Made by a program: the position numbers and the translations under genes. DNA of 64,000 bases from Pseudomonas fortuita. GTDB taxonomy: Bacteria > Pseudomonadota > Gammaproteobacteria > Pseudomonadales > Pseudomonadaceae. A model generated the notes under the pieces. It saw only the letters and a list, made by a program, of their open reading frames with translations. It had not been told where the DNA came from and searched no databases. Below, piece after piece: positions 1 through 64,000 of this stretch. The DNA lies in assembly GCF_026898135.2 (NCBI RefSeq), contig NZ_CP114035.2, forward strand, positions 3,451,501 through 3,515,500, in the 5' to 3' direction. Numbering within the stretch: position 1 is the stretch's first letter; each line of letters opens with the position of its first letter.

Positions 1-1492
1 GGCTGGCCACAAGCTCGCCAGAGGCCCGCGAAAACACCAGCGTTGGCGCCATCGCCGACAGTGGCCGCTTGCCCGGCTGCACCCGGTTGGCCACAGGCTT
101 GCCGTGCTCCTGAGGGATGAACGAGAAGTCCGTCAGGTGGTTGTTGAGCAGGAAGCCCTTGACCATCAGGTGCGAACCGAACGCGGCCTCCACCGAGGTG
201 GTCATGGCCAGTGCCTGGCCGCTGTCATCCACTGCGCTGAGGTGCGAGGTGGAAATGCGCAAAGGCGAGCGATCGGGCGCCAGGGCCAGGTCGGCGCCTG
301 ACGGTTGGCCCGGGCGAGCGCGCTTCATGCTGTATGCCCCAATCTGTGCTGCCCGGCGGGCCAGGTAGGTGGCGTCGGTCAGGGCCTTGACCGGGACCGG
401 CACATAATCGCTGTCGGCCAGGTACTGAGCGCGGTCGGCATAGGCTAGGCGCTCGGCTTCGGCGATCAGGTGCACGGCCATCGGCGATGCCTCCAGGCCT
501 GCCGGGGACGCGTTCGCCAGCGGCCGCAACGCCGCCAGATCGCGTTGTGGCGTGGTGCGCTGCACGGCTTCAAGCATGCCCAGCGTCTGCAACACCGTCA
601 CCCCGCCCGACGACGGCGGCGGCATGCCGCAGATGCGCCAGGCCTTGTAAGGGCCACACACCGGCTCGCGCTCCTTGGCACCGTACCGCTCGAGGTCTTG
701 CAACGACAAATAACCGGCATTGGCATGGCTGCGCACCTTGGCCACGATGGCCGCGGCGATTTCACCGGTGTAGAACGCCTGGGGACCGTGCGCGGCAATT
801 TGCTCGAGCGTTTGCGCAAGTTCGGGGTTGCGCAACGTTGTACCCACTGGCAGCGGCTTGCCTTTTTTATCCAGGAAGTAGCGAGCCATGGCCGGTGAAT
901 GGGCAATATACGGGTCACCGGCCACCAGGGTGTGAAGGCGCTCGGATACCGGGAAACCGCTACGTGCCAACGCAATGGCCGGGGCAAAGAGTTGCTGCCA
1001 AGGCAGCTTGCCGTGCTGCTCGTGAGCCAGCTTCAGCGCGCGCAAAACCCCGGGCACCCCCACTGAACGCCCGCCGATCTGTGCCGACCTGAAGGGCATC
1101 GGTGAACCATCGGCTTGCAAGAACAGCTTTTCCGTTACCTGCGACGGGGCTGCCTCGCGGCCGTCGAAAGCCTGCACGCGCTTCCCGTCCCAGTAGAGGA
1201 TAAAGGCCCCACCCCCAATGCCACTGGATTGCGGCTCGACCAAGGTCAGCACCATCTGCATGGCGATGGCGGCGTCAATGGCACTGCCACCGGCACGCAA
1301 CATCGCCCGCCCCGCTTCACTGGCCAGCGGGTTGGCGGCGGCGGCCATATGCCGGTTGGCGTGCACCGGCTGCAGGCCAGTGCGGTAGCCGGAGGCCCGT
1401 TCGGGTGGCGCGGGCAACACGTGATCGGCACAGGCCCACCCACTGGCGATCGCCAGGCACAGCGCGCTCATCACCGGTGCGGAGAACTTCAT
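1..1492 (-). CDS. ggt: Gamma-glutamyltransferase, C-terminal end beyond window
   Basis: Periplasmic enzyme that cleaves the gamma-glutamyl bond of glutathione and similar compounds by hydrolysis or transpeptidation. About 497 codons are visible and the frame is still open at position 1, so the C-terminus is missing (family proteins are about 550-590 residues). The product opens with a signal peptide (MKFSAPVMSALCLAIASG). It then shows the family's N-terminal HMAAAANPLASEAG and IGGGAFILYWDG blocks and the autoprocessing site ISTSHLSAVDD. The Thr of that TSHLS motif (about residue 415) should be the nucleophile that becomes the first residue of the small subunit. It is transcribed divergently from the ankyrin gene, with 116 bp between the starts. 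Family assignment is secure; substrate preference cannot be read from the sequence. Confidence 0.93.
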   Translation of the reverse strand, partial: MKFSAPVMSALCLAIASGWACADHVLPAPPERASGYRTGLQPVHANRHMAAAANPLASEAGRAMLRAGGSAIDAAIAMQMVLTLVEPQSSGIGGGAFILYWDGKRVQAFDGREAAPSQVTEKLFLQADGSPMPFRSAQIGGRSVGVPGVLRALKLAHEQHGKLPWQQLFAPAIALARSGFPVSERLHTLVAGDPYIAHSPAMARYFLDKKGKPLPVGTTLRNPELAQTLEQIAAHGPQAFYTGEIAAAIVAKVRSHANAGYLSLQDLERYGAKEREPVCGPYKAWRICGMPPPSSGGVTVLQTLGMLEAVQRTTPQRDLAALRPLANASPAGLEASPMAVHLIAEAERLAYADRAQYLADSDYVPVPVKALTDATYLARRAAQIGAYSMKRARPGQPSGADLALAPDRSPLRISTSHLSAVDDSGQALAMTTSVEAAFGSHLMVKGFLLNNHLTDFSFIPQEHGKPVANRVQPGKRPLSAMAPTLVFSRASGELVAS

Positions 1493-1608
1493 CGTTTTGC
1501 TTCCTGCCTTGTCTATTCAGCAGACCACTGTCGGTCATGCGCAAACTTAACTTCAAGACTTGGTGCGATTTTTCTAGGATGCAGGCAGGCCAATCCGGAG
1601 CACACCCC

Positions 1609-2259
1609 ATGCGTAGACCCGTCGCAGCCATGCTGTTTGCCCTGTTCACCAGCCTTGCCGCCCACGCCGAGAACACCACCATGGACTACCGCCTGCACAC
1701 CGCCGCCCGCCACAACGACGTGCACACCCTGCAACAGTTGCTGGCGCAAGGTGCCCAACTGGAAAGCCGTGATGAGCAAGGGCGCACTGCCCTGCTGGTG
1801 GCCACCCACGCCAACCAGGTGGCGGCGGCGCAAGCGCTGATCCAGGCCGGTGCCGATGTGAACGCCGAGGACAATATTGCTGACAGCCCTTACCTGTATG
1901 CTGGCGCCCGGGGCCTGAACGATATACTGCGGCTGACCCTGAGCCACGGTGCCGACCTCAAGAGCACCAACCGATACGGGGGAACTGCGTTGATACCGGC
2001 GGCCGAGCGTGGGCATGTAGAAACAGTGCAGATGCTGATCGATGCCGGGGTGGACGTGAACCACTTGAACCGGCTGCACTGGACCGCGCTCATGGAGGCA
2101 GTGATTCTGGGGGATGGCGGACCGCGGCATGTGGAGATTGTGCGCCGGCTGCTGGCGGCAGGTGCGGACCGGCAGATTGCCGACCAGGAGGGGGTCACCG
2201 CGCTGGAGCATGCGCGCCAGCGAGGGTATCGGGAGATGGAGGCGCTGCTGGCCCAGTAG
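1609..2259 (+). CDS. Exported ankyrin-repeat protein
   Basis: A 216-residue protein with a signal peptide (MRRPVAAMLFALFTSLAAHA, cleavage likely before ENTT), so probably periplasmic. The rest is about five ankyrin repeats: DYRLHTAARHNDVHTL, EQGRTALLVATHANQ, DNIADSPYLYAGARG, RYGGTALIPAAERGHVE and RLHWTALMEAVILGDGG. The ATG at 1609 is chosen because GGAG lies 8 nt upstream and the signal peptide begins there; a longer frame upstream has no such site. Ankyrin repeats bind protein partners and give no enzyme activity. Periplasmic ankyrin proteins of pseudomonads such as AnkB are known to support a neighbouring enzyme, so a link with the divergent ggt is possible but is inference only. Confidence 0.85.
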   Translation: MRRPVAAMLFALFTSLAAHAENTTMDYRLHTAARHNDVHTLQQLLAQGAQLESRDEQGRTALLVATHANQVAAAQALIQAGADVNAEDNIADSPYLYAGARGLNDILRLTLSHGADLKSTNRYGGTALIPAAERGHVETVQMLIDAGVDVNHLNRLHWTALMEAVILGDGGPRHVEIVRRLLAAGADRQIADQEGVTALEHARQRGYREMEALLAQ

Positions 2260-2291
2260 GCAAGGTTTGCAGGGCACGGGCTTCGCCCGTG

Positions 2292-2373
2292 ATCGCCGGC
2301 AAGCCAGCTCCCACATTGGCCGCATCGTATTCAAGTCATGTGCAGTACCTGTGGGAGCTGGCTTGCCGGCGAT
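2292..2373. repeat. REP inverted pair between convergent genes
   Basis: Two perfect 24-bp inverted arms (2292-2315 and 2350-2373, reading TGTGGGAGCTGGCTTGCCGG on one strand) are separated by 34 bp. They lie between the converging ankyrin and pobA genes. The sequence is the pseudomonad REP type and may act as a bidirectional transcription barrier. Confidence 0.85.
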
Positions 2374-2399
2374 GGGGCCAGGACAGGCAGCACAGAAAC

Positions 2400-3759
<1,360 letters not shown>

Positions 3760-4638
3760 ATGAAATCCACCCTCCCCGGCGTCCCCTTGTTCAAGCTCTA
3801 TGGCGAAAACCAGGCCTGGCCCGGCACCGACTTGCTGCACTGCGAGTCGATCCCGGCGCGTAGCCGCCTGCACCACTGGGAGATCAAGCCGCACCAGCAT
3901 GCCGAGCTGTTCCAGCTGCTGTACGTACAGCGCGGTCAGGCCCTGGTGGAGATCGAAGGCGTGCGCAGCGCCATCGGTGAGCCAGCGATCCAGGTGGTGC
4001 CGCCAATGACCGTGCATGGCTTTCGCTTCAGTGCCGATATCCAGGGGTATGTGCTGACCTTTGGCACCGCACTGGTGGCAAACCTGGAACAACGCCTGGG
4101 CATGCCGCTGACGGTGCTGGCAAAACCTGGGTGTTACCCGCTCGGCCAGGACCGCGTGCACCTGCGCAGCCTGATCGGCACCTTGCAGCAGGAGTACCAG
4201 GGCAATGCCCCGGCACGGGCAGCCTTGCTGGAGGCGCTGGTAACCACGTTGATGGTGTGGATCAGCCGCCGCCCGCAACCTGGGCAGGCGCCCCGCAATC
4301 GGGATGAGCGTGACCGCCAGTTGCTGGGGCAGTACTTGCGACTGGTGGAGGCGCATTACCGCGAGCACCTGTCGATGGAGGACTTCGCCGCGCGACTGAA
4401 TATTCCGAGCCTGCAACTGAACCAGTTGTGCCGGGCGCTGAGTGGGCAGACTGCGCTGCAGGTGCTGCACCAGCGTTTGTTGCTGGAGGCGCGTCGCAAC
4501 CTGATTTACACGCGGATGAGTATCGGGCAGCTGTCGGACAGCCTGGGGTTCACCGACCCGACATACTTTGCCCGCTGGTTCAAGCGCTTGAGTGGGCAGA
4601 CGCCCAATGGATATCGTCGGTCGGTGCAGCCGGAATGA
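3760..4638 (+). CDS. pobR: AraC-family activator of pobA
   Basis: A 292-residue AraC/XylS regulator. The N-terminal half is a cupin-like effector domain with HHWEIKPHQHAELFQLLYVQRG (residues about 38-60), typical of aromatic-acid sensors. The C-terminal 100 residues carry the two helix-turn-helix units, with MEDFAARLNIPSLQLNQLCRALSG and the family signature IGQLSDSLGFTDPTYFARWFKR. Its position back to back with pobA shows its role: 4-hydroxybenzoate-responsive activation of pobA. Pseudomonads use this AraC type, whereas Acinetobacter uses an unrelated IclR-type PobR. Confidence 0.93.
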   Translation: MKSTLPGVPLFKLYGENQAWPGTDLLHCESIPARSRLHHWEIKPHQHAELFQLLYVQRGQALVEIEGVRSAIGEPAIQVVPPMTVHGFRFSADIQGYVLTFGTALVANLEQRLGMPLTVLAKPGCYPLGQDRVHLRSLIGTLQQEYQGNAPARAALLEALVTTLMVWISRRPQPGQAPRNRDERDRQLLGQYLRLVEAHYREHLSMEDFAARLNIPSLQLNQLCRALSGQTALQVLHQRLLLEARRNLIYTRMSIGQLSDSLGFTDPTYFARWFKRLSGQTPNGYRRSVQPE

Positions 4639-4648
4639 AATGGGGTTA

Positions 4649-4679
4649 CCTGCAGCGGCCTCTTCGCGGCCGGTGCAGG
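4649..4679. terminator. Hairpin after pobR
   Basis: CCTGCAGCGGCC pairs with GGCCGGTGCAGG with one internal mismatch pair around a 7-nt loop. It lies 11 bp after the pobR stop and is a likely terminator of REP-like composition. No clear T-tract follows. Confidence 0.55.
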
Positions 4680-4702
4680 CCACACACATTTTCAGCCCTT
4701 GC

Positions 4703-4719
4703 TTGACGTATACGTAAAC
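4703..4719. promoter_or_regulatory. LiuR-like palindromic operator/-35
   Basis: TTGACGTATACGTAAAC contains the perfect palindrome ACGTATACGT (4706-4715). It sits 42 bp before the MerR-family gene and overlaps a -35-like TTGACG. Binding near the spacer is the usual MerR-family arrangement, and ACGTAAAC-type sites are known for LiuR. Probably autoregulates the regulator-mvaB operon. Confidence 0.6.
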
Positions 4720-4760
4720 CTCCAGTCAGGATAAACGCATACCCCACGCCGAGCCCCAGC

Positions 4761-5159
4761 ATGAGCACCCAGACCTACAGCATCTCCGACCTGTCCCGCG
4801 AGCTGGACATCACCACCCGCGCCATCCGCTTCTACGAGGAGCAGGGCCTGCTGAGCCCCGAGCGCCGAGGCCTGGAACGTATCTACACGGCTCGCGACAA
4901 GGTCAGCCTGAAGCTCATCCTGCGCGGCAAGCGCATCGGCTTTTCGCTGGCCGAGTGCCGCGAGCTGATCGAACTGTACGACCCCACCAGCGGCAACCTC
5001 AAGCAGCTCAACAGCATGCTGGCGAAAATCGCCGAACGGCGCGCACAGCTGGAACAGCAGATGCTCGACATTCACCAGATGCAACTGGAGCTGGACACCG
5101 CCCAGGAGCGCTGTGAGCAAGCCCTGGCCGCCACCCTGAACAACAAAGACAACCGCTGA
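4761..5159 (+). CDS. liuR: MerR-family regulator, LiuR-like
   Basis: A 132-residue MerR-family regulator. The N-terminal winged helix-turn-helix reads YSISDLSRELDITTRAIRFYEEQGLL, followed by the second wing (RRGLERIYTARDKVSLKLILRGKRIGFSLAECREL) and a dimerising coiled coil (KQLNSMLAKIAERRAQLEQQMLDIHQMQLELD). No metal-binding cysteines are present in the C-terminal loop, so it is not a metal sensor. It resembles LiuR, the regulator of leucine/isovalerate degradation, and is followed after 19 bp by HMG-CoA lyase, the last step of that route. The palindrome at 4703-4719 is a plausible site for it. The symbol is given by similarity and context. Confidence 0.8.
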   Translation: MSTQTYSISDLSRELDITTRAIRFYEEQGLLSPERRGLERIYTARDKVSLKLILRGKRIGFSLAECRELIELYDPTSGNLKQLNSMLAKIAERRAQLEQQMLDIHQMQLELDTAQERCEQALAATLNNKDNR

Positions 5160-5178
5160 ACACCACAGGAAACCCGCC

Positions 5179-6078
5179 ATGCCCTTGCCCAAAGAAGTCC
5201 GTCTGGTCGAAGTAGGCCCCCGCGACGGTTTGCAGAACGAAGCCCAGCCCATCAGCGTTGCCGACAAGGTGCGCCTGGTGGACGACCTCACCGAGGCGGG
5301 CCTGGCCTATATCGAGGTGGGCAGTTTCGTCTCGCCCAAGTGGGTGCCACAGATGGCCGGCTCTGCCGAGGTGTTCGCCGGTATTGAGCAACGCCCCGGC
5401 GTTACCTATGCGGCACTGGCGCCAAACCTGCGCGGCTTCGAGGACGCCCTGGCGGCCGGGGTGAAGGAAGTGGCGGTGTTCGCAGCCGCCTCCGAGGCGT
5501 TCTCGCAGCGCAACATCAATTGCTCGATCGGCGACAGCCTCAAGCGCTTCGAACCGATCATGGAGGCCGCGCACAACCACGGTGTGCGCGTGCGCGGCTA
5601 TGTGTCGTGCGTACTCGGTTGCCCCTATGAGGGCAAGGTCAGCGCCGAACAGGTGGCCCCGGTAGCCCGCGCCCTGCATGACATGGGCTGTTACGAGGTC
5701 TCGCTGGGCGACACCATTGGCACCGGTACCGCCGGCGATACCCGCCGCCTGTTCGAGGTGGTATCCGCCCAGGTGCCGCGCGAGCAACTTGCCGGGCACT
5801 TTCATGATACCTATGGCCAGGCGTTGGCCAACGTCTATGCCAGCCTGCTCGAAGGTATCAGCGTGTTCGACAGCTCGGTGGCCGGGCTGGGTGGGTGCCC
5901 ATACGCCAAAGGCGCTACCGGCAACATCGCCACGGAAGATGTGGTGTACCTGCTCCAGGGGTTGGGCATTGCCACCGGTATCGACCTGGACCGGTTGATC
6001 GCCGCCGGTCAGCGCATCAGCAGTGTGCTTGGCCGTGGCAATGGGTCGCGGGTAGCGCGGGCGCGCAGCGCGCATTGA
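5179..6078 (+). CDS. mvaB: Hydroxymethylglutaryl-CoA lyase
   Basis: Cleaves 3-hydroxy-3-methylglutaryl-CoA to acetyl-CoA and acetoacetate, the last step of leucine catabolism. The 299-residue product has the expected length. The TIM-barrel start VEVGPRDGLQNE contains the catalytic Arg-Asp pair. Residues VSLGDTIGTGTAG lie near 180, and the signature loop GLGGCPYAKGATGN carries the active-site Cys (C240). A GGAA ribosome site precedes the ATG. It is cotranscribed with the LiuR-like regulator. The other leucine-degradation genes (liuABCD) are not in this window. The CrcY RNA region starts immediately downstream. Confidence 0.95.
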   Translation: MPLPKEVRLVEVGPRDGLQNEAQPISVADKVRLVDDLTEAGLAYIEVGSFVSPKWVPQMAGSAEVFAGIEQRPGVTYAALAPNLRGFEDALAAGVKEVAVFAAASEAFSQRNINCSIGDSLKRFEPIMEAAHNHGVRVRGYVSCVLGCPYEGKVSAEQVAPVARALHDMGCYEVSLGDTIGTGTAGDTRRLFEVVSAQVPREQLAGHFHDTYGQALANVYASLLEGISVFDSSVAGLGGCPYAKGATGNIATEDVVYLLQGLGIATGIDLDRLIAAGQRISSVLGRGNGSRVARARSAH

Positions 6079-6110
6079 GTCACACGGGTGTCACATACGT
6101 GTGGGTGAAG

Positions 6111-6151
6111 TGTTACCGCCCCCACGTTTCACAGCAAAAAATCGGGTAACA
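6111..6151. promoter_or_regulatory. Possible CbrB enhancer half-sites
   Basis: TGTTAC (6111-6116) and GTAACA (6146-6151) are inverted copies of the half-site reported for the sigma-54 activator CbrB, about 85-125 bp upstream of the sigma-54 promoter. The spacing here is 29 bp, longer than the 14 bp I recall for P. aeruginosa crcZ, so they may be independent half-sites. Confidence 0.5.
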
Positions 6152-6232
6152 GGGAAACAAATCGACAAAATTTCAGGCAGCCTGATTTTGCCAAAAATTG
6201 CCAAACGCTTGATTTTAAAGGATTTAAAAAAG

Positions 6233-6250
6233 TTGGCACGCACCCTGCTA
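6233..6250 (+). promoter_or_regulatory. Sigma-54 (RpoN) promoter of crcY
   Basis: TTGGCACGCACCCTGCTA has the -24 GG (6235-6236) and -12 GC (6247-6248) exactly 10 bp apart, matching the TGGCACG-N4-TTGCW consensus except one base. The predicted start of transcription is near 6260. CbrAB-dependent sigma-54 promoters drive CrcZ/CrcY in Pseudomonas. Confidence 0.85.
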
Positions 6251-6259
6251 TATCTTTCG

Positions 6260-6610
6260 TACAAGAACAAAAAAAATGTGACACCCAATAAAAACAACAG
6301 GTAACGGCTCTGACATAACAAGAACAACACGGCAGAGGCGTAGCAAGCAGATCTTTTTGGAGTCGACACGCTTTTCAGGGGTACACCCCGCGGTCTGGCA
6401 CAGAACAATAAAACTACCTCGAGGTAGCTACAGCCAGGTTCGGATCAGCCATGATGAAAGCAGGTCAGCGCTCAAAAAAATACGTTTGCTCTTGACCCCG
6501 CATGGGGGTCGCACGCAACACCAAGGCAGGCTTACAAAAACAACAAAAAGCCAGCCTCAATAATAAAAAGAGCAAGCAGCAACGCTTTGGGGGGAGCTTC
6601 GGCTCCCCTT
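6260..6610 (+). ncRNA. crcY: CrcY-type small RNA (Crc/Hfq sponge)
   Basis: A predicted RNA of about 350 nt runs from the sigma-54 start to the hairpin at 6591-6608. It holds repeated A-rich CA motifs of the AAnAAnAA type bound by Hfq with Crc: around 6261-6277, 6288-6301, 6318-6330, 6404-6416, 6534-6549 and 6559-6570. In pseudomonads such RNAs titrate Hfq/Crc and relieve catabolite repression when the carbon source is poor. Position between mvaB and an mgtC-like gene is where I recall crcY in P. putida KT2440 (crcZ lies beside cbrB). The stretch is AT-rich compared with its surroundings and has no credible protein gene. Assigned from promoter, motifs, length and context, without alignment. 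Confidence 0.87.
6591..6608. terminator. crcY terminator hairpin
   Basis: GGGGAGC-TTCG-GCTCCCC is a perfect 7-bp stem with a stable TTCG tetraloop. It lies at the end of crcY and 16 bp before the stop of the converging mgtC-like gene, so it may serve both strands. The T-tract is short. Confidence 0.85.
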
Positions 6611-6623
6611 AGTGCTTCCCACC

Positions 6624-7130
6624 CTACTCCTCCTCCTTTTGCTTTTCCTCCCCCTGTCCTTCTACCTTTTCTACCAGCATGGGCATCGTGCCCAATACCA
6701 GCAGGGCCAGTACCGTGCTGATCAACGCCGTGGCTTCGCGCCCCATGCCGGCAGCGGTACCAATGGCTGCAGTCATCCATAGCCCTGCGGCAGTAGTCAG
6801 GCCTTTCACATGGCTGGTGTCCTGGCCGTTTCCTTTGAGAATGGTACCCGCGCCCAGAAAACCGATACCGGCGACGATGCCCTGGATCACCCTGCTCAGC
6901 GCCTGCTCATCAGCCCCGGCCATGCTGGGCGCCAGCACGAACAGGGCCGCACCCAGCGAAACCAGCATGTGGGTGCGCACGCCGGCAGACTTGCCTTTGT
7001 GTTCACGTTCAAATCCCAGCACAGCGCCAAGCACTGCCGCCATAAGCAGCCGCACGAGGATTCGCGTCACTTCGCGCTCATCGGTGACATCGGCGAACTC
7101 GGCCTGGATTGCTTGCCAGATGACGTCCAT
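6624..7130 (-). CDS. mgtC: MgtC/SapB-family inner-membrane protein
   Basis: A 168-residue membrane protein of the MgtC/SapB family with about four to five transmembrane segments. It has the family core LVRLLMAAVLGAVLGFEREHKGKSAGVRTHMLVSLGAALF and the IVAGIGFLGAGTILK block, then TTAAGLWMTAAIGTAAGMG. MgtC proteins modulate F-ATPase, Mg2+ homeostasis or intracellular fitness; they are often misnamed Mg2+ transport ATPases and have no ATPase domain. The start at 7130 is preferred because GGGGA lies 8 nt upstream; in-frame ATGs at 7145 and 7154 are alternatives. The C-terminal tail is very acidic and lysine-rich (EKVEGQGEEKQKEEE). It converges on crcY and has a strong hairpin in its leader. Confidence 0.85.
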   Translation of the reverse strand: MDVIWQAIQAEFADVTDEREVTRILVRLLMAAVLGAVLGFEREHKGKSAGVRTHMLVSLGAALFVLAPSMAGADEQALSRVIQGIVAGIGFLGAGTILKGNGQDTSHVKGLTTAAGLWMTAAIGTAAGMGREATALISTVLALLVLGTMPMLVEKVEGQGEEKQKEEE

Positions 7131-7167
7131 CACAGTTGTCCCCATGCTGACCATTGTATGGCCAGGT

Positions 7168-7203
7168 CCGGCCTTTTCGCTGGCGTGCCCGCGAAAAGGC
7201 CGG
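7168..7203. promoter_or_regulatory. Perfect 13-bp hairpin in the mgtC leader
   Basis: CCGGCCTTTTCGC (7168-7180) pairs perfectly with GCGAAAAGGCCGG (7191-7203) around a 10-nt loop, starting 37 nt upstream of the chosen mgtC start. It could be a leader control element or a REP-related palindrome; the sequence alone does not decide. Confidence 0.6.
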
Positions 7204-7319
7204 CCTGCCGTATGCAAGGGTTGACCTCAGCACACAGGGCAAAGTGCCGCTCAGCCTGTTGATGCAGCAACCAGCACCTCATTGCGGTCCACCCTGTACA
7301 ACCCGAGGAGGACTGCACC

Positions 7320-7559
7320 ATGCCCGTTGAAATCGATGAAACCAGTCGCCGCTGCACGCTGATCGGCGAAAACGTGCGTATCGAGGGTGATGGCCCTGAT
7401 GTCGAAATCTTCACCGACGAAAATCTGCGCATGTCAGTGGCCCTGCTCGCAGGCCAACGCGTGCCCATTACCGAATCCGAAGCCGATGCACTGACTGTGG
7501 CAGGTGCGGTGGATAGCCGCAGGCATCTGAAGACCAGTGTGCCAGGCTCTGTGATCTAG
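7320..7559 (+). CDS. Small Pseudomonas protein, DUF3203-like
   Basis: A 79-residue acidic soluble protein with a strong ribosome site (GAGGAGG) before the ATG, which supports expression. The sequence (start MPVEIDETSRRCTLIGENVRI) matches my memory of DUF3203, a family restricted to Pseudomonas and without known function. No signal peptide, membrane segment or cysteine motif is seen. It stands alone between the mgtC-like gene and ccoG. The family name is moderately sure; function unknown. Confidence 0.7.
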   Translation: MPVEIDETSRRCTLIGENVRIEGDGPDVEIFTDENLRMSVALLAGQRVPITESEADALTVAGAVDSRRHLKTSVPGSVI

Positions 7560-7680
7560 GGCCTGGCGGGGCCTACCGGATAATCTGATACGGTTTTTAT
7601 CGCAAAATCTGAGCCTGTGCTGATAACAGCCTCAGGGCCATAGTGCTCATGCCTGATCGAGGCCTGATGAGCACCGAGCC

Positions 7681-9084
7681 ATGAACACTAGAATCCCTTT
7701 CACAGAGATCGCCGACGCCCCAGCCAGCTCACGACAGCGAAGCGCCGACAAGGGTATCCACACCCGCAGCTTCACCGGGCTTTACCGCACCCTGCGTATC
7801 GGCTTTGCCGGCGCACTGTTCGTGCTGTTTTTCGGCACGGCCTGGCTGAACTGGAATGGCCGCCAAGCCGTCCTGTGGGATTTGGCCGAGAGCAAATTCC
7901 ACATTTTTGGCGCCACATTCTGGCCACAGGACTTCATCCTGTTGTCAGCGCTGCTGATTATCTGCGCCTTCGGCCTGTTCGCCATCACGGTGTATGCCGG
8001 CCGCGTGTGGTGCGGCTACAGCTGCCCGCAGAGCACCTGGACCTGGCTGTTCATGTGGTGCGAAAAGGTTACTGAGGGCGACCGCAACCAGCGCATAAAG
8101 CTTGCCGCCGCGCCCTGGAGCCTGAACAAACTGGCGCGCCGCACGCTGAAGCACAGCCTGTGGCTGGCTATCGGTGTAGCCACCGGGCTGACCTTCGTCG
8201 GCTACTTCACGCCAATCCGCCCATTGGCCGCAGAACTGTTCACTTTGCAACTGGGCGGCGTGGCACTGTTCTGGGTGCTGTTCTTTACCGCAGCGACCTA
8301 CATCAACGCAGGCCTGCTGCGCGAAGCGGTGTGCCTGCACATGTGCCCATATGCGCGCTTCCAGGCCGTGATGTTCGACAAGGACACCCTGGCGGTCGCC
8401 TACGACCCGCGCCGTGGTGAAGCCCGTGGGCCGCGCAAGAAAGGCAGTGACGTAGGCGCCCAAGGCCTGGGTGACTGCGTCGACTGCACGCTGTGCGTGC
8501 AAGTGTGCCCCACCGGCATCGATATTCGCGATGGCTTGCAAATGGCCTGCATCGGATGCGCAGCGTGCATAGACGCCTGCGACGGTGTGATGGACAAGAT
8601 GGGTTACGCCCGCGGCTTGATCGGTTACAAGTCCGAACACGGTCTGCAGGGCGGCACCACACACTGGCTGCGCCCGCGCCTGCTGGGCTACGTCGCAGCG
8701 CTCGCGGTGATGATCGCAGCGCTGGTGGTGGCCTTGCAGATGCGCCCGATGGTTTCGCTGGACGTCATCAAGGACCGTGGCCTGTTCCGTGAAAATGCCC
8801 AGGGCCAGATCGAGAACATCTACCTGCTCAAGGTCATCAACAAGACCGGGCGCACCCAGCACTATGCGCTGCGCCTGCTGGACGCTGACGGTTTCACCTT
8901 GCAGGGCAATACCACATTGGTGATCCCGGCTGGCGAAATGAGCGAGCTGCCGGTATCCGTGGCGATGCTGGCCGAGCGCCCGGCCAGCAGCTCGCAAACA
9001 TTGAGCTTCGAAATCAGCGAGCGCGACGACCCCGCCATCCGCAGTGTGGCGCAAAGCCGCTTCGTCGCACCGATGAACCGTTGA
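7681..9084 (+). CDS. ccoG: Cytochrome oxidase accessory protein CcoG (FixG/RdxA)
   Basis: A 467-residue membrane ferredoxin-like protein that reduces copper for assembly of cbb3 oxidase. Transmembrane segments lie at about 38-57, 84-104, 160-180, 190-208 and 340-357. Between them are CGYSCPQSTW and the paired cluster motifs CVDCTLCVQVCP and CIGCAACIDAC for two 4Fe-4S centres. The C-terminal third is an Ig-like periplasmic domain. No ccoNOPQ or ccoHIS gene is nearby, so this is a detached, possibly second, copy. The ATG at 7681 lies after a 120-bp space; no FNR/Anr box was recognised in it. Confidence 0.93.
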   Translation: MNTRIPFTEIADAPASSRQRSADKGIHTRSFTGLYRTLRIGFAGALFVLFFGTAWLNWNGRQAVLWDLAESKFHIFGATFWPQDFILLSALLIICAFGLFAITVYAGRVWCGYSCPQSTWTWLFMWCEKVTEGDRNQRIKLAAAPWSLNKLARRTLKHSLWLAIGVATGLTFVGYFTPIRPLAAELFTLQLGGVALFWVLFFTAATYINAGLLREAVCLHMCPYARFQAVMFDKDTLAVAYDPRRGEARGPRKKGSDVGAQGLGDCVDCTLCVQVCPTGIDIRDGLQMACIGCAACIDACDGVMDKMGYARGLIGYKSEHGLQGGTTHWLRPRLLGYVAALAVMIAALVVALQMRPMVSLDVIKDRGLFRENAQGQIENIYLLKVINKTGRTQHYALRLLDADGFTLQGNTTLVIPAGEMSELPVSVAMLAERPASSSQTLSFEISERDDPAIRSVAQSRFVAPMNR

Positions 9085-9134
9085 TCCCTTACACTGACGC
9101 CACCTTGCCTGCCAGGCTTCGACAGAAGGCCAGA

Positions 9135-10544
9135 ATGAAACGCTACGAACGCTTTGCCGACGACATTGCCGAACTGATCCGCTCCGGGGTACTGGGCCCG
9201 GGCCAACGCGTGCCTTCGGTACGCTACGCCAGCCAGACCCACGGGGTCAGCCCGTCCACGGTGTTCCAGGCTTATTACCTGCTGGAGCGGCGCGGGCTGA
9301 TCCGTGCCCGGCCGCGCTCAGGCTATTTCGTCAACGCCCACGCACCGCGCCAGTTCAGCGAGCCGCAAGCGTTGCAGCCGGTCAGCGAGTCCACTGACGT
9401 TGACGTCAGCGCACTGGTGTTCTCGATACTCGACTCGATCAAGGACCCCAACACCATACCGTTCGGCTCAGCCTTCCCCAGCCCCGAACTGTTCCCGCTG
9501 CAGCGCCTGTCGCGCTCACTGGCCAGCGCCAGCCGCAGCATGGACCCGCGCATGGTGGTGACCGACCTGTCGCCCGGCAACCCGCAGCTGCGCCGGCAAA
9601 TTGCCCTGCGCTACATGGTCGGTGGGCTGATGCTGCCAATGGAAGAGCTGCTGATCACCAACGGTGCACTGGAAGCCTTGAACTTGTGCCTGCAGGCCGT
9701 TACCCAGCCGGGCGACCTGGTAGCCATCGAGGCCCCCGCCTTCTATGCCTGCCTGCAAGTGCTGGAGCGGCTCAAACTCAAGGCTGTGGAAATCCCCGTG
9801 CACCCGCGCGAAGGCATGGACCTGGGGGCACTGGCGCAGACGCTGGAAAAGCACCCGGTAAAAGCCGTCTGGTGCATGACCAACTTCCAGAACCCGGTAG
9901 GCGCGAGCATGCCGGAGGCAAAGAAGCAGGCGCTGGTGGAACTGCTGGCGCGGCACCAGGTGCCGTTGATCGAAGACGACGTGTACGCCGAGCTGTACTA
10001 CTCGCAGCAGGCGCCCAAGCCGGCCAAGGCCTTCGACACCCAGGGCCTGGTGATGCATTGCGGCTCGTTCGCCAAAAGCCTGGCCCCCGGTTACCGCATC
10101 GGCTGGGTGGCGGCCGGTCGCTTCGCGCAGAAGATCGAACGGCTGAAACTGATGACCTCGCTGTGCGCCTCGATGCCGGCCCAGGCAGCGATAGCCGACT
10201 ACCTGCAGCACGGCGGCTACGACCGCCACCTGCGCAAACTGCGCTACGCCCTGGAAGGCCAGCAGGCCAACATGCTGGCGGCCATCTCCCGCCACTTCCC
10301 GGCGCAGACGCGGGTCAGCCAGCCCTCAGGAGGCTACTTCCTGTGGCTGGAACTGCCCGAGCAGATGGACGCCCTCAAGCTGTTCCACATGGCCCTGGCA
10401 CAAGGTATCAGCATCGCCCCGGGGCCGATCTTTTCGCCCACCCGCCGCTTCGGCAACTGCATCCGTCTTAACTATGGCAGCCCCTGGCATGACGGGGCCG
10501 AACGGGCCATGGAAACGCTCGGGCGGATCATTCGCTCGTTCTGA
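9135..10544 (+). CDS. MocR-type GntR regulator/aminotransferase
   Basis: A 469-residue chimeric regulator. The N-terminal GntR winged helix (RYERFADDIAELIRSGVLGPGQRVPSVRYASQTHGVSPSTVFQAYYLLERRGLI) is joined to a fold-type I aminotransferase domain. That domain carries the PLP lysine in GSFAKSLAPGYRIGW (K314) and the upstream NFQNPVG and EDDVYAELYY motifs. MocR proteins usually sense PLP or an amino acid and act as regulators, not transaminases. The start at 9135 has AGAAGG 5 nt upstream; an upstream ATG in the same frame would overlap the ccoG stop and is less likely. Target unknown: the flanking genes give no clear candidate. Confidence 0.9.
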   Translation: MKRYERFADDIAELIRSGVLGPGQRVPSVRYASQTHGVSPSTVFQAYYLLERRGLIRARPRSGYFVNAHAPRQFSEPQALQPVSESTDVDVSALVFSILDSIKDPNTIPFGSAFPSPELFPLQRLSRSLASASRSMDPRMVVTDLSPGNPQLRRQIALRYMVGGLMLPMEELLITNGALEALNLCLQAVTQPGDLVAIEAPAFYACLQVLERLKLKAVEIPVHPREGMDLGALAQTLEKHPVKAVWCMTNFQNPVGASMPEAKKQALVELLARHQVPLIEDDVYAELYYSQQAPKPAKAFDTQGLVMHCGSFAKSLAPGYRIGWVAAGRFAQKIERLKLMTSLCASMPAQAAIADYLQHGGYDRHLRKLRYALEGQQANMLAAISRHFPAQTRVSQPSGGYFLWLELPEQMDALKLFHMALAQGISIAPGPIFSPTRRFGNCIRLNYGSPWHDGAERAMETLGRIIRSF

Positions 10545-10600
10545 AGGAAAGCTGTCGAAGGCCAGCTATAGTTGTCGGACTCGCAGGCAGGATAGCCAGC

Positions 10601-12652
10601 ATGCCCCAAGACAACACCCCAGCTTGCATAGAGCAACTACAACAAAAACTACTCGAACTGGAGACGCAGAATGCCGAGCTGCGCCTCAAGGCGGCCTGTT
10701 ATGAGGTCATGACTGGCCACATGCATCAAGGTTTCTGCGTGCTCGAAATGCTCGAGAACAGTGACGGAGAGCTGTACGACTACCGTTACATCCTTGCCAA
10801 CGACGCCTCTATGCAGCACACCGCCCACCCCAAGCAGTTGGGCCAGACGGCACGTGAAACGATCCCGGACGAAATTGGAACCTGGCTTCCGCGGTTTGCC
10901 GAAGTGGCGCGCTCAGGGCAGCCCCTGCAGTTCGAAGCGCGGCTGGCGGTGACCGACCGCTGGCTAAAGCTGTCGGTGTATCCCCTGGAGCCCGCCAGCC
11001 AGAAACGAGTAGCGGTAGTCTTTACCGGGGTGCCGGCCGAACAGGTAACCCTCGATAACCTGCAAGCACTTAACCAGGAACTGTCGAACAGGGTCGACAA
11101 GGAGCAAGCCAACAGCAAGCTGCTTGGCGAGCTGGTCGACCACAGCCTGGCCAATGTGTTTGCTGCGGACCGCAGCTTCAGGCTGCTGGCGATCAACCGC
11201 ACCGCACAGGAAACGTTCAAGCGCCTGCGCGGTTTCGTACCCAAGGTCGGCGACTACATTCCGCAATTCCTGTCAGGCCAGCAGGACATCAAGCGTCAGC
11301 TTGACCCCTTATGGCCACGCGTACTGGCGGGCGAGGCATTCGTCCAGACAATCGCCCTTGGGAACTCACAAGCATTGCGCCACTACGAAATCCGCTACAA
11401 CCCCTTGCGTGATGCTCAGCAGCAAATCCAGGGGGGGTACCTGTTTGCATACGACATCACAGAACGCGTCGCAGAGCACGAGCGGCTGCGAGAGATCGAA
11501 AACGCTTTGCGCCAATCCCAGAAGATGGAAGCCATCGGCCAGCTGACCGGGGGGATAGCGCATGATTTCAACAATTTGCTGGGTAGCATCCTCGCCGCCC
11601 TGGAAGTGGCCACCGAACGCCAGGCACAACAGCGCTACCCGGAAGCTACACGGCTACTTGCCATCGCCCGACAGGACTCCAAGCGTGCTGCCTCTATGGT
11701 TCAACGCCTGCTGGCATTCGCACGCCAGCAAATCCTGATTCCGCAAACTACAGATGTGCATCAACTGGTGGCCGGTATGCACGATCTGATCAAGCGCTCG
11801 CTGCATGAAGACATCCACTTCGTTGACCAGACACTGGCCGACCAATGGCTGATAGCGATCGACCCTCCGCAACTGGAAAGTGCTTTGCTCAACCTGTGCA
11901 TCAACGCCCGCGATGCCATGCCGCTGGGTGGCGAATTAGCTATCTGTTGCGCGAACACCCCATTGAATCAGGCACAGGCCCGGGTACTGGACCTCCCTGC
12001 GGGTGACTACTTGCAGATTCGTATCAGCGATAATGGCATTGGCATGACCGACGACACGGCTCAACGCGCGCTGGAGCCATTCTTCACTACCAAACCATTG
12101 GGTCAGGGCTCAGGCCTTGGGTTGTCGATCGTCTACGGCTTCATCCGCCAGTCCGGCGGGCAGTTGCAGATCAATAGTGCGCCTGGGCATGGCACGCGTA
12201 TTGACCTTTATCTCCCCAGGAAAAGCGCGGCAATAGTAACTCCGCCTGAGCCCCATCAACCCACGCCTGCCAAAACGGAATGCACACCTCGCCTGATCAT
12301 GCTCATGGAGGACCAGGTAAACCTGCGCCTGGTGATCGAAGAAGTGCTGCAAGAACTCGGGCACGATGTGCGCACGTTCGTCGATGGACGCAGCGCACTG
12401 GCTGCCTGCCAAGAGGGCTTGCGGCCTGACCTGCTGGTGACCGATATCGAGCTGCCAGGCGACATCGACGGCCGGCAATTGGCCGCAGCGCTTCCCGAGG
12501 AGGTGCCAGTGCTCTACATCACCGGCTACAGCGAAGACCAGGCAGATGTCAAACCATCAAAGCACTCTAGCGTGCTGTGCAAGCCATTCAGCCTGGCGCT
12601 GCTCAGCGAGCAAATCGAAAACCTGCTGGCAAACCTGCATCCGCCGCAATGA
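10601..12652 (+). CDS. PAS hybrid histidine kinase/response regulator (copy 1)
   Basis: A 683-residue soluble sensor with no transmembrane segment. Order: short coiled coil (about 8-30), PAS-like domain (30-145), second coiled coil, second PAS-like domain (175-290), HisKA with phospho-acceptor His ([15 protein letters not shown]321), HATPase with SDNGIGM and [16 protein letters not shown], and a C-terminal receiver with [10 protein letters not shown] (D615) and the K in VLCKPF. The HDFNN type marks the blue-light/PAS-linked HWE-adjacent hybrid class with REC at the end. It has no DNA-binding output, so it must signal to a partner. The downstream gene is a close paralogue in the same orientation. 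The stimulus is unknown. Confidence 0.9.
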
Positions 12653-12715
12653 ACAGCTGTACGTTCAAGGGCCAGCCACAGTACAGTCTGTCTGATACTT
12701 TTCTGGAATGTCGCC

Positions 12716-14782
12716 ATGCACCACCGCGACCTGTCCGGCCTGCGCCGGGAAATCGAGGCCTTGCGTCAGCATAACGCGCAGCTGGAAGCACAGCTTCGGC
12801 AACAGCAGGATCAAGACCACAGCGTCTACCGCTTTCTGTTCGACACGATGGACGAGGGGTTCTGCATCATCGAATTCTTCGATGGCCCACATGGGCCTCT
12901 GAGTGACTATATACACGTCATGGCCAACGCGGCCTACGCCAAGCACGCCGGCATCCCCGACGTGGTCGGGCAGAAACTGCGCGAGATGGTGCCCGATGAG
13001 GCCGATGACTGGGTGGCCCGCTATGGCGCTGTACTTCGCACGGGCGAACCGCTGCACTTCGAGCAGGAACTGGTCGCCACCGGCCATGTGCTGTCAGTGA
13101 CTACTTTCCGCGTAGAGCCTGCTGAGAAACGCCAGGTAGCGGTGTTGTTCAAGGATGTCACCGAACGCCGGCGTGCAGAGCAGGCCCTGCAGCGCCTTAA
13201 CGAACAGCTGGAACAGCGGGTGAATGCCGCACTGGCCGAACGACGCTTGTTTGCCGAATTGGTCGATCACAGCGTGGTCAATGTGCATGTGGTGGACAAG
13301 AATCTGCGCTGGCTGGCTGTCAACCGCCAGGCCAGGCATGACTTCCACCTGCTGTACGGGAGAACACCGGAAATCGGCGACTACCTGCCCGGGCTGTTCG
13401 AAGATGGAAGCGCTGGCCAGACGCCTATCCTGCCAATGTGGCAGCGCGCCCTGGCAGGCGAGCAGTTCATCGAGATTGGCATCTTCGGCAAGCCCCCCAT
13501 GCTGCGCCACTACGAATTGCGCTTCAACGCGTTGCACGACCAAAAAGGCGAGATTCTAGGCGCGTTTCTGTTCGCTTATGACATCAGTGACCGGGTACAA
13601 GAGCAGGAACGCCTGGCCAAGGCCGAAGAAGCACTGCGCCAGGCACAGAAGATGGAAGCCGTAGGCCAGCTCAGTGGCGGCATCGCCCATGACTTCAACA
13701 ATTTGCTGGGCAGCATCCTTGGCGCCCAGGAGCTGATGCGCCAACGCCTGGACCAGTCACGCTTCGACGCCCTGGAGCCCTTGCTGAAGCTGTCCAGCGG
13801 CTCGGCGCAGCGGGCCTCTTCACTGGTGCACCGGCTGCTGGCATTCTCTCGCCAGCAGACCCTGCAACCCTGCTCCACGCAGGTGACCACGTTGGTGGCC
13901 GGTATGGAAGAGCTTCTGCGCCGCACCATCGGCCCGGCCATTACCCTGAGCAGCCGCTTCGCCAGCCCGTTGTGGCCTACCTTCATTGATCCGCCCCAAC
14001 TGGAAAGCGCCCTGCTCAACATCTGCATCAACGCTCGCGATGCCATGCCCGCAGGTGGGGTGATCGACATCATTGGCGACAACCTGCTGCTTGACGACGA
14101 GCAGGCCCTGGCTTTGCAACTGCCAGCCGGCGAGTATGTGCGGCTGAGCATCGTCGACAACGGTAAAGGCATGTCGGCTGAAGTGGCGGAGCGCGCAGTC
14201 GACCCGTTCTTCACCACCAAGCCGATGGGCCAGGGCAGCGGCCTGGGTCTGTCCATGACCTACGGCTTCGTGCGTCAGTCGGGTGGGCAATTACGCGTGC
14301 TGTCGGTGCTTGGCGAGGGCACCCGCATCGAGCTGCTGCTACCCCGACACCCCGAGCAGCCCCAGGCGCCAGCCGAAAAACTGCAGCACCCGCCTTTGCA
14401 AGCAAGCAGCGCGGCTGCACGGCGCATTCTGTTGATTGAAGACCAGACCGCCTTGCGCTTGGTGGTCGGCGAAGTGCTGGAAGAGCTGGGCTATCGGGTG
14501 GACGCCTTCGAGAATGGTCCGACCGCCCTCGCCCACCTGCAAAGCGGCGAACGGCCAGACCTGCTGCTGAGCGATATCGGACTGCCGGGTGGCCTGAATG
14601 GCCGCCAGGTGGCCGAACGCTGCCGTGAGCGCTACCCAGACCTCAAGGTGCTGTTCATCACCGGCTACGATGAGAGCGCCGCGCTCAGCGACGGCCAGCT
14701 GTTGCACGGTACGTTGGTGCTGACCAAGCCGTTCGAGCTCGAAGTACTCGCCGAGCGGGTACGCGAGCTGCTGGAGGATTGA
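12716..14782 (+). CDS. PAS hybrid histidine kinase/response regulator (copy 2)
   Basis: A 688-residue paralogue of the preceding gene with the same layout: N-terminal coiled coil, PAS (about 30-145), coiled coil, PAS (about 175-295), HisKA ([15 protein letters not shown]325), HATPase ([23 protein letters not shown]) and receiver (LLLSDIGLPG, D620; K in LTKPF). The two share long identical blocks around the His and ATP sites but differ strongly in the PAS regions, so they probably sense different signals. It starts 63 bp after copy 1 and may be cotranscribed. No response regulator with an output domain adjoins the pair. Confidence 0.9.
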   Translation: MHHRDLSGLRREIEALRQHNAQLEAQLRQQQDQDHSVYRFLFDTMDEGFCIIEFFDGPHGPLSDYIHVMANAAYAKHAGIPDVVGQKLREMVPDEADDWVARYGAVLRTGEPLHFEQELVATGHVLSVTTFRVEPAEKRQVAVLFKDVTERRRAEQALQRLNEQLEQRVNAALAERRLFAELVDHSVVNVHVVDKNLRWLAVNRQARHDFHLLYGRTPEIGDYLPGLFEDGSAGQTPILPMWQRALAGEQFIEIGIFGKPPMLRHYELRFNALHDQKGEILGAFLFAYDISDRVQEQERLAKAEEALRQAQKMEAVGQLSGGIAHDFNNLLGSILGAQELMRQRLDQSRFDALEPLLKLSSGSAQRASSLVHRLLAFSRQQTLQPCSTQVTTLVAGMEELLRRTIGPAITLSSRFASPLWPTFIDPPQLESALLNICINARDAMPAGGVIDIIGDNLLLDDEQALALQLPAGEYVRLSIVDNGKGMSAEVAERAVDPFFTTKPMGQGSGLGLSMTYGFVRQSGGQLRVLSVLGEGTRIELLLPRHPEQPQAPAEKLQHPPLQASSAAARRILLIEDQTALRLVVGEVLEELGYRVDAFENGPTALAHLQSGERPDLLLSDIGLPGGLNGRQVAERCRERYPDLKVLFITGYDESAALSDGQLLHGTLVLTKPFELEVLAERVRELLED

Positions 14783-14783
14783 C

Positions 14784-14800
14784 GGGCGCGTTCAGCGCCC
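14784..14800. terminator. Hairpin between convergent kinase and SDR genes
   Basis: GGGCGC-GTTCA-GCGCCC forms a perfect 6-bp stem right after the hybrid-kinase stop. It overlaps the stop of the converging SDR gene, so it can serve both strands. It lacks a T-tract. Confidence 0.5.
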
Positions 14801-15538
14801 GCCGCTCAGGTCGATGAAACTGCCGGTGGAGTAGGAGGCTTTGTCCGAGAGCAGCCAGAGGATGGCTTCGGCCACTTCCTCGGGGCGTCCGCCGCGCCCC
14901 ATGGGCAAACCCGGCTCAAGCTTGCTGACCCGGTCGGGGTCGCCGGACAAGGCATGGAACCCTGTGTGGATGTAACCTGGGCGTACGCCATTGACCCGCA
15001 CGCCCTCGCCTGCCACTTCTTTGGCCAGGCCGATGGTGAAGGTGTCGAGCGCGCCCTTGGAGGCGGCATAGTCGACATATTCGTTGGGCGAGCCCAGGCG
15101 CGCAGCCATCGATGACACGTTGACAATGGCCCCGCCCTGCCCGCCATGCCGGTGTGCCATGCGCAGCAAAGCGTGCTTGGCGCAGAGCATGGGGCCGACG
15201 ACGTTGGTTTTCATGATCTTCAGCAGGCGGAACTCGGACATGGCCTCGACGCGGCTCTGCTGGCCGATGGTGCCGGCGTTGTTGACCAACGCGGTGACCC
15301 GGCCGAGCTCTTCGTCGACGCGCTGAAACAGGTGGATGATCTCATCCTCGACGCTGACGTCGGCCCGCACGGCGATAGCCTCGGCGCCCAGGGCGCGGAC
15401 CTGGCCGAGGAGGGTTTCGGCGGCCTGGTCGTCGGCGTGGTAGTTGATGCAGATGCGGTAGCCCTGGCGGGCCGCCAACAGCGCCGTGGCGGCACCGATA
15501 CCGCGGCTGCCGCCGGTGATGACGATGACGTTCTCCAT
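14792..15538 (-). CDS. Short-chain dehydrogenase/reductase
   Basis: A 248-residue classical SDR. It has the nucleotide-binding TGGSRGIGAATALLA near the N-terminus, the NNAGT motif, the catalytic Ser in NVSSMAARLGS and the YxxxK pair in YVDYAASKGAL. The C-terminus is GSFIDLSGGR. The arrangement of charged residues after the second strand is consistent with NADP(H), though this is weak evidence. The substrate is unknown. The ATG at 15538 begins the Rossmann strand; the upstream in-frame stretch is repeat-derived and not coding. It converges on the hybrid kinase and has a long inverted repeat upstream. Confidence 0.88.
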   Translation of the reverse strand: MENVIVITGGSRGIGAATALLAARQGYRICINYHADDQAAETLLGQVRALGAEAIAVRADVSVEDEIIHLFQRVDEELGRVTALVNNAGTIGQQSRVEAMSEFRLLKIMKTNVVGPMLCAKHALLRMAHRHGGQGGAIVNVSSMAARLGSPNEYVDYAASKGALDTFTIGLAKEVAGEGVRVNGVRPGYIHTGFHALSGDPDRVSKLEPGLPMGRGGRPEEVAEAILWLLSDKASYSTGSFIDLSGGR

Positions 15539-15909
15539 GATTTTGCCAATCGCTTGGGGAAGGGACCGTCGACAATAGGCGAAACGGAGCAGTATGTGAA
15601 TAGAGGGGCCACCCAGTGCCTGACTTGAGAGATTGGGCGTGGCGGATATCCAGCGCCGCCCGCGCGGCGCATCGCGAGCTCCGCTCGCTCCTACGTTTGC
15701 TTCGGGCCAATTATTCCGGTGGGATTTGTACGCGAACGCCTTGGCGCATAGCTCGATATCGTGCCGTACAAACAAGGCGGTCGCGCGCGACGGGTACAGG
15801 CATTACTGGCCCGAAACAAACGTAGGAGCGAGCGCAGCTCGCGATGCGCCGCGCGGGCGGCGCTCGATATCCGCCCCACCCTACATCCCGAGCCATTCAC
15901 CTCGTCGCC
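15539..15909. other. 371-bp non-coding gap with a long palindromic element
   Basis: No credible gene lies here. The first 95 bp should hold the promoter of the minus-strand SDR; the rest is mostly the inverted element at 15635-15882. Confidence 0.6.
15635..15882. repeat. Long imperfect inverted repeat, second palindrome family
   Basis: Arms of about 70 bp (15635-15708 and 15808-15882) are inverted copies, each holding the core CGAGCTCCGCTCGCTCCTACG or its variant complement. They flank about 100 bp that contains smaller inverted pieces (GATTTGTACG and CCGTACAAAC). The sequence differs from the GGGAGCGG-type REP found elsewhere in the window. It resembles paired REP-like (BIME/REPIN) elements of pseudomonads. 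Confidence 0.8.
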
Positions 15910-17445
15910 TTAATGCCCCGCCGATGCCGGCCCGGCCTTGGCAGTGAAGGGTGGTTTGGCGAACCACACCAGCAGGATCAACCCGGCAAACACCCAGGTC
16001 ATCAAGGTGAAGTAGTCCACCGTCGACATCATGTAAGCCTGCCCATTCAGTATCTGCTCCAGCTGCGCATAACTCTGCGGGCTGGCCCCACCCAACTGCT
16101 CAAGCGTATGCCGCGTCGCCGGGTCGAACTGGCTGATGTTTTCGCTGAGATAAGCATGATGCTGGTCCGCCCGGCGAATCCAGATCCAGGTCGTCAACGA
16201 CGCGGCAAAGCTCCCGCCCAAGGTCCGCAGGAAGGTCGCCAGCCCCGAGCCATCGGCAATCTGGTGCGGCGGCAGGTCGGACAGCAGGATGCTCAAGGTC
16301 GGCATGAAGAACAACGCCACACCAATGCCCATGAACAGCTGCACCAAGGCCACATGCTGGAAGTCCACCTCGCTGGTGAACCCGGCACGCATGTAGCAAC
16401 TGGTGCCGATCGCCAGGAACGCCAGCCCTGCCAGTACACGCAGGTCGAAGCGGTGCGCATATTTGCCCACGAACGGCGACATGATCACCGGCAGCAAGCC
16501 GATCGGTGCCACCGCCAGGCCCGCCCACGTCGCGGTATAACCCATTTGCGTCTGCAACCATTGCGGCAGGATCAGGTTGATACCGAAGAACCCTGCATAG
16601 CCCCCGACCAGCACGATGGTGCCGACACGGAAGTTGCGGTGCACGAACAGGCGCAGGTTGACTACCGGGTGGCGGTCGGTCAGTTCCCAAATCACGAAGA
16701 CTGCGAGGAACACCACCGAAATCAAGCTGCCGATAATGATGAACGACGATTCGAACCAGTCCAGGTCGTTGCCTTTGTCGAGTACCACCTGCAAAGCCCC
16801 GACACCGATAATCAGCGTCAGCAAGCCGATGTAGTCCATCGGCTGGCGGCTGGTGACCACCGGCCGGGTGCGCATCTGCTGGCGCACCACGGCGGCGGCG
16901 AACAGGCCGATGGGCACGTTGATGAAGAAGATCCACGGCCAGCTGTAACTGTCGGTGATCCAGCCCCCCAGGATCGGCCCGGCAATCGGCGCCACCACCG
17001 TGACCATCGCCAGCAGTGCCAGGGCCATGCCCCGTTTTGCAGGGGGGTAGACGGCAATCAGCAAGGTCTGGGTCATCGGGTACAGGGGCCCGGCGACCAC
17101 GCCCTGCAATATCCGGAAACCGACCAGCTCCGGCATCGACTGGGCGATACCGCACAGGAACGAGGCCAGCACGAACAACAGCGTGGCCCAGATGAACAGT
17201 TTCACCTCGCCAAACCGTCGGCTGAGCCAGCCCGTCAATGGCAAGGCGATGGCGTTGCTCACCGCGAACGAGGTAATCACCCAGGTGCCCTGCTCGTAAC
17301 TCACCCCCAGGTTGCCGGATATGGTCGGCAGCGCCACGTTGGCAATGGTGGTGTCGAGCACCTGCATGAACGTCGCCAGCGACAACCCGATGGTGGTCAA
17401 CAGCAGGCTGGGCGGCGTGAACTGGGCAGCGGCGTTGTTGCTCAT
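15910..17445 (-). CDS. emrB: EmrB-type MFS multidrug exporter (DHA2)
   Basis: A 511-residue inner-membrane exporter with about 14 transmembrane segments, the DHA2 drug:H+ antiporter layout. Motifs: LDTTIANVALPTISGNLGVS (motif D1) in TM1, LSRRFGEVKLF (motif A) after TM2, and ILGGWITDSYSWPWIFFINVP (motif C region). Works with the EmrA adaptor and an outer-membrane channel to expel hydrophobic toxicants; no channel gene is in this operon. Its ATG overlaps the emrA stop by 4 nt (ATGA at 17442-17445), showing translational coupling. Substrates cannot be inferred. Confidence 0.93.
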   Translation of the reverse strand: MSNNAAAQFTPPSLLLTTIGLSLATFMQVLDTTIANVALPTISGNLGVSYEQGTWVITSFAVSNAIALPLTGWLSRRFGEVKLFIWATLLFVLASFLCGIAQSMPELVGFRILQGVVAGPLYPMTQTLLIAVYPPAKRGMALALLAMVTVVAPIAGPILGGWITDSYSWPWIFFINVPIGLFAAAVVRQQMRTRPVVTSRQPMDYIGLLTLIIGVGALQVVLDKGNDLDWFESSFIIIGSLISVVFLAVFVIWELTDRHPVVNLRLFVHRNFRVGTIVLVGGYAGFFGINLILPQWLQTQMGYTATWAGLAVAPIGLLPVIMSPFVGKYAHRFDLRVLAGLAFLAIGTSCYMRAGFTSEVDFQHVALVQLFMGIGVALFFMPTLSILLSDLPPHQIADGSGLATFLRTLGGSFAASLTTWIWIRRADQHHAYLSENISQFDPATRHTLEQLGGASPQSYAQLEQILNGQAYMMSTVDYFTLMTWVFAGLILLVWFAKPPFTAKAGPASAGH

Positions 17446-18635
17446 CGCTGGGCCGTCTTGCCGGGTGCGCTGTTTTCGTGGATCAACCGGGCGATCAGGT
17501 TGTCAGCCTCGACCAGCTGACGGTCATACACCTGGGTGGTGTAGCTGGCCTGCTGTGGGGGCTGCTGGGCCAGGGCCGGCCCGCTCTGGTCATGCAAGTC
17601 GACTTCCACCACGGTGGACAGGCCAATACGCAGTGGGTGGTCCTTGAGCTGATCGGGGCTCAGGTGAATACGCACGGGCACGCGCTGGACGATCTTGATC
17701 CAGTTGCCAGTGGCGTTCTGTGCCGGCAGCAGCGCGAAGGCACTGCCGGTACCGGCGCCAAGGCTATCGACCGTGCCGCTGTACTTGACCTCGCTGCCGT
17801 ACAGGTCGGCGGTGATCTGCACCGGCTGGCCAATACGCATCTCACGCAGCTGGGTTTCCTTGAAATTGGCGTCGATCCACACCTGGTCCAGCGGGATTAC
17901 CGCCATGGTCGCAGTGCCAGGCTGCAGGCGCTGGCCCAGCTGCACGGTACGTTTGGCGACGTAGCCAGTGACAGGTGCTACCAAGGTGGTACGGGCGTGG
18001 TCGAGGTAGGCCTGGCGCAGATCGGCGGCGGCTGCCATGACCTCCGGGTGCGAGGACACCACCGTGTCGTCGACCAGCGCGCTGCTGGTGCTGAGCTGCT
18101 GACGTGCGCTGTTTACAGCGGCCAGGGCCACACTCAGGTCATCGCGAGCATGGGACAGTTCTTCCGCAGCAATTGCACCGCTGTCGGCCAGCACCTTGCG
18201 CCGGTTGAAGTCCTGCTGGGCTTTGCGCAGTTCGGCCTGGCGGGTTTCCAGCTGGGCCTTGAGCGAGTCGACATTGCTGTACAGCCCGCGCACCTGGCGC
18301 ACGCTGCGTGCCAACTTGGCTTCGGCAGACTGCAGGGCCACCTCGCTGTCGGCGGGGTCGAATTGCAGCAATACCTGGCCGGCATGAACCAGGTCGCCGT
18401 CATCGGCACCAATGCTGGTGACGGTGCCGGTGACCAGCGGGGTGATCTCCACCACGTTGCCGTTGACGTAGGCATCGTCGGTGCTTTCGTGCCAGCGCCC
18501 GACCAGGCTGTACCAGGCCCAGGTGCCGGCACCGGCAAGCATCAGCAAGAGCAGCAGGCCCAGCAGCCAGGCCTTGCGCTTGCGCGACTGCTCGGGCGCT
18601 GCGGGGGAAGTCGGGGTGTCTGCGGGAGTGGCCAT
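17442..18635 (-). CDS. emrA: EmrA-type membrane fusion protein
   Basis: A 397-residue HlyD-family periplasmic adaptor. One N-terminal anchor (RKAWLLGLLLLLMLAGAGTWAWYSLV, about 20-45) is followed by the lipoyl half-motif STDDAYVNGNVVEITPLVTGTV, a long coiled-coil hairpin (about 100-215), and the closing lipoyl and barrel region (LVAPVTGYVAKRTVQLGQ; VWIDANFKETQLREMRIGQPV), both hallmarks of EmrA. It is between marR and emrB, 30 bp after the marR stop, and overlaps emrB by 4 nt. It couples the MFS pump to an outer-membrane factor encoded elsewhere. Confidence 0.93.
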   Translation of the reverse strand: MATPADTPTSPAAPEQSRKRKAWLLGLLLLLMLAGAGTWAWYSLVGRWHESTDDAYVNGNVVEITPLVTGTVTSIGADDGDLVHAGQVLLQFDPADSEVALQSAEAKLARSVRQVRGLYSNVDSLKAQLETRQAELRKAQQDFNRRKVLADSGAIAAEELSHARDDLSVALAAVNSARQQLSTSSALVDDTVVSSHPEVMAAAADLRQAYLDHARTTLVAPVTGYVAKRTVQLGQRLQPGTATMAVIPLDQVWIDANFKETQLREMRIGQPVQITADLYGSEVKYSGTVDSLGAGTGSAFALLPAQNATGNWIKIVQRVPVRIHLSPDQLKDHPLRIGLSTVVEVDLHDQSGPALAQQPPQQASYTTQVYDRQLVEADNLIARLIHENSAPGKTAQR

Positions 18636-18665
18636 GACAGTACCTTGGAGAATTCGTTACAGGGT

Positions 18666-19139
18666 TCAACGTTCGCCGAAACGGCGGATCGTCAACGGGT
18701 CGCCAGCAGCGAGCAGGACCTTGGCCAGCAAGCCTTCCAGGTTCTTCAGCTCTTCTGGGGCCAGCGCGCCGCACAATTCGTTCATGGCGGCAGCGCCGAT
18801 TTCTGGCAAGCGGTCCGCCAGGCGCTGGCCATCAGTGGTGAGCGCCAGGCGCACCAGCCGGCGGTCCTCGGCGCAGCGGTTGCGCACAATCAGCTCCTTC
18901 TGCTCGAGCCGGTCGAGCATGCGGGTCATCGAACCGCTGTCCAGGCCCAGGTAGCGGCACAGCTCGGCCGGGGTATCCACCTGGTACTGGGTGACGATGA
19001 TCAGCACCTTGAACTGCGCGGCAGTGACGCCCTCTGACTCGAGGTGCCAGTCGAGAATGCGGTCCTTCAGGATTGCCGCGCGGCCCAGCAGCATGCCGAT
19101 GGCGCAGGTCTGGAAATTTTCGGGGGAGAAATGGGCCAT
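18666..19139 (-). CDS. MarR-family repressor of the emr operon
   Basis: A 157-residue MarR-family winged-helix regulator. The recognition region reads VDTPAELCRYLGLDSGSMTRMLDRLEQKELIVRNRCAEDRRLVRLALTTDGQRL, with the conserved DRR wing tip. It is first gene of the marR-emrA-emrB operon. A palindrome in the promoter spacer directly upstream is a likely operator. By analogy with EmrR/MarR, binding of a phenolic or lipophilic ligand would release the repressor and induce the pump; the ligand here is unknown. Confidence 0.9.
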   Translation of the reverse strand: MAHFSPENFQTCAIGMLLGRAAILKDRILDWHLESEGVTAAQFKVLIIVTQYQVDTPAELCRYLGLDSGSMTRMLDRLEQKELIVRNRCAEDRRLVRLALTTDGQRLADRLPEIGAAAMNELCGALAPEELKNLEGLLAKVLLAAGDPLTIRRFGER

Positions 19140-19165
19140 CGAGGCTGCTCTGACAATTGTGTAGA

Positions 19166-19194
19166 AATATTACTGCCTAGGCAGTGAATGTCAA
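19166..19194 (-). promoter_or_regulatory. marR-emrAB promoter with operator in the spacer
   Basis: On the minus strand a perfect -35 TTGACA (19194-19189) is followed after exactly 17 bp by -10 AATATT (19171-19166). The spacer is occupied by the perfect 14-bp palindrome ACTGCCTAGGCAGT (19172-19185). A second palindrome TCAAAGCTTTGA (19191-19202) overlaps the -35. Occlusion of the spacer by MarR would block RNA polymerase. Confidence 0.82.
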
Positions 19195-19255
19195 AGCTTT
19201 GATTAGCCAGCTATGTAAAATTTCATATTTTCGGGCTGTCACACTGCCCCCTGTA

Positions 19256-19360
19256 GGAGCGGCCTTGTGCCGCGATGGGCCGCAAAGCGGCCCCAAAAAT
19301 CTCTGCCCTGGCACAAAACTGGGGGCCGCTTCGCGCCCCATCGCGGCACAAGGCCGCTCC
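19256..19360. repeat. REP inverted pair upstream of marR and downstream of the response regulator
   Basis: Perfect 24-bp arms GGAGCGGCCTTGTGCCGCGA-TGGG (19256-19279) and its complement (19337-19360), with a 57-bp centre that has its own GGGCCGC/GCGGCCC pairing. It lies just beyond the response-regulator stop at 19370 and probably terminates that operon. Confidence 0.85.
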
Positions 19361-19369
19361 CACAAGTGC

Positions 19370-19999
19370 TTAACGCGCCCGCAGGCCCAGCGCCTCCACG
19401 GCCCCGCAGGCAACCGCCATGCCAACCAGCTCCGCCAGGCTGGCCGCCTGCAAGCGCTTCATCACCCGCCCGCGGTACAGTTCCACGGTCTTCACGCTAA
19501 CCCCCAGCCGCTCGGCAATTTCACGGTTGCTCAAGCCCTGGGCCAACGGCACGAACACGTCACGCTCACGTGGCGTCAGGCCGTCGATCCGCGCCTGCAC
19601 CATGGCCAGCGCCTGGTCGCCCTGCCGCGCCCGCCCGGCGTGCTCCAGCGCAGCTTGCACGCTGTCGAGCAGCAGCTGGTCGTTATAGGGCTTTTCGATG
19701 AAATCACAGGCGCCGGCCTTGAATGCCCGCACCACAATCGGCACATCGGCATGGCCGCTGACGAAGATCACCGGCAGCGCCAGGCCGCGCTCGCGCATCG
19801 CCTGCTGCACCGCCAACCCGCCCAGCCCCGGCATACGCACATCCAGCAGCACACAGGCGGGCCCATCGTCGACACAGGCATCGAGAAACGCTTGCCCACT
19901 GGCGAACGGCAGGGCTTGCAGGCCCACCGACTGCAACAGCCAGACGGTCGAGTCGCGCATCCCCTGGTCGTCATCGACCACATACACTTTCGCTTGCAC
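19370..19999 (-). CDS. FixJ/NarL-type response regulator
   Basis: A 209-residue two-domain regulator. The receiver domain has the acidic DDD in YVVDDDQGM, the phospho-acceptor Asp in VLLDVRMPG, and the Lys in IEKPYND. The LuxR-type helix-turn-helix reads LTPRERDVFVPLAQGLSNREIAERLGVSVKTVELYRGRVMKRL. I chose a GTG start at 19999 because GGGGAG lies 5-6 nt before it; a GTG at 20002 is possible, and an ATG at 20041 would overlap the kinase gene. It is cotranscribed with the kinase, the pair resembling FixL-FixJ. The divergent acyl-CoA ligase/dehydrogenase genes are the obvious candidate targets. Confidence 0.88.
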   Translation of the reverse strand: MQAKVYVVDDDQGMRDSTVWLLQSVGLQALPFASGQAFLDACVDDGPACVLLDVRMPGLGGLAVQQAMRERGLALPVIFVSGHADVPIVVRAFKAGACDFIEKPYNDQLLLDSVQAALEHAGRARQGDQALAMVQARIDGLTPRERDVFVPLAQGLSNREIAERLGVSVKTVELYRGRVMKRLQAASLAELVGMAVACGAVEALGLRAR

Positions 20000-20010
20000 C
20001 ACGCCTCCCC

Positions 20011-21417
20011 TTATCCCCTGCTGACTGCCAGCCGGCAGCACAGTACCAGACCGCCATTGTCACCCGCCCGCGCCCACAGGCTGCCGCCAAAGCCTTCGAT
20101 CAGGCTGCGGCTCATGCTCAAACCCAGGCCCAAACCGTCAGCCTTGCTGGTAGTGAACGGCGTGAAGATGTCATCCAGGCGCTCGGGCGCCACACCTGCG
20201 CCCTGGTCCGACACTTCGACCAGCACACCGTCGCCGTCGCGCACTGCGCCGAGCAGGATACGTGACGGCTGTTCGCCGTGCAGTTCGCGGTTGGCATCGA
20301 TGGCATTGCGCAACAGGTTGAGCAGCACTTGCTCCAGCAACACCTGGTCGGCATACACCGAGGGCATTTGCGCGCTCATGCGCAGTTCCACCAGCACCTG
20401 GTCACGCGCGGCTTCCCACGCACACAGCCGCATGGCTTCCCCAGCCACTTCTGCCACGTCCACCGCCTGCAGCCGCCGTGGTCCTTTGCGCAGGAAGGCG
20501 CGCAGGCGGCGAATCACTTCGGCGGCATGGGTGGCCTGCTCGCGGATGCGCTGCAGGCCCTGCCCTACCCGCTCGCGGGCCTGTGGATCACGCTCCAGGC
20601 CTTGCAGGTAACGTTGACTGGCGTTGGCATAGTTGACCACCGCAGCCAGTGGCTGATTGATCTCGTGGGCAATGCCTGAAGCCAGCTCGCCGAGGGTGGC
20701 CAACCGTGCACTGTGCGCCAGGCTTTCCTGGGCTTCAATGCGCAAGGTGATGTCGCGGGACACACTGACCACCTCCACCACCGAGCCGGTGTAGGTTTCG
20801 CGGATGGCCCGGCTGGCAATTTCAAACCAGCGATAGCCGCCAGAGGCCTGGCGCACCCGGCAGGTCATGGTGTGATAGCCATCCTGGTCCAGGGCAGCGG
20901 CCGCCTGGCGCAGCACCTGGCGGCGCTCACGCGGGTGCAACAGGGTATGCACGGCGATGCCACGCAATTGCTCGGGCCACAGGCCGAGCAGGCGAAACGC
21001 TGCCGGCGAGGCATCCAGAAAACGGCCATCCGGGCTGTGCCGGGAGATCAGGTCGGTGGTGTTTTCAATGATCAGCCGGTACAAGCGCCGGGCGCGGCTG
21101 GCTTCCCGTGCGCCTTGGCGCTCTTCGCTGGCGTCGCGACAGCGCCCGAGCACCTGCTGGCCCTGGTCATCCGGAATGAATGACCACAGCACGGTGCGCG
21201 CCCCCACTTGCACCTCGACGTCGGCAATCGCCCGATGCTGGCGCAGGCACGCACGCACCAGGGCGGCACAGTTGGCCGGCAGCCAACTGGCCAGCGCCGG
21301 GCCTTCGTCAACCCACGCTTGCAGCGCCGCATTGAGTGCCAGTGGCTTGGCGTCGGCTGCCAGCAAAAGGCTGGGTTGTGGGTCCTTGGCAAGCAAGGGG
21401 TAAGCAGTCTGGTCCAT
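20011..21417 (-). CDS. PAS sensor histidine kinase, FixL-like
   Basis: A 468-residue cytosolic kinase with no transmembrane segment. The first 110 residues form a poorly conserved PAS-like region, followed by a clear PAS/PAC domain (LYRLIIENTTDLISRHSPDGRFLDASPAAFRLLG, then RWFEIASRAIRETYTGSVVEVVSVSRDIT). HisKA has ASGIAHEINQPLAAVVNYANAS with the phospho-acceptor His, and the HATPase N box is LLNLLRNAIDAN followed by VSDQGAGV and GLGLGLSMSRSL. No heme-binding His typical of FixL was identified. It precedes its response regulator by 11 bp. The divergent acyl-CoA ligase suggests a fatty-acid-related signal; inference. Confidence 0.9.
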   Translation of the reverse strand: MDQTAYPLLAKDPQPSLLLAADAKPLALNAALQAWVDEGPALASWLPANCAALVRACLRQHRAIADVEVQVGARTVLWSFIPDDQGQQVLGRCRDASEERQGAREASRARRLYRLIIENTTDLISRHSPDGRFLDASPAAFRLLGLWPEQLRGIAVHTLLHPRERRQVLRQAAAALDQDGYHTMTCRVRQASGGYRWFEIASRAIRETYTGSVVEVVSVSRDITLRIEAQESLAHSARLATLGELASGIAHEINQPLAAVVNYANASQRYLQGLERDPQARERVGQGLQRIREQATHAAEVIRRLRAFLRKGPRRLQAVDVAEVAGEAMRLCAWEAARDQVLVELRMSAQMPSVYADQVLLEQVLLNLLRNAIDANRELHGEQPSRILLGAVRDGDGVLVEVSDQGAGVAPERLDDIFTPFTTSKADGLGLGLSMSRSLIEGFGGSLWARAGDNGGLVLCCRLAVSRG

Positions 21418-21435
21418 GGTAGGCGGTTCGTTGTT

Positions 21436-21480
21436 ATAGTAGTTTTACTATATTGCTATAGTCGATATTCCTATTACCAT
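21436..21480. promoter_or_regulatory. AT-rich repeated ATAGT elements in divergent region
   Basis: Between the kinase (start 21417) and the acyl-CoA ligase (start 21613) lies the hairpin-capable ATAGTA-GTTT-TACTAT (21436-21451), followed by CTATAG and TTACCATAG repeats. The block is far more AT-rich than its surroundings. It is a likely promoter and regulator-binding area; the exact site cannot be fixed by eye. Confidence 0.45.
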
Positions 21481-21612
21481 AGCGACTCGCGTAAAACTGC
21501 GACAGAAGGAGCGGCCCACCGTCCGCCTCCCTGCACCCTGAACAGAGCTAACAATCAGCCATCGGGGGGCCAAGCGCACAAGCAGCGCCTGCCTCCCTTA
21601 CAGGATTACCGC

Positions 21613-23235
21613 ATGTCGATCTATGCCCAGGGCCTGATGCCCGCTGCCGTCAACCATGTCGCCCTCACCCCGCTCAGTTTCATCGAACGCACCGCTGCCG
21701 TGTACGGCAATTACCCCGCGGTGATCCACGGTGCCATCCGCCGCAACTGGCAAGAAACCTACCAACGCTGCAGGCGCCTGGCCAGCGCCCTTGCGGGCCG
21801 TGGCATAGGCCGTGGCGACACGGTGGCGGTGATGCTGCCCAACACCCCGGCGATGCTCGAAGCGCACTTCGGTGTGCCCATGACCGGCGCCGTGCTCAAC
21901 ACCCTGAACGTGCGCCTGGACGCCGAGGCCATCGCCTTCATGCTGCAGCATGGTGAAGCCAAGGTGCTGATTACCGACCGCGAGTTCCATGCGGTGATCG
22001 AAGCCGCCCTGGCGTTGCTCGAACACCCGCCCCTGGTGGTGGATGTGGATGACCCGGAGTACGGCGAAGGCCGTGCGGTCAGCGCGCTGGACTATGAAGC
22101 CCTGCTCGCCGAAGGCGACCCGCAATTCGCCTGGGAATGGCCGGATGACGAGTGGCAGGCCATTTCGCTCAACTACACCTCCGGCACCACCGGCAACCCC
22201 AAGGGCGTGGTCTACCACCACCGCGGCGCCTACCTGAACGCGCTGGGCAACCAGATGACCTGGGCCATGGGCCACCGCCCGGTGTACCTGTGGACCTTGC
22301 CCATGTTCCACTGCAACGGCTGGTGCTACCCCTGGACCATCACCGCCCTGGCCGGCACCCACGTGTTCCTGCGCCGGGTCGACCCGCAGAAGATCCTGAA
22401 CCTGATCCGCGAACACCGGGTCACCCACCTGTGCGGCGCCCCGATTGTGCTCAACGCCCTGGTCAACATGCCCGAGGCCGCCAAAGCCGCCATCGAGCAC
22501 CCGGTACAGGCCATGGTCGCCGGCGCCGCGCCACCGGCCAAGGTCATTGGCGCCGTGGAAGAGATGGGCATCCACGTCACCCACACCTACGGCCTGACCG
22601 AAGTCTACGGCCCGGTGACCGTGTGTGCCTGGCATGATGAGTGGAACGAACTGGCGCTGGAAGAGCGTGCGCGGATCAAGTCACGTCAGGGCGTGCGCTA
22701 CCCGACCCTGGACGGGTTGATGGTGGCCGACCCGCAGACACTCGAGCCGGTGGCACGCGATGGCAATACGCTTGGCGAGATCTTCATGCGCGGCAACACC
22801 GTGATGAAGGGTTACCTGAAAAACCCCGAAGCCACCGCCGAAGCGTTCCGTGATGGCTGGTTCCACACCGGTGACCTGGCCGTGTGGCATGCCGACGGCT
22901 ATGTCGAGATCAAGGACCGCCTCAAGGACATCATCATTTCCGGTGGCGAGAACATCTCCACCATTGAAGTCGAGGACGCCCTGTACAAACACCCGGCGGT
23001 GCTTGAAGCCGCCGTGGTGGCGCGCCCGGATGAAAAGTGGGGAGAAACCCCGTGCGCGTTCATTGCCCTGAAGCCAGGCCGGGAGGACACCCGCGAAGCC
23101 GACATCACCGGCTGGTGCCGCGAGCACCTGGCCGGTTTCAAGGTGCCGAAGACCGTGGTGTTTGGCGAGTTGCCCAAGACCTCCACCGGCAAGATCCAGA
23201 AGTACGTACTGCGCGACCGGGCCAAAGCCCTCTGA
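21613..23235 (+). CDS. Acyl-CoA synthetase, AlkK-like
   Basis: Activates a fatty acid to its CoA thioester using ATP. The 540-residue product is of ANL-superfamily length. Motifs: P-loop LNYTSGTTGNPKGVVYHHRG (about 186), the LPMFHCNGWCYPW block characteristic of the medium-chain AlkK type, THTYGLTEVYGP, GWFHTGDLAVWHADGYVEIKDRLKDIIISGGENIS and the catalytic Lys in TSTGKIQKYVLR. The start at 21613 has AGGA 7 nt upstream. It is followed by an acyl-CoA dehydrogenase, giving the first two steps of beta-oxidation. From memory, the KT2440 counterpart is linked to short-chain fatty acid use; chain length is not readable from sequence. Confidence 0.88.
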   Translation: MSIYAQGLMPAAVNHVALTPLSFIERTAAVYGNYPAVIHGAIRRNWQETYQRCRRLASALAGRGIGRGDTVAVMLPNTPAMLEAHFGVPMTGAVLNTLNVRLDAEAIAFMLQHGEAKVLITDREFHAVIEAALALLEHPPLVVDVDDPEYGEGRAVSALDYEALLAEGDPQFAWEWPDDEWQAISLNYTSGTTGNPKGVVYHHRGAYLNALGNQMTWAMGHRPVYLWTLPMFHCNGWCYPWTITALAGTHVFLRRVDPQKILNLIREHRVTHLCGAPIVLNALVNMPEAAKAAIEHPVQAMVAGAAPPAKVIGAVEEMGIHVTHTYGLTEVYGPVTVCAWHDEWNELALEERARIKSRQGVRYPTLDGLMVADPQTLEPVARDGNTLGEIFMRGNTVMKGYLKNPEATAEAFRDGWFHTGDLAVWHADGYVEIKDRLKDIIISGGENISTIEVEDALYKHPAVLEAAVVARPDEKWGETPCAFIALKPGREDTREADITGWCREHLAGFKVPKTVVFGELPKTSTGKIQKYVLRDRAKAL

Positions 23236-23261
23236 AGCCGTAACGGCCTCGACGTTTCCCT

Positions 23262-23352
23262 GCAGGAGCAGCCTTGTGCTGCGAAGAGGCCCTCACCGGC
23301 GAAGACTACCTTCAGCCATGCCGGCCCTTTCGCAGCACAAGGCTGCTCCTGC
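23262..23352. repeat. REP inverted pair between acyl-CoA ligase and dehydrogenase
   Basis: Perfect 24-bp arms (23262-23285 and 23329-23352; GCAGGAGCAGCCTTGTGCTG type) lie within the 168-bp gap of two co-directional genes. It may cause partial termination or mark the dehydrogenase as a separate unit. Confidence 0.83.
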
Positions 23353-23403
23353 ACGGGTACGGCGCAATTTTCACAGATATCGTCTTCACTTCAAGAGCCC
23401 CTG

Positions 23404-25173
23404 ATGACTACTTACTCCGCCCCGCTGCGCGACATGCGCTTCGTCCTGCATGACGTGTTCAACGCCCCGGCCCTGTGGGCCCGCCTGCCCGCCCTGGCCG
23501 AGCGCATCGATGCCGACACCGCCGATGCGATCCTGGAAGAAGCCGCCAAAGTCACTGGCCAGCTGATCGCCCCGCTCAGCCGTAACGGCGACGAGCAAGG
23601 TGTGCGCTTCGCCGCCGGCCAGGTCACCACGCCAGACGGTTTTCGCCAAGCCTGGCAAACCTACCGCGAAGGCGGCTGGGTCGGCCTGGGCGGCAACCCG
23701 GCATTTGGCGGCATGGGCATGCCGAAAATGCTAGGGGTGCTGTTCGAAGAAATGCTCTATGCCGCCGACTGCAGCTTCAGCCTGTATTCGGCGTTGAGCG
23801 CTGGTAGCTGCCTGGCCATCGATGCCCACGCCAGCGAGACGCTCAAGGCCATTTACCTGCCGCCACTTTACGAAGGCCGCTGGGCCGGCACCATGTGCCT
23901 GACCGAGCCCCACGCGGGCACCGACCTGGGGCTGATCCGCAGCCGGGCCGAACCCCAGGCCGACGGCAGCTATCGCATCAGCGGCAACAAGATTTTCATC
24001 ACCGGTGGCGAGCAGGACCTGACCGAGAACATCATCCACCTGGTACTGGCCAAGTTGCCGGATGCGCCCGCCGGCGCCAAAGGCATCTCGCTGTTCCTTG
24101 TACCGAAATACCTGATCGAGGCCGATGGCAGCCTGGGCGCGCGCAACGCCGCACACTGCGGTTCGATCGAGCACAAGATGGGCATCAAGGCTTCATCCAC
24201 CTGCGTGATGAACTTCGACGATGCCAAGGGTTACCTGGTGGGCGAACCGCACAAAGGCCTGGCGGCGATGTTCACCATGATGAACTACGAGCGCCTGTCC
24301 ATCGGCATCCAGGGCCTCGGTTGCGCCGAAGCGTCTTACCAGAGCGCCGCCCGTTATGCCAACGAACGCCTGCAAAGCCGTGCCGCCACCGGCCCTAAAG
24401 CGCAGGACAAGGCTGCCGACCCGATCATCCACCATGGCGATGTACGGCGCATGCTGCTGACCATGCGCACCCTCACCGAAGGTGGCCGGGCGTTTGCCGC
24501 CTACGTCGGCCAGCAACTGGACCTGGCGCGTTACGCCGAAGACGCCGGTGAACGTGAGCACGCCCAGCGCCTGGTGGCGCTGTTGACGCCAGTGGCCAAG
24601 GCCTTCTTCACCGACAACGGCCTGGAAAGCTGCGTGCTCGGCCAGCAGGTATACGGTGGCCATGGCTACATCCGCGAATGGGGGCAGGAGCAACGGGTGC
24701 GTGATGTGCGCATTGCGCAAATCTATGAAGGCACCAACGGTATCCAGGCACTCGACCTGCTGGGGCGCAAGGTGCTGGGCGACGGTGGCCAGGCGCTGGC
24801 CAGCTTTGCCGCCGAAGTACGTGCGTTCAGTGTTGATGCACCGCTGCACCGCGAGGCTTTGCAAGCGAGCCTGGCGCGACTGGAGGCCACCAGCGCCTGG
24901 CTGCAGGCGCGAGCAGGCGATGATGCCAACCTGGTCAGCGCGGTAGCGGTTGAATACCTGCAACTGTTCGGGCTGACGGCGTATGCCTATATGTGGGCGC
25001 GGATGGCGGCGGTGGCCTTGGCCAAACGTGACGAGGATGACGCGTTTCATGGTGCCAAGCTTGCGTGTGCGGCGTTCTTCTTCCAGCGCGTGCTGCCGCG
25101 TGGTCTGGGGCTGGAAGCCAGTATCAGGGCGGGCAGCAGCAGCCTTTATGGGCTGGAGCCGGCGCAGTTCTGA
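23404..25173 (+). CDS. Acyl-CoA dehydrogenase
   Basis: A 589-residue FAD-dependent acyl-CoA dehydrogenase of the long FadE-like/DmdC class that has a C-terminal extension beyond the usual 380 residues. Motifs: GTMCLTEPHAGTDLGLIRSRAEP (FAD/substrate), ITGGEQDLTENIIHLVLAK, and the catalytic base in IAQIYEGTNGIQALDLLGRK (E442). It introduces the 2,3-double bond in an acyl-CoA, presumably that made by the preceding ligase. Enzymes of this class act on substrates from short-chain fatty acids to methylthiopropionyl-CoA, so the substrate remains open. A REP pair separates it from the ligase gene. Confidence 0.92.
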   Translation: MTTYSAPLRDMRFVLHDVFNAPALWARLPALAERIDADTADAILEEAAKVTGQLIAPLSRNGDEQGVRFAAGQVTTPDGFRQAWQTYREGGWVGLGGNPAFGGMGMPKMLGVLFEEMLYAADCSFSLYSALSAGSCLAIDAHASETLKAIYLPPLYEGRWAGTMCLTEPHAGTDLGLIRSRAEPQADGSYRISGNKIFITGGEQDLTENIIHLVLAKLPDAPAGAKGISLFLVPKYLIEADGSLGARNAAHCGSIEHKMGIKASSTCVMNFDDAKGYLVGEPHKGLAAMFTMMNYERLSIGIQGLGCAEASYQSAARYANERLQSRAATGPKAQDKAADPIIHHGDVRRMLLTMRTLTEGGRAFAAYVGQQLDLARYAEDAGEREHAQRLVALLTPVAKAFFTDNGLESCVLGQQVYGGHGYIREWGQEQRVRDVRIAQIYEGTNGIQALDLLGRKVLGDGGQALASFAAEVRAFSVDAPLHREALQASLARLEATSAWLQARAGDDANLVSAVAVEYLQLFGLTAYAYMWARMAAVALAKRDEDDAFHGAKLACAAFFFQRVLPRGLGLEASIRAGSSSLYGLEPAQF

Positions 25174-25189
25174 AGCCTGCGCATTACCC

Positions 25190-25273
25190 GTGGGAGCGGG
25201 CATGCCCGCGAAGCAGGCCACGCGGTGCATGGCACGGGCTTCGCCCGTGTTCGCGGGGCAAGCCCGCTCCCAC
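25190..25273. repeat. REP inverted pair
   Basis: Arms GTGGGAGCGGGCATGCCCGC-GAA (25190-25212) and its near-perfect complement (25250-25273) flank a centre with a smaller GCACGGGCTTCGCCCGTG hairpin. It starts 17 bp after the dehydrogenase stop and is a likely termination region. Confidence 0.83.
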
Positions 25274-25336
25274 AGTGATCGCGCAAGCTTTGTGATTTCG
25301 TACAACACAGTTGCCCCACAAGAGGTGCGCGATTAC

Positions 25337-25382
25337 TTGTGGGAGCGGCCTTTTGTCGCGATGGGCTGCAAGGCAGCCCCAT
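25337..25382. repeat. Single REP with adjacent hairpin
   Basis: One REP half (TTGTGGGAGCGGCC at 25337-25350) is followed by GGGCTGC-AAG-GCAGCCC (25363-25379), a perfect 7-bp stem. Confidence 0.65.
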
Positions 25383-25539
25383 GGATTTCCGCCTCCCTGG
25401 CGGCACGCGAAGGGTTCTCAAACGCTGAAAAACCGTTGCAAATCCGATGAAAAACCGTCACAACTGATAGTCATTCGCCATTACGTTGGTTCTCGGGAGC
25501 CCTCTAGCAAGGGTAGAATATGCAAAATCCGGAGCCGCA

Positions 25540-26547
25540 ATGAACCACGACCGCCTCAACACCAGCCCTGACGATGCCATCACCGACGCCGCCGCGCACT
25601 GGTGCATGCGCCTGCACGCTGAAGACTGCACGGCGGGCGAGCGCGAGGCGTTTGCCCGCTGGCTGGCGGCGGACCCGCGGCATGCCGAGGAATACCAGGC
25701 AATGCTGGAAATCTGGCAAACCGCCGACCTGTTGCCACGCAACGCCACCGTCGTCGACTTCAACCCGGCCACCCGTCTACCCGCACGCCCGCGCAATTGG
25801 CGTCCGCTGGCATCTGCTGCCGCCATCGCCCTGGCCGTGCTGCCGCTGGCCGGCTGGGTGGGCTGGGAACAAGGCTGGCTGCCCAACCACTACCAGCACT
25901 TCGAAGCCGGCGACCGCATGCAGACCATAGAGTTGAGCGACGGCAGCACGGTACAGCTCAACCTCCACACCGAGCTTACCTACCTCAACTACAAGGACCA
26001 GCGCCAGGTCACGCTCAAGCGCGGCGAGGCGTTCTTCAAGGTGCAGCACGACAGCAACCACCCGTTCATCGTGCATGCCGGCAATGGCCAGACCCGCGTC
26101 ACTGGCACCCAGTTCAACGTGTGGAAGTACCAGGACCAGGTCAAGGTCACCCTGGTGGAAGGCTCGGTACTGGTATCCAGCGACGGCAACGCCGGTGGCT
26201 ACCGCCTGGGCCCGGGGATGCAGGCCAGCTACCACAAGGGCGATTTCGAGCCGCAGCTGGAGCAGAGCAATGACTACAGCAACAGCCTTGCCTGGCGCAG
26301 TGGCAAGCTGGTGCTCGACAACCTGAGCCTGGAGCAAGCGCTGCCAGTGATCAACCGCTACCTCGACGCGCCGCTGCAGCTGGCCGATGCCAGCACCGGC
26401 CGCATCCGCATCAGCGGTATCTACAACACCCGCGAGGTCGCCCGCCTGGTCAACAACCTGCCCAAGGTGCTGCCGATTTACCTGACCCGCAGCAAGGACG
26501 GCAGCACCGTGCTCAACCGCATCTCACCGCCGCCCAACAAGGGCTGA
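25540..26547 (+). CDS. FecR-family protein without adjacent FecI (orphan)
   Basis: A 335-residue FecR-type protein. The N-terminal cytosolic part shows AAHWCMRLHAEDCTAGEREAFARWLAADPRHAEEYQAMLEIW, the anti-sigma region with the conserved W residues. One membrane segment follows (PLASAAAIALAVLPLAGWVGW, about 85-105). The periplasmic part is the FecR domain (ELSDGSTVQLNLHTELTYLNY; QVTLKRGEAFFKVQHDSNHPF; VTGTQFNVW) and the C-terminal secretin-like STN part (LVLDNLSLEQALPVINRYLD...). FecR proteins pass a signal from a TonB-dependent receptor to an ECF sigma factor. Neither partner is adjacent. GGAG lies 5 nt before the ATG. Confidence 0.9.
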   Translation: MNHDRLNTSPDDAITDAAAHWCMRLHAEDCTAGEREAFARWLAADPRHAEEYQAMLEIWQTADLLPRNATVVDFNPATRLPARPRNWRPLASAAAIALAVLPLAGWVGWEQGWLPNHYQHFEAGDRMQTIELSDGSTVQLNLHTELTYLNYKDQRQVTLKRGEAFFKVQHDSNHPFIVHAGNGQTRVTGTQFNVWKYQDQVKVTLVEGSVLVSSDGNAGGYRLGPGMQASYHKGDFEPQLEQSNDYSNSLAWRSGKLVLDNLSLEQALPVINRYLDAPLQLADASTGRIRISGIYNTREVARLVNNLPKVLPIYLTRSKDGSTVLNRISPPPNKG

Positions 26548-26557
26548 CACCCTCCCC

Positions 26558-27877
26558 TTACAGCGTCATCGCTGCCAACCACCCAAACGCCAGCAATGGC
26601 AGGTTGTAGTGGATGAAGGTCGGTACCACGGTGTCCCAGATATGGTGGTGCTGACCATCTACGTTCAGGCCCGAGGTCGGCCCCAAAGTCGAGTCAGAGG
26701 CCGGCGAGCCTGCGTCCCCCAAAGCGCCAGCAGTACCGACGATGCACACGGTGGCCAGCGGGTCGAACCCCAGTTGCACGCACAGCGGCACAAAGATCGC
26801 GGCCAGGATTGGCACCGTGGAGAACGACGAGCCGATGCCCATGGTCACCAGCAGCCCGACCAGCAACATCATCAGGGCACCGATGCCCTTGCTGTGGTCG
26901 ATCCACCGGGCGGAGGTTTCCACCAGGCTCTGCACCTCACCGGTGGCCTTCATGACGTCAGCAAAACCCGAGGCGGCAATCATGATGAAGCCGATCATGG
27001 CCATCATCTTCATGCCTTCGGTAAACAGGCCGTCAGTGTCCTTCCATTTGACGATGCCTGACAGCGAGAAAATCAGAAAACCGACCATGGCGCCGATGAT
27101 CATCGAGTCCAGCAGCAACTGGACGATGAACGCGGCGGCGATTGCCAGCCCGGCCACCAGCAGTGTCAGCGGGTTGTACTGCACGCTCACCTGCTCCACC
27201 TGCTCAATGCGCGCCAGATCGTAGTCACGCTTCTTGCGGTAGCTGATAAACACCGCCAGGAGCAGGCCGACCAGCATGCCAGCAGCGGGGATGGCCATGG
27301 CGTGGGTGACGTTGACACCGCTCACGTCGACACCGGCGCGCGCGACGTTGGCCAGCAGGATTTCATTGAGGAATATGTTGCCGAAGCCCACTGGCAAGAA
27401 CATGTACGGGGTAATCAGGCCGAAGGTGATCACGCAGGCGATCAGCCGGCGGTCGATGCGCAGGCGGGTCAGTACATACAACAACGGCGGCACCAGCAGC
27501 GGAATGAACGCAATGTGGATGGGCAGGATGTTCTGCGACGACACCGCCACCACCAGCATCAGGCCGATCATCAGCCATTTGACCTTGCCGCCATTGGTGT
27601 GCCCCTGGCGATCGATCATGGCCAGTGCACGGTCAGCCAAGGCATGGGCCAGGCCCGACTTGGCAATGGCCACGGCAAAAGCGCCCAGCAGAGCGTAGGA
27701 CAAGGCAACCGTGGCACCACCGCCCAAGCCACCGTTGAACGCCTTTAACGTGCCCTCGATGCCCAGGCCGCCCACCAGCCCACCGACCAGGGCACCGATG
27801 ATCAGGGCGATGACCACGTGCACGCGGGACAGGCTGAGTATCAGCATGATGCCGACCGCGGCGATCACTGCATTCAT
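26558..27877 (-). CDS. NhaC-like Na+/H+ antiporter-family permease
   Basis: A 439-residue inner-membrane protein with about 11-12 transmembrane segments. It belongs to the Na_H_antiporter (NhaC-like) family, with [27 protein letters not shown] in the middle, [60 protein letters not shown] near the end. The closest characterised type I know is YuiF, a histidine permease of Bacillus, so an amino-acid substrate is possible as well as Na+/H+ exchange. It converges on the orphan FecR gene with 10 bp between stops, and its start is divergent from the chemoreceptor. Confidence 0.82.
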
Positions 27878-27999
27878 GGTTGGCTTACCTCATTACGACA
27901 GAAAAAAGCGCGCACTCTGAAGCAGTAGGCTGCAGATGTCAAAAGCGCCATGTTGCGGCACATTACGCAGCGGGGCAGGATTTAAATTGAATGTTTGAA

Positions 28000-28026
28000 T
28001 AAAGAAAAAACGCTAGGGGCCGATAA
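28000..28026 (+). promoter_or_regulatory. FliA (sigma-28) promoter of chemoreceptor
   Basis: TAAAGAAA (28000-28007), an 11-bp spacer, then GCCGATAA (28019-28026). This matches the flagellar sigma-28 consensus TAAAGTTT-N11-GCCGATAA at 13 of 16 positions with exact spacing. It lies 73 bp before the MCP start and ties the receptor to the flagellar regulon. Confidence 0.88.
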
Positions 28027-28098
28027 CGTGTTGCGCTGGGGGTGCCTGACCCAGCCTCAAAGTCAAAACCCTTAGAGCCCGGAAAAGGGATCCGCCCC

Positions 28099-30243
28099 AT
28101 GCCTTTGCGCCAACTTTCCATTCAGTGGAAGATCACCCTGCTCGCCGGCCTCTGCCTGGCCGGCATCGTCACCTTGCTCGTCGGCCTGTCGTTATATCGC
28201 ATGGACCACAGCTCGGACCTGGTCAAGGCCAGCAGCATGCAGATGCTGACCGAAGCGGCGCAATCGCGCATCGAGTCACAGGGTGAGGTGCAGGCGCTGA
28301 ACATCCGTCGTCAGTTCATGGACGCCTACCAGTACGGCGCTGGGTTCGCCCGCCAAGTGCTGTTCCTGCGCGAACAGGCAGAAAAGCGCTACCTTGACGC
28401 CTTTGACCTGCGCGAAGACATGACACGCCAAGTGCGCACCGCCCTGCAGGCCAACCCCGACCTGCTCGGCCTGTCGCTGGTGTTCGAGCCCAACGCGCTG
28501 GACAACAAAGACAGCCTGTTCGCCGGCAAGGCGGAGCTTGGCAGCAACGAAACCGGGCGCTTTGCCCTGTACTGGTCGCAGCCGCGCCCCGGCCAGCTGA
28601 CCGCCATGGCGCTGCCTGAACAGGACATGGCCAACACCGAGATCGGCCCCAGCGGCCAGCCCGCCAACACCTGGTGGGTCTGCCCGCGTACCACTGGCAA
28701 GGTGTGCGTGGTAGAGCCCTACTTCTATGACATCAATGGCCAGCAAGTGCTGATGACCAGCATCGTCTTCCCGCTGGTGGTCAACGGCAAGACCCTTGCC
28801 ACGCTGTCCATCGACATCAACCTCAACAGCCTGCAGGCCCTGAGCCAGGAGGCCAGCCGCAGCCTGTACGAGGGCCGCACCACGGTCGGTATCCTCAGCC
28901 CGGTCGGCCTGCTGGCAGGCTATAGCGCCGATGCCAGCAAGCTGGCCCAGCGCTTCGACCAGGTAGACAAGGCCAAGGGCGCCGAGCTGGTACGCAAGCT
29001 GGCCGATGGCAAGATGACCATCCTGCACGACCAGCAGCGCCTGAAGGTGATGGCCGCGTTCCGGCCGATCCCCGACGCGCAACCCTGGGGCGTGCTGCTG
29101 GATGTGCCGGAAAACGCACTGACCGGGCCTGCCGAAAAACTGAAGCAGGAACTGGACGCGCTCAACACCAGCGGTACCCTGCTGGAGCTGGGCCTGGGGC
29201 TGGCGGCAGCCATTGCCGGCCTGCTGATGGTGTGGTTGATGGCCCGCGGCGTTACCCGGCCGATCCTCGGCGTAGCCGCAATGCTCAAGGACATTGCCAG
29301 CGGCGAAGGCGACCTGACCCGCCGCCTGACTTATCAGAAGCAGGACGAACTGGGCGAACTGGCCGGCTGGTTCAACCGGTTCCTAGACAAGCTGCAGCCA
29401 ACCATCGCCGAGGTCAAACGCTCGGTGCAGGCTGCCCGTGGCACCGCCGACCAGTCTTCGGCAATTGCCACGCAAACCAGCGCCGGCATGGAGCAGCAAT
29501 ACCGCCAGGTTGACCAGGTGGCCACGGCCTCGCACGAAATGAGCGCTACCGCCCAGGACGTGGCACGCAGCGCTTCCCAGGCCGCCCAGGCCGCCCGCGA
29601 TGCCGACCAGGCCACCCGCGAAGGCCTGGCAGTCATCGACCGCACCACCCAACGCATCGATGCCCTGGCCGCCGACATGAGCAACGCCATGGCCGAAGTC
29701 GAAGGCCTGGCGCAGAACAGCGAGAAGATCGGTTCGGTGCTGGAAGTGATCCGCTCGATTGCCGAACAGACCAACCTGCTGGCGCTGAACGCCGCCATCG
29801 AGGCCGCCCGCGCGGGTGAAGCCGGCCGTGGCTTTGCCGTGGTTGCCGATGAAGTACGCAACCTGGCCCGACGCACCCAGGAGTCGGTAGAAGAAACCCG
29901 CCAGGTGATCGAGGCCTTGCAGGACGGCACCCGCGAAGTGGTCGGTGCCATGGACAACAGCCACCGTCAGGCCCAGGGCGGGGTCGAACAGGTTGGCCAG
30001 GCCGTGACTGCGTTGCAGCGTATCGGCCAGGCGGTGACGGTCATTACCGACATGAACCTGCAAATAGCCTCGGCCGCCGAGGAGCAAAGCGCGGTGGCCG
30101 AAGAGATCAACAGCAACGTGGCAACGATCCGCGATGTCACCGAATCGCTGTCGGGGCAGGCCAACGAGTCGGCGCGTGTCAGCCAGTCCTTGAACAGCCT
30201 CGCCAACCAGCAGCAGGCGCTGATGGACCAGTTCCGCGTTTGA
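28099..30243 (+). CDS. Methyl-accepting chemotaxis protein with dCache sensor
   Basis: A 714-residue transmembrane chemoreceptor. TM1 (about 12-33) and TM2 (about 360-382) enclose a periplasmic domain of about 325 residues of dCache type, with [18 protein letters not shown], the [39 protein letters not shown] module and a second PAS-like lobe. A HAMP domain ([28 protein letters not shown]) follows. The signalling tip reads [40 protein letters not shown]. No C-terminal CheR-binding pentapeptide is seen. The start at 28099 has GGGA 8 nt upstream. The ligand is unknown; dCache receptors of P. putida usually bind amino acids, polyamines or organic acids. A betaine/choline-type binding protein follows, an interesting neighbour. 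Confidence 0.93.
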
Positions 30244-30284
30244 GGTAAACGGGGCCGCCCCAAGCAGCCCTGCCCTGCGCCAAC

Positions 30285-30336
30285 ACCTCGTCGTCTACAC
30301 TTGCCCCCACCCCCAAGGCGCGGTAAACGACGAGGT
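30285..30336 (+). promoter_or_regulatory. Leader hairpin covering the ribosome site of the binding-protein gene
   Basis: ACCTCGTCGT (30285-30294) and ACGACGAGGT (30327-30336) are perfect 10-bp complements 32 nt apart. The right arm contains the GAGG ribosome site of the gene that starts at 30341, so folding would hide it. A translational switch is possible; no known riboswitch class was recognised. Confidence 0.55.
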
Positions 30337-30340
30337 CTGG

Positions 30341-31357
30341 ATGAACAAGTTTTCAACGCTGCTGGCCGGCTTGTTGCTGGCCGTAGGCCTGGCCAGCACC
30401 GACAGTGCTGTATCGGCAGAGCAACCCTCCCCCATCCACTTTGGTGCCATAAGCTGGGAAAGCGGCGCCCTCACCACCGAAATTCTGCGGCTGATTGCGG
30501 AGCGCGGCTATGGCTACGCCACCGACACCCTGCCCGGCAGCACCGTCAGCATGGAAGTGGCCTTGGCCCGCAACGACCTCCAGGTGATCGCCGAAGAGTG
30601 GGCCGGGCGCAGCCCTGCGTGGGTCAAGGCGGAACAGGAAGGCCAGGTTTTCGCACTGGGCAACACGGTCAAAAATGCAGAAGAAGGCTGGTGGGTCCCC
30701 GCGTACGTGATCGAGGGCGACGCTGTTCGAAAGCTGAAGCCTTTGGCGCCCGAACTGCGCAGCGTCGATGACCTCAAGCACTACCCACAGGTATTTCGTG
30801 ACCCCGAGTCACCCGACAAGGGCCGTTTTTTGAACAGCCCCAGCGGCTGGACATCGGAAACGGTCAACAGCCAGAAACTCAAGGCGTATGGCCTGGATGA
30901 GCTGTACACGAACTTTCGCAGTGGCTCCGGTGCGGCGATGGACGCCGAAATCGCCTCCGCCATCCGCCGTGGCCAGCCGGTGCTGTTCTACTACTGGAAC
31001 CCGACCCCGCTGATGGGGCGATACAAACTCATCCGCTTGCAAGAACCACCGTTCGATGCCCAGGCCTGGGCCACCCTGACAGATGCCGGCAACCCTAACC
31101 CAAAGGGCAGCCGCTCACTGCCGGCGAAACTGTCCATCGGCGTATCCAAGGCCTTCCGTGATGGCTACCCGGACCTGGTGACGGTGTTCGAGCAGGTCGA
31201 CCTGCCGATCGATCGGCTCAACAAGGCGCTGGCCGTCATGAGTGAAAAGCGCACGCCACCGCGCGAGGCCGCACTCGCCTTCCTGCGTGACAATCGCGAT
31301 GTGTGGAAAGCCTGGCTGCCCGCAGACGTCGCCGACAAGGTCGAGGGCAGCCTGTGA
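30341..31357 (+). CDS. Glycine betaine/choline/proline-type ABC binding protein
   Basis: A 338-residue periplasmic substrate-binding protein of the OpuAC family. The signal peptide ends near SAVSA-EQ (about residue 27). Features: ISWESGALTTEILRLIAERGYGY, the EEWAGRSPAWVKAEQEG segment, SGWTSETVNSQKLKAYGLDELY, and PVLFYYWNPTPLMGRYKLIRLQEPPFD; aromatic residues W/Y in these are used for the cation-pi cage that binds quaternary amines. It overlaps its permease by 4 nt (GTGA). The exact ligand (betaine, choline, carnitine, proline betaine) is not fixed by sequence. Confidence 0.87.
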   Translation: MNKFSTLLAGLLLAVGLASTDSAVSAEQPSPIHFGAISWESGALTTEILRLIAERGYGYATDTLPGSTVSMEVALARNDLQVIAEEWAGRSPAWVKAEQEGQVFALGNTVKNAEEGWWVPAYVIEGDAVRKLKPLAPELRSVDDLKHYPQVFRDPESPDKGRFLNSPSGWTSETVNSQKLKAYGLDELYTNFRSGSGAAMDAEIASAIRRGQPVLFYYWNPTPLMGRYKLIRLQEPPFDAQAWATLTDAGNPNPKGSRSLPAKLSIGVSKAFRDGYPDLVTVFEQVDLPIDRLNKALAVMSEKRTPPREAALAFLRDNRDVWKAWLPADVADKVEGSL

Positions 31358-32202
31358 GCAATGGCTTTCCCCAAGCGCTGCAGTTTTCTTTCGCTGAAAG
31401 CGTAAACAGGCTGGTCGACTGGCTGGTACTCAATTACGGCGATCAGTTGCGCGCGGTTTCAGACCAGCTGCTGCAACTGCTGGTCGGCCTGGAGAACCTG
31501 CTGCGCCTGCTGCCCTGGTGGCTGTTGTTGCTGCTGGTTGGCCTGCTTGCCTGGCACGCCAGCCGCAGCCTGCTGCGCAGCGCGGTACTGGTGGCGCTGC
31601 TGGCGCTGATTGGCATGCTCGGGCTGTGGGACAAGCTGCTGCAAACCTTGGCCTTGGTACTGGTGAGCACCGGTTTGTGCGTGCTGGTGGGCGTGCCGCT
31701 GGGCATACTGCTCGCGTCCCGGCCACTGGCCAGGCGGCTACTGTTACCCGTGCTGGATGTGATGCAGACGCTGCCGGCCTTCGTTTACCTGATCCCGGTG
31801 CTGATGCTGTTCGGCCTGGGCAAGGTCCCTGCCGTGTTCGCCACGCTGATCTACGCCCTGCCGCCACTGGTGCGGCTGACCGAACTGGGCCTGAGCCAGA
31901 TCGACCCTTCGCTGCTGCAGGCCGCGCACGGCCTGGGGGCCAGCCGCTGGCAGCGGTTACGGCGCATTGCGCTGCCACTGGCGCTGCCAAGCATCATGGC
32001 TGGGCTCAACCAGTCGGTAATGATGGCCTTGTCGATGGTGGTGGTGGCATCGATGATCGGTGCCCGCGGTTTGGGTGAGGATGTGCTGGCGGGAATCCAG
32101 ACCCTGAACGTCGGCCAGGGTGTGGAGGCCGGCCTGGCGATCGTCGCCTTGGCCATGGTGATCGACCGGATCAGCCAAGCGTATGGGCGTATTGCGCGCT
32201 GA
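31354..32202 (+). CDS. Betaine/choline-type ABC permease
   Basis: A 282-residue OpuAB/ProW-type permease with about six to seven transmembrane segments. The EAA loop linking to the ATPase is LLQAAHGLGASRWQRLRRIALPLALPSIMAGL. The start is GTG at 31354, which overlaps the TGA of the binding-protein gene (GTGA) and has GAGGG upstream; the in-frame ATG at 31303 would lie inside the preceding gene. The ATP-binding subunit that must energise it is not encoded before or after, so it probably borrows one from another operon or is incomplete. Confidence 0.88.
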   Translation: MSNGFPQALQFSFAESVNRLVDWLVLNYGDQLRAVSDQLLQLLVGLENLLRLLPWWLLLLLVGLLAWHASRSLLRSAVLVALLALIGMLGLWDKLLQTLALVLVSTGLCVLVGVPLGILLASRPLARRLLLPVLDVMQTLPAFVYLIPVLMLFGLGKVPAVFATLIYALPPLVRLTELGLSQIDPSLLQAAHGLGASRWQRLRRIALPLALPSIMAGLNQSVMMALSMVVVASMIGARGLGEDVLAGIQTLNVGQGVEAGLAIVALAMVIDRISQAYGRIAR

Positions 32203-32211
32203 ACAAGGTTG

Positions 32212-32242
32212 CCTGTCGCGGCCCTGGCTTGCCGGCGACAGG
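32212..32242. terminator. Hairpin after the ABC permease
   Basis: CCTGTCGC (32212-32219) and GCGACAGG (32235-32242) form a perfect 8-bp stem, 10 bp after the permease stop. Likely terminator between the ABC genes and the next LysR-type gene; no T-tract. Confidence 0.6.
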
Positions 32243-32292
32243 GCCGGGCCTGACAATACTGCCTTGTCAGCTTGTAACCGGACCGCTTCCGC

Positions 32293-33156
32293 ATGTCTCT
32301 CAAAGCCCTGCGCACCCTGGTAACCATCGCCCGCCACGGCACCTTTGCCCGCGCAGCCGACTTGCTCAGCCTTACCCCTTCGGCGGTGAGCCTGCACATC
32401 AAAACCCTTGAAGACGAGTTAAAGGTCCCCCTGTTCGACCGCAGCCGCAGGCAGGTGGTGCTGACCGAAGCAGGCCAACTGGCAGTCGCCCGCGCCGAGA
32501 GCATTCTGGCTGCCTACGACGAACTGGCCGACGCCCTGGCCAGCGGCCCGAGCCCGCGCGGCCGCCTGCGCCTGGGCGCGATCCACACCGTACTGGCGCG
32601 GCGCCTGCCCAAGGCGCTGGTGTGGATCAAGGCCCACTACCCGCAGCTGCATATCAGCGTGGCCTCGGGCATGTCGGCGGAGCTGGCACGTCGGGTGGAG
32701 GACGGTGAACTGGACGCGGCCATCACCACTGAGCCCGTCAGCCCGTACCCACAGAGCCTGGATTTCACACCACTGTTCGAGGACCGCTTCTGGGCCATTG
32801 CCAGCCCCGAATTGGCCGGGTACAGCGTACCGGAGCTGCTCGCCAGTCAACCATTCCTGCGCTTCGACAAGCGTGCCTGGGCCGGGCGGCAGATCGAGCA
32901 GGAACTGCGTCGCCAGCATTTGCAGGTGAGCGAGCAGATGGAACTGGACAGCCAGGAGGCCCTGGCCAGCATGGCCGTCATGGGCCTGGGTGTGGCGATC
33001 ATTCCCATGGCAGACGACGACCTGAACCGCTTGCCGCCAGCCACCTGCCTGCCGTTTGGCGAACCGCAACTGACCCGGCGTGTGGTGTTGCTGGAACATG
33101 AGAAAAGCCAACGGCGGCATTTGAGTGCGGTGTTGAAGACTGCGCTTGAAGCTTGA
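32293..33156 (+). CDS. LysR-family transcriptional regulator
   Basis: A 287-residue LysR-type regulator. The helix-turn-helix is at the N-terminus: LRTLVTIARHGTFARAADLLSLTPSAVSLHIKTLEDELKVPLFDRS. The effector domain starts near residue 90 (RGRLRLGAIHTVLARRLPKALVWIKAHYPQLHI). It is transcribed away from the ABC genes and towards a permease of the AEC family. Targets are not obvious, as neither neighbour is divergent. A 31-bp perfect inverted repeat follows its stop. Confidence 0.9.
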   Translation: MSLKALRTLVTIARHGTFARAADLLSLTPSAVSLHIKTLEDELKVPLFDRSRRQVVLTEAGQLAVARAESILAAYDELADALASGPSPRGRLRLGAIHTVLARRLPKALVWIKAHYPQLHISVASGMSAELARRVEDGELDAAITTEPVSPYPQSLDFTPLFEDRFWAIASPELAGYSVPELLASQPFLRFDKRAWAGRQIEQELRRQHLQVSEQMELDSQEALASMAVMGLGVAIIPMADDDLNRLPPATCLPFGEPQLTRRVVLLEHEKSQRRHLSAVLKTALEA

Positions 33157-33179
33157 GAATGCAGGGGCTGCTTTGCAGC

Positions 33180-33257
33180 CCAATCGCGACGCAAGGCCGC
33201 TCCCACAGGGTCCGTGCTGCACTCAACCCTGTGGGAGCGGCCTTGCGTCGCGATTGG
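33180..33257. repeat. REP pair with 31-bp perfect arms
   Basis: Arms at 33180-33210 and 33227-33257 (core GGGAGCGGCCTTGCGTCGCG) are perfect complements separated by only 16 nt. This is the longest perfect palindrome in the window. It follows the LysR stop and can form a cruciform or strong terminator hairpin. Confidence 0.9.
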
Positions 33258-33379
33258 GGCGCAAAGCGCCCCCCTGCGAAACATGCATTTATTCTCAACA
33301 GTCAGTGCAGAAAACAACGTTTTTACAAACCATTTCGCACCCGTAGTCTGTGCCCGTACCCGACCACGGAATGTCGACC

Positions 33380-34297
33380 ATGCTCCACTTGCTGCTGACC
33401 ACCCTGCTACCCATCATCCTGCTGATTACCCTGGGTACCTTCCTGCGCCTGCGCGGCTTTCTGGCCGAAAGCTTCTGGCCCGGCGCTGAGCGCCTGAGCT
33501 ACTACGTACTGCTACCTTCGCTGTTCCTGCACGGCCTGGCCACCGCCAACCTCGACGGCGTACCGGTGATGGGCATGGTCGGTGTGCTGATGCTCTCGAC
33601 CTTGGCCGGCGCCGTGCTGCTGGTGATGTACCAAGGCGCGATCAACCACGATGGCGCTGACTTTACCTCGGTCTTCCAGGGCGGTATCCGCTTCAACAAC
33701 TACATCGGTGCCACCCTGGCCGCCGGCCTCTACGGCAGCGCCGGCATCGCCCTTGCAGCGGTGGCCAATGCCGCCATCGTGCCCTTGGTCAACCTGCTCT
33801 GCGTGCTGGTGTTCGCCCGTTTCAGCGCCCGCCACAGTTCACCGACCACGGTGCTACGGGCAATCTTCGCCAACCCGTTGATCGTCGGCTGTGCCAGCGG
33901 CCTGCTGCTGCGGGTGACGGGCCTGGGCTTGCCGCCAGGCATCGAACCCACCGTCAAGGCGCTGGGCCAGGCGGCGCTACCGATGGGGCTGTTGTGTGTG
34001 GGCGCAGCGCTGGGTGGGGCCAGCCTGGGCCAGCAGGTGCGCCCGCTGATGGCAGCGTCGGCGTTCAAATTCCTGGTCATGCCCTTGACCACCTGGGGGC
34101 TGTGCCGCGTGCTGGGCCTGAGTGGCCAGGCCGCGGTGGTGGCGGTGCTGTTCCAGGCCCTACCCACTGCCTCGTCCTCCTATGTAATGGCCAGGCAGAT
34201 GGGTGGCAACGCCCCCCTTATGGCCACGATCATTGCCCTGCAGACCGTAGCTGCCGCGGCCACCCTGCCTTTGGTATTAATGCTTACGCTTGGCTAG
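33380..34297 (+). CDS. AEC-family (auxin efflux carrier-like) permease
   Basis: A membrane protein of about 305 residues with about ten transmembrane segments in the two-times-five AEC/bile-acid fold. It has the family N-terminal LLLTTLLPIILLITLGTFLRLRGFL and the broken-helix asparagine region FQGGIRFNNYIGATLAAGLYGSAGIALAAVANAAIVPLVNLLCVLVFARF. Bacterial members carry malonate, malate or other organic acids. The ATG at 33380 has GGA 9 nt upstream; an ATG three codons earlier (33371) is an equally plausible start by conservation but has the GGA too close. Substrate unknown. Confidence 0.85.
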   Translation: MLHLLLTTLLPIILLITLGTFLRLRGFLAESFWPGAERLSYYVLLPSLFLHGLATANLDGVPVMGMVGVLMLSTLAGAVLLVMYQGAINHDGADFTSVFQGGIRFNNYIGATLAAGLYGSAGIALAAVANAAIVPLVNLLCVLVFARFSARHSSPTTVLRAIFANPLIVGCASGLLLRVTGLGLPPGIEPTVKALGQAALPMGLLCVGAALGGASLGQQVRPLMAASAFKFLVMPLTTWGLCRVLGLSGQAAVVAVLFQALPTASSSYVMARQMGGNAPLMATIIALQTVAAAATLPLVLMLTLG

Positions 34298-34331
34298 ACT
34301 GGCAATCAGCCCCCCTTTCGGAAGCACTGCC

Positions 34332-34943
34332 ATGCGCGCTACCTGGATAGTGATTGGCTTGACCTTGGCCCTGATCGCAGGCCCCTTGCATGCGGCCGAC
34401 ACGGCTAAGGCCGCAGTGGCCGAAGGCAAGGCCGAAGTGCTGGAAGAAAAGGTGGCCAACGATGCACCACCTCCGAAAAAAACGGAAAAACTGACCTCAA
34501 GCGAAGCCCAGGCAGTCGACCCGGCCGGCCAGGCGCCGCTGGACGACAGCCTCACCTGCCTGGCACGCACCATCTACTGGGAAGCCAAGGGCGCCGATGC
34601 GCAAGACATGTCAGCCGTGGCCAGTGTTGTGATCAATCGCCTGGGCCATGATGGCTTCCCCGATACCATCTGCGGCGTGGTCAAGCAGGGCGTGGAAACC
34701 AAGGCCTGCCAGTTTTCCTGGTGGTGCGACGGGCGCCCTGACCAGGTCGAGGAAGCGCAACGCTACGCTGTGGCCAAAGAAATTGCACGCAAGGCGCTCA
34801 ACCAGCAATTGAAAGACCCTACCGGCGGTGCGCTGTACTTCCACGACCGCACGGTGCACCCCGACTGGGCCAAGGCTTACCGCAAGACTGCGCAGACCTC
34901 GCACTTCCTGTTCTACAGGCCGAACCAGGCGTTGGCCCGGTGA
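34332..34943 (+). CDS. Exported SleB-type cell wall hydrolase
   Basis: A 203-residue exported protein. Signal peptide MRATWIVIGLTLALIAGPLHA, then a charged low-complexity linker (about 22-75), then the Hydrolase_2/SleB domain. That domain has TCLARTIYWEAKGADAQDMSAVASVVINRLGHDGFPDTICGVVKQG with the catalytic Glu (E84), CQFSWWCDGRPD and GALYFHDRTVHPDWAKAYRKTAQTSHFLFYRP. SleB proteins are lytic transglycosylases of spore cortex; in non-spore formers they probably remodel peptidoglycan. The start has GGAAG 7 nt upstream. It follows the AEC gene by 34 bp on the same strand. Confidence 0.88.
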   Translation: MRATWIVIGLTLALIAGPLHAADTAKAAVAEGKAEVLEEKVANDAPPPKKTEKLTSSEAQAVDPAGQAPLDDSLTCLARTIYWEAKGADAQDMSAVASVVINRLGHDGFPDTICGVVKQGVETKACQFSWWCDGRPDQVEEAQRYAVAKEIARKALNQQLKDPTGGALYFHDRTVHPDWAKAYRKTAQTSHFLFYRPNQALAR

Positions 34944-35149
34944 TGCGTACACAGCCGAACGCGCTAGCTCGATACGAATGATTAGCAACTCATCGCACTT
35001 TTCCGACGACCATTGGTCTACTCCCTCTTATGCCGCCAGCAGCGATTGCCGGCGCCGTCATTGCTTTACACCCGCTAGGGCCAAAAGCCCCAGGCTTGTG
35101 TAGGATGAGCAGCGCATACCACGACGCTGCCAGTCATAGGGAGATCCAC

Positions 35150-36001
35150 ATGCGCGTCCTGTCATCCGTTGCCGCCTTGTCGCTGGGCTTGGTCATGTCG
35201 ACCGGGGCACTGGCTGTCACCGGCGAAGAGGCGCAACTGATCGAGTCGATCAATGTCTACCGCAGCAAGGCCCAGCCCTGCGGTGGTGAGGCGTCGCTGG
35301 AGCTGCCCCCGCTCAACAGCGACACCCGCCTGGCGTTGTCGCCAGAGGGCACCCGCGACCTGCAGCAGGCCATGACCCGCGCCGCCTACCCCATGGTCAA
35401 TGTCCAGGCCATCAGCCTGTCGGGGCCACGCGATGCACGTGCGGCCATGCGTGCCATCGAAGAAAGCTTCTGCCAAGTGGTGCTCGACCCGCAGTTCGTC
35501 GATATCGGCGTCAGCCAGGAGGGCCGCGACTGGCGCATCGTGCTGGCCCGGCCGCTGCTCAGTGGCCGCCTGGGCGACTGGCAGGCCGAGGGGCAGAAGG
35601 TATTGCAAGAAATCAACGCGGCGCGCAAGGTACCGCGCCAATGCGGCGGCCAGCCGTTCGCCGCAGCCCCCGCGTTGAGCTGGAGCACAGTGCTGGCCGG
35701 GGTGGCTGCCAACCACACGCGGGCCATGGCCAACCAGAACTTCTTCGACCACATCGACAAGGATGGCCGCACGCCCGGTGACCGGGCCGAGCTGGCAGGC
35801 TACCTTTACCAGCAAGTCGGGGAAAATATCGCAGCCGGGCGTGACACCGCGCACAAGGTGGTTGATGGCTGGCTGGAGAGCCCGGGGCATTGCGCCACGC
35901 TGATGAACCCGGAATTCCGTGAGCTGGGTGCCGCCTATGCCGTGGACCCGAAAAGCGATGCCGGGATCTACTGGACCGGCTTGTTCGGCACACCGCAGTG
36001 A
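35150..36001 (+). CDS. Exported CAP/SCP-domain protein with degenerate repeat
   Basis: A 283-residue secreted protein with a signal peptide (MRVLSSVAALSLGLVMSTGALA). Residues about 150-283 form a clear CAP/SCP domain: LSWSTVLAGVAANHTRAMANQNFFDHIDKDGRTPGDRAELAGYLYQQVGENIAAG and GWLESPGHCATLMNPEFRELGAAYA, including the His/Glu residues of the CAP cavity. Residues about 24-140 resemble a decayed copy: INVYRSKAQPCGGEASLELPPL aligns with INAARKVPRQCGGQPFAAAPAL, but the HIDKDG and GENIA signatures are lost. The start is set by AGGGAG 7 nt upstream. Function of bacterial CAP proteins is largely unknown; calcium-dependent proteolysis or lipid binding are proposed for relatives. Confidence 0.87.
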   Translation: MRVLSSVAALSLGLVMSTGALAVTGEEAQLIESINVYRSKAQPCGGEASLELPPLNSDTRLALSPEGTRDLQQAMTRAAYPMVNVQAISLSGPRDARAAMRAIEESFCQVVLDPQFVDIGVSQEGRDWRIVLARPLLSGRLGDWQAEGQKVLQEINAARKVPRQCGGQPFAAAPALSWSTVLAGVAANHTRAMANQNFFDHIDKDGRTPGDRAELAGYLYQQVGENIAAGRDTAHKVVDGWLESPGHCATLMNPEFRELGAAYAVDPKSDAGIYWTGLFGTPQ

Positions 36002-36016
36002 ATGCTGCGCCGGGTT

Positions 36017-36991
36017 TCAGCCTGGATGATTGGCTGTCCGCAACGCCACGGCCGTGCAGCCAAACCGCCGCCGGACGCATTTACCCAGGTAACTGGCATC
36101 GCCCAGCCCCACCTCATCGGCAATCTGCGCCAGGCTGTGGCTGGAGTTGAGCAAGCGCCAGCGCGCCTGCTGCAGGCGCATTTCCAGCCACCAGGCCTTG
36201 GCGCTCATGCCGTGGCTGGCCTGGAACTGCCGGTCCAGCTGGCGCCGGCTGATACCCAGTTCAGCAGCCAGTTGCTCCACCGCCAGTGGGTTGCCCAAAT
36301 GGTGGCGCATCAGGGCTTGTGCCCGCTGTACCTGGCGCCCCTGGCCCACGCCCGGCTCCAGCGAGCGCAAGGCATGACGGCTGTCGCGGGTTTCGTCCAC
36401 CAGCATGTCGGCCAGCCCTTTAAGCGCCCGGGTTCGCCCACAGGACAGTGACAACAGTGCCACTGCCAGGTCAATGGCCGCCGTGCCGCCAGCGCAGGTG
36501 ATACGGCCTGCATCTATGCAATACAGTTGATCGCGCAGCACCTGCACCTGTGGGAACGCTGCTCGGAACTCGGCTTCGTGACGCCAGTGCACGACCACCT
36601 TGTGCCCCCTGAGCAAACCGCACGCAGCCAACAGGAAGGCGCCATTGTCGACCCCCACCAACTTGACCCCGGCTTTGCCGGCTTGCCTTAGCAAGGCTTG
36701 GTAGTGCGGCGCCAATGCAGCCGTTGCCATGGCGTTGCGCCCGCCGAACACCACCAGATAGTCGAAACTGGCCAGATCGAGCTGGTCGGCCCTCGCCTCG
36801 ACCTGCACCACCGCACCGCTGCTCGACGGCACCGGGTCGAGGGTGAGCCCTGCCACGCTCCAGCTGCAATAGCGCTGCTGGCTGTAGTCTTCGTCGTCGG
36901 CGCTGAAACGCAATTTGTCGAGAAAACCACCGAATGGCAGCAGGGCAAAATCCGGTAACGGCAGGATTAGCAGGCGGATATCAGGCAGCAT
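36017..36991 (-). CDS. GlxA-type AraC regulator with DJ-1/PfpI domain
   Basis: A 324-residue regulator with an N-terminal DJ-1/PfpI-like domain (VRLLILPLPDFALLPFGGFLDKLRFSADD; DYLVVFGGRNAMATAALAPHYQALLRQAG; KLVGVDNGAFLLAACGLLRGHKVVVHW; CAGGTAAIDLAVALLS) and a C-terminal AraC domain (LAVEQLAAELGISRRQLDRQFQASHGMSAKAWWLEMRLQQARWRLLNSSHSLAQIADEVGLGDASYLGKCVRRRFG). The DJ-1 cysteine position is Asn (VDNGAF), so it is a sensor not an enzyme. Relatives (ArgR, CdhR, GbdR) respond to arginine, carnitine or betaine. It lies back to back with a LysE-type exporter, 105 bp apart, a natural target. Confidence 0.9.
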   Translation of the reverse strand: MLPDIRLLILPLPDFALLPFGGFLDKLRFSADDEDYSQQRYCSWSVAGLTLDPVPSSSGAVVQVEARADQLDLASFDYLVVFGGRNAMATAALAPHYQALLRQAGKAGVKLVGVDNGAFLLAACGLLRGHKVVVHWRHEAEFRAAFPQVQVLRDQLYCIDAGRITCAGGTAAIDLAVALLSLSCGRTRALKGLADMLVDETRDSRHALRSLEPGVGQGRQVQRAQALMRHHLGNPLAVEQLAAELGISRRQLDRQFQASHGMSAKAWWLEMRLQQARWRLLNSSHSLAQIADEVGLGDASYLGKCVRRRFGCTAVALRTANHPG

Positions 36992-37096
36992 GGCATTGCG
37001 TCCAGAAACGACTATTCAATGTCCAGATCATACCCTTGCTGATGGGGCTGTGCGCCTTAGACTGCCAGCCTCCCAGTCACCAAGGTTACAAGCACC

Positions 37097-37708
37097 ATGG
37101 CACTCGACACCTGGCTCATCTACCTGCTGGCCAGCATCGGCCTGTCACTGACACCCGGACCGAACAGCCTGCTGGCCCTGACCCATGGCGCCCTGTATGG
37201 TGCCCGCCGCACGTTGTTTACCATTGTTGGCGGCGTGTTCGGTTTCAGCGCGCTGATCGCCTTGGCCATGTTTGGCCTGAGCGCCTTGCTGCAGACGTCG
37301 GCCGCCGTGTTGAGCGTGCTCAAATGGGTGGGCGGCGCCTACCTGGTCTGGCTGGGTATCCAGCTGTGGCGTAGCCCTGGTTTGCACCTGGAGTTGACCG
37401 ACCGCAGTGCACGCCTTGGCAATGCAGGTTTGTTCCGCCAAGGCTTGTTGTCGGCCATGGCCAACCCCAAGGTGCTGCTGTTCTATGGCGCCTTCCTGCC
37501 GCAGTTCATCGACCCGCAGCGCGGGCTGATGCTGCAGTTCGTGGTGATGGCGGCGACCTTTGCCAGCGTCGAGTTTCTGGTCGAGTACCTGCTGGCGCGC
37601 CTGGCGTTTCGCATCCGGCCGTGGCTGGCCAAGGGGGGTAAAGGTTTCAACCGCTGCTGCGGCAGCCTGTTTGCCGTGATTGGCGTGGCGCTGCCGCTTG
37701 CTCGATAG
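37097..37708 (+). CDS. LysE/RhtB-family amino-acid exporter
   Basis: A 203-residue inner-membrane exporter with about six transmembrane segments. The N-terminus has the family motif WLIYLLASIGLSLTPGPNSLLALTHGALYGARRTLFTIVGGVFGF; further LKWVGGAYLVWLGIQLWRS and GLLSAMANPKVLLFYGAFLPQFID. It exports amino acids or homoserine-type lactones by proton exchange. It is divergent from the GlxA-type AraC regulator, which may induce it when an amino acid accumulates. Confidence 0.9.
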   Translation: MALDTWLIYLLASIGLSLTPGPNSLLALTHGALYGARRTLFTIVGGVFGFSALIALAMFGLSALLQTSAAVLSVLKWVGGAYLVWLGIQLWRSPGLHLELTDRSARLGNAGLFRQGLLSAMANPKVLLFYGAFLPQFIDPQRGLMLQFVVMAATFASVEFLVEYLLARLAFRIRPWLAKGGKGFNRCCGSLFAVIGVALPLAR

Positions 37709-37772
37709 CCCCTGAAAATGGCGGCTGCCCTTTCATAGAGCAGAACATGACTCATTGACTTTGCAGGCGCGC

Positions 37773-37859
37773 TGTGGGAGCGGGCTTGCCCCGCGAACAC
37801 CGGCAAAGCCGGTGCCATGCACCGCGGGGCCCCCTTCGCGGGACAAGCCCGCTCCCACA
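37773..37859. repeat. REP inverted pair after LysE-type gene
   Basis: Arms at 37773-37797 and 37835-37859 (core GTGGGAGCGGGCTTG and complement, 24 of 25 matching), around ACACCGGCAAAGCCGGTG which itself folds. Between convergent LysE-type and MFS genes, a likely bidirectional barrier. Confidence 0.85.
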
Positions 37860-37893
37860 AAGTGGACTGCCCCCCACAAGGACCGCACACCGT

Positions 37894-39093
37894 TCATGCC
37901 CGGGGCGCCTTGGCCAGAAAGGTGATCAATGCCACACCCGGCAATCCCGCCCCCACCAGCGCGATGCCCTGCCAACCAAACTGGGAAAACAGCGCACTGG
38001 CCACTGCCGACCCCAGCGCCCCGCCCACGAAGATGCTGGTCATGTACACCGCATTCAGCCGCCCGCGGCTCGCCGGGTCCAGTGCATACACTTCGCGCTG
38101 GCCGATGACCATGTTCATCTGCACCGCAAAGTCCAGCAGCACGCCAGTCAGGCCCAGGCCGATCACGCTGTAGCCCGGCACCGTCAACCCGAGCAACAAC
38201 GCCGCCGGCGCCAGCAGCAGCGCAAGCAGCGAGCCGGCCCGCGCATGCCCGGCGTCTGCCAGGCGGCCAGCCAAGGGGGCGGCAACGGCACCCACCGCGC
38301 CCACGAGGGCGAACACGGCAATCTGGGTCTGCGAAAGGCCATGCTCACCCGCCAGCGCCATTGGCACCGCGGTCCAGTAAAGGCTGAATGCCGCGAACAT
38401 CAGTGCCTGGTACAACGAGCGCTGACGCAGCAGCGGATAGCGGCGCAACAATGTGAGCAACGACAGCATCAATCCGGCATAGCTGGCTTTGTGCTCGGGT
38501 CGCCGCTGCGGCAGGGTCAGGGCCAGCAGCAAAATGATCGCCAGCATCACCCCGGCTGCGCCAATGAACACCGCGCGCCAGCCGAAATGGTCGGCCACCA
38601 GGCTGGACAACGGCCGCGCCAGCAGGATACCCAGCAGCAACCCGCCCATGATGTTACCGACTACCCGACCACGCTGCTGCTCCGGCGCCAGGTGCGCCGC
38701 CAGCGGAATGAGCATTTGCACCGCCACCGAACTGAAGCCGATCAACAAGGCATAGCCCAGAAAAAGCAGGCCCTGGCCGCTGCTGCTGGTCCCCGCCAGC
38801 AGCAGGCTGACACAGGCCAGCACAGCAGTGGCGACCATCAGGCGGCGGTTTTCCAGCAGGTCAGCCAGCGGGACCAGCAACAGCAGGCCCAAGGCATAAC
38901 CCAGCTGGGTCAGTGAAACGATCAGGCTGGCATGCTCGGTGGACAGCCCCAGGTCCGGAGCGATCAAACCGACGATGGGCTGGGCGTAGTAGATGTTGGC
39001 GACGATCGCGCCGCAGCAGAACGCCAGCAGCACTACCAGCGCACGGCTGAGGCCGGTGGTTGCGGGCTGCCCGGCGGCAAGGGAGGGATTCAT
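37894..39093 (-). CDS. MFS transporter, YnfM/AraJ-like exporter
   Basis: A 399-residue major-facilitator protein with 12 predicted transmembrane segments. Signature pieces: IVANIYYAQPIVGLIAPDLGLSTEHASLIVSLTQLGYALGLLLLVPLADLLENRRLM (with the motif A loop) and GGLLLGILLARPLSSLVADHFGWRAVF (motif C region). This subgroup is usually annotated as an arabinose-efflux or drug exporter; the true substrate is unknown. A LysR-type gene lies 105 bp upstream on the same strand and is the probable regulator. Confidence 0.87.
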   Translation of the reverse strand: MNPSLAAGQPATTGLSRALVVLLAFCCGAIVANIYYAQPIVGLIAPDLGLSTEHASLIVSLTQLGYALGLLLLVPLADLLENRRLMVATAVLACVSLLLAGTSSSGQGLLFLGYALLIGFSSVAVQMLIPLAAHLAPEQQRGRVVGNIMGGLLLGILLARPLSSLVADHFGWRAVFIGAAGVMLAIILLLALTLPQRRPEHKASYAGLMLSLLTLLRRYPLLRQRSLYQALMFAAFSLYWTAVPMALAGEHGLSQTQIAVFALVGAVGAVAAPLAGRLADAGHARAGSLLALLLAPAALLLGLTVPGYSVIGLGLTGVLLDFAVQMNMVIGQREVYALDPASRGRLNAVYMTSIFVGGALGSAVASALFSQFGWQGIALVGAGLPGVALITFLAKAPRA

Positions 39094-39198
39094 GCGAGGT
39101 TCCTGGACAAGGGATGGAATATGCCGGCTACCTTAACCAGCCGTGCCAGTGCCGAGAATCCGGTTGTAGCGCAACGCGCTTTTGCGCACCGCGCAACG

Positions 39199-40104
39199 CT
39201 AGTTATGCTGACCTGACAAACTTTCGCAAAAATCGATGAATGCTTTCACCCGCCGCGAACCACGGTGGTTGGGCAAGTAAAGGGCATTGATGTTGTCATT
39301 GGCCGTGCCAGGGCTGGCTCGCCAGTCAGGGAACAGCCGCAGCAGGCGCCCGGCCAGCACATCCTCGCGCACCAGCCAGTCGGCCAGCAGCGCGATGCCA
39401 CTGCCCGCCAGTGCAGTTTCGCGCAACATGTCGGCGTTGGCGCTGCGCAACGGCCCGGTAACGTCCAGTTCCAGGCTGTCCTGACCTCTCACCAGGCGCC
39501 AGGGCCGCGCTTTTTGCCCGTAACGAAAGCGCAGGCAGGCATGCTCAAGCAGCTGCCGGGGGTGCTGCAGGGTGTCGCGCCCGGCCAGGTAAGCCGGGCT
39601 GGCCACCAACCAACGCTCGAAGCGCCCGAGCTGGCGACAGACCAGTTCGTCGTTGGGCGAGGGGTCGCCCAGGCGAATCGACAAGTCGTAACGCCCGTCC
39701 AGCAGGTCATCCAGGCGGTCGCTGAGATCGATGTCCAGCTCAAGCGCAGGGTGTCGCGCCAGAAACGCCCCCAGGTGCGGCGCGATCACCCGCCTGCCGA
39801 ACTCCACCGGCAGGCACAGGCGCAATACGCCGACAGGCTGCTCGCCACGGTCGGCAACACTGGCATCGGCCTCGTCCAAGGCTTCGAAAATACCCCGCGC
39901 ACGCTCATAGTAGCGGGCGCCAGCTTCGGTCAGGCTGACCTGGCGAGTCGAGCGGTTGAGCAACGTGGCGCCCAGCGCCGTTTCCAGGGCGTCGACCAGC
40001 CGCGTTACCGACGAAGTGGCCAGCCCAAGCCTGCGCGCAGCGGCAGAAAAGCCCTGTGCATCAACGGTGGCCACGAACATCTTCATCGCCAGGAATTTGT
40101 CCAT
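39199..40104 (-). CDS. LysR-family transcriptional regulator
   Basis: A 301-residue LysR-type regulator of the CrgA/AaeR-like group. DNA-binding region: FLAMKMFVATVDAQGFSAAARRLGLATSSVTRLVDALETALGATLLNRSTRQVSLTEAG. The effector domain follows (GVLRLCLPVEFGRRVIAPHLGAFLARHPALELDIDLSDRLDDLLDGRYDLSIRLG). An in-frame TTG at 40122 would add six residues; the ATG at 40104 is chosen because AGG lies 8 nt upstream. It may control the MFS gene behind it or the PQQ dehydrogenase gene that is divergent from it across 284 bp. Confidence 0.88.
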   Translation of the reverse strand: MDKFLAMKMFVATVDAQGFSAAARRLGLATSSVTRLVDALETALGATLLNRSTRQVSLTEAGARYYERARGIFEALDEADASVADRGEQPVGVLRLCLPVEFGRRVIAPHLGAFLARHPALELDIDLSDRLDDLLDGRYDLSIRLGDPSPNDELVCRQLGRFERWLVASPAYLAGRDTLQHPRQLLEHACLRFRYGQKARPWRLVRGQDSLELDVTGPLRSANADMLRETALAGSGIALLADWLVREDVLAGRLLRLFPDWRASPGTANDNINALYLPNHRGSRRVKAFIDFCESLSGQHN

Positions 40105-40388
40105 TTGCTGCCTGTTTTCCAAATCTCAGCAAGTTCTTACAAACAGCCGAGCGGGTCAAGACGCATGATGGCTGGCCACTTTTGTACTCGACCAAAGTAT
40201 GAATGCAGATTGCAGAGCCAGCTTTAACCACCCGTTTAATGCTTTTTTCGTCACCTGATCTAAACTTTTAACGACATCATCGCACGTTCAGCCCTGCGAC
40301 AATCAGCCTCATTAAATTATGTACCAACTTGTTAATTAGCAAGCTAAGGGCTTAGACTGCGCGCATTCCACCTGCTGAGATCCCTGGC
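40105..40388. promoter_or_regulatory. Divergent control region, LysR gene / PQQ dehydrogenase
   Basis: A 284-bp AT-rich gap without genes. It holds the near-palindrome CTTGTTAATTAGCAAG (40328-40343) immediately followed by CTAAG-GG-CTTAG (40344-40355), 33-60 bp before the dehydrogenase start. These are the best candidates for an operator or promoter element. Confidence 0.5.
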
Positions 40389-42806
40389 ATGAACGAAACT
40401 CCGCGCGCTTCTGGCGCCACAAACATTATCCTGATCGGCCTGGGCGTGATCATCGCCCTGCTCGGCCTCCTCCTGGCTGCTGGCGGCATCAAGCTGGCCG
40501 GCCTGGGCGGTTCGTTGTACTTCCTGATCGGCGGACTGGCCATGGCCATCGCCGGTGTCCTTATCGCCTGCCGCAAGAAGACCGGCGCCTGGCTGTACGC
40601 GGCGTTCCTGATCGGTACCGCGATCTGGGCGCTGATCGACACTGGCCTGGTGTTCTGGCCACTGTTCTCGCGCCTGTTCATGTTTGCCGCGATCGGCATG
40701 GTGGTGGCACTGGTCTACCCGCTGCTGGCCCGTGCCAACGGCGCCAGTGCCGGCCGTGGTGCCTACGGCATTGCCGGGGTGATGGCCGTGGCACTGGTGA
40801 TTGCCGTTGGCAACATGTTTGTTGCCCACCCAAGCGTCGCCCCAACCGGCAAAGGGCCGGGCATGACCCCGGTCGAAGCTGGCAAAGAGCAGAAGGACTG
40901 GGCCCACTACGGCAACACCGAAGGTGGCAGCCGCTTCGCCGCGCTGGATCAGATCAACCGCGACAACGTGAACAAGCTGAAGGTGGCCTGGACCTACCAC
41001 ACCGGTGACGTGGCCATCAGCGATGGCAACGGTGCCGAAGACCAGCTGACCCCGTTGCAGATCGGCAACAAGGTGTTCATCTGCACCCCGCACAACAACT
41101 TGATCGCCCTTGATGCCGACACCGGCAAAGAGCTGTGGAAGAACGAAATCAACGCCCAGTCCAAGGTCTGGCAGCGTTGCCGTGGCATGGCCTACTTCGA
41201 CGCCACTGCCGCCATTGCCCAGCCGACCCAGCCGAACAGCTCGCCGGTCGCCGGCGGGAGCGTGCCGGCCGGTGCCAACTGCCAGCGTCGCCTGCTGACC
41301 AACACCATCGATGGCCGCCTGATTGCCGTCGACGCCGACAACGGCGAGTTCTGCCAGGGCTTCGGCAACAACGGCCAGGTCAATCTGATGACCGGCCTGG
41401 GCAATGTGCCGGATTCCTATTACCAACTGTCCTCCGCACCGCTGATGGCCGGTACCACCGTGGTGGTCGGCGGCCGTGTTGCCGACAACGTCCAGACCGA
41501 CATGCCAGGCGGCGTGATCCGTGGTTTCGACGTGATCACCGGTGAGATGCGCTGGGCCTTCGACCCGGGCAACCCGGAAGACCGCCAGGCACCGCAGGGC
41601 GACAGCACCTACGTGCGCAGCACCCCGAACAGTTGGGCACCGATGTCCTACGACCCGGCGATGAACACCGTGTTCCTGCCAATGGGTTCGTCGTCCACCG
41701 ACATCTACGGTGTAGAGCGCAGCAAGCTGGACCACACCTACGGCGCTTCGGTGCTGGCCCTGGACGCCACCACCGGCAACCAGAAATGGGTGTTCCAGAC
41801 CGTGCACAACGACCTGTGGGACTTTGACCTGCCGATGCAGCCAAGCCTGATCGACTTCACCAAGGACGACGGCCAGTCGGTACCTGCGGTGGTGATCGGC
41901 ACCAAGGCCGGGCAGATCTACGTGCTTGATCGCGCCACCGGCAAGCCGCTGACCCAGGTCGACGAAGTACCGGTCAAGCCAAGCAACATCCCGAACGAAC
42001 CTTACTCCCCAACCCAGCCGAAGTCTGTGGGCATGCCGCAGATCGGCGCGCAAACCCTGACCGAGTCGGACATGTGGGGCGCCACCCCGTATGACCAGCT
42101 GCTGTGCCGTATCGACTTCAAGAAAATGCGCTACGACGGCCTGTACACCGCACCGGGCACCGACCTGTCGCTGAGCTTCCCGGGTTCGCTGGGTGGCATG
42201 AACTGGGGCAGCATTTCTACCGACCCGGTACACGGCTTCATCTTCGTCAACGACATGCGCCTGGGCCTGTGGATCCAGATGATTCCGTCGCAGAACAAAG
42301 GCGGTGCGGCGTCCGGTGGCGAAGCGCTGAACACCGGCATGGGCGCAGTTCCGCTCAAGGGCACCCCGTATGCGGTGAACAAGAACCGCTTCCTGTCGGT
42401 AGCCGGCATTCCGTGCCAGGCACCACCGTTCGGCACCCTGACCGCCATCGACATGAAGACCCGCCAGGTGGCCTGGCAAGTACCGGTTGGCACCGTTGAA
42501 GACACCGGCCCGCTCGGTATCCGCATGCACCTGCCGATCAAGATCGGCCTGCCAACCTTGGGCGGTACCTTGTCGACCCAAGGCGGCCTGGTGTTCATCG
42601 CCGGCACCCAGGACTTCTACCTGCGCGCCTACGACAGCAGCAACGGTAACGAAATCTGGAAGGCTCGCCTGCCAGTGGGCAGCCAGGGCGGCCCGATGAC
42701 CTACGTTTCGCCGAAAACCGGCAAGCAGTATGTGGTAATCACTGCTGGCGGTGCGCGCCAGTCGACTGACCGCGGCGACTACGTGATTTCTTACGCCTTG
42801 CCGTAA
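40389..42806 (+). CDS. quiA: Membrane-bound PQQ-dependent dehydrogenase, quinate/shikimate type
   Basis: An 805-residue quinoprotein. Five transmembrane helices fill residues about 10-135 (IILIGLGVIIALLGLLLAAGG ... GVMAVALVIAVGNMFVA). An eight-bladed propeller faces the periplasm, with DWAHYGNTEGGSRFAALDQINRDNVNKLKVAWTYHTGD, the CRGMAYFDA block, VHNDLWDFDLP and a W-motif end (STQGGLVFIAGTQDFYLRAYD). It oxidises a sugar or cyclitol and passes electrons to ubiquinone. Both glucose dehydrogenase (Gcd) and quinate dehydrogenase (QuiA) have this form. I favour quinate/shikimate because of the following porin and because the sequence differs from the P. putida Gcd N-terminus I remember. With pobA, it would supply protocatechuate. 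Confidence 0.8.
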   Translation: MNETPRASGATNIILIGLGVIIALLGLLLAAGGIKLAGLGGSLYFLIGGLAMAIAGVLIACRKKTGAWLYAAFLIGTAIWALIDTGLVFWPLFSRLFMFAAIGMVVALVYPLLARANGASAGRGAYGIAGVMAVALVIAVGNMFVAHPSVAPTGKGPGMTPVEAGKEQKDWAHYGNTEGGSRFAALDQINRDNVNKLKVAWTYHTGDVAISDGNGAEDQLTPLQIGNKVFICTPHNNLIALDADTGKELWKNEINAQSKVWQRCRGMAYFDATAAIAQPTQPNSSPVAGGSVPAGANCQRRLLTNTIDGRLIAVDADNGEFCQGFGNNGQVNLMTGLGNVPDSYYQLSSAPLMAGTTVVVGGRVADNVQTDMPGGVIRGFDVITGEMRWAFDPGNPEDRQAPQGDSTYVRSTPNSWAPMSYDPAMNTVFLPMGSSSTDIYGVERSKLDHTYGASVLALDATTGNQKWVFQTVHNDLWDFDLPMQPSLIDFTKDDGQSVPAVVIGTKAGQIYVLDRATGKPLTQVDEVPVKPSNIPNEPYSPTQPKSVGMPQIGAQTLTESDMWGATPYDQLLCRIDFKKMRYDGLYTAPGTDLSLSFPGSLGGMNWGSISTDPVHGFIFVNDMRLGLWIQMIPSQNKGGAASGGEALNTGMGAVPLKGTPYAVNKNRFLSVAGIPCQAPPFGTLTAIDMKTRQVAWQVPVGTVEDTGPLGIRMHLPIKIGLPTLGGTLSTQGGLVFIAGTQDFYLRAYDSSNGNEIWKARLPVGSQGGPMTYVSPKTGKQYVVITAGGARQSTDRGDYVISYALP

Positions 42807-42828
42807 GCCCGCGTCGCTCCCTTCGCGG

Positions 42829-42876
42829 TGAACCCGCTCCCACGAGGTCAGCACTGGCCACGCGGGAGCGGGTTCA
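42829..42876. repeat. REP-type hairpin between dehydrogenase and porin
   Basis: TGAACCCGCTCCC (42829-42841) and its exact complement (42864-42876) are 22 nt apart, 22 bp after the dehydrogenase stop. The hairpin lies inside a probable two-gene operon and could set the relative level of the porin mRNA. Confidence 0.75.
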
Positions 42877-42914
42877 TCTGTGAATGGCCCCTGAATAACA
42901 ACCGAGACACAGCA

Positions 42915-44183
42915 ATGCCATCCGCAATTCGCATGACCCCTACCCTGCTGCTGGCCTTGGCGAGCACCACTGCCCTGGCCGACGGCGACCTGATGACCCG
43001 CAGCACCCTGACCGGTGACTGGGGTGGCCTGCGTCACCAGCTTGAAGACGACGGCGTCAAGTTCACCGGCGACTACAGTGGCGAAACCGCCTACAACGCC
43101 CACGGCGGCCTGCACCGCTCGGCGCGCTATTCGCAGAACCTGAAGCTGGGCGTGCAGTTCGACCTGTCGAAACTGTACGGCCTGGACAACGGTGGCAAGG
43201 TCCAGCTGACCATCAACGACCGCCGCGGTAACAGTGCCTCGGAAGACCTGGTAGGCAACCGCCTGCCGATCCAGGAAAACTTCGGTGGCCTGTACACCCG
43301 CCTGACCGAGCTGAGCTACGAGCGCACCCTGTTCACCCCGGCGCTCAACGTCAAGCTGGGCTACATGGCCATGGGTAACGACCTGGGCGGCCTGGACAGC
43401 GGCATCCTGTGCAACTTCATGAACGCCGGCTTTTGCGGCCACCCGCTGAACATGTCCGGCGGCAGTGGCTGGACCAACTACCCCAACGCACACCTGGGCG
43501 TGCGGGTGAAATACGACCTGTCGCCGGCCTGGCAACTGCGCGTGGCGGCGTTCAACGTCGACCCTGAGAGCAACGGCAACTCGAGCCGGGCCTGGCATCT
43601 GGGCCCCAAGCACACCACTGGCACCGTAGTACCGGTGGAGCTGGTGTACAAGCTGCAGGGTGAACTGCCCGGCGAATACAAGCTGGGCTACTACTACGAC
43701 AGCTCCGATGTGAAACGCATCGGCAGCGATGACGAAGTAGCCGGCCGTGGCGGCCACTACCTGTTGATCGACCAGGCGGTGTGGAACGACCAACGCTCGC
43801 CAGGCCGCAGCCTGCACGCCTTCGGCCAGTACTCGGCATCCAGCAAGGCCGCCTCGCCGTTCACCAAGTGGTATGGCGCCGGCGTGGTGCTGTACAAGCC
43901 GTTCGAAGGCCGCCCGAAGGATACCGTGGCGCTGGGTTACGGCCGTGCCGTGCCCAACCCGCGTAGCCGCGATGTGCTGGAAGATGCCGCCTTTGACGCG
44001 GGCCAGCAGTTCCCCGACATCGACAGCGCCGAGCAGTTGATCGAACTGAGCTATGGCTACCAGGCAACGCCGTGGCTGAACTTGCGCCCGGATGTGCAGT
44101 ACATCATCGAGCCGGGGGCGTTCTCGGGGAAGAAGATCGACAACGCGTTGGTGGTTGGCCTGCAGGTCAAGGCCAGTTTCTAA
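42915..44183 (+). CDS. OprB-like carbohydrate-selective porin
   Basis: A 422-residue outer-membrane protein of the OprB family. The signal peptide ends near TALA-DGDLMTR. The mature start GDWGGLRHQLEDDGVKFTGDYSGETAYNAHGGLHRSARYSQNLKLGVQFDLSKLYGL is the family hallmark, and the C-terminus ends with a Phe (QVKASF) as expected for a beta-barrel. It starts 108 bp after the PQQ dehydrogenase and would let its substrate into the periplasm. OprB-like channels beside quinoprotein dehydrogenases are usual for quinate or glucose; the cargo is inferred from that neighbour. Confidence 0.9.
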   Translation: MPSAIRMTPTLLLALASTTALADGDLMTRSTLTGDWGGLRHQLEDDGVKFTGDYSGETAYNAHGGLHRSARYSQNLKLGVQFDLSKLYGLDNGGKVQLTINDRRGNSASEDLVGNRLPIQENFGGLYTRLTELSYERTLFTPALNVKLGYMAMGNDLGGLDSGILCNFMNAGFCGHPLNMSGGSGWTNYPNAHLGVRVKYDLSPAWQLRVAAFNVDPESNGNSSRAWHLGPKHTTGTVVPVELVYKLQGELPGEYKLGYYYDSSDVKRIGSDDEVAGRGGHYLLIDQAVWNDQRSPGRSLHAFGQYSASSKAASPFTKWYGAGVVLYKPFEGRPKDTVALGYGRAVPNPRSRDVLEDAAFDAGQQFPDIDSAEQLIELSYGYQATPWLNLRPDVQYIIEPGAFSGKKIDNALVVGLQVKASF

Positions 44184-44205
44184 CCTGAAGCAGACACCGA
44201 TCCCT

Positions 44206-44242
44206 GCAGGAGCGGCCTTGCGTCGCGATGGGCCGCTCCTGC
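44206..44242. terminator. REP-type terminator hairpin
   Basis: GCAGGAGCGGCC (44206-44217) and GGCCGCTCCTGC (44231-44242) are perfect 12-bp complements with a 13-nt loop, between the converging porin and M20 genes. Confidence 0.82.
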
Positions 44243-44258
44243 ATACGTTCTTACCCTG

Positions 44259-45425
44259 TCAGACGGCAGCCTGCCGAAGGTAATCCACCAACCTCAGCAG
44301 CATGGCATCACACCCGCGCAACTGCTCGACACTGACGAATTCGTCCGGTTTGTGACCTTGGTCCATGCTGCCTGGGCCACACACGACGGTGGGGATACCC
44401 GCCTGGTCGAACAACCCGCCCTCGGTGCCAAACGCCACGGTACCGAAATCTTCCGAGCCACTGAGCAACGCCACCAACCGTGCCGCTTCGCTATCAGCCG
44501 AGGTCGCCAGCCCGGGATACGCGCTCAACGCTTGCAGGCGAATGTCACTGGCCGCATTGACCTTGCGCATGCGCGGCAGCAGCTCGGCCTCTGCATAGGT
44601 CTGCAACTGGTCAGCCACTGCCTGCGCCTCGAACCCCGGTAGCGCGCGCACTTCGAAATCGAACTCACACTCTGCCGGCACGATATTCAGCGCCCTGCCC
44701 CCTTTGATCACCCCGGTCTGCACCGTGGAGAACGGTGGGTCGAAGCGCGCGTCGTGATGCGCGGGCAATGCCAGCGCCTCACCGATGTCACCCAACTTGC
44801 CGATCAGCTTCGCCGCAAACTCGATGGCATTCACCCCATACGGGGCATACGCCGAGTGGCAGGCCGCACCTTGCACCTGGCAGCGCATCGCCAGTTTGCC
44901 TTTGTGCCCCAGCACCGGCTTCAGCTCGGTAGGCTCGCCAATCAGGCACAGGCGTGGCTTGTGCGGGCGCTGCTCAAGCGCGGCCAGCATCGAGCGCACC
45001 CCCAGGCAACCCACCTCCTCGTCATAGGAAAATGCCAGGTGTACCGGCAGGTGCAACGGCTGGGCAAGAAACGCGGGCACGGCTGCCAGCACCGAGGCGA
45101 TGAAGCCTTTCATGTCGGCCGTACCGCGGCCATACAGGCGCCCGCCACGTTCGCTCAGGACAAACGGCTCGACGGTCCAGGCCTGGCCGTCAACCGGCAC
45201 CACATCGGTGTGCCCTGACAGCACCACGCCGCCAGCATTCAGGGGGCCGATGGTGGCAAACAGGTTGGCTTTGGTGCCCTCGGGGTTATGGAACAGTTCG
45301 CTTTCCACCCCCAGCTCGGCCAGGTAATCACGGATAAAGCCGATCAGCTCAAGGTTGGAGTCGCGGCTGACCGTGGCAAAGCCGACCAGCCGGGCCAACA
45401 GCGCGCGGCTGGCAAAATCACTCAT
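44259..45425 (-). CDS. M20 metallodeacylase, acetylornithine deacetylase-like
   Basis: A 388-residue zinc M20 hydrolase that cleaves an N-acyl group from an amino-acid-like substrate. Motifs: VVLSGHTDVVPVDG (zinc His and Asp), YGRGTADMKGF (bridging Asp), FSYDEEVGCLGVRSM (catalytic Glu-Glu) and IGEPTELKP, with the dimerisation lid between (CHSAYAPYGVNAIEFAAKLI). It is usually labelled ArgE. Here it is translationally coupled to a DUF1028 gene (ATG overlaps that stop by 8 nt) and stands opposite a monooxygenase-Rid pair, so it probably serves that pathway and not arginine synthesis. Confidence 0.88.
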   Translation of the reverse strand: MSDFASRALLARLVGFATVSRDSNLELIGFIRDYLAELGVESELFHNPEGTKANLFATIGPLNAGGVVLSGHTDVVPVDGQAWTVEPFVLSERGGRLYGRGTADMKGFIASVLAAVPAFLAQPLHLPVHLAFSYDEEVGCLGVRSMLAALEQRPHKPRLCLIGEPTELKPVLGHKGKLAMRCQVQGAACHSAYAPYGVNAIEFAAKLIGKLGDIGEALALPAHHDARFDPPFSTVQTGVIKGGRALNIVPAECEFDFEVRALPGFEAQAVADQLQTYAEAELLPRMRKVNAASDIRLQALSAYPGLATSADSEAARLVALLSGSEDFGTVAFGTEGGLFDQAGIPTVVCGPGSMDQGHKPDEFVSVEQLRGCDAMLLRLVDYLRQAAV

Positions 45426-46095
45426 CGCCAGGCACCCCATAGGAGGGTGCGGCTGTCGGGTTCAACGCACGGGTAACGTAATCCTGCATCTGCGGGCGGT
45501 ACGCTTGCCACAGGCCATCGAGCACACCGATCGGGTCGGTATCGGCCCAGTCCACGCGCAGGTCCACCAATGGCCAGGTGAGCTCGCCAGCCACCTTCAA
45601 CGCCGCCGAGTGCACCGGGCCGGCTTCGCCACCAGCGGCCATCGCCGCATGCATGGCAGCCAGCAAGCGGTCGGCCAGGTGCCCGCCGGCCTGCTCGAAG
45701 GCCACTACCATCGCTTCAATCACCTGGGTCGAGGACAACAGGTTACCCGCCGCCGCGCATTGCTCACCGGCCACGGCATGGTGCGTGCCCAAAGCCTCAC
45801 GCCCGGTGAACAGCGCCACTTGACCATGGCTGTCGATCACCGTGACCTGGCGGTATTCGCTCCAGCCATTGGCGCTCAGTACCCGGTCCAGCGCAGCGCC
45901 GGGCGGCAACTGGCCCTGCTCCAGGGCATCGAGAATCTGCGGGCCCAGCGCCGGCAAGGTGATGTTCTGGGTGGAAACAGCGCCAACACCCGCACGTACC
46001 CAGGGGCAACGGGCGCCCACAGCGATGCTCGACGAACTGATGGCGATGCCGACCTGGCCGGTTTCCTGGCAGCGGCCGATGATGGAGAAGGTCAT
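45418..46095 (-). CDS. DUF1028 (Ntn-hydrolase-like) protein
   Basis: A 225-residue protein of the DUF1028 family, which has the Ntn-hydrolase fold. The typical N-terminal TFSIIGRCQETGQVGIAISSSSIAVGARCPWVRAGVGAVSTQNITLPALGPQILDAL is intact; the Thr after Met would be the processed N-terminal nucleophile if it works as an Ntn amidase. The ATG at 46095 has AGGAG 8 nt upstream. Family members are often found next to M20 peptidases, Rid proteins or amidases, as here, but the reaction is not known. Coupled to the M20 gene by an 8-nt overlap. Confidence 0.86.
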   Translation of the reverse strand: MTFSIIGRCQETGQVGIAISSSSIAVGARCPWVRAGVGAVSTQNITLPALGPQILDALEQGQLPPGAALDRVLSANGWSEYRQVTVIDSHGQVALFTGREALGTHHAVAGEQCAAAGNLLSSTQVIEAMVVAFEQAGGHLADRLLAAMHAAMAAGGEAGPVHSAALKVAGELTWPLVDLRVDWADTDPIGVLDGLWQAYRPQMQDYVTRALNPTAAPSYGVPGDE

Positions 46096-46424
46096 GGTAT
46101 AGCTCCTGTTGTCCTGTGCGATGCAGGGCATTCTGGGCGCAACCTTCTAGACCACGAAACCAACATTTTCCGAGGGGTTAGGCAGGAAAAAACTGTGCTG
46201 TGGCTGAGGTCGCGCGGCGCTCGATTCCTGCACCCCCCATAAACCAGGACATGCACTGGGCCAACACACACTACACGCCACAAAATCCAAGGCCTTCGCC
46301 GTTTTATCGGCAAGCACCAGCTAAATACTATTTTCGCCATTCGTGCAGCATCCCTAGTCTGGCTCCAGGCAACGGCGGTCCTCCAAACCGACCTTACAAA
46401 AACCGCCTGAACAAGGGCTCGGAC
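46096..46424. promoter_or_regulatory. Divergent promoter region, DUF1028 / flavin monooxygenase
   Basis: A 329-bp gap with no credible gene. It must carry two divergent promoters. A small hairpin TCGCCG-TTTTA-TCGGCA is near 46297. No regulator gene adjoins and no strong -35/-10 pair or sigma-54 site was recognised. Confidence 0.4.
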
Positions 46425-47744
46425 ATGACACTGAACAACCTCGAAATCGATACGCTCGTCGTCGGCGCCGGTCAGGCCGGCGTGGCCATGAGCGAACACC
46501 TGAACAAGCTTGGCGTGCCGCACCTGGTGCTGGAGCGCAACCGCATCGCCGAGGCCTGGCGTACAGGCCGCTGGGACTCGCTGGTGGCCAACGGCCCGGT
46601 CTGGCACGACCGCTTCCCGGGCCTGGAATTCAACCTCGACGCCGACGCTTTCGCAGGCAAGGACCAGGTGGCCGACTACTTCGAGCAGTACGTACGCAAG
46701 TACAACTTGCCAGTGCGCACCGGCATCGAAGTGAAGCGCGTGGTGCGCAACAGCGACCGCCCAGGCTTCACCATCGAAACCAATGAAGGGGTGATTCGCG
46801 CCAACCGTGTGGTCGCCGCCACGGGTCCGTTCCAGAAACCGGTGATCCCGGCCATCGCACCGAAAGACAGCAACCTGCACCAGATCCACTCCGCCGCCTA
46901 CTTCAACCCCGAGCAGTTGCCTGAGGGCGCTGTGCTGGTGGTCGGTGCAGGCTCCTCCGGCGTGCAGATTGCCGAAGAACTGATGCGCGCAGGCCGCCAG
47001 GTGTACCTGTCGGTCGGTGCCCACGACCGCCCGCCACGGGCCTACCGCAACCGCGATTTCTGCTGGTGGCTGGGTGTGCTGGGTGAGTGGGACGCAGAAA
47101 TCGCCAAGCCCGGTCGCGAGCACGTGACCATCGCCGTCAGCGGCGCCCGCGGCGGCCACACCGTGGACTTCCGCGCCCTCGCCCATCAAGGCATGACCCT
47201 GGTCGGCCTTACCCAGTCGTTCGAAAACGGCGTGGCGCGCTTCCAGGACAACCTGGTCGAGAACATCAACCGCGGCGATGAAAACTACCTGGCCCTGCTG
47301 GATGCCGCCGATGCCTACATCGAAAGCAACAGCCTGGATCTGCCTGAAGAACCCGAAGCCCGCACACGCCTGGCCGACCCAGCCTGCATGAGCAACCCGC
47401 TGCGCGAACTGGACCTGGCCAACGCCGGCGTTACCAGCATCATCTGGGCCACTGGTTACGGCGTGGACTTCAGCTGGCTGCAGGTGGACACCTTCGATGC
47501 CAACGGCAAGCCCCAGCATCAGCGCGGCGTGGGCCGCGAACCTGGTGTGTACTTCCTGGGCCTGCCGTGGTTGTCGCGCCGTGGCTCTTCGTTCATCTGG
47601 GGCGTGTGGCACGACGCCAAGCACGTCGCCGGCCACATTGCCACGCAACGCACCTACCTGGCCTACCGCGACCGCGAACAGCGCGAGGCGGATGAGCAGC
47701 AAGCCAACACGATCAGCAACGTCAGCACCTTCGGAGCCCACTGA
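46425..47744 (+). CDS. Flavin-containing monooxygenase (CzcO/class B-like)
   Basis: A 439-residue two-Rossmann flavoprotein. FAD site: TLVVGAGQAGVAMSEHLNK (about 10). The class-typical WRTGRWDSLVANGPVWHDRFPG follows. The FMO linker is around HQIHSAAYFNPEQLPEGAVLV, then the NADPH site VVGAGSSGVQIAEELMRAG (about 170) and the closing IIWATGYGVDFSWL. It oxygenates a nitrogen, sulfur or carbon of a small substrate. The ATG at 46425 is chosen because it starts 12 residues before the FAD strand and follows GGGCTCGGAC; an upstream extension has no conserved sequence. The stop overlaps the start of the Rid gene (TGATG), so the two are coupled. Confidence 0.86.
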   Translation: MTLNNLEIDTLVVGAGQAGVAMSEHLNKLGVPHLVLERNRIAEAWRTGRWDSLVANGPVWHDRFPGLEFNLDADAFAGKDQVADYFEQYVRKYNLPVRTGIEVKRVVRNSDRPGFTIETNEGVIRANRVVAATGPFQKPVIPAIAPKDSNLHQIHSAAYFNPEQLPEGAVLVVGAGSSGVQIAEELMRAGRQVYLSVGAHDRPPRAYRNRDFCWWLGVLGEWDAEIAKPGREHVTIAVSGARGGHTVDFRALAHQGMTLVGLTQSFENGVARFQDNLVENINRGDENYLALLDAADAYIESNSLDLPEEPEARTRLADPACMSNPLRELDLANAGVTSIIWATGYGVDFSWLQVDTFDANGKPQHQRGVGREPGVYFLGLPWLSRRGSSFIWGVWHDAKHVAGHIATQRTYLAYRDREQREADEQQANTISNVSTFGAH

Positions 47745-48160
47745 TGCCTACCCATACTCGCATCCGCATGTTCAACACCAAGGAAACTTACCCCAACCAG
47801 ACCCTGGACAACGACCTGTGCCAGGCCGTGCGGGCCGGCAATACCATCTACGTGCGCGGTCAGGTCGGTACCGACTTCGAAGGCAAACTGGTGGGCCTGG
47901 GTAACCCTCAGGCACAGACCGAGCAAGCCATGAAGAACGTCAAGCAATTGCTTGAAGAAGCAGGCTCCGACCTGTCACACATCGTCAAGACCACCACCTA
48001 TATCACCGACCCACGTTTCCGCGAGCCGGTGTACAAGGAAGTGGGCAAGTGGCTGAAGGGCGTATTCCCGATCTCCACCGGGCTGGTGGTTGCCGGGTTG
48101 GCCCAGGCCGAGTGGCTGATGGAGATCGACGTGATTGCCGTGGTACCGGATCAGGAGTGA
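47744..48160 (+). CDS. Rid-family protein lacking the canonical Arg
   Basis: A 138-residue member of the RidA/YjgF/UK114 superfamily, with GNTIYVRGQVGTDFEGKLVGLGNPQAQTEQAMKNVKQLLEEAGSDLSHIVKTTTYITDP. In RidA the enamine/imine deaminase needs an Arg in the P-A-R-S segment near residue 105; here the segment is FPISTGLVVAGLA, so that Arg is absent. It thus belongs to one of the Rid subfamilies (Rid4-7 type) that are not canonical 2-aminoacrylate deaminases. It is fused by a TGATG overlap to the monooxygenase gene, suggesting that it acts on the reactive oxidised product. Precise function unknown. Confidence 0.86.
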   Translation: MPTHTRIRMFNTKETYPNQTLDNDLCQAVRAGNTIYVRGQVGTDFEGKLVGLGNPQAQTEQAMKNVKQLLEEAGSDLSHIVKTTTYITDPRFREPVYKEVGKWLKGVFPISTGLVVAGLAQAEWLMEIDVIAVVPDQE

Positions 48161-48981
48161 CCGGCAACCTGCACAGCGGGTGACAGTTGTCGCCTGCCGT
48201 GCAGCCAGGCGTGGGTTACCTGTGCTGCCGCTTGCAGCCGATGCTCGGGGGGCAAGCCGGCGCACGGTACCTCCACACTGATGTCCACGTCCCCCGGCAA
48301 CGCCGCCAGCAACGCTGCCAGCGGCAGTTGCCCTTGGCCCGGCAGCAAACGGCCTTCGCGCGCCTCGGGGATGATCAGCGCTTCTGCGGGCGCCAGCATC
48401 GGTGCATCGCACAGTTGCACCGCACGCAGCAAACGCGGGTCGACTGCGGCGATGTCGGCCACCTGGCCACCGGAGCGGAACAGGTGCAACGCATCCACCA
48501 GCACGCCACTGTTGGCCTGCCCCGCCCCCGTCACCACCGCACAAGCCTGCTGCACGGTCGCCACCGGGCGCCAGCGCATGAACTCAAGGTCCACACGCAG
48601 GCCATGGTCCCGCGCCATTTCACACAGCGCTGCAAAGTTCCCGGTCAGCCGCGCAACATCCTCGTCGTCGCCGGACACTGTCAGGCTCAACGCGCCCAGT
48701 TCGGCACCGGCGGCCAACAGCGCCTGGTAATCGGCAACCCGGGTTTGCGCCGTCAACGACACGAACTCGATGTCCCTCACACGTACGCCTTCCCCTGCCA
48801 GCACCGCCCGCAGCTCACGCATTGCCTGGCTACCGGCGGCAACCGGGTAGGCCAACGCACCCGCCATTACCGGGTGCAGGCGCAGCCCCACCGCACTGAA
48901 TCCGGCGTGGCGCGCCTCGCGTACCAGCCGCGCCGGCGCCAGCTCCAGCGCCGTCAGGTGCGCCACGCCCAGGCCAGTCAA
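48151..48981 (-). CDS. TIM-barrel sugar isomerase/epimerase-like protein, TTG start
   Basis: A 276-residue protein of the xylose-isomerase-like TIM-barrel (AP endonuclease 2) superfamily. Barrel strands: LELAPARLVREARHAGFSAVGLRL, VRDIEFVSL, GALSLTVSGDDED, GLRVDLEFMRWRPVATVQQACAVV, GVLVDALHLFRSGG and LLRAVQLCDAP; Glu/Asp/His in these bind the metal in active relatives. Start: TTG at 48981, whose TTGA overlaps the TGA of the upstream SDR, with GGGAGGG 7 nt before. No better ATG exists in the right place. Substrates of this family are keto-sugars or inositol derivatives. Its end overlaps the end of the Rid gene by 10 bp. Confidence 0.8.
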   Translation of the reverse strand: MTGLGVAHLTALELAPARLVREARHAGFSAVGLRLHPVMAGALAYPVAAGSQAMRELRAVLAGEGVRVRDIEFVSLTAQTRVADYQALLAAGAELGALSLTVSGDDEDVARLTGNFAALCEMARDHGLRVDLEFMRWRPVATVQQACAVVTGAGQANSGVLVDALHLFRSGGQVADIAAVDPRLLRAVQLCDAPMLAPAEALIIPEAREGRLLPGQGQLPLAALLAALPGDVDISVEVPCAGLPPEHRLQAAAQVTHAWLHGRRQLSPAVQVAGHS

Positions 48982-49718
48982 TAGGTCGCCCTCCCACCAC
49001 TGAGGTCGAATACAAAACCGGTGGTAAAGCTGCACTCGGGCCCGGCAATCCAGCTGACCATGTTGGCGATCTCCTCGGCCTTGAGGAAGCGCCCCATGGG
49101 GATCTTGGCCTTGCTCGCGGCGATGTGTTCCGCCGTCATCTCGGCCATCAGCGGCGTCTCGACCATGGCCGGTGCCACGCAGTTGAGCAGTACACCGTCC
49201 TGGGCCAGTTCCTTGGCTGCTGCCTTGGTGAAGGCGATGACACCGGCTTTGGCGGCCGAATAGGCCGAGATGTACTGCACGCCATCCTTGCCGGCCATGG
49301 AGGCGATGTTGACGATGCGCCCGTAACCGCGCTCACGCATGTGCGGGATGGCGGTGCGGCAGCAATAGAACACACCGTTCAGGTCGATGGCGATGACCTT
49401 GTCCCAGGCCTCTGGCGGGTACTCCCACGACGCCACCACCGGGCCGTTGATGCCGGCATTGTTGACCAGGATCTGCACTTGCCCCAAGCGTGCCAGCGTC
49501 TCGGCGAAAGCCGCCTCCACCGAGGCCAGCGACGACACATCGACCGGCTGGCGCAGCACCGGCTCAAAGCCGTTTTCGACGCTGTCCCAGCCATCGACCG
49601 CGAGGTCCCATATCACCACCTGCGCGCCGGCGGCATGCAGGCGCTGTGCGATCGCCAGGCCGATGCCACGCATGCCACCGGTCACGATTGCGGTCTGGCC
49701 TTGCAGGTACTGGCTCAT
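48978..49718 (-). CDS. Short-chain dehydrogenase/reductase in catabolic operon
   Basis: A 246-residue classical SDR. Motifs: AIVTGGMRGIGLAIAQRL, NNAGINGPVV, the Ser in NIASMAGKDG and YSAAKAG (Tyr and Lys). Strand 2 ends in an Asp (VVIWDLAVDG), which favours NAD over NADP. Third gene of the operon: it overlaps the MFS gene by 4 nt (ATGA) and the isomerase by 4 nt (TTGA). Likely oxidises a hydroxyl of the imported polyol, sugar acid or similar compound. Confidence 0.88.
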   Translation of the reverse strand: MSQYLQGQTAIVTGGMRGIGLAIAQRLHAAGAQVVIWDLAVDGWDSVENGFEPVLRQPVDVSSLASVEAAFAETLARLGQVQILVNNAGINGPVVASWEYPPEAWDKVIAIDLNGVFYCCRTAIPHMRERGYGRIVNIASMAGKDGVQYISAYSAAKAGVIAFTKAAAKELAQDGVLLNCVAPAMVETPLMAEMTAEHIAASKAKIPMGRFLKAEEIANMVSWIAGPECSFTTGFVFDLSGGRATY

Positions 49719-51064
49719 TGTTTAGCTCCATTTTCTTCAGAAGGAATTTCCGGCAAGCGACGCAGGTCGCTGACCATGAACAGGTAGCACAGCGCCCCCA
49801 GCACGGTGATCGACGACACGAACGCCAGGGCCCACACGAACGAGCCGGTCAGCGAAACGATGATGCCGATGGTCAGGGGTGTCACAATGCCCGCCGCGTT
49901 GGCAAACAGGTTGAACAGCCCACCACTGAGGCCCAGCAAACCTTTGGGGGCGATATCGGACACGATCATCCAGGCCAGCGCCGACATGCCCTGGGCGAAA
50001 TAGGCGATGCACAGGATGGTGATGACCAGCGCGTCGGCCTCGACGTAGTTGGCCAGCACGATCACCGAGGCGGTAAGCAACCCGGCGATGACTGGCAGCT
50101 TGCGCGCTACGTTCAGCGAGTAGCCACGGCGTAGCAAGGCGTCCGACAGCCATCCGCCGACCAGTGTGCCCAGCGAAGCGGCAATGAACGGCAGCACCGC
50201 CACCCAGCCGACCTTGAGCCAGGGCATGTGCCGCTCGGTCACCAGATAGGTGGGGAACCAGGTCAGGAAGAACACGTTGGTGGAGTTGCAGGCGAACTGC
50301 CCCAGGCAGATGCCCAGCATGTTGCGGTGCTTGAGCAGCGCCGGGATCTGCGACCAGCGGAACGAGGTGGCTTTCTGCCCGCCATCGACCACCCCGCCAC
50401 CGGCGGCGATGTAGTCAAGTTCGGCCTGGTTGGCGGTGGTCGACTCGTGTGGTTCATGGTACTTGCGCCACCACACCAGGCCATAGAGGATGCCCACCAG
50501 GCCCACGGCCAGCAGCAGAAAGCGCCAGCCATAGGCGTGCAGCACCCAGAACAGCAGCGGCGTCAGGAACGCCAGCCCGGTGTATTCGGCAAAGGTGTAG
50601 ATACCCGTCGCCCGGGCCCGCTCACTCTGCGGGAACCAGGTAGCCACCACCCGGCTGTTGGTAGGGAAGCACGGTGCTTCGGTCATGCCCACCAGAAAGC
50701 GCATGCCCAGCAACGACATAAAGCCCTGCGCCAGCCCTTGCAGGCCGGTGAACAGCGACCACAGCGTCAGCGCCAGCCAATAGGTGAGCTTGGTGCCCAG
50801 CCGGTCGATGAGGATGCCACCCGGGATCTGCGCGGCGGCGTAGGTCCACGAGAAGGCAGAAAAGATCACCCCCATCATTGCCGCGTTCAGGCCCAGGTCG
50901 GCACTGATGCTGGGCGCGGCAATGCCCATCACGCTGCGGTCGAGGTAGTTGATCATGGTGCCGCCCGAAATCAGCGCCAGAATCATGAAGCGGGTGCGGG
51001 TGCGTTGCTGCGCGCGTGCCGGGGTGTCAAACACCCCAAGGCTGGCGTTCTGTTCAGTGTTCAT
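49715..51064 (-). CDS. MFS permease, anion:cation symporter family
   Basis: A 449-residue permease with 12 predicted transmembrane segments. The ACS-family motif is TRFMILALISGGTMINYLDRSVMGIAAPSISADLGLNAAMMGVIFSAFSWTYAAAQIPGGILIDRLGTK. Relatives import organic anions such as galactonate, glucarate, 4-hydroxyphenylacetate or phthalate with protons. The ATG at 51064 precedes that helix; a longer frame upstream is not conserved. It follows the amidohydrolase by 41 bp and overlaps the SDR start. It should import the acid this operon degrades. Confidence 0.9.
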   Translation of the reverse strand: MNTEQNASLGVFDTPARAQQRTRTRFMILALISGGTMINYLDRSVMGIAAPSISADLGLNAAMMGVIFSAFSWTYAAAQIPGGILIDRLGTKLTYWLALTLWSLFTGLQGLAQGFMSLLGMRFLVGMTEAPCFPTNSRVVATWFPQSERARATGIYTFAEYTGLAFLTPLLFWVLHAYGWRFLLLAVGLVGILYGLVWWRKYHEPHESTTANQAELDYIAAGGGVVDGGQKATSFRWSQIPALLKHRNMLGICLGQFACNSTNVFFLTWFPTYLVTERHMPWLKVGWVAVLPFIAASLGTLVGGWLSDALLRRGYSLNVARKLPVIAGLLTASVIVLANYVEADALVITILCIAYFAQGMSALAWMIVSDIAPKGLLGLSGGLFNLFANAAGIVTPLTIGIIVSLTGSFVWALAFVSSITVLGALCYLFMVSDLRRLPEIPSEENGAKQ

Positions 51065-51105
51065 GACGGTTGCTCTCTTGTTATTGGAATGGCAAAAACC
51101 AGGTT

Positions 51106-51933
51106 CTAGGCGAACCCGAACAAGCGTCGGGGGGTGTCCCACATCACCGTGCGGCGCAGCCGGGCATCCGGCATCAGGCGCTCGGCCAGTTTCAGCAGCG
51201 GGCCGTAGTCCACCCGCGAGCGTTGGCGGATGAACGGCCAGTCCGAGCCCCATACGCAGGCATCCGCACCAAAGGCTTCGAGCAGGGCGTGCACGTAGGC
51301 GCTGCTTTGCTCCAGCAATGCCTCACTTGCAGCGAACTTCTGCATGCCTGACAGCTTGACACTGGCGCGGCCACTGTCAGCCAGTTGCAACAACGCCTGA
51401 AAGCCCGGTTGCTGCACGCCGGCCGCCACGTCCGGCCGACCGCAGTGGTCGATCAGCAAGCGTGCACGTGAGCCCTCGAGCAGGCGGCGCAGTTCAAGCA
51501 GCTGGTCATCGCATACCTGCACCTGGGCGAACAGACCGAGCTCGGCAAGCTTGCCGAACAGCCCGTCAACGTCCTTGAGGCTGGCTACCCCGTAAAGCGC
51601 GGGGTTGAAGGCGATGCCGACCACGCCCTGCGCCTGCAGCGCAGCCAGGGCATCGAGGTGGATACCCGCCTCGACCACGGCCACGCCTTTGAACCGCCCC
51701 TGCCCGGTGGCCAAGGCATGCAACAGGCAGCGGTTGTCGGTGTGGTAGCCACTGTTGGGGCCTACCAGCAAGGCATGTTGCACGCCGTAGGCATCCATCA
51801 CCTGGGTGAACTGTTCCTGGGTGGCGACTTCCTGCCCGGAGGGCGCATAGGGTGCGTCGGGGTGGTAAGGGAAACGGGCGGGATCAAACAAATGGTTATG
51901 GCAATCGATCTTCGGTTCGTCAAAGATGTTCAC
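51106..51933 (-). CDS. Amidohydrolase_2 family lactonase/isomerase-like, GTG start
   Basis: A 275-residue TIM-barrel protein of the amidohydrolase-2 family. Motifs: the HxH-like IDCHNHLFDPARFPYHPDAPYAPSGQ, LLIDHCGRPD and ACVWGSDWPFIRQRS. Close groups are 2-pyrone-4,6-dicarboxylate lactonase (LigI), 4-sulfomuconolactonase and galactarolactone isomerase, which act on lactones of organic acids. The GTG at 51933 is chosen because GGGAG lies 7 nt upstream; upstream codons lack similarity. It is first gene of a four-gene operon with MFS, SDR and isomerase genes, divergent from a LysR-type gene. Confidence 0.85.
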   Translation of the reverse strand: MNIFDEPKIDCHNHLFDPARFPYHPDAPYAPSGQEVATQEQFTQVMDAYGVQHALLVGPNSGYHTDNRCLLHALATGQGRFKGVAVVEAGIHLDALAALQAQGVVGIAFNPALYGVASLKDVDGLFGKLAELGLFAQVQVCDDQLLELRRLLEGSRARLLIDHCGRPDVAAGVQQPGFQALLQLADSGRASVKLSGMQKFAASEALLEQSSAYVHALLEAFGADACVWGSDWPFIRQRSRVDYGPLLKLAERLMPDARLRRTVMWDTPRRLFGFA

Positions 51934-52079
51934 GCAACACTCCCGGCAAGCGCCACTGCACTGGCCTTCAGATCTTGTTATTGTGCGCCGCAAGGCGATT
52001 TGGCTGGGTTCAAGATACTGCGTGGCCGGGTTTGACGCTCATACCCAGATGGCCAAGACCATAACCGAAGGTAATACAC
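51934..52079. promoter_or_regulatory. LysR-controlled divergent promoter region
   Basis: This 146-bp gap separates the amidohydrolase operon from its LysR-type gene and should contain the regulator site. AT-rich tracts lie at about 51970-51990 and 52055-52080; no single T-N11-A site could be fixed. Confidence 0.45.
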
Positions 52080-53009
52080 ATGCTGCTTGGCAACGAAGGC
52101 GCAGACACGAGCCCCATGGTGTTCAAACTGCGGCACATGGAAGTGTTCCGTGCGGTGATGCTGACCGGCTCGATCAGCGCGGCGGCCAAGCTGCTGTACG
52201 TATCGCAGCCAGCTGTCAGCAAGCTGATCCAGTACATAGAGGGGCGTTTGACCTACCGCCTGTTCGAGCGCATCAACAACCGCCTGGTGCCCACGGCCGA
52301 GGCGCAGGTGCTGTTCCGCGAAGTCGAGCGGGTGTACCAGGCGGCGCTGGAGGTTAACGAATGCGCCCTGTCACTGGGCGCAGGCGGCCACCGCAAGCTG
52401 CGCATCTCGTGCAGCGCTTCGCTGTCCACAGTGGTGATCCCGATTGCCCTGGCCCAACTCAAACGGGAGGCACCTTCGCTGAACATCGAGTGGCAAACCT
52501 CGCTGATGGGCGAGATGCCCAACCAGATCCTGTCGAAAAAGGTCGACCTGTCGATTGCCGCCCTGCCCGTGGTACACGATCACCTGCATTCGCAGGCCTT
52601 CATGCGCGGGCGTATGGTGGTGGTGATGCCACCCGATCACGCTTTGGCCAGGCATACCTCGCTGACCTTGCAGCAACTGGAAGGCCATGCGCTGCTGCTG
52701 TTCAGGCCCGACATGCCCTTTGGCAAACTGCTGGCCGGGCACATCGAGCGGCACGGCGTGCAGTTGCCGTCGCTGTTGTCGTTTACCAATGCCAACGAGG
52801 CGGTGGCGCTGGTCAAGCAAGGCATGGGCATCAGCGTGATCGACGAATTCGTGGCGCAGGACAGCGGCCTGGCGGTGGTGCCGCTGGCGGACGAAATTCA
52901 CTTCGACATCAGCTTTGTCTATTCGCGCTTCGAGCCGCCGTCGCATGCGGCGATGCACCTGATGCGCGTGTTGCAGGGCCAGGCGCAAAAGCTTGGGCGG
53001 GCGATGTAG
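52080..53009 (+). CDS. LysR-family regulator of the amidohydrolase operon
   Basis: A 309-residue LysR-type regulator. The DNA-binding domain starts near residue 15: LRHMEVFRAVMLTGSISAAAKLLYVSQPAVSKLIQYIEGRLTYRLFERINNRLVPTAEA; the sequence type is that of the octopine/nopaline-catabolism (OccR/NocR-like) group. Effector domain: RKLRISCSASLSTVVIPIALAQLKREAPSLNIEW. GAAGG lies 8 nt before the ATG at 52080; a start at 52116 is possible. Divergence from the amidohydrolase operon makes it the likely inducer-responsive activator. Confidence 0.9.
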   Translation: MLLGNEGADTSPMVFKLRHMEVFRAVMLTGSISAAAKLLYVSQPAVSKLIQYIEGRLTYRLFERINNRLVPTAEAQVLFREVERVYQAALEVNECALSLGAGGHRKLRISCSASLSTVVIPIALAQLKREAPSLNIEWQTSLMGEMPNQILSKKVDLSIAALPVVHDHLHSQAFMRGRMVVVMPPDHALARHTSLTLQQLEGHALLLFRPDMPFGKLLAGHIERHGVQLPSLLSFTNANEAVALVKQGMGISVIDEFVAQDSGLAVVPLADEIHFDISFVYSRFEPPSHAAMHLMRVLQGQAQKLGRAM

Positions 53010-53054
53010 GCTGATCAGTCCATTGGCGCTGCTGTGCAGCCCCGGCTGTTTGAG

Positions 53055-55460
53055 CTAGAAACCTACGGTTGCCGATAGCAGGTAGGTCCGCGGCGTGGAA
53101 AGGGTCAGCCCCGGTTCACTGTCATCCGAGGCCCCGGCCGAGCTCCAGTAGCGATCATCCAGCACGTTCTCGACACTGGCCCGCAAGGTAACCTCGGTAG
53201 CGTCCACGTTGAAGGCATAACGCGCCCCCAGGTCGTAACGCTCCCAGCCATCGATCTGCTTGCTGTTGTTCTGGTCCAGGTATTGCGAGCTGGAGTGAAT
53301 GCCCCGCGCCGTCAGGGTCAGGCCGTGCACCCCCGGCACATCCCATTCGGCGCCGAGGTTGACGTTGTACTCGGGGGTGGCCGGCGCGCGGTTGCCATCA
53401 ACGGCGCCACCCACGGTATCGGTCAGCTCGCTGTCGATGTACATCACCCCGCCCAGCACCCGCACCCCTTGCATGGGTTCACCGAACACGCTCAACTCGA
53501 TACCGCGGTTGTCACGCTTGCCATTGGGGCCGAACACCCGCGAAGTGGCGTTGGTTTCGTACGCCGGCTGGCGGATGCGGAAGGCACTGGCGGTAAAGGC
53601 GACCTGGCCCAGGTCGTACTTGGCCCCTACCTCGACCTGGCGGCTGGTGAAAGGCGGGAAGATCTGGTCTTCGTTGATCGAGGTCGACGGTGCGATCTTG
53701 CCTTGGCTCAGGCCTTCCATGTAGTTGGCGTACAGCGACAGCTGATCGGTGACTTTGAGCAACACGCCCCCAGAAGGCGAGACCTTTTCTTCATCGTAGG
53801 CGGTGTCGCCTTTGACGCCGTCGCTCCAGTCATCCACTTGCACCCGCTGCCAGCGCGCCCCCAGGGTCAGCAGCAGGCGGTCATCGAAAAACCCGAGGGT
53901 GTCGGCCAGCGCCACGCCGGAGAAGCGGTTCTCGGTGTAGACCTCTGGATCGATGCGCGTCGGCGTACCCGGTGTCGGCGTCGCTATCGGGTTGTAGAGG
54001 TTACTGGGCGCCGAAGCATAGCGGGCGCCGCCGTTGGTGAAGTCCATGTAGAAGTAGGTGGCGGCCAGGTTCAGCTCGTGGCTGACAGGCCCGGTGTGGA
54101 ACCAGTTGCGCACACCCGCCATGGCGGTGCGCACCGTTTCATCGCGGGTAAAATCCCGAGGCTGCACGCTGAAGTCGCCGGCATCGTTGGTGATGGACAC
54201 GTTGTGCCGCAGGAAGTCATGGTTGCTTTTGCGCGCGCCGACTGCACCATACGCCAGCAGCGACTCGCTGACGTCGTACTCGGCATGCAGTGCGCCAAAG
54301 GCGTCGTTGGTGCGCGCCTTGCTCCAGGCCTGGGCATAGTTGCGCCGTACATCGTTGGCATCCGGCACTCTGGCGTTGGCACCGACCAGCACACGCTCTT
54401 GCGGCGCATCGGTGTCACGCTGGGTGTGGCCGAGGTCTGCCGACAACCGCAGGCGCTCGCCACGAAAATCCAGGCCCAGCACCGCCATCTCGCGCTCGAC
54501 GCGCTGGTGGTCCCATTCGGTATCACCCGACTGCTTCACACCGTTGAAGCGCACGCCAAACTGCTGGCCTTCGCCAAAGCGCCGACCAACGTCCACCGCG
54601 CCGCCTGCCTGACCAGCCGACGCGTAGCTGCCGGTGAACTCGGTGATCGGCTTGTCGCCGGCCCGCTTGGGCTGCACGTTGATACCGCCGCCCACGCTGC
54701 CACGCGGCGAAATGCCGTTGATCAACTGGCTGGGGCCTTTGATGATGTCGACCCGGTCGGCCATTTCCATGTCGATCGAGTAGGTCGGCAAGATGCCGTA
54801 CAGGCCGTTGTACGCCACGTCACTGTTGAACAGGCTGAAGCCGCGAATGGTGAACTGCTCGAAACGCCCACCCGCCGGGTTGGTCGCACGCACCGAGGGG
54901 TCGGTGGCGATGAGCTCGCCCAAGGTGCGTGCTTGCTGGTTCTTCACCAGCTCGCTGGTGTAGCTGGTGATGCTGAACGGGGTTTCCATGAAATCGCGTG
55001 CGCCAAGCAGGCCCTGTGCACCTTGGCGCGCAACCTGCCCACCGGCATATGGCTGTGCTTCACCGGCTGCCGCCAGGCCGCCGACAATGCTGGTAGGGGC
55101 AATTTCCAGCGCGCCACCCGCCTGGGGTGCCGGTACCAGAGTGAAAGCGCCCTCCCCCACGGGCAGCAATTGCAGGCCGCTGCCACTCAGCAGCTGCAAG
55201 AACCCTTCTTCGACACTGTAGCGACCCGACAGGCCATTGCTCTGCCGGCCCTGGACCAGTGCCGGGTCCAGCGATAGGCTGACGCCGGCCTGGTCGGCAA
55301 ACCGGGTAAGCGCGGCGCCCAGGCTGGCGGCCGGTACCTGATAGGCACGTCGCTCCGCCTCATCAGCCCAGGTGGGTGCAGACAACAACAGGCTCATGGC
55401 AAACAACGGACGCACTGCGCGCACCAGTGGGCGCAAGCGGCAAGACATTACTGCAGGCAT
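53055..55460 (-). CDS. TonB-dependent siderophore receptor with signalling domain
   Basis: An 801-residue outer-membrane transducer. After the signal peptide (to about residue 32) comes the STN/secretin domain (YQVPAASLGAALTRFADQAGVSLSLDPALVQGRQSNGLSGRYSVEEGFLQLLSGSGLQL, about 40-110), which contacts FecR in the periplasm. Then the plug (ETPFSITSYTSELVKNQQARTLGELIATDPSVRATNPAG, GFSLFNSDVAYNGLYG) and the 22-strand barrel ending in SATVGF. It imports a ferri-siderophore and signals through FecR-FecI just upstream. No siderophore synthesis genes are here, so the ligand is likely a xenosiderophore. A short CCGGT-AATG-ACCGG hairpin (55490-55503) lies in the gap after fecR. Confidence 0.93.
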   Translation of the reverse strand: MPAVMSCRLRPLVRAVRPLFAMSLLLSAPTWADEAERRAYQVPAASLGAALTRFADQAGVSLSLDPALVQGRQSNGLSGRYSVEEGFLQLLSGSGLQLLPVGEGAFTLVPAPQAGGALEIAPTSIVGGLAAAGEAQPYAGGQVARQGAQGLLGARDFMETPFSITSYTSELVKNQQARTLGELIATDPSVRATNPAGGRFEQFTIRGFSLFNSDVAYNGLYGILPTYSIDMEMADRVDIIKGPSQLINGISPRGSVGGGINVQPKRAGDKPITEFTGSYASAGQAGGAVDVGRRFGEGQQFGVRFNGVKQSGDTEWDHQRVEREMAVLGLDFRGERLRLSADLGHTQRDTDAPQERVLVGANARVPDANDVRRNYAQAWSKARTNDAFGALHAEYDVSESLLAYGAVGARKSNHDFLRHNVSITNDAGDFSVQPRDFTRDETVRTAMAGVRNWFHTGPVSHELNLAATYFYMDFTNGGARYASAPSNLYNPIATPTPGTPTRIDPEVYTENRFSGVALADTLGFFDDRLLLTLGARWQRVQVDDWSDGVKGDTAYDEEKVSPSGGVLLKVTDQLSLYANYMEGLSQGKIAPSTSINEDQIFPPFTSRQVEVGAKYDLGQVAFTASAFRIRQPAYETNATSRVFGPNGKRDNRGIELSVFGEPMQGVRVLGGVMYIDSELTDTVGGAVDGNRAPATPEYNVNLGAEWDVPGVHGLTLTARGIHSSSQYLDQNNSKQIDGWERYDLGARYAFNVDATEVTLRASVENVLDDRYWSSAGASDDSEPGLTLSTPRTYLLSATVGF

Positions 55461-55526
55461 TGAACAAGGCTCCCCTTTAGTTTCTTCTACCGGTAATGAC
55501 CGGCGAGTGAAAAAAAGGGGACAGCC

Positions 55527-56486
55527 TCATGCACGATTTTCTCGCCCAACTAGGCTCACCCAAAAACGCGTGCGTGCCTGTACCTGCAACGGCAGGCTGG
55601 CGGCAAGCAAGGCCAGCACCCGATCAGTATCGTCAAGGCGGAAAGTGCCGGTGACCCTGAGCTGTTCCAGTTCCGGGGCCCAGCGCAGCACACCGGGGCG
55701 GTACCGTCGCAGTTCATGCAACAGCTCGCCCAAGGAGCGGTCATCCAGGCGCAGCACGCCTTCGCGCCAGCCCAGCAGCCATTCGTCCAGGGCGGTAACC
55801 GGGCCGACGCCAGCCACCTGCAAACTGGCCTGCTGCCCGGCCTGCAGCACCTGGGCCGCGCCACGCAGTGGCTGCAGGCTGGCCAGCCCCTTGACCACTG
55901 AAACCCGGCAGGCCTCATCGACCAGGCGCAAGCACACTTCACCTGCATTGAAGTCGCCAGCGCTGAGTGCAACCTGCCCGTAAGGCACCTGCACGGCCAG
56001 GCTCAGGCTATCGGGTACCCTGAGCGCCACTTCGCCGCGCAACAGCGCCAGCCGGCGCGCGCGCAGGTCGATATCCACCGCACTGTCGGTGTTCAGCTGT
56101 ACAAAGGTGCCATCGCTCAGCAGCACCTGCCGGCGCTCCCCTACCCCTGTGCGCATGTCGGCCGTCCAGGCCTCGAGCGGCAGCTCCCGGCTTGCCAACC
56201 AGGCGGCCGGTAGCAGCGCCGCGACACCCAAGGCTTGCTTGAGCAGCGCGCGGCGGCCGGCGTCCGGGCGGTCAAGGGTGGCCATGGCCAACGCCCCGGG
56301 CAACCCGGAAAAACGCTCGCGCAGCAGTGATGCCTTTTGCCAGGCGTGTTCGTGCAGGCTGTTGCTGGCCCGCCACTGTGCCAGGCGCAGCAAATCAGTC
56401 TCGCTGGCGTCGCCAGAATCCAGCAACGCCAGCCAGCGGGCGGCAGCACGCACCGCTTCACGGGTTTCGGGGGAGTGGGTGGTCAT
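55527..56486 (-). CDS. FecR-family anti-sigma/sigma regulator
   Basis: A 319-residue FecR protein. Cytosolic part: AARWLALLDSGDASETDLLRLAQWRASNSLHEHAWQKASLLRERF; one membrane helix (LLKQALGVAALLPAAWLAS, about 83-101); periplasmic FecR domain (RRQVLLSDGTFVQLNTDSAVDIDLRARRLALLRGEVALRV) and C-terminal STN-like end. It relays the receptor signal to the ECF sigma factor. Its ATG overlaps the FecI stop by 4 nt (ATGA at 56483-56486). Confidence 0.92.
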   Translation of the reverse strand: MTTHSPETREAVRAAARWLALLDSGDASETDLLRLAQWRASNSLHEHAWQKASLLRERFSGLPGALAMATLDRPDAGRRALLKQALGVAALLPAAWLASRELPLEAWTADMRTGVGERRQVLLSDGTFVQLNTDSAVDIDLRARRLALLRGEVALRVPDSLSLAVQVPYGQVALSAGDFNAGEVCLRLVDEACRVSVVKGLASLQPLRGAAQVLQAGQQASLQVAGVGPVTALDEWLLGWREGVLRLDDRSLGELLHELRRYRPGVLRWAPELEQLRVTGTFRLDDTDRVLALLAASLPLQVQARTRFWVSLVGRENRA

Positions 56487-56995
56487 TGCAACTCGGCCAG
56501 CAGGCAATGTTCGTAAGCCTGCGCCATGTAGCGTTTGACGGAGCGCTCGCACACGCCCAGGCGCGTGCCGATCTCGGCATAACCCAGGCCTTCGAGCTGG
56601 CTCCAGAGAAAAGCCTTGCGGACCGGCGCCTTCAGGCCATCAAGCAGCTCATCCAGGGCTTGCAGGGTTTCCAGTAACAGCCAGCGCTGCTCGGGCGAGG
56701 GCACGTGCTGCTCGGGCAGATGCGCCAAGGCATCAAGGTAGGCCCGCTCCAGGCTGCGCCGCTGGTGGAAGTTGCTCAGCAGCCGCTTGCCCACCGTGAG
56801 CAGGTAGGCGCGTGGCTCACGAATGTCTGCCAGTGGCTGTGCACTGGCCAGCACCCGCAGGAAGGTATCCTGGCTGAGGTCGGCGGCATCCCAGGCATTG
56901 CCCAGGCGCCGGCGTAGCCAGGTTTCAAGCCAGCTGCGGTGCTCCCGGTACAGGGCAGGCAGGCTAGGCTCCGGTGGCGGCGCAACGTCAATCAT
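56483..56995 (-). CDS. FecI-type ECF sigma factor
   Basis: A 170-residue extracytoplasmic-function sigma factor of the iron-starvation class. Region 2: LYREHRSWLETWLRRRLGNAWDAADLSQDTFLRVLASAQPLADIREPRAYLLTVGKRLLSNFHQRRSLERAYLDAL. Region 4: LDELLDGLKAPVRKAFLWSQLEGLGYAEIGTRLGVCERSVKRYMAQAYEHCLL. First gene of the fecI-fecR-receptor unit. An AT-rich segment immediately upstream may hold a Fur-controlled promoter. Confidence 0.92.
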   Translation of the reverse strand: MIDVAPPPEPSLPALYREHRSWLETWLRRRLGNAWDAADLSQDTFLRVLASAQPLADIREPRAYLLTVGKRLLSNFHQRRSLERAYLDALAHLPEQHVPSPEQRWLLLETLQALDELLDGLKAPVRKAFLWSQLEGLGYAEIGTRLGVCERSVKRYMAQAYEHCLLAELQ

Positions 56996-57009
56996 GGAAT
57001 GGCCCTGCG

Positions 57010-57049
57010 GCGGCGTAAACAGTATTAATTCTAATTTACGTTACGCCGC
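57010..57049. promoter_or_regulatory. fecI promoter area, Fur-like AT block inside a hairpin
   Basis: GCGGCGTAA (57010-57018) and TTACGCCGC (57041-57049) are perfect 9-bp complements. The 22 bp between them is strongly AT-rich (AGTATTAATTCTAATTTACG) and Fur-box-like. On the minus strand the hairpin may end pgm transcription and the AT block may hold the fecI promoter. Fur binding is inference from composition. Confidence 0.5.
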
Positions 57050-57072
57050 AGCACCAAGCGGTTTGTTACCGG

Positions 57073-58710
57073 TCAGGCAATCGCCGCATCCACCAACACC
57101 TGCGCTTCTTGTACCAGGCGCTGCAAGTGCGCCTCGTCGATGAAGCTTTCGGCGTAGATCTTGTAGATGTCCTCGGTGCCCGACGGCCGCGCGGCGAACC
57201 AGCCGTTGGCAGTCATCACCTTCAGCCCGCCAATCGCCTGGCCATTGCCCGGTGCGTGGCTGAGGATCTGCACGATTGGCTCACCGGCCAGTTCGGTCGA
57301 TTTCACCTGCTCCGGCGCCAGCTTGCTCAGCAACGCCTTCTGCCGCGCATCGGCCTTGGCCTCGACACGGGTGGCGAACGGCTTGCCCAGCGCGTCAGTC
57401 AGGTCGGCATAGGCCTGGCTCGGGTTGCGACCGGTGCGGGCGGTCATCTCGGCGGCCAGCAAGGCCGGGATCAGCCCGTCCTTGTCGGTCGCCCAGACCG
57501 AACCATCACGGCGCAGGAACGACGCACCGGCACTCTCTTCGCCGCCAAAGCCAAGCGAGCCGTCAAACAACCCCTGGGCAAAGTACTTGAAGCCCACCGG
57601 CACTTCGTACAGCTCACGGCCCAGGCGCTGGGTGACGCGGTCGATCAGGCCGCTGGACACCACGGTCTTGCCCACGGCGGCGTCGGTGCGCCATTGCGGG
57701 CGGTGGCGGAACAGGTAGTCGATGGCGACGGCCAGGTAGTTGTTCGGCGCCAGCAGGCCGTCCGAGGTGACGATGCCGTGGCGGTCGTGGTCCGGATCGC
57801 AGGCAAAGGCCACGTCGAAGCGCTCGCGCAGGCCGATCAGGCCTTGCATGGCGTATGGCGAGGAAGGGTCCATGCGGATCTGGCCGTCCCAGTCGACGGT
57901 CATGAAGCGGAAGGTCGGGTCCACCTCGGTGTTCACTACTTCCAGGTCCAGCTTGTAGTGTTCGGCAATGGCCGACCAGTAGCGCACCCCTGCCCCGCCC
58001 AACGGGTCGACGCCCAGGCGCAGCTTGGCGCTGCGGATGATGTCGAAGTCGATGACGTTTTCCAGGTCCGCCACATAGCTGCTCACGTAGTCGTGGCGCT
58101 GGGTGGTCGGCGCCTTCAGCGCCTGGGCATGGTCCATGCGCTTGACGCCTGCCAGGTTCGCTGCCAGCAACTCGTTGGCCTTGGCCTCGACCCATTTGGT
58201 CACGTCGCTGTCGGCAGGGCCACCATTGGGCGGGTTGTACTTGAAGCCACCGCTTTGCGGCGGGTTGTGCGACGGGGTGATGACGATGCCGTCGGCCAGG
58301 CCCTGCTGGCGGCCACGGTTGTAGCAAAGAATGGCGTGGGATACGGCCGGGGTGGGCGTGTATTCGTCGTCCTTGGACAGCATCACCTGCACACCATTGG
58401 CTGCCAGCACTTCCAGCGCGCTGGCAGTGGCCGGCGCCGACAGTGCGTGGGTGTCGGCGCCGATGAACAGCGGCCCATCGATGCCCTTTTCCTGGCGGTA
58501 CAGGCAGATGGCCTGGGTGATGGCCAGCACGTGGTATTCGTTGAAACTCAATTCAAGCGAAGTGCCCCGGTGCCCTGAGGTGCCGAAGGCCACTCGCTGG
58601 GCCGCCACGGCAGCGTCGGGGCGGCCGGTATAGTAGGCGGTGAGCAGTCGGGGAATATCGACCAGCACACTTGCCGGAGCCGGCTTGCCTGCCAAAGGAC
58701 TGAGCGTCAT
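57073..58710 (-). CDS. pgm: Phosphoglucomutase
   Basis: A 545-residue alpha-D-phosphohexomutase that interconverts glucose 1-phosphate and glucose 6-phosphate (E. coli Pgm is 546). Motifs: [19 protein letters not shown] near the start, the phosphoserine loop [24 protein letters not shown] (S147), the metal loop [11 protein letters not shown], the sugar loop [25 protein letters not shown] and the phosphate-binding [16 protein letters not shown]. It supplies glucose 1-phosphate for glycogen, trehalose or exopolysaccharide. It stands alone, divergent from the DUF1345 gene. Confidence 0.95.
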
Positions 58711-58892
58711 GCAAAAACCTCGAGTTCAACGGATGTTGGTGTTGGAGCATGCAGTGTACTGAGAGTTGCAATGTCGCGCGACGGGCGACATCAAAGAATC
58801 AGCATGTGCACCGTGCCCTTGTAGGCGCGTGAAGCAGAGACAGCGCGTAAACGGTCTAGAGTAGTAGCCACCCCCCCAGTAAATGAGGCCCC

Positions 58893-59540
58893 ATGGCTTT
58901 TCACCGCCTGACCCGAACCCACCCCCGCCTGAGCATCGCCGCCGCAGTCGGCCTTGTCGGCGCCTGGCTGATCCCCGCCGGTGACACCGTCCAGCACATC
59001 CTCGCCGGCTGGAACCTCGGCGTATGGCTGTACCTGCTGCTGGTGCTGTACCTCACCTGGGGCGCCAGCCCGGAAAAAGTCCGCAGGGTGGCCCGTGTCG
59101 AAGACGAAAACGCAGGCATGGTGCTGCTCACGGTGTGCATCGCTGCCATCGCCAGCCTCGCCGCGGTCACCCTGCAACTGGTGTCCAGCAAAGGCTTGCA
59201 GGGCACGGCACTGGCCCTGCACTACCTTTACACCGGCCTGACCGTGGCCGGCTCCTGGCTGCTGATCGGCTGTATTTTCAGCCTGCATTACGCCCGCCTG
59301 TTCTACACCGGACGCAACCATGAAACACCGTTACGTTTCGCCGACGGCGAGCGCAACCCGGATTATTGGGACTTTCACTACTTCTCGTTCACCATCAGCG
59401 TGGCCGTGCAAACCTCCGACGTAGGCGTTGCCGGCAGGCAACTGCGCAGGGTGGTACTGGCACATTCGCTGGTGGGTTTCGTGTTCAATACGGCGATCCT
59501 AGGGTTCACCATCAACATCGCGGCCGGGCTGCTGGGGTGA
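58893..59540 (+). CDS. DUF1345 integral membrane protein
   Basis: A 215-residue inner-membrane protein with about five transmembrane segments (roughly 13-32, 42-62, 75-95, 107-130 and 185-207). It matches the DUF1345 family, including [29 protein letters not shown] and the [31 protein letters not shown] block that marks the family. No function is known. It is divergent from pgm with 182 bp between. Confidence 0.87.
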
Positions 59541-59755
59541 GCCTGCCGCTCGTCCGAAAAGTGTTTCGCCGATACCCCGTGAAAACGTACGGCTTGACGC
59601 GGATAACCGCTGCTATCGCGCGATGTAAACGTTTGCCTGAATGCAGCTGGCTTATGGGCATGCTCCCACGGATGTGAGCCAAGTCATGGATTGCTACATT
59701 TGTCATGTTTGCAGCCGAGAATCACCCGTAGCAACTGCTATGTTTACATTCCCGG

Positions 59756-59775
59756 CAGCCACATGGGTGTGGCTG
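59756..59775 (+). promoter_or_regulatory. 8-bp hairpin in the leader of the DUF1652 gene
   Basis: CAGCCACA-TGGG-TGTGGCTG forms a perfect stem 26 nt upstream of the AAGGAGG ribosome site. The 273-bp gap holding it (59541-59813) has no credible gene. Confidence 0.5.
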
Positions 59776-59813
59776 GCTGCTCACCACGTCCAGGCACGGA
59801 CAAGGAGGCTGGC

Positions 59814-60074
59814 ATGAACAAAATGACGTTCCCCAACGCCTGCCAGGTGATGCGCTGGCACTTCCATCCATTGGGCTTCGAAGCCAACATGGATGCGCCC
59901 CGCAGCATGGTCGCGCGGCTGTTCGACCGCACCACCGGCGAAACCCTGATGGCCATCGCCGGCATCCCGTGTGCCGCAATCATGGCCGCAGCCGATGTGG
60001 AGCGCATCATCGAAGCCGTCGAAGCGGAAATGGACGCGTTCATACCCGCCCTCTCCTTGCGCAGCGCTGGCTAA
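59814..60074 (+). CDS. DUF1652 small protein
   Basis: An 86-residue protein that fits DUF1652, a small family frequent in Pseudomonas: NACQVMRWHFHPLGFEANMDAPRSMVARLFDRTTGETLMAIAGIP. A textbook ribosome site (AAGGAGG, 5 nt before) fixes the ATG at 59814. No signal peptide or cysteine site of note. Its stop overlaps that of the converging GGDEF-EAL gene by 4 bp. Function unknown. Confidence 0.83.
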   Translation: MNKMTFPNACQVMRWHFHPLGFEANMDAPRSMVARLFDRTTGETLMAIAGIPCAAIMAAADVERIIEAVEAEMDAFIPALSLRSAG

Positions 60075-62158
60075 CCTGCGGCGCTCTTGTCCTGGTGCAA
60101 CGCCTGCAACTTGGCCATGAACTGCTCGGCCGGTACCGGCTGCCCTAGCAGATAACCTTGCAGCGAATCACAACCCAGACGGGTCAGGAAGTCCTGCTGC
60201 CTGTCGGTTTCCACCCCTTCGGCAACGATGCGCAGGCCCAGCGCCTGGCCCAACGCGACGATTGCCGAGACAATCGCTGCATCGTCACTGTCCTGCTCCA
60301 GGTCTCGCACAAAGCCACGGTCGATCTTCAACTCGTTGGCCGGCAGGCGCTTGAGGTACATCAGGCTGGAGTAGCCGGTGCCAAAATCATCGATGGACAG
60401 GTCCACGCCCATGTCAGACAGGCGTTGCAGCACGGTCAGGCTGGCATCGGCATCGTGCATGGCGGTGGTCTCGGTAATTTCCAGGGTCAGGCAATTGGCC
60501 GGCAGGCCGTTCTCCCGCAGGGCCCGGGCCACACTCTCGACCAACCCTGCATGGCAGAACTGGATGGCCGACAGGTTCACCGCCATGCGCCAGCCCGCGT
60601 GCCCCTGGTCCAGCCAATGGCGCATCTGCCGGCAGGCTTCGTCAAGCACCCATTCACCGATCGGGATGATCAGGCCGGTCTTTTCTGCCAAGCCGATGAA
60701 GCGGTCGGGCAGCAACAGACCGTGCTGCGGGTGTTCCCAGCGCAACAAAGCCTCGGCACCAATCGGCAGGCAGGCCTGGGCGTCGAACTTGGGCTGGTAA
60801 TGCAACCGGAACTGGCGTTGTTCCAGCGCCTGACGCAGGTCCTGCAGCAGTTGAAGTTGCTGACGTGCATTGCTGTTCATCGACGCGTCAAAGAAGCTGT
60901 AGCCGTTCTTGCCGGCGCTTTTGGCGTGGTACATGGCGGCATCGGCATTGCGCAACAGTTCGTGTTGGTCCTGGCCATTACCGGGGTACAGGACGATGCC
61001 CAGGCTCGCCGACAGTTGCAGGTCGTGCTCGGCCACGCGAAATGGCCGCGACACCAGATTCACCTGCTTGACCGCCACGTCCATGGCATCGTCAGGCTCG
61101 TGCAGCTCTACCAGCAGCACGAATTCGTCTCCGCCGATGCGCGCCAGGGTGTCTTGGCTGTGCAGGTGGCCGCGCAGGCGTGCCGCTACGGCCTTGAGCA
61201 GCAGGTCACCTATATGGTGGCCAAAGGCATCGTTGACCGGCTTGAAACCGTCCAGGTCGATGAACATCAGGGCAAAACAGCCGCCCTGCTCCGCCACCTT
61301 GGCGATGGCTTGCTCGATGCGGTCGGCCAGCAGGGTACGGTTGGGCAGATCTGTAAGGGTGTCGTGCAGGGCCAGCTGGGTCAGTTCCTGGTTGGCCAGT
61401 GTCAGCGAACGGGCCAACTCGGCTGTGCGCGCCTCAAGGCGGGCATCCAGCACCGAGGTCAGCAAGGCCACCGCCAGCACCGCCAGGGTAGTGATCAGCA
61501 CCAGATAGACGAGGCCGTCGCCCTGCAGCCCGCCGCCCAGCGCACCACAGAAGCTGCCTACGGGGAAATTCGCCGCCGCCATGCCGGTGTAATGCATGCC
61601 CACGATCGCAATGCCCATCACCACCGCCGCCAGACCACGGATCTGCCGCACATAAGGGGTGTGCCTGCGCAGACGGAAGGCGATCCACAACGCCGCCGCC
61701 GAGGCCCCCACGGCAATCAGCAGCGAGGCGCCGAACAATGTGGGGTCGTAATCGATGCCCGGTAGCATGCGCATCGCCGCCATGCCGGTGTAGTGCATGC
61801 AAGCGATACCGGCCCCCATGATCAGTGCGCCGAACCCCAGTTGCAGCCCCGGCAGGCTCGGCTGGCTCACCAGCCACAAGGCAAACCCCGAGGACAGCAC
61901 GGCGATCAACAGCGAGAACGCGGTCAAGGCAAGGTCGTAACCCAGATCGATGGGCAGGCTGAACGCAAGCATGCCAATGAAGTGCATCGACCACACGCCG
62001 ATGCCCATGGCCAGCCCGCCGCCGCCCATCCAAAGGTAGGCAGCCCGGCCCTTGGCGGTGGCGATGCGGCCAGTCAGGTCAAGGGCGGTATAGGACGCCA
62101 GAATCGCCACGCACAGCGAAATCAACACCAGTGAAGAGGAGTAGCTACCGGTCAGCAT
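60071..62158 (-). CDS. MHYT-GGDEF-EAL cyclic-di-GMP protein (MucR/NbdA-like)
   Basis: A 695-residue membrane protein. Seven transmembrane segments (about 1-250) form the MHYT sensor with three motifs, SMHFIGM, CMHYTGM and GMHYTGM, proposed to bind copper and sense NO, CO or O2. Then the diguanylate cyclase domain with intact IGGDEF (G342-F346), and the phosphodiesterase domain with intact EALLRW (E469) plus DDFGTGYSSL. Both catalytic motifs are conserved, so synthesis and breakdown of c-di-GMP are both possible. P. aeruginosa MucR and NbdA share the layout and affect alginate and biofilm dispersal. No operon partner. Confidence 0.92.
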   Translation of the reverse strand: MLTGSYSSSLVLISLCVAILASYTALDLTGRIATAKGRAAYLWMGGGGLAMGIGVWSMHFIGMLAFSLPIDLGYDLALTAFSLLIAVLSSGFALWLVSQPSLPGLQLGFGALIMGAGIACMHYTGMAAMRMLPGIDYDPTLFGASLLIAVGASAAALWIAFRLRRHTPYVRQIRGLAAVVMGIAIVGMHYTGMAAANFPVGSFCGALGGGLQGDGLVYLVLITTLAVLAVALLTSVLDARLEARTAELARSLTLANQELTQLALHDTLTDLPNRTLLADRIEQAIAKVAEQGGCFALMFIDLDGFKPVNDAFGHHIGDLLLKAVAARLRGHLHSQDTLARIGGDEFVLLVELHEPDDAMDVAVKQVNLVSRPFRVAEHDLQLSASLGIVLYPGNGQDQHELLRNADAAMYHAKSAGKNGYSFFDASMNSNARQQLQLLQDLRQALEQRQFRLHYQPKFDAQACLPIGAEALLRWEHPQHGLLLPDRFIGLAEKTGLIIPIGEWVLDEACRQMRHWLDQGHAGWRMAVNLSAIQFCHAGLVESVARALRENGLPANCLTLEITETTAMHDADASLTVLQRLSDMGVDLSIDDFGTGYSSLMYLKRLPANELKIDRGFVRDLEQDSDDAAIVSAIVALGQALGLRIVAEGVETDRQQDFLTRLGCDSLQGYLLGQPVPAEQFMAKLQALHQDKSAAG

Positions 62159-62276
62159 TGGGAATTCCAGCGACGGGACAGGGGGCCCGGCAAAAGCTGA
62201 CGATTGTACTCAAGCTTAAGCGAAACGCACGGGGTTTTTGCGAATGGGAATGGATCCAATAAGGCCCATGGCCATT

Positions 62277-62363
62277 GCGGGAGCGGGCTTGTCCCGCGAA
62301 GGGGTTTACGCGGTGCATGGCACCGGCTGTGCCGGTGTTCGCGGGGCAAGCCCGCTACCACAG
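62277..62363. repeat. REP inverted pair
   Basis: GCGGGAGCGGGCTTGTCCCG (62277-62296, arm to 62300) and a near-complement (62339-62363) flank GGCACCGGCTGTGCCGGTG which folds itself. A partial third unit (ACAAGGCCGCTCC) lies near 62426-62438. The cluster fills the gap between the GGDEF-EAL start and the OprM-type stop. Confidence 0.82.
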
Positions 62364-62460
62364 AGGTTGCAAAACCAGGTGCGCACACAGAGATCGCCGG
62401 GGCCGCCTTGCGGCCCGATCCCGACACAAGGCCGCTCCTCCAAGGGCCTGTACGTGCCGG

Positions 62461-63951
62461 TCAGTCCTGCTCGGCGAACGCCTGCTCGGCATCCCAGCCG
62501 CCACCCAATGCGGCCACTAATTGCACACTGGCCACCAGGCGCCCTTGCAGCAGGTTCAACACGCTGCGCTCGTTGCTCAGTGCCGTGGTCTGCACGTTGA
62601 CTACGTCCAGGTAGCCGATCAACCCGGCGCGGTACTGGTTCTCGGTCAGGCGCAGCGACTCGCGTGCGGCATCCAGCGCCTCTTGACGCACCCCCGCTTC
62701 ATCGCCGTACACCTTCAACTGCACCAGCAGGTTTTCCACTTCCTTGAAGCCGTCCAGCACCGTCTGACGATACTGGGCCACGGTCTGGTCATACACCGCC
62801 ACCGTGCGGTCCACCTCGGCGCTGCGCTTGCCGGCGTCGAACAGGGTCAGCGCCAGCTGCGGGCCTACCGACCAGTACCGGTTGGGCAACTCGATCCAGT
62901 TGCTGAAACTGCTGCTGGAATAGCCACCACTCATGCTCAGGCTGAGGTCCGGGAAGTACGCCGCCCGCGAGACCCCGATATTGGCGTTGGCCGCCATTAC
63001 GTTGCGTTCGGCAGCAGCGATGTCCGGGCGACGCTCCAGCAGTTGCGACGGCAGCGAAACCGGAATTTGCGGCAATGCCGGAATGGCCTTGCTGTCGGCC
63101 AGAGCGAAGTCGGCCGGGGTCTTGCCCAGCAGCACAGCGATGGCGTTCTCGAACTGCGCACGCTGCCAGATCAGGTCGATCAGGTCAGCCTGGGTGCTTT
63201 TGAGCTGGGTGCGGGCCTGGGCCACGGCATCCGGCCCGGAGACACCAGCCCGGTACTGGTTTTCGGTCATTCGAAGCGAGCGCTCATAGGCTGCCACGGT
63301 GGCTTCCAGCAAGCGTTTCTGCTCATCGATAACCCGCAATTGCAGGTAGTTCTGCACCAGCTCTGATTGCTGGCTCAAGCGGATCGAGGCGAGGTCGGCA
63401 AAGCTGGCTTCGGCACTGGCCTCGTTGGCATTCATGGTTTCGCGCAGCTTGCCCCACAGGTCGATTTCCCAGCTGACACCGAGCTGGGCGTTGTAGGTAT
63501 TGCGAATACCACTGCTGTTGTTGGAAAGGCTGGAACTGGAGCTGCCGGTACCTTGGGCGGAGCGGTTTTTGCTTGCGCTCAGGTCCAGGCTTGGGAACAA
63601 CGCTGCACGGCTGCTGCGCACCAGCGCCTGGGCCTGGCGGTATTGCGCTTCCGATTGCGCCACGGTCTGGTTGCTGCGGTTAAGCTCTTCAACCAGCGCA
63701 TTGAGCCCTGCATCGCCGTAGATTTCCCACCAGGCGCCGCGGGCGATGGCATCGGACGGCGTGGCCTGGGTCCAGCCTTCGGCGTGTTTGAACTGCGCCG
63801 CCGTGCTGTTCAGCTCGGGGCGGTGGTAGTCCGGGCTCAAGGTACAGGCACTGAGCAAGGCCACGCACAGCCCGGCGCCTAGCAGGCGCGAGCCTCGCCC
63901 TTTGGTCAACGCTTGCAGCGCACGGTGAAGTGGGGTCTGGGCGAAAGTCAT
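62461..63951 (-). CDS. RND efflux outer-membrane lipoprotein (OprM/NodT family)
   Basis: A 496-residue outer-membrane channel. The lipobox is LLSACTLS with the acylated Cys near residue 36. The two OEP repeats follow, with VGVSWEIDLWGKLRETMNANEASAEASFADLASIRLSQQSELVQNYLQL in the first and VGPQLALTLFDAGKRSAEVDRTVAVYDQTVAQYRQTVLDGFKEVENLLVQLKVY in the second; LLERRPDIAAAERNVMAANANIGVSRAAYFPDLSLS is the family signature. Its ATG overlaps the stop of the upstream gene by 4 nt (ATGA), so it is the last gene of an RND efflux operon that continues past the right edge. Substrates are unknown. Confidence 0.92.
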   Translation of the reverse strand: MTFAQTPLHRALQALTKGRGSRLLGAGLCVALLSACTLSPDYHRPELNSTAAQFKHAEGWTQATPSDAIARGAWWEIYGDAGLNALVEELNRSNQTVAQSEAQYRQAQALVRSSRAALFPSLDLSASKNRSAQGTGSSSSSLSNNSSGIRNTYNAQLGVSWEIDLWGKLRETMNANEASAEASFADLASIRLSQQSELVQNYLQLRVIDEQKRLLEATVAAYERSLRMTENQYRAGVSGPDAVAQARTQLKSTQADLIDLIWQRAQFENAIAVLLGKTPADFALADSKAIPALPQIPVSLPSQLLERRPDIAAAERNVMAANANIGVSRAAYFPDLSLSMSGGYSSSSFSNWIELPNRYWSVGPQLALTLFDAGKRSAEVDRTVAVYDQTVAQYRQTVLDGFKEVENLLVQLKVYGDEAGVRQEALDAARESLRLTENQYRAGLIGYLDVVNVQTTALSNERSVLNLLQGRLVASVQLVAALGGGWDAEQAFAEQD

Positions 63952-64000
63952 AGCGGGGTTTCCAGGGCGACGTCGGTGCGCACGCCGCGCCAACGGTTGA
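63948..64000 (-). CDS. C-terminal end of an RND efflux operon gene (partial)
   Basis: The last 16 residues (ending NRWRGVRTDVALETPL) of a gene on the minus strand that enters from the right edge; its TGA overlaps the ATG of the OprM-type gene (ATGA). Position predicts an RND pump subunit, but too little is present to prove it. Confidence 0.5.
   Translation of the reverse strand, partial: NRWRGVRTDVALETPL

Follow-up and report, generated by a model that had tools for sequence, protein, structure and literature searches.

A crcY-type regulatory RNA behind mvaB in Pseudomonas fortuita and a probable order-wide family of cbrB-linked A-rich RNAs

A gap between protein genes of Pseudomonas fortuita, within a 64,000-nucleotide stretch of its genome (the window), almost certainly encodes crcY, an RNA that, by analogy with P. 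putida, would act as a CbrB- and sigma-54-driven decoy for Hfq and Crc. We make this assignment, which an earlier note on this DNA had proposed, because a full-length Rfam match, the P. putida gene order, six A-rich sites and the position of the copy in a tree all point to it. The window crcY itself is already known, a described Pseudomonas regulatory RNA of low surprise; the novel and moderately surprising part is a probable decoy RNA across the order. We think it likely, from sequence comparison, that a module of cbrA, cbrB, a sigma-54-driven A-rich decoy RNA and pcnB is ancestral to the order (in the GTDB sense) and no invention of the Pseudomonadaceae, that its RNA kept the promoter, CbrB-type half-sites and A-rich arrays but drifted out of reach of the Rfam model, and that the window crcY is a later duplicate within Pseudomonas. 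Our observations are of sequence, homology, promoter anatomy, gene order, conservation and the genes for the factors concerned.

The gap measures 545 bp, from the mvaB stop (6078) to the stop of an mgtC-like gene (6624), and its GC content is 47.5% against 63.5% for the 64-kb window, in keeping with the AT-rich gap of about 540 bp described in the earlier note. The locus is laid out as follows:

4761-5159, plus strand: open reading frame of a MerR-family regulator, in the position of PP3539 (LiuR-like)
5179-6078, plus strand: mvaB, hydroxymethylglutaryl-CoA lyase (NF004283, 494 bits against a cut-off of 246)
6261-6612, plus strand: RNA assigned to crcY (RF01675, 317.3 bits, model positions 1-398 of 398; Rfam match 6261-6643)
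6624-7217, minus strand: MgtC/SapB-like open reading frame, convergent to crcY (NF007431, 92 bits, below the cut-off of 214)

MerR-type regulators are the top NCBIfam matches of the first frame, every one of them below its cut-off; passages of PMC6292655 give the P. putida gene order as PP3539-mvaB-crcY, with PP3539 in the place of the MerR-type gene here. The covariance search that the earlier note had proposed, with the Rfam CrcZ/CrcY model, gave 317 bits from end to end against a gathering cut-off of 95 bits, and CrcZ (RF01675) is the sole Rfam family to reach its gathering score in the whole window. Position 6612, named in the note as the end of the RNA, is a plausible 3' end, and the Rfam match extends to 6643, overlapping the 3' end of the convergent mgtC-like gene. 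The RNA folds better than its shuffles (z -3.2; 0/100), and a search for plasmid homologues gave no match. A known global regulator of carbon use is here confirmed where protein-only annotation stays blank. Small open reading frames in the gap (67, 68 and 105 aa) were judged non-coding because the Rfam RNA spans most of the region. PhrS (RF01673) was rejected as an alternative, at 22.5 bits against a cut-off of 37 and over the 3' part only; this weak similarity, at 6528-6608, probably comes from a common A-rich stretch and TTCG hairpin.

Four sites lie upstream of the RNA:

6111-6116, plus strand: CbrB subsite F1, TGTTAC, exact
6146-6151, plus strand: GTAACA, exact, most likely CbrB subsite R', centred about -112 from 6261
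6202-6214, minus strand: IHF-type site, exact WATCAANNNNTTR, the only other one in the window being at 19192
6234-6249, plus strand: sigma-54 (-24/-12) promoter TGGCACGCACCCTGCT, GG-N10-GC, 10 of 11

Single hexamers are not rare in the window, whose plus strand holds six TGTTAC and three GTAACA; the TGTTAC at 6111 and the GTAACA at 6146 are its only such pair within 200 bp. We read the GTAACA as R' because it stands at the same distance as R' of crcY in P. putida KT2440, where, according to passages of PMC6296734, F1 weighed most and substitution of R' had no effect on expression. Both half-sites of the pair claimed in the earlier note are exact, then, the second being probably R' and dispensable in KT2440. 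The IHF-type site, overlooked in that note, matches what we take to be the IHF consensus and lies between the CbrB subsites and the promoter; IHF assists the activation of crcZ and crcY in P. putida, as passages of PMC6296734 report. The -24/-12 promoter is spaced exactly as had been claimed, and its end lies 11 bases upstream of the Rfam start; at 10 of 11 it is unique on the plus strand of the 64 kb, and the minus strand has one such site, at 37817.

How much of the RNA would come from this promoter? Much of the functional RNA might be cut from liuR-mvaB-crcY read-through, the sigma-54 promoter supplying the inducible part only. Passages of PMC6292655 describe, in P. putida, a CrcY processed out of a PP3539-mvaB-crcY transcript, and the window has the same gene order, with 182 bp from mvaB to 6261. 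We nevertheless consider this unlikely: the promoter is kept in 19/19 named copies behind mvaB, crcY-lacZ fusions in KT2440 are sensitive to the carbon source and to alterations of the subsites (passages of PMC6296734), and the crcY of A. vinelandii has other neighbours and, in passages of PMC6292655, no processed form detected. A share of crcY may arise by read-through and processing, as in P. putida, alongside transcription from its own sigma-54 promoter.

These named copies come from a set of 80 mvaB loci in named records, 30 of them from Pseudomonas or Halopseudomonas (L033-L061 and L067). An RNA copy lies behind mvaB in 19 of the 30 and in 0/50 of the others; since 11 of the 30 are without one, this placement is not genus-wide. 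A sigma-54 site scoring 10 of 11, F1 (at -139 to -153), R' (at -112 to -118) and five to seven A-rich clusters are present in 19/19 copies, and the IHF site is at the matching place in 16/19. Two genomes, G051 and G086, have tandem crcY-like pairs behind mvaB:

L179, 1605-1953 and 2141-2503: tandem crcY-like copies
L236, 3017-3375 and 3675-4047: tandem crcY-like copies

Within the RNA, the sites predicted to bind Hfq and Crc, a conserved core and a hairpin are arranged as follows:

6263-6276, plus strand: A-rich Hfq/Crc-type site 1, predicted, AAnAAnAA cluster
6287-6297, plus strand: A-rich site 2, AAnAAnAA cluster
6317-6327, plus strand: A-rich site 3, AAnAAnAA cluster within the loop of an Rfam stem
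6404-6411, plus strand: A-rich site 4, AAnAAnAA cluster
6482-6489, plus strand: conserved non-A-rich core ACGTTTGC, in 19/19 named crcY copies
6536-6549, plus strand: A-rich site 5, AAnAAnAA cluster
6559-6569, plus strand: A-rich site 6, AAnAAnAA cluster
6591-6608, plus strand: GGGGAGC-TTCG-GCTCCCC hairpin, likely terminator, which folds well and has a weak T tract

The six AAnAAnAA clusters in 6261-6612, which bear out the earlier count of about six A-rich motifs over some 350 nt, compare with a mean of 0.89 in dinucleotide shuffles, 0/2000 of which reach six. More than one cluster occurs in 0/2874 other 352-nt stretches of the window (both strands, in steps of 44, with the plus-strand neighbourhood of crcY excluded). 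The claim of a TTCG-loop terminator held in part: the hairpin is there with a weak T tract (TTAGTGCTT), yet a strict terminator scan rejects it.

The core, invariant in all 19 named crcY copies and present as CCGTTTGC in the crcZ of the same genome, raises another reading, that the RNA acts chiefly by base pairing through ACGUUUGC, or as an antisense to the mgtC-like gene whose 3' end the Rfam match reaches, and not as a decoy. We regard this as very improbable: the A-rich clusters are likewise kept in 19/19 copies, most of the core is predicted to be paired inside the RNA (6484-6493 with 6568-6577), and crcZ carries the core, yet its neighbours are cbrB and pcnB. On inspection by eye, certain loci from other families (L211, L219 and L233) show the core too. 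The form CCGTTT(G/A)C occurs once in the 60-genome census described below, in L255, a locus itself without promoter or A-rich clusters; from this rarity we conclude that the core is not shared by most families.

Titration of Hfq and Crc by the A-rich sites is the action that we attribute to the window RNA, and the genome has genes for factors that it would need. The single 6.3-Mb contig of P. fortuita carries two RF01675 copies, the window crcY behind mvaB and, apart from it, crcZ at cbrB:

G000:C1:5391978-5392374: crcZ, between cbrB and pcnB

Over 378 aligned bases the window crcY and this crcZ share 65% identity. Upstream of crcZ lie a 991-aa kinase and then a 481-aa sigma-54 regulator, which we interpret as CbrA and CbrB; pcnB (TIGR01942, 681 bits) lies downstream. 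Pfam finds HisKA, HATPase and PAS domains in this CbrA and, at E 0.001, no transporter domain. Genes for hfq and rpoN are present, as is one for a 259-aa exonuclease-III-type protein beside pyrE, a neighbourhood by which we take it to be Crc. In 30/30 other genomes the best match is a Crc-like protein (34-53% identity), compared with 30% for the next homologue in the P. fortuita genome itself. The labels CbrA, CbrB and Crc rest on position, length and homology, since NCBIfam gave no match so named in this genome.

On a poor carbon source, the CbrA kinase would activate CbrB, which would bind F1 and adjoining subsites upstream of crcY; IHF would bend the DNA so that CbrB could contact the sigma-54 polymerase at 6234-6249. 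The resulting RNA, of about 350 nt and starting near 6261, would bind Hfq, with Crc, at its six A-rich sites and so draw the complex off catabolic mRNAs, and with Hfq and Crc titrated, as likewise by crcZ from the cbrB locus, catabolite repression would be lifted. For the window crcY, we infer expression, dependence on CbrB, RpoN and IHF, and titration of Hfq/Crc from the work on P. putida.

The CrcY of P. putida KT2440, from a different genome and likened here through its published description, agrees with the window RNA in gene order, promoter type, F1 and R', family and A-rich sites. CrcZ (RF01675) shares with it the full-length match, sigma-54 promoter, A-rich sites, core and hairpin, but has the hairpin loop TTAG and is flanked by cbrB and pcnB. 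The same Rfam family takes in CrcX of P. syringae and further third copies. In a FastTree phylogeny of 148 unique copies, whose deeper branches are weakly supported, the window copy clusters with P. putida-group copies, from P. hunanensis, P. ceruminis and P. juntendi (0.77 support), and its nearest groups all lie behind mvaB (0.28-0.94). The window copy sorts with these mvaB-linked copies and not with the crcZ copies, 77 of which form one separate clade (0.72), the Halopseudomonas crcZ falling outside it. Thirteen third copies that we examined adjoin neither cbrB/pcnB nor mvaB and lie outside the 77-copy crcZ clade; these we infer to be CrcX. All 199 genomes drawn from the genus, our own included, have an RF01675 match: one in 22, two in 153, three in 22 and four in 2, with two of the matches in one four-match genome being fragments below the cut-off.

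Does the module extend beyond this family? Passages of a 2022 review (PMC8871633) call CbrAB unique to the Pseudomonadaceae, PMC6296734 calls it exclusive to Pseudomonads, and a marine metatranscriptome study (PMC5073097) counts cbrA and cbrB transcripts with hosts unnamed in its passages. In searches of open papers on CrcZ, CbrB or CbrAB outside Pseudomonas (Halomonas, Marinobacter, Oceanospirillales or Gammaproteobacteria), no title or listed abstract showed a report of such a locus. We find the layout cbrA-cbrB-sigma-54 site-A-rich stretch-pcnB in cbrB-linked regions of Marinobacter, Halomonas, Cellvibrio and others, regions which, set against CrcZ, are mostly below the cut-off of the Rfam CrcZ model or invisible to it. 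The genera with the candidate module include Halomonas, Marinobacter, Marinobacterium, Cellvibrio, Microbulbifer, Spongiibacter, Parahaliea and more. This suggests a similar carbon switch in related families thought to lack one; if so, CbrAB-controlled titration of Hfq would be a general carbon switch of the bacteria of this order. Should the order-wide locus prove real and active, catabolite control by A-rich Hfq decoys would be far older and more widespread, and open to testing in culturable strains of Marinobacter, Halomonas or Cellvibrio.

Of 244 order genomes searched with the Rfam CrcZ model, 51 gave matches, and the 12 that pass the cut-off comprise nine Pseudomonadaceae and three of family f2. 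One Pseudomonadaceae genome without a match (G366) has a cbrB that ends 261 bases from a contig end, by which its crcZ is probably cut off. We examined 27 loci outside the Pseudomonadaceae, the 26 best-scoring matches and a weaker one in G396, and three more inside. A sigma-54 site scoring at least 9 of 11 lies within -60 to +10 of the match in 26/27 (not L225), pcnB lies downstream in 27/27 and cbrB upstream in 22/27. The five without adjacent cbrB are L207 and L217, near a contig end, and three loci of family f8 (L222, L223 and L234), in which the A-rich RNA has its place next to pcnB and cbrB is found elsewhere in the genome. Ten loci read by eye show arrays such as ACAATAAAAATAA, and most have TGTTAC or GTAACA half-sites. 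Family f20 includes Marinobacter, as G365 and M. pelagius give the identical match in the same place. The Rfam model matched none of five named Halomonas/Vreelandella genomes (0/5), whose A-rich stretches were located by position behind cbrB.

Anchoring on cbrB widened the view. At E 1e-100 or better, 206/244 genomes have a CbrB relative; the weakest of these relatives may be paralogues. The census covered the sequence downstream of cbrB in 60 genomes from 26 families among the matches listed, favouring strong CbrB scores and omitting genomes already fetched; 5/60 had weak Rfam matches. A sigma-54 site of at least 9 follows cbrB in 56/60 on the forward strand and 5/60 on the reverse, against 6/49 and 4/49 in the 1 kb after mvaB taken as a control (L062-L112, with 2/51 dropped as too short). 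At least three A-rich clusters, in a count reached by at most 10 of 200 shuffles, follow cbrB in 42/60; without the shuffle condition, at least three occur in 3/49 control regions. The gene pcnB lies within 1.6 kb after cbrB in 49/60, and site, clusters and pcnB come together in 34/60. No A-rich cluster was found behind cbrB in L255, L311 and L312, and no sigma-54 site in L255, L277, L303 and L311. A strict terminator is present in 19 of 65 loci with promoter and pcnB, against 0.4 expected (10 shuffles each), probably a lower bound because the strict scan misses the window's own hairpin.

Of 28 named genomes, 18 gave a CbrB relative with E below 1e-170 and 63-68% identity: Halopseudomonas sabulinigri (Pseudomonadaceae) and 17 outside the Pseudomonadaceae, Halomonas, Marinobacter, Cellvibrio and Microbulbifer among them. 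The other 10 (two Colwellia, Shewanella, Cocleimonas, two Alteromonas, a Thiotrichaceae MAG, Glaciecola, Alishewanella and Rheinheimera) have only NtrC-type matches of about 41-44% identity. A sigma-54 site of at least 9 is present in 17/17 of the outside genomes, that of Neptuniibacter (AGGCAC) being doubtful, and at least three A-rich clusters, in a count reached by under 5% of 500 shuffles, in 15/17 (not Neptuniibacter, not a Cellvibrionaceae MAG). Neptuniibacter (L322) has a cbrB locus without a recognisable A-rich stretch. The gene pcnB is present in 16/17 (not Marinobacterium nitratireducens), and immediately upstream of cbrB all 17 have a CbrA relative, 46-51% identical over 949-991 residues.
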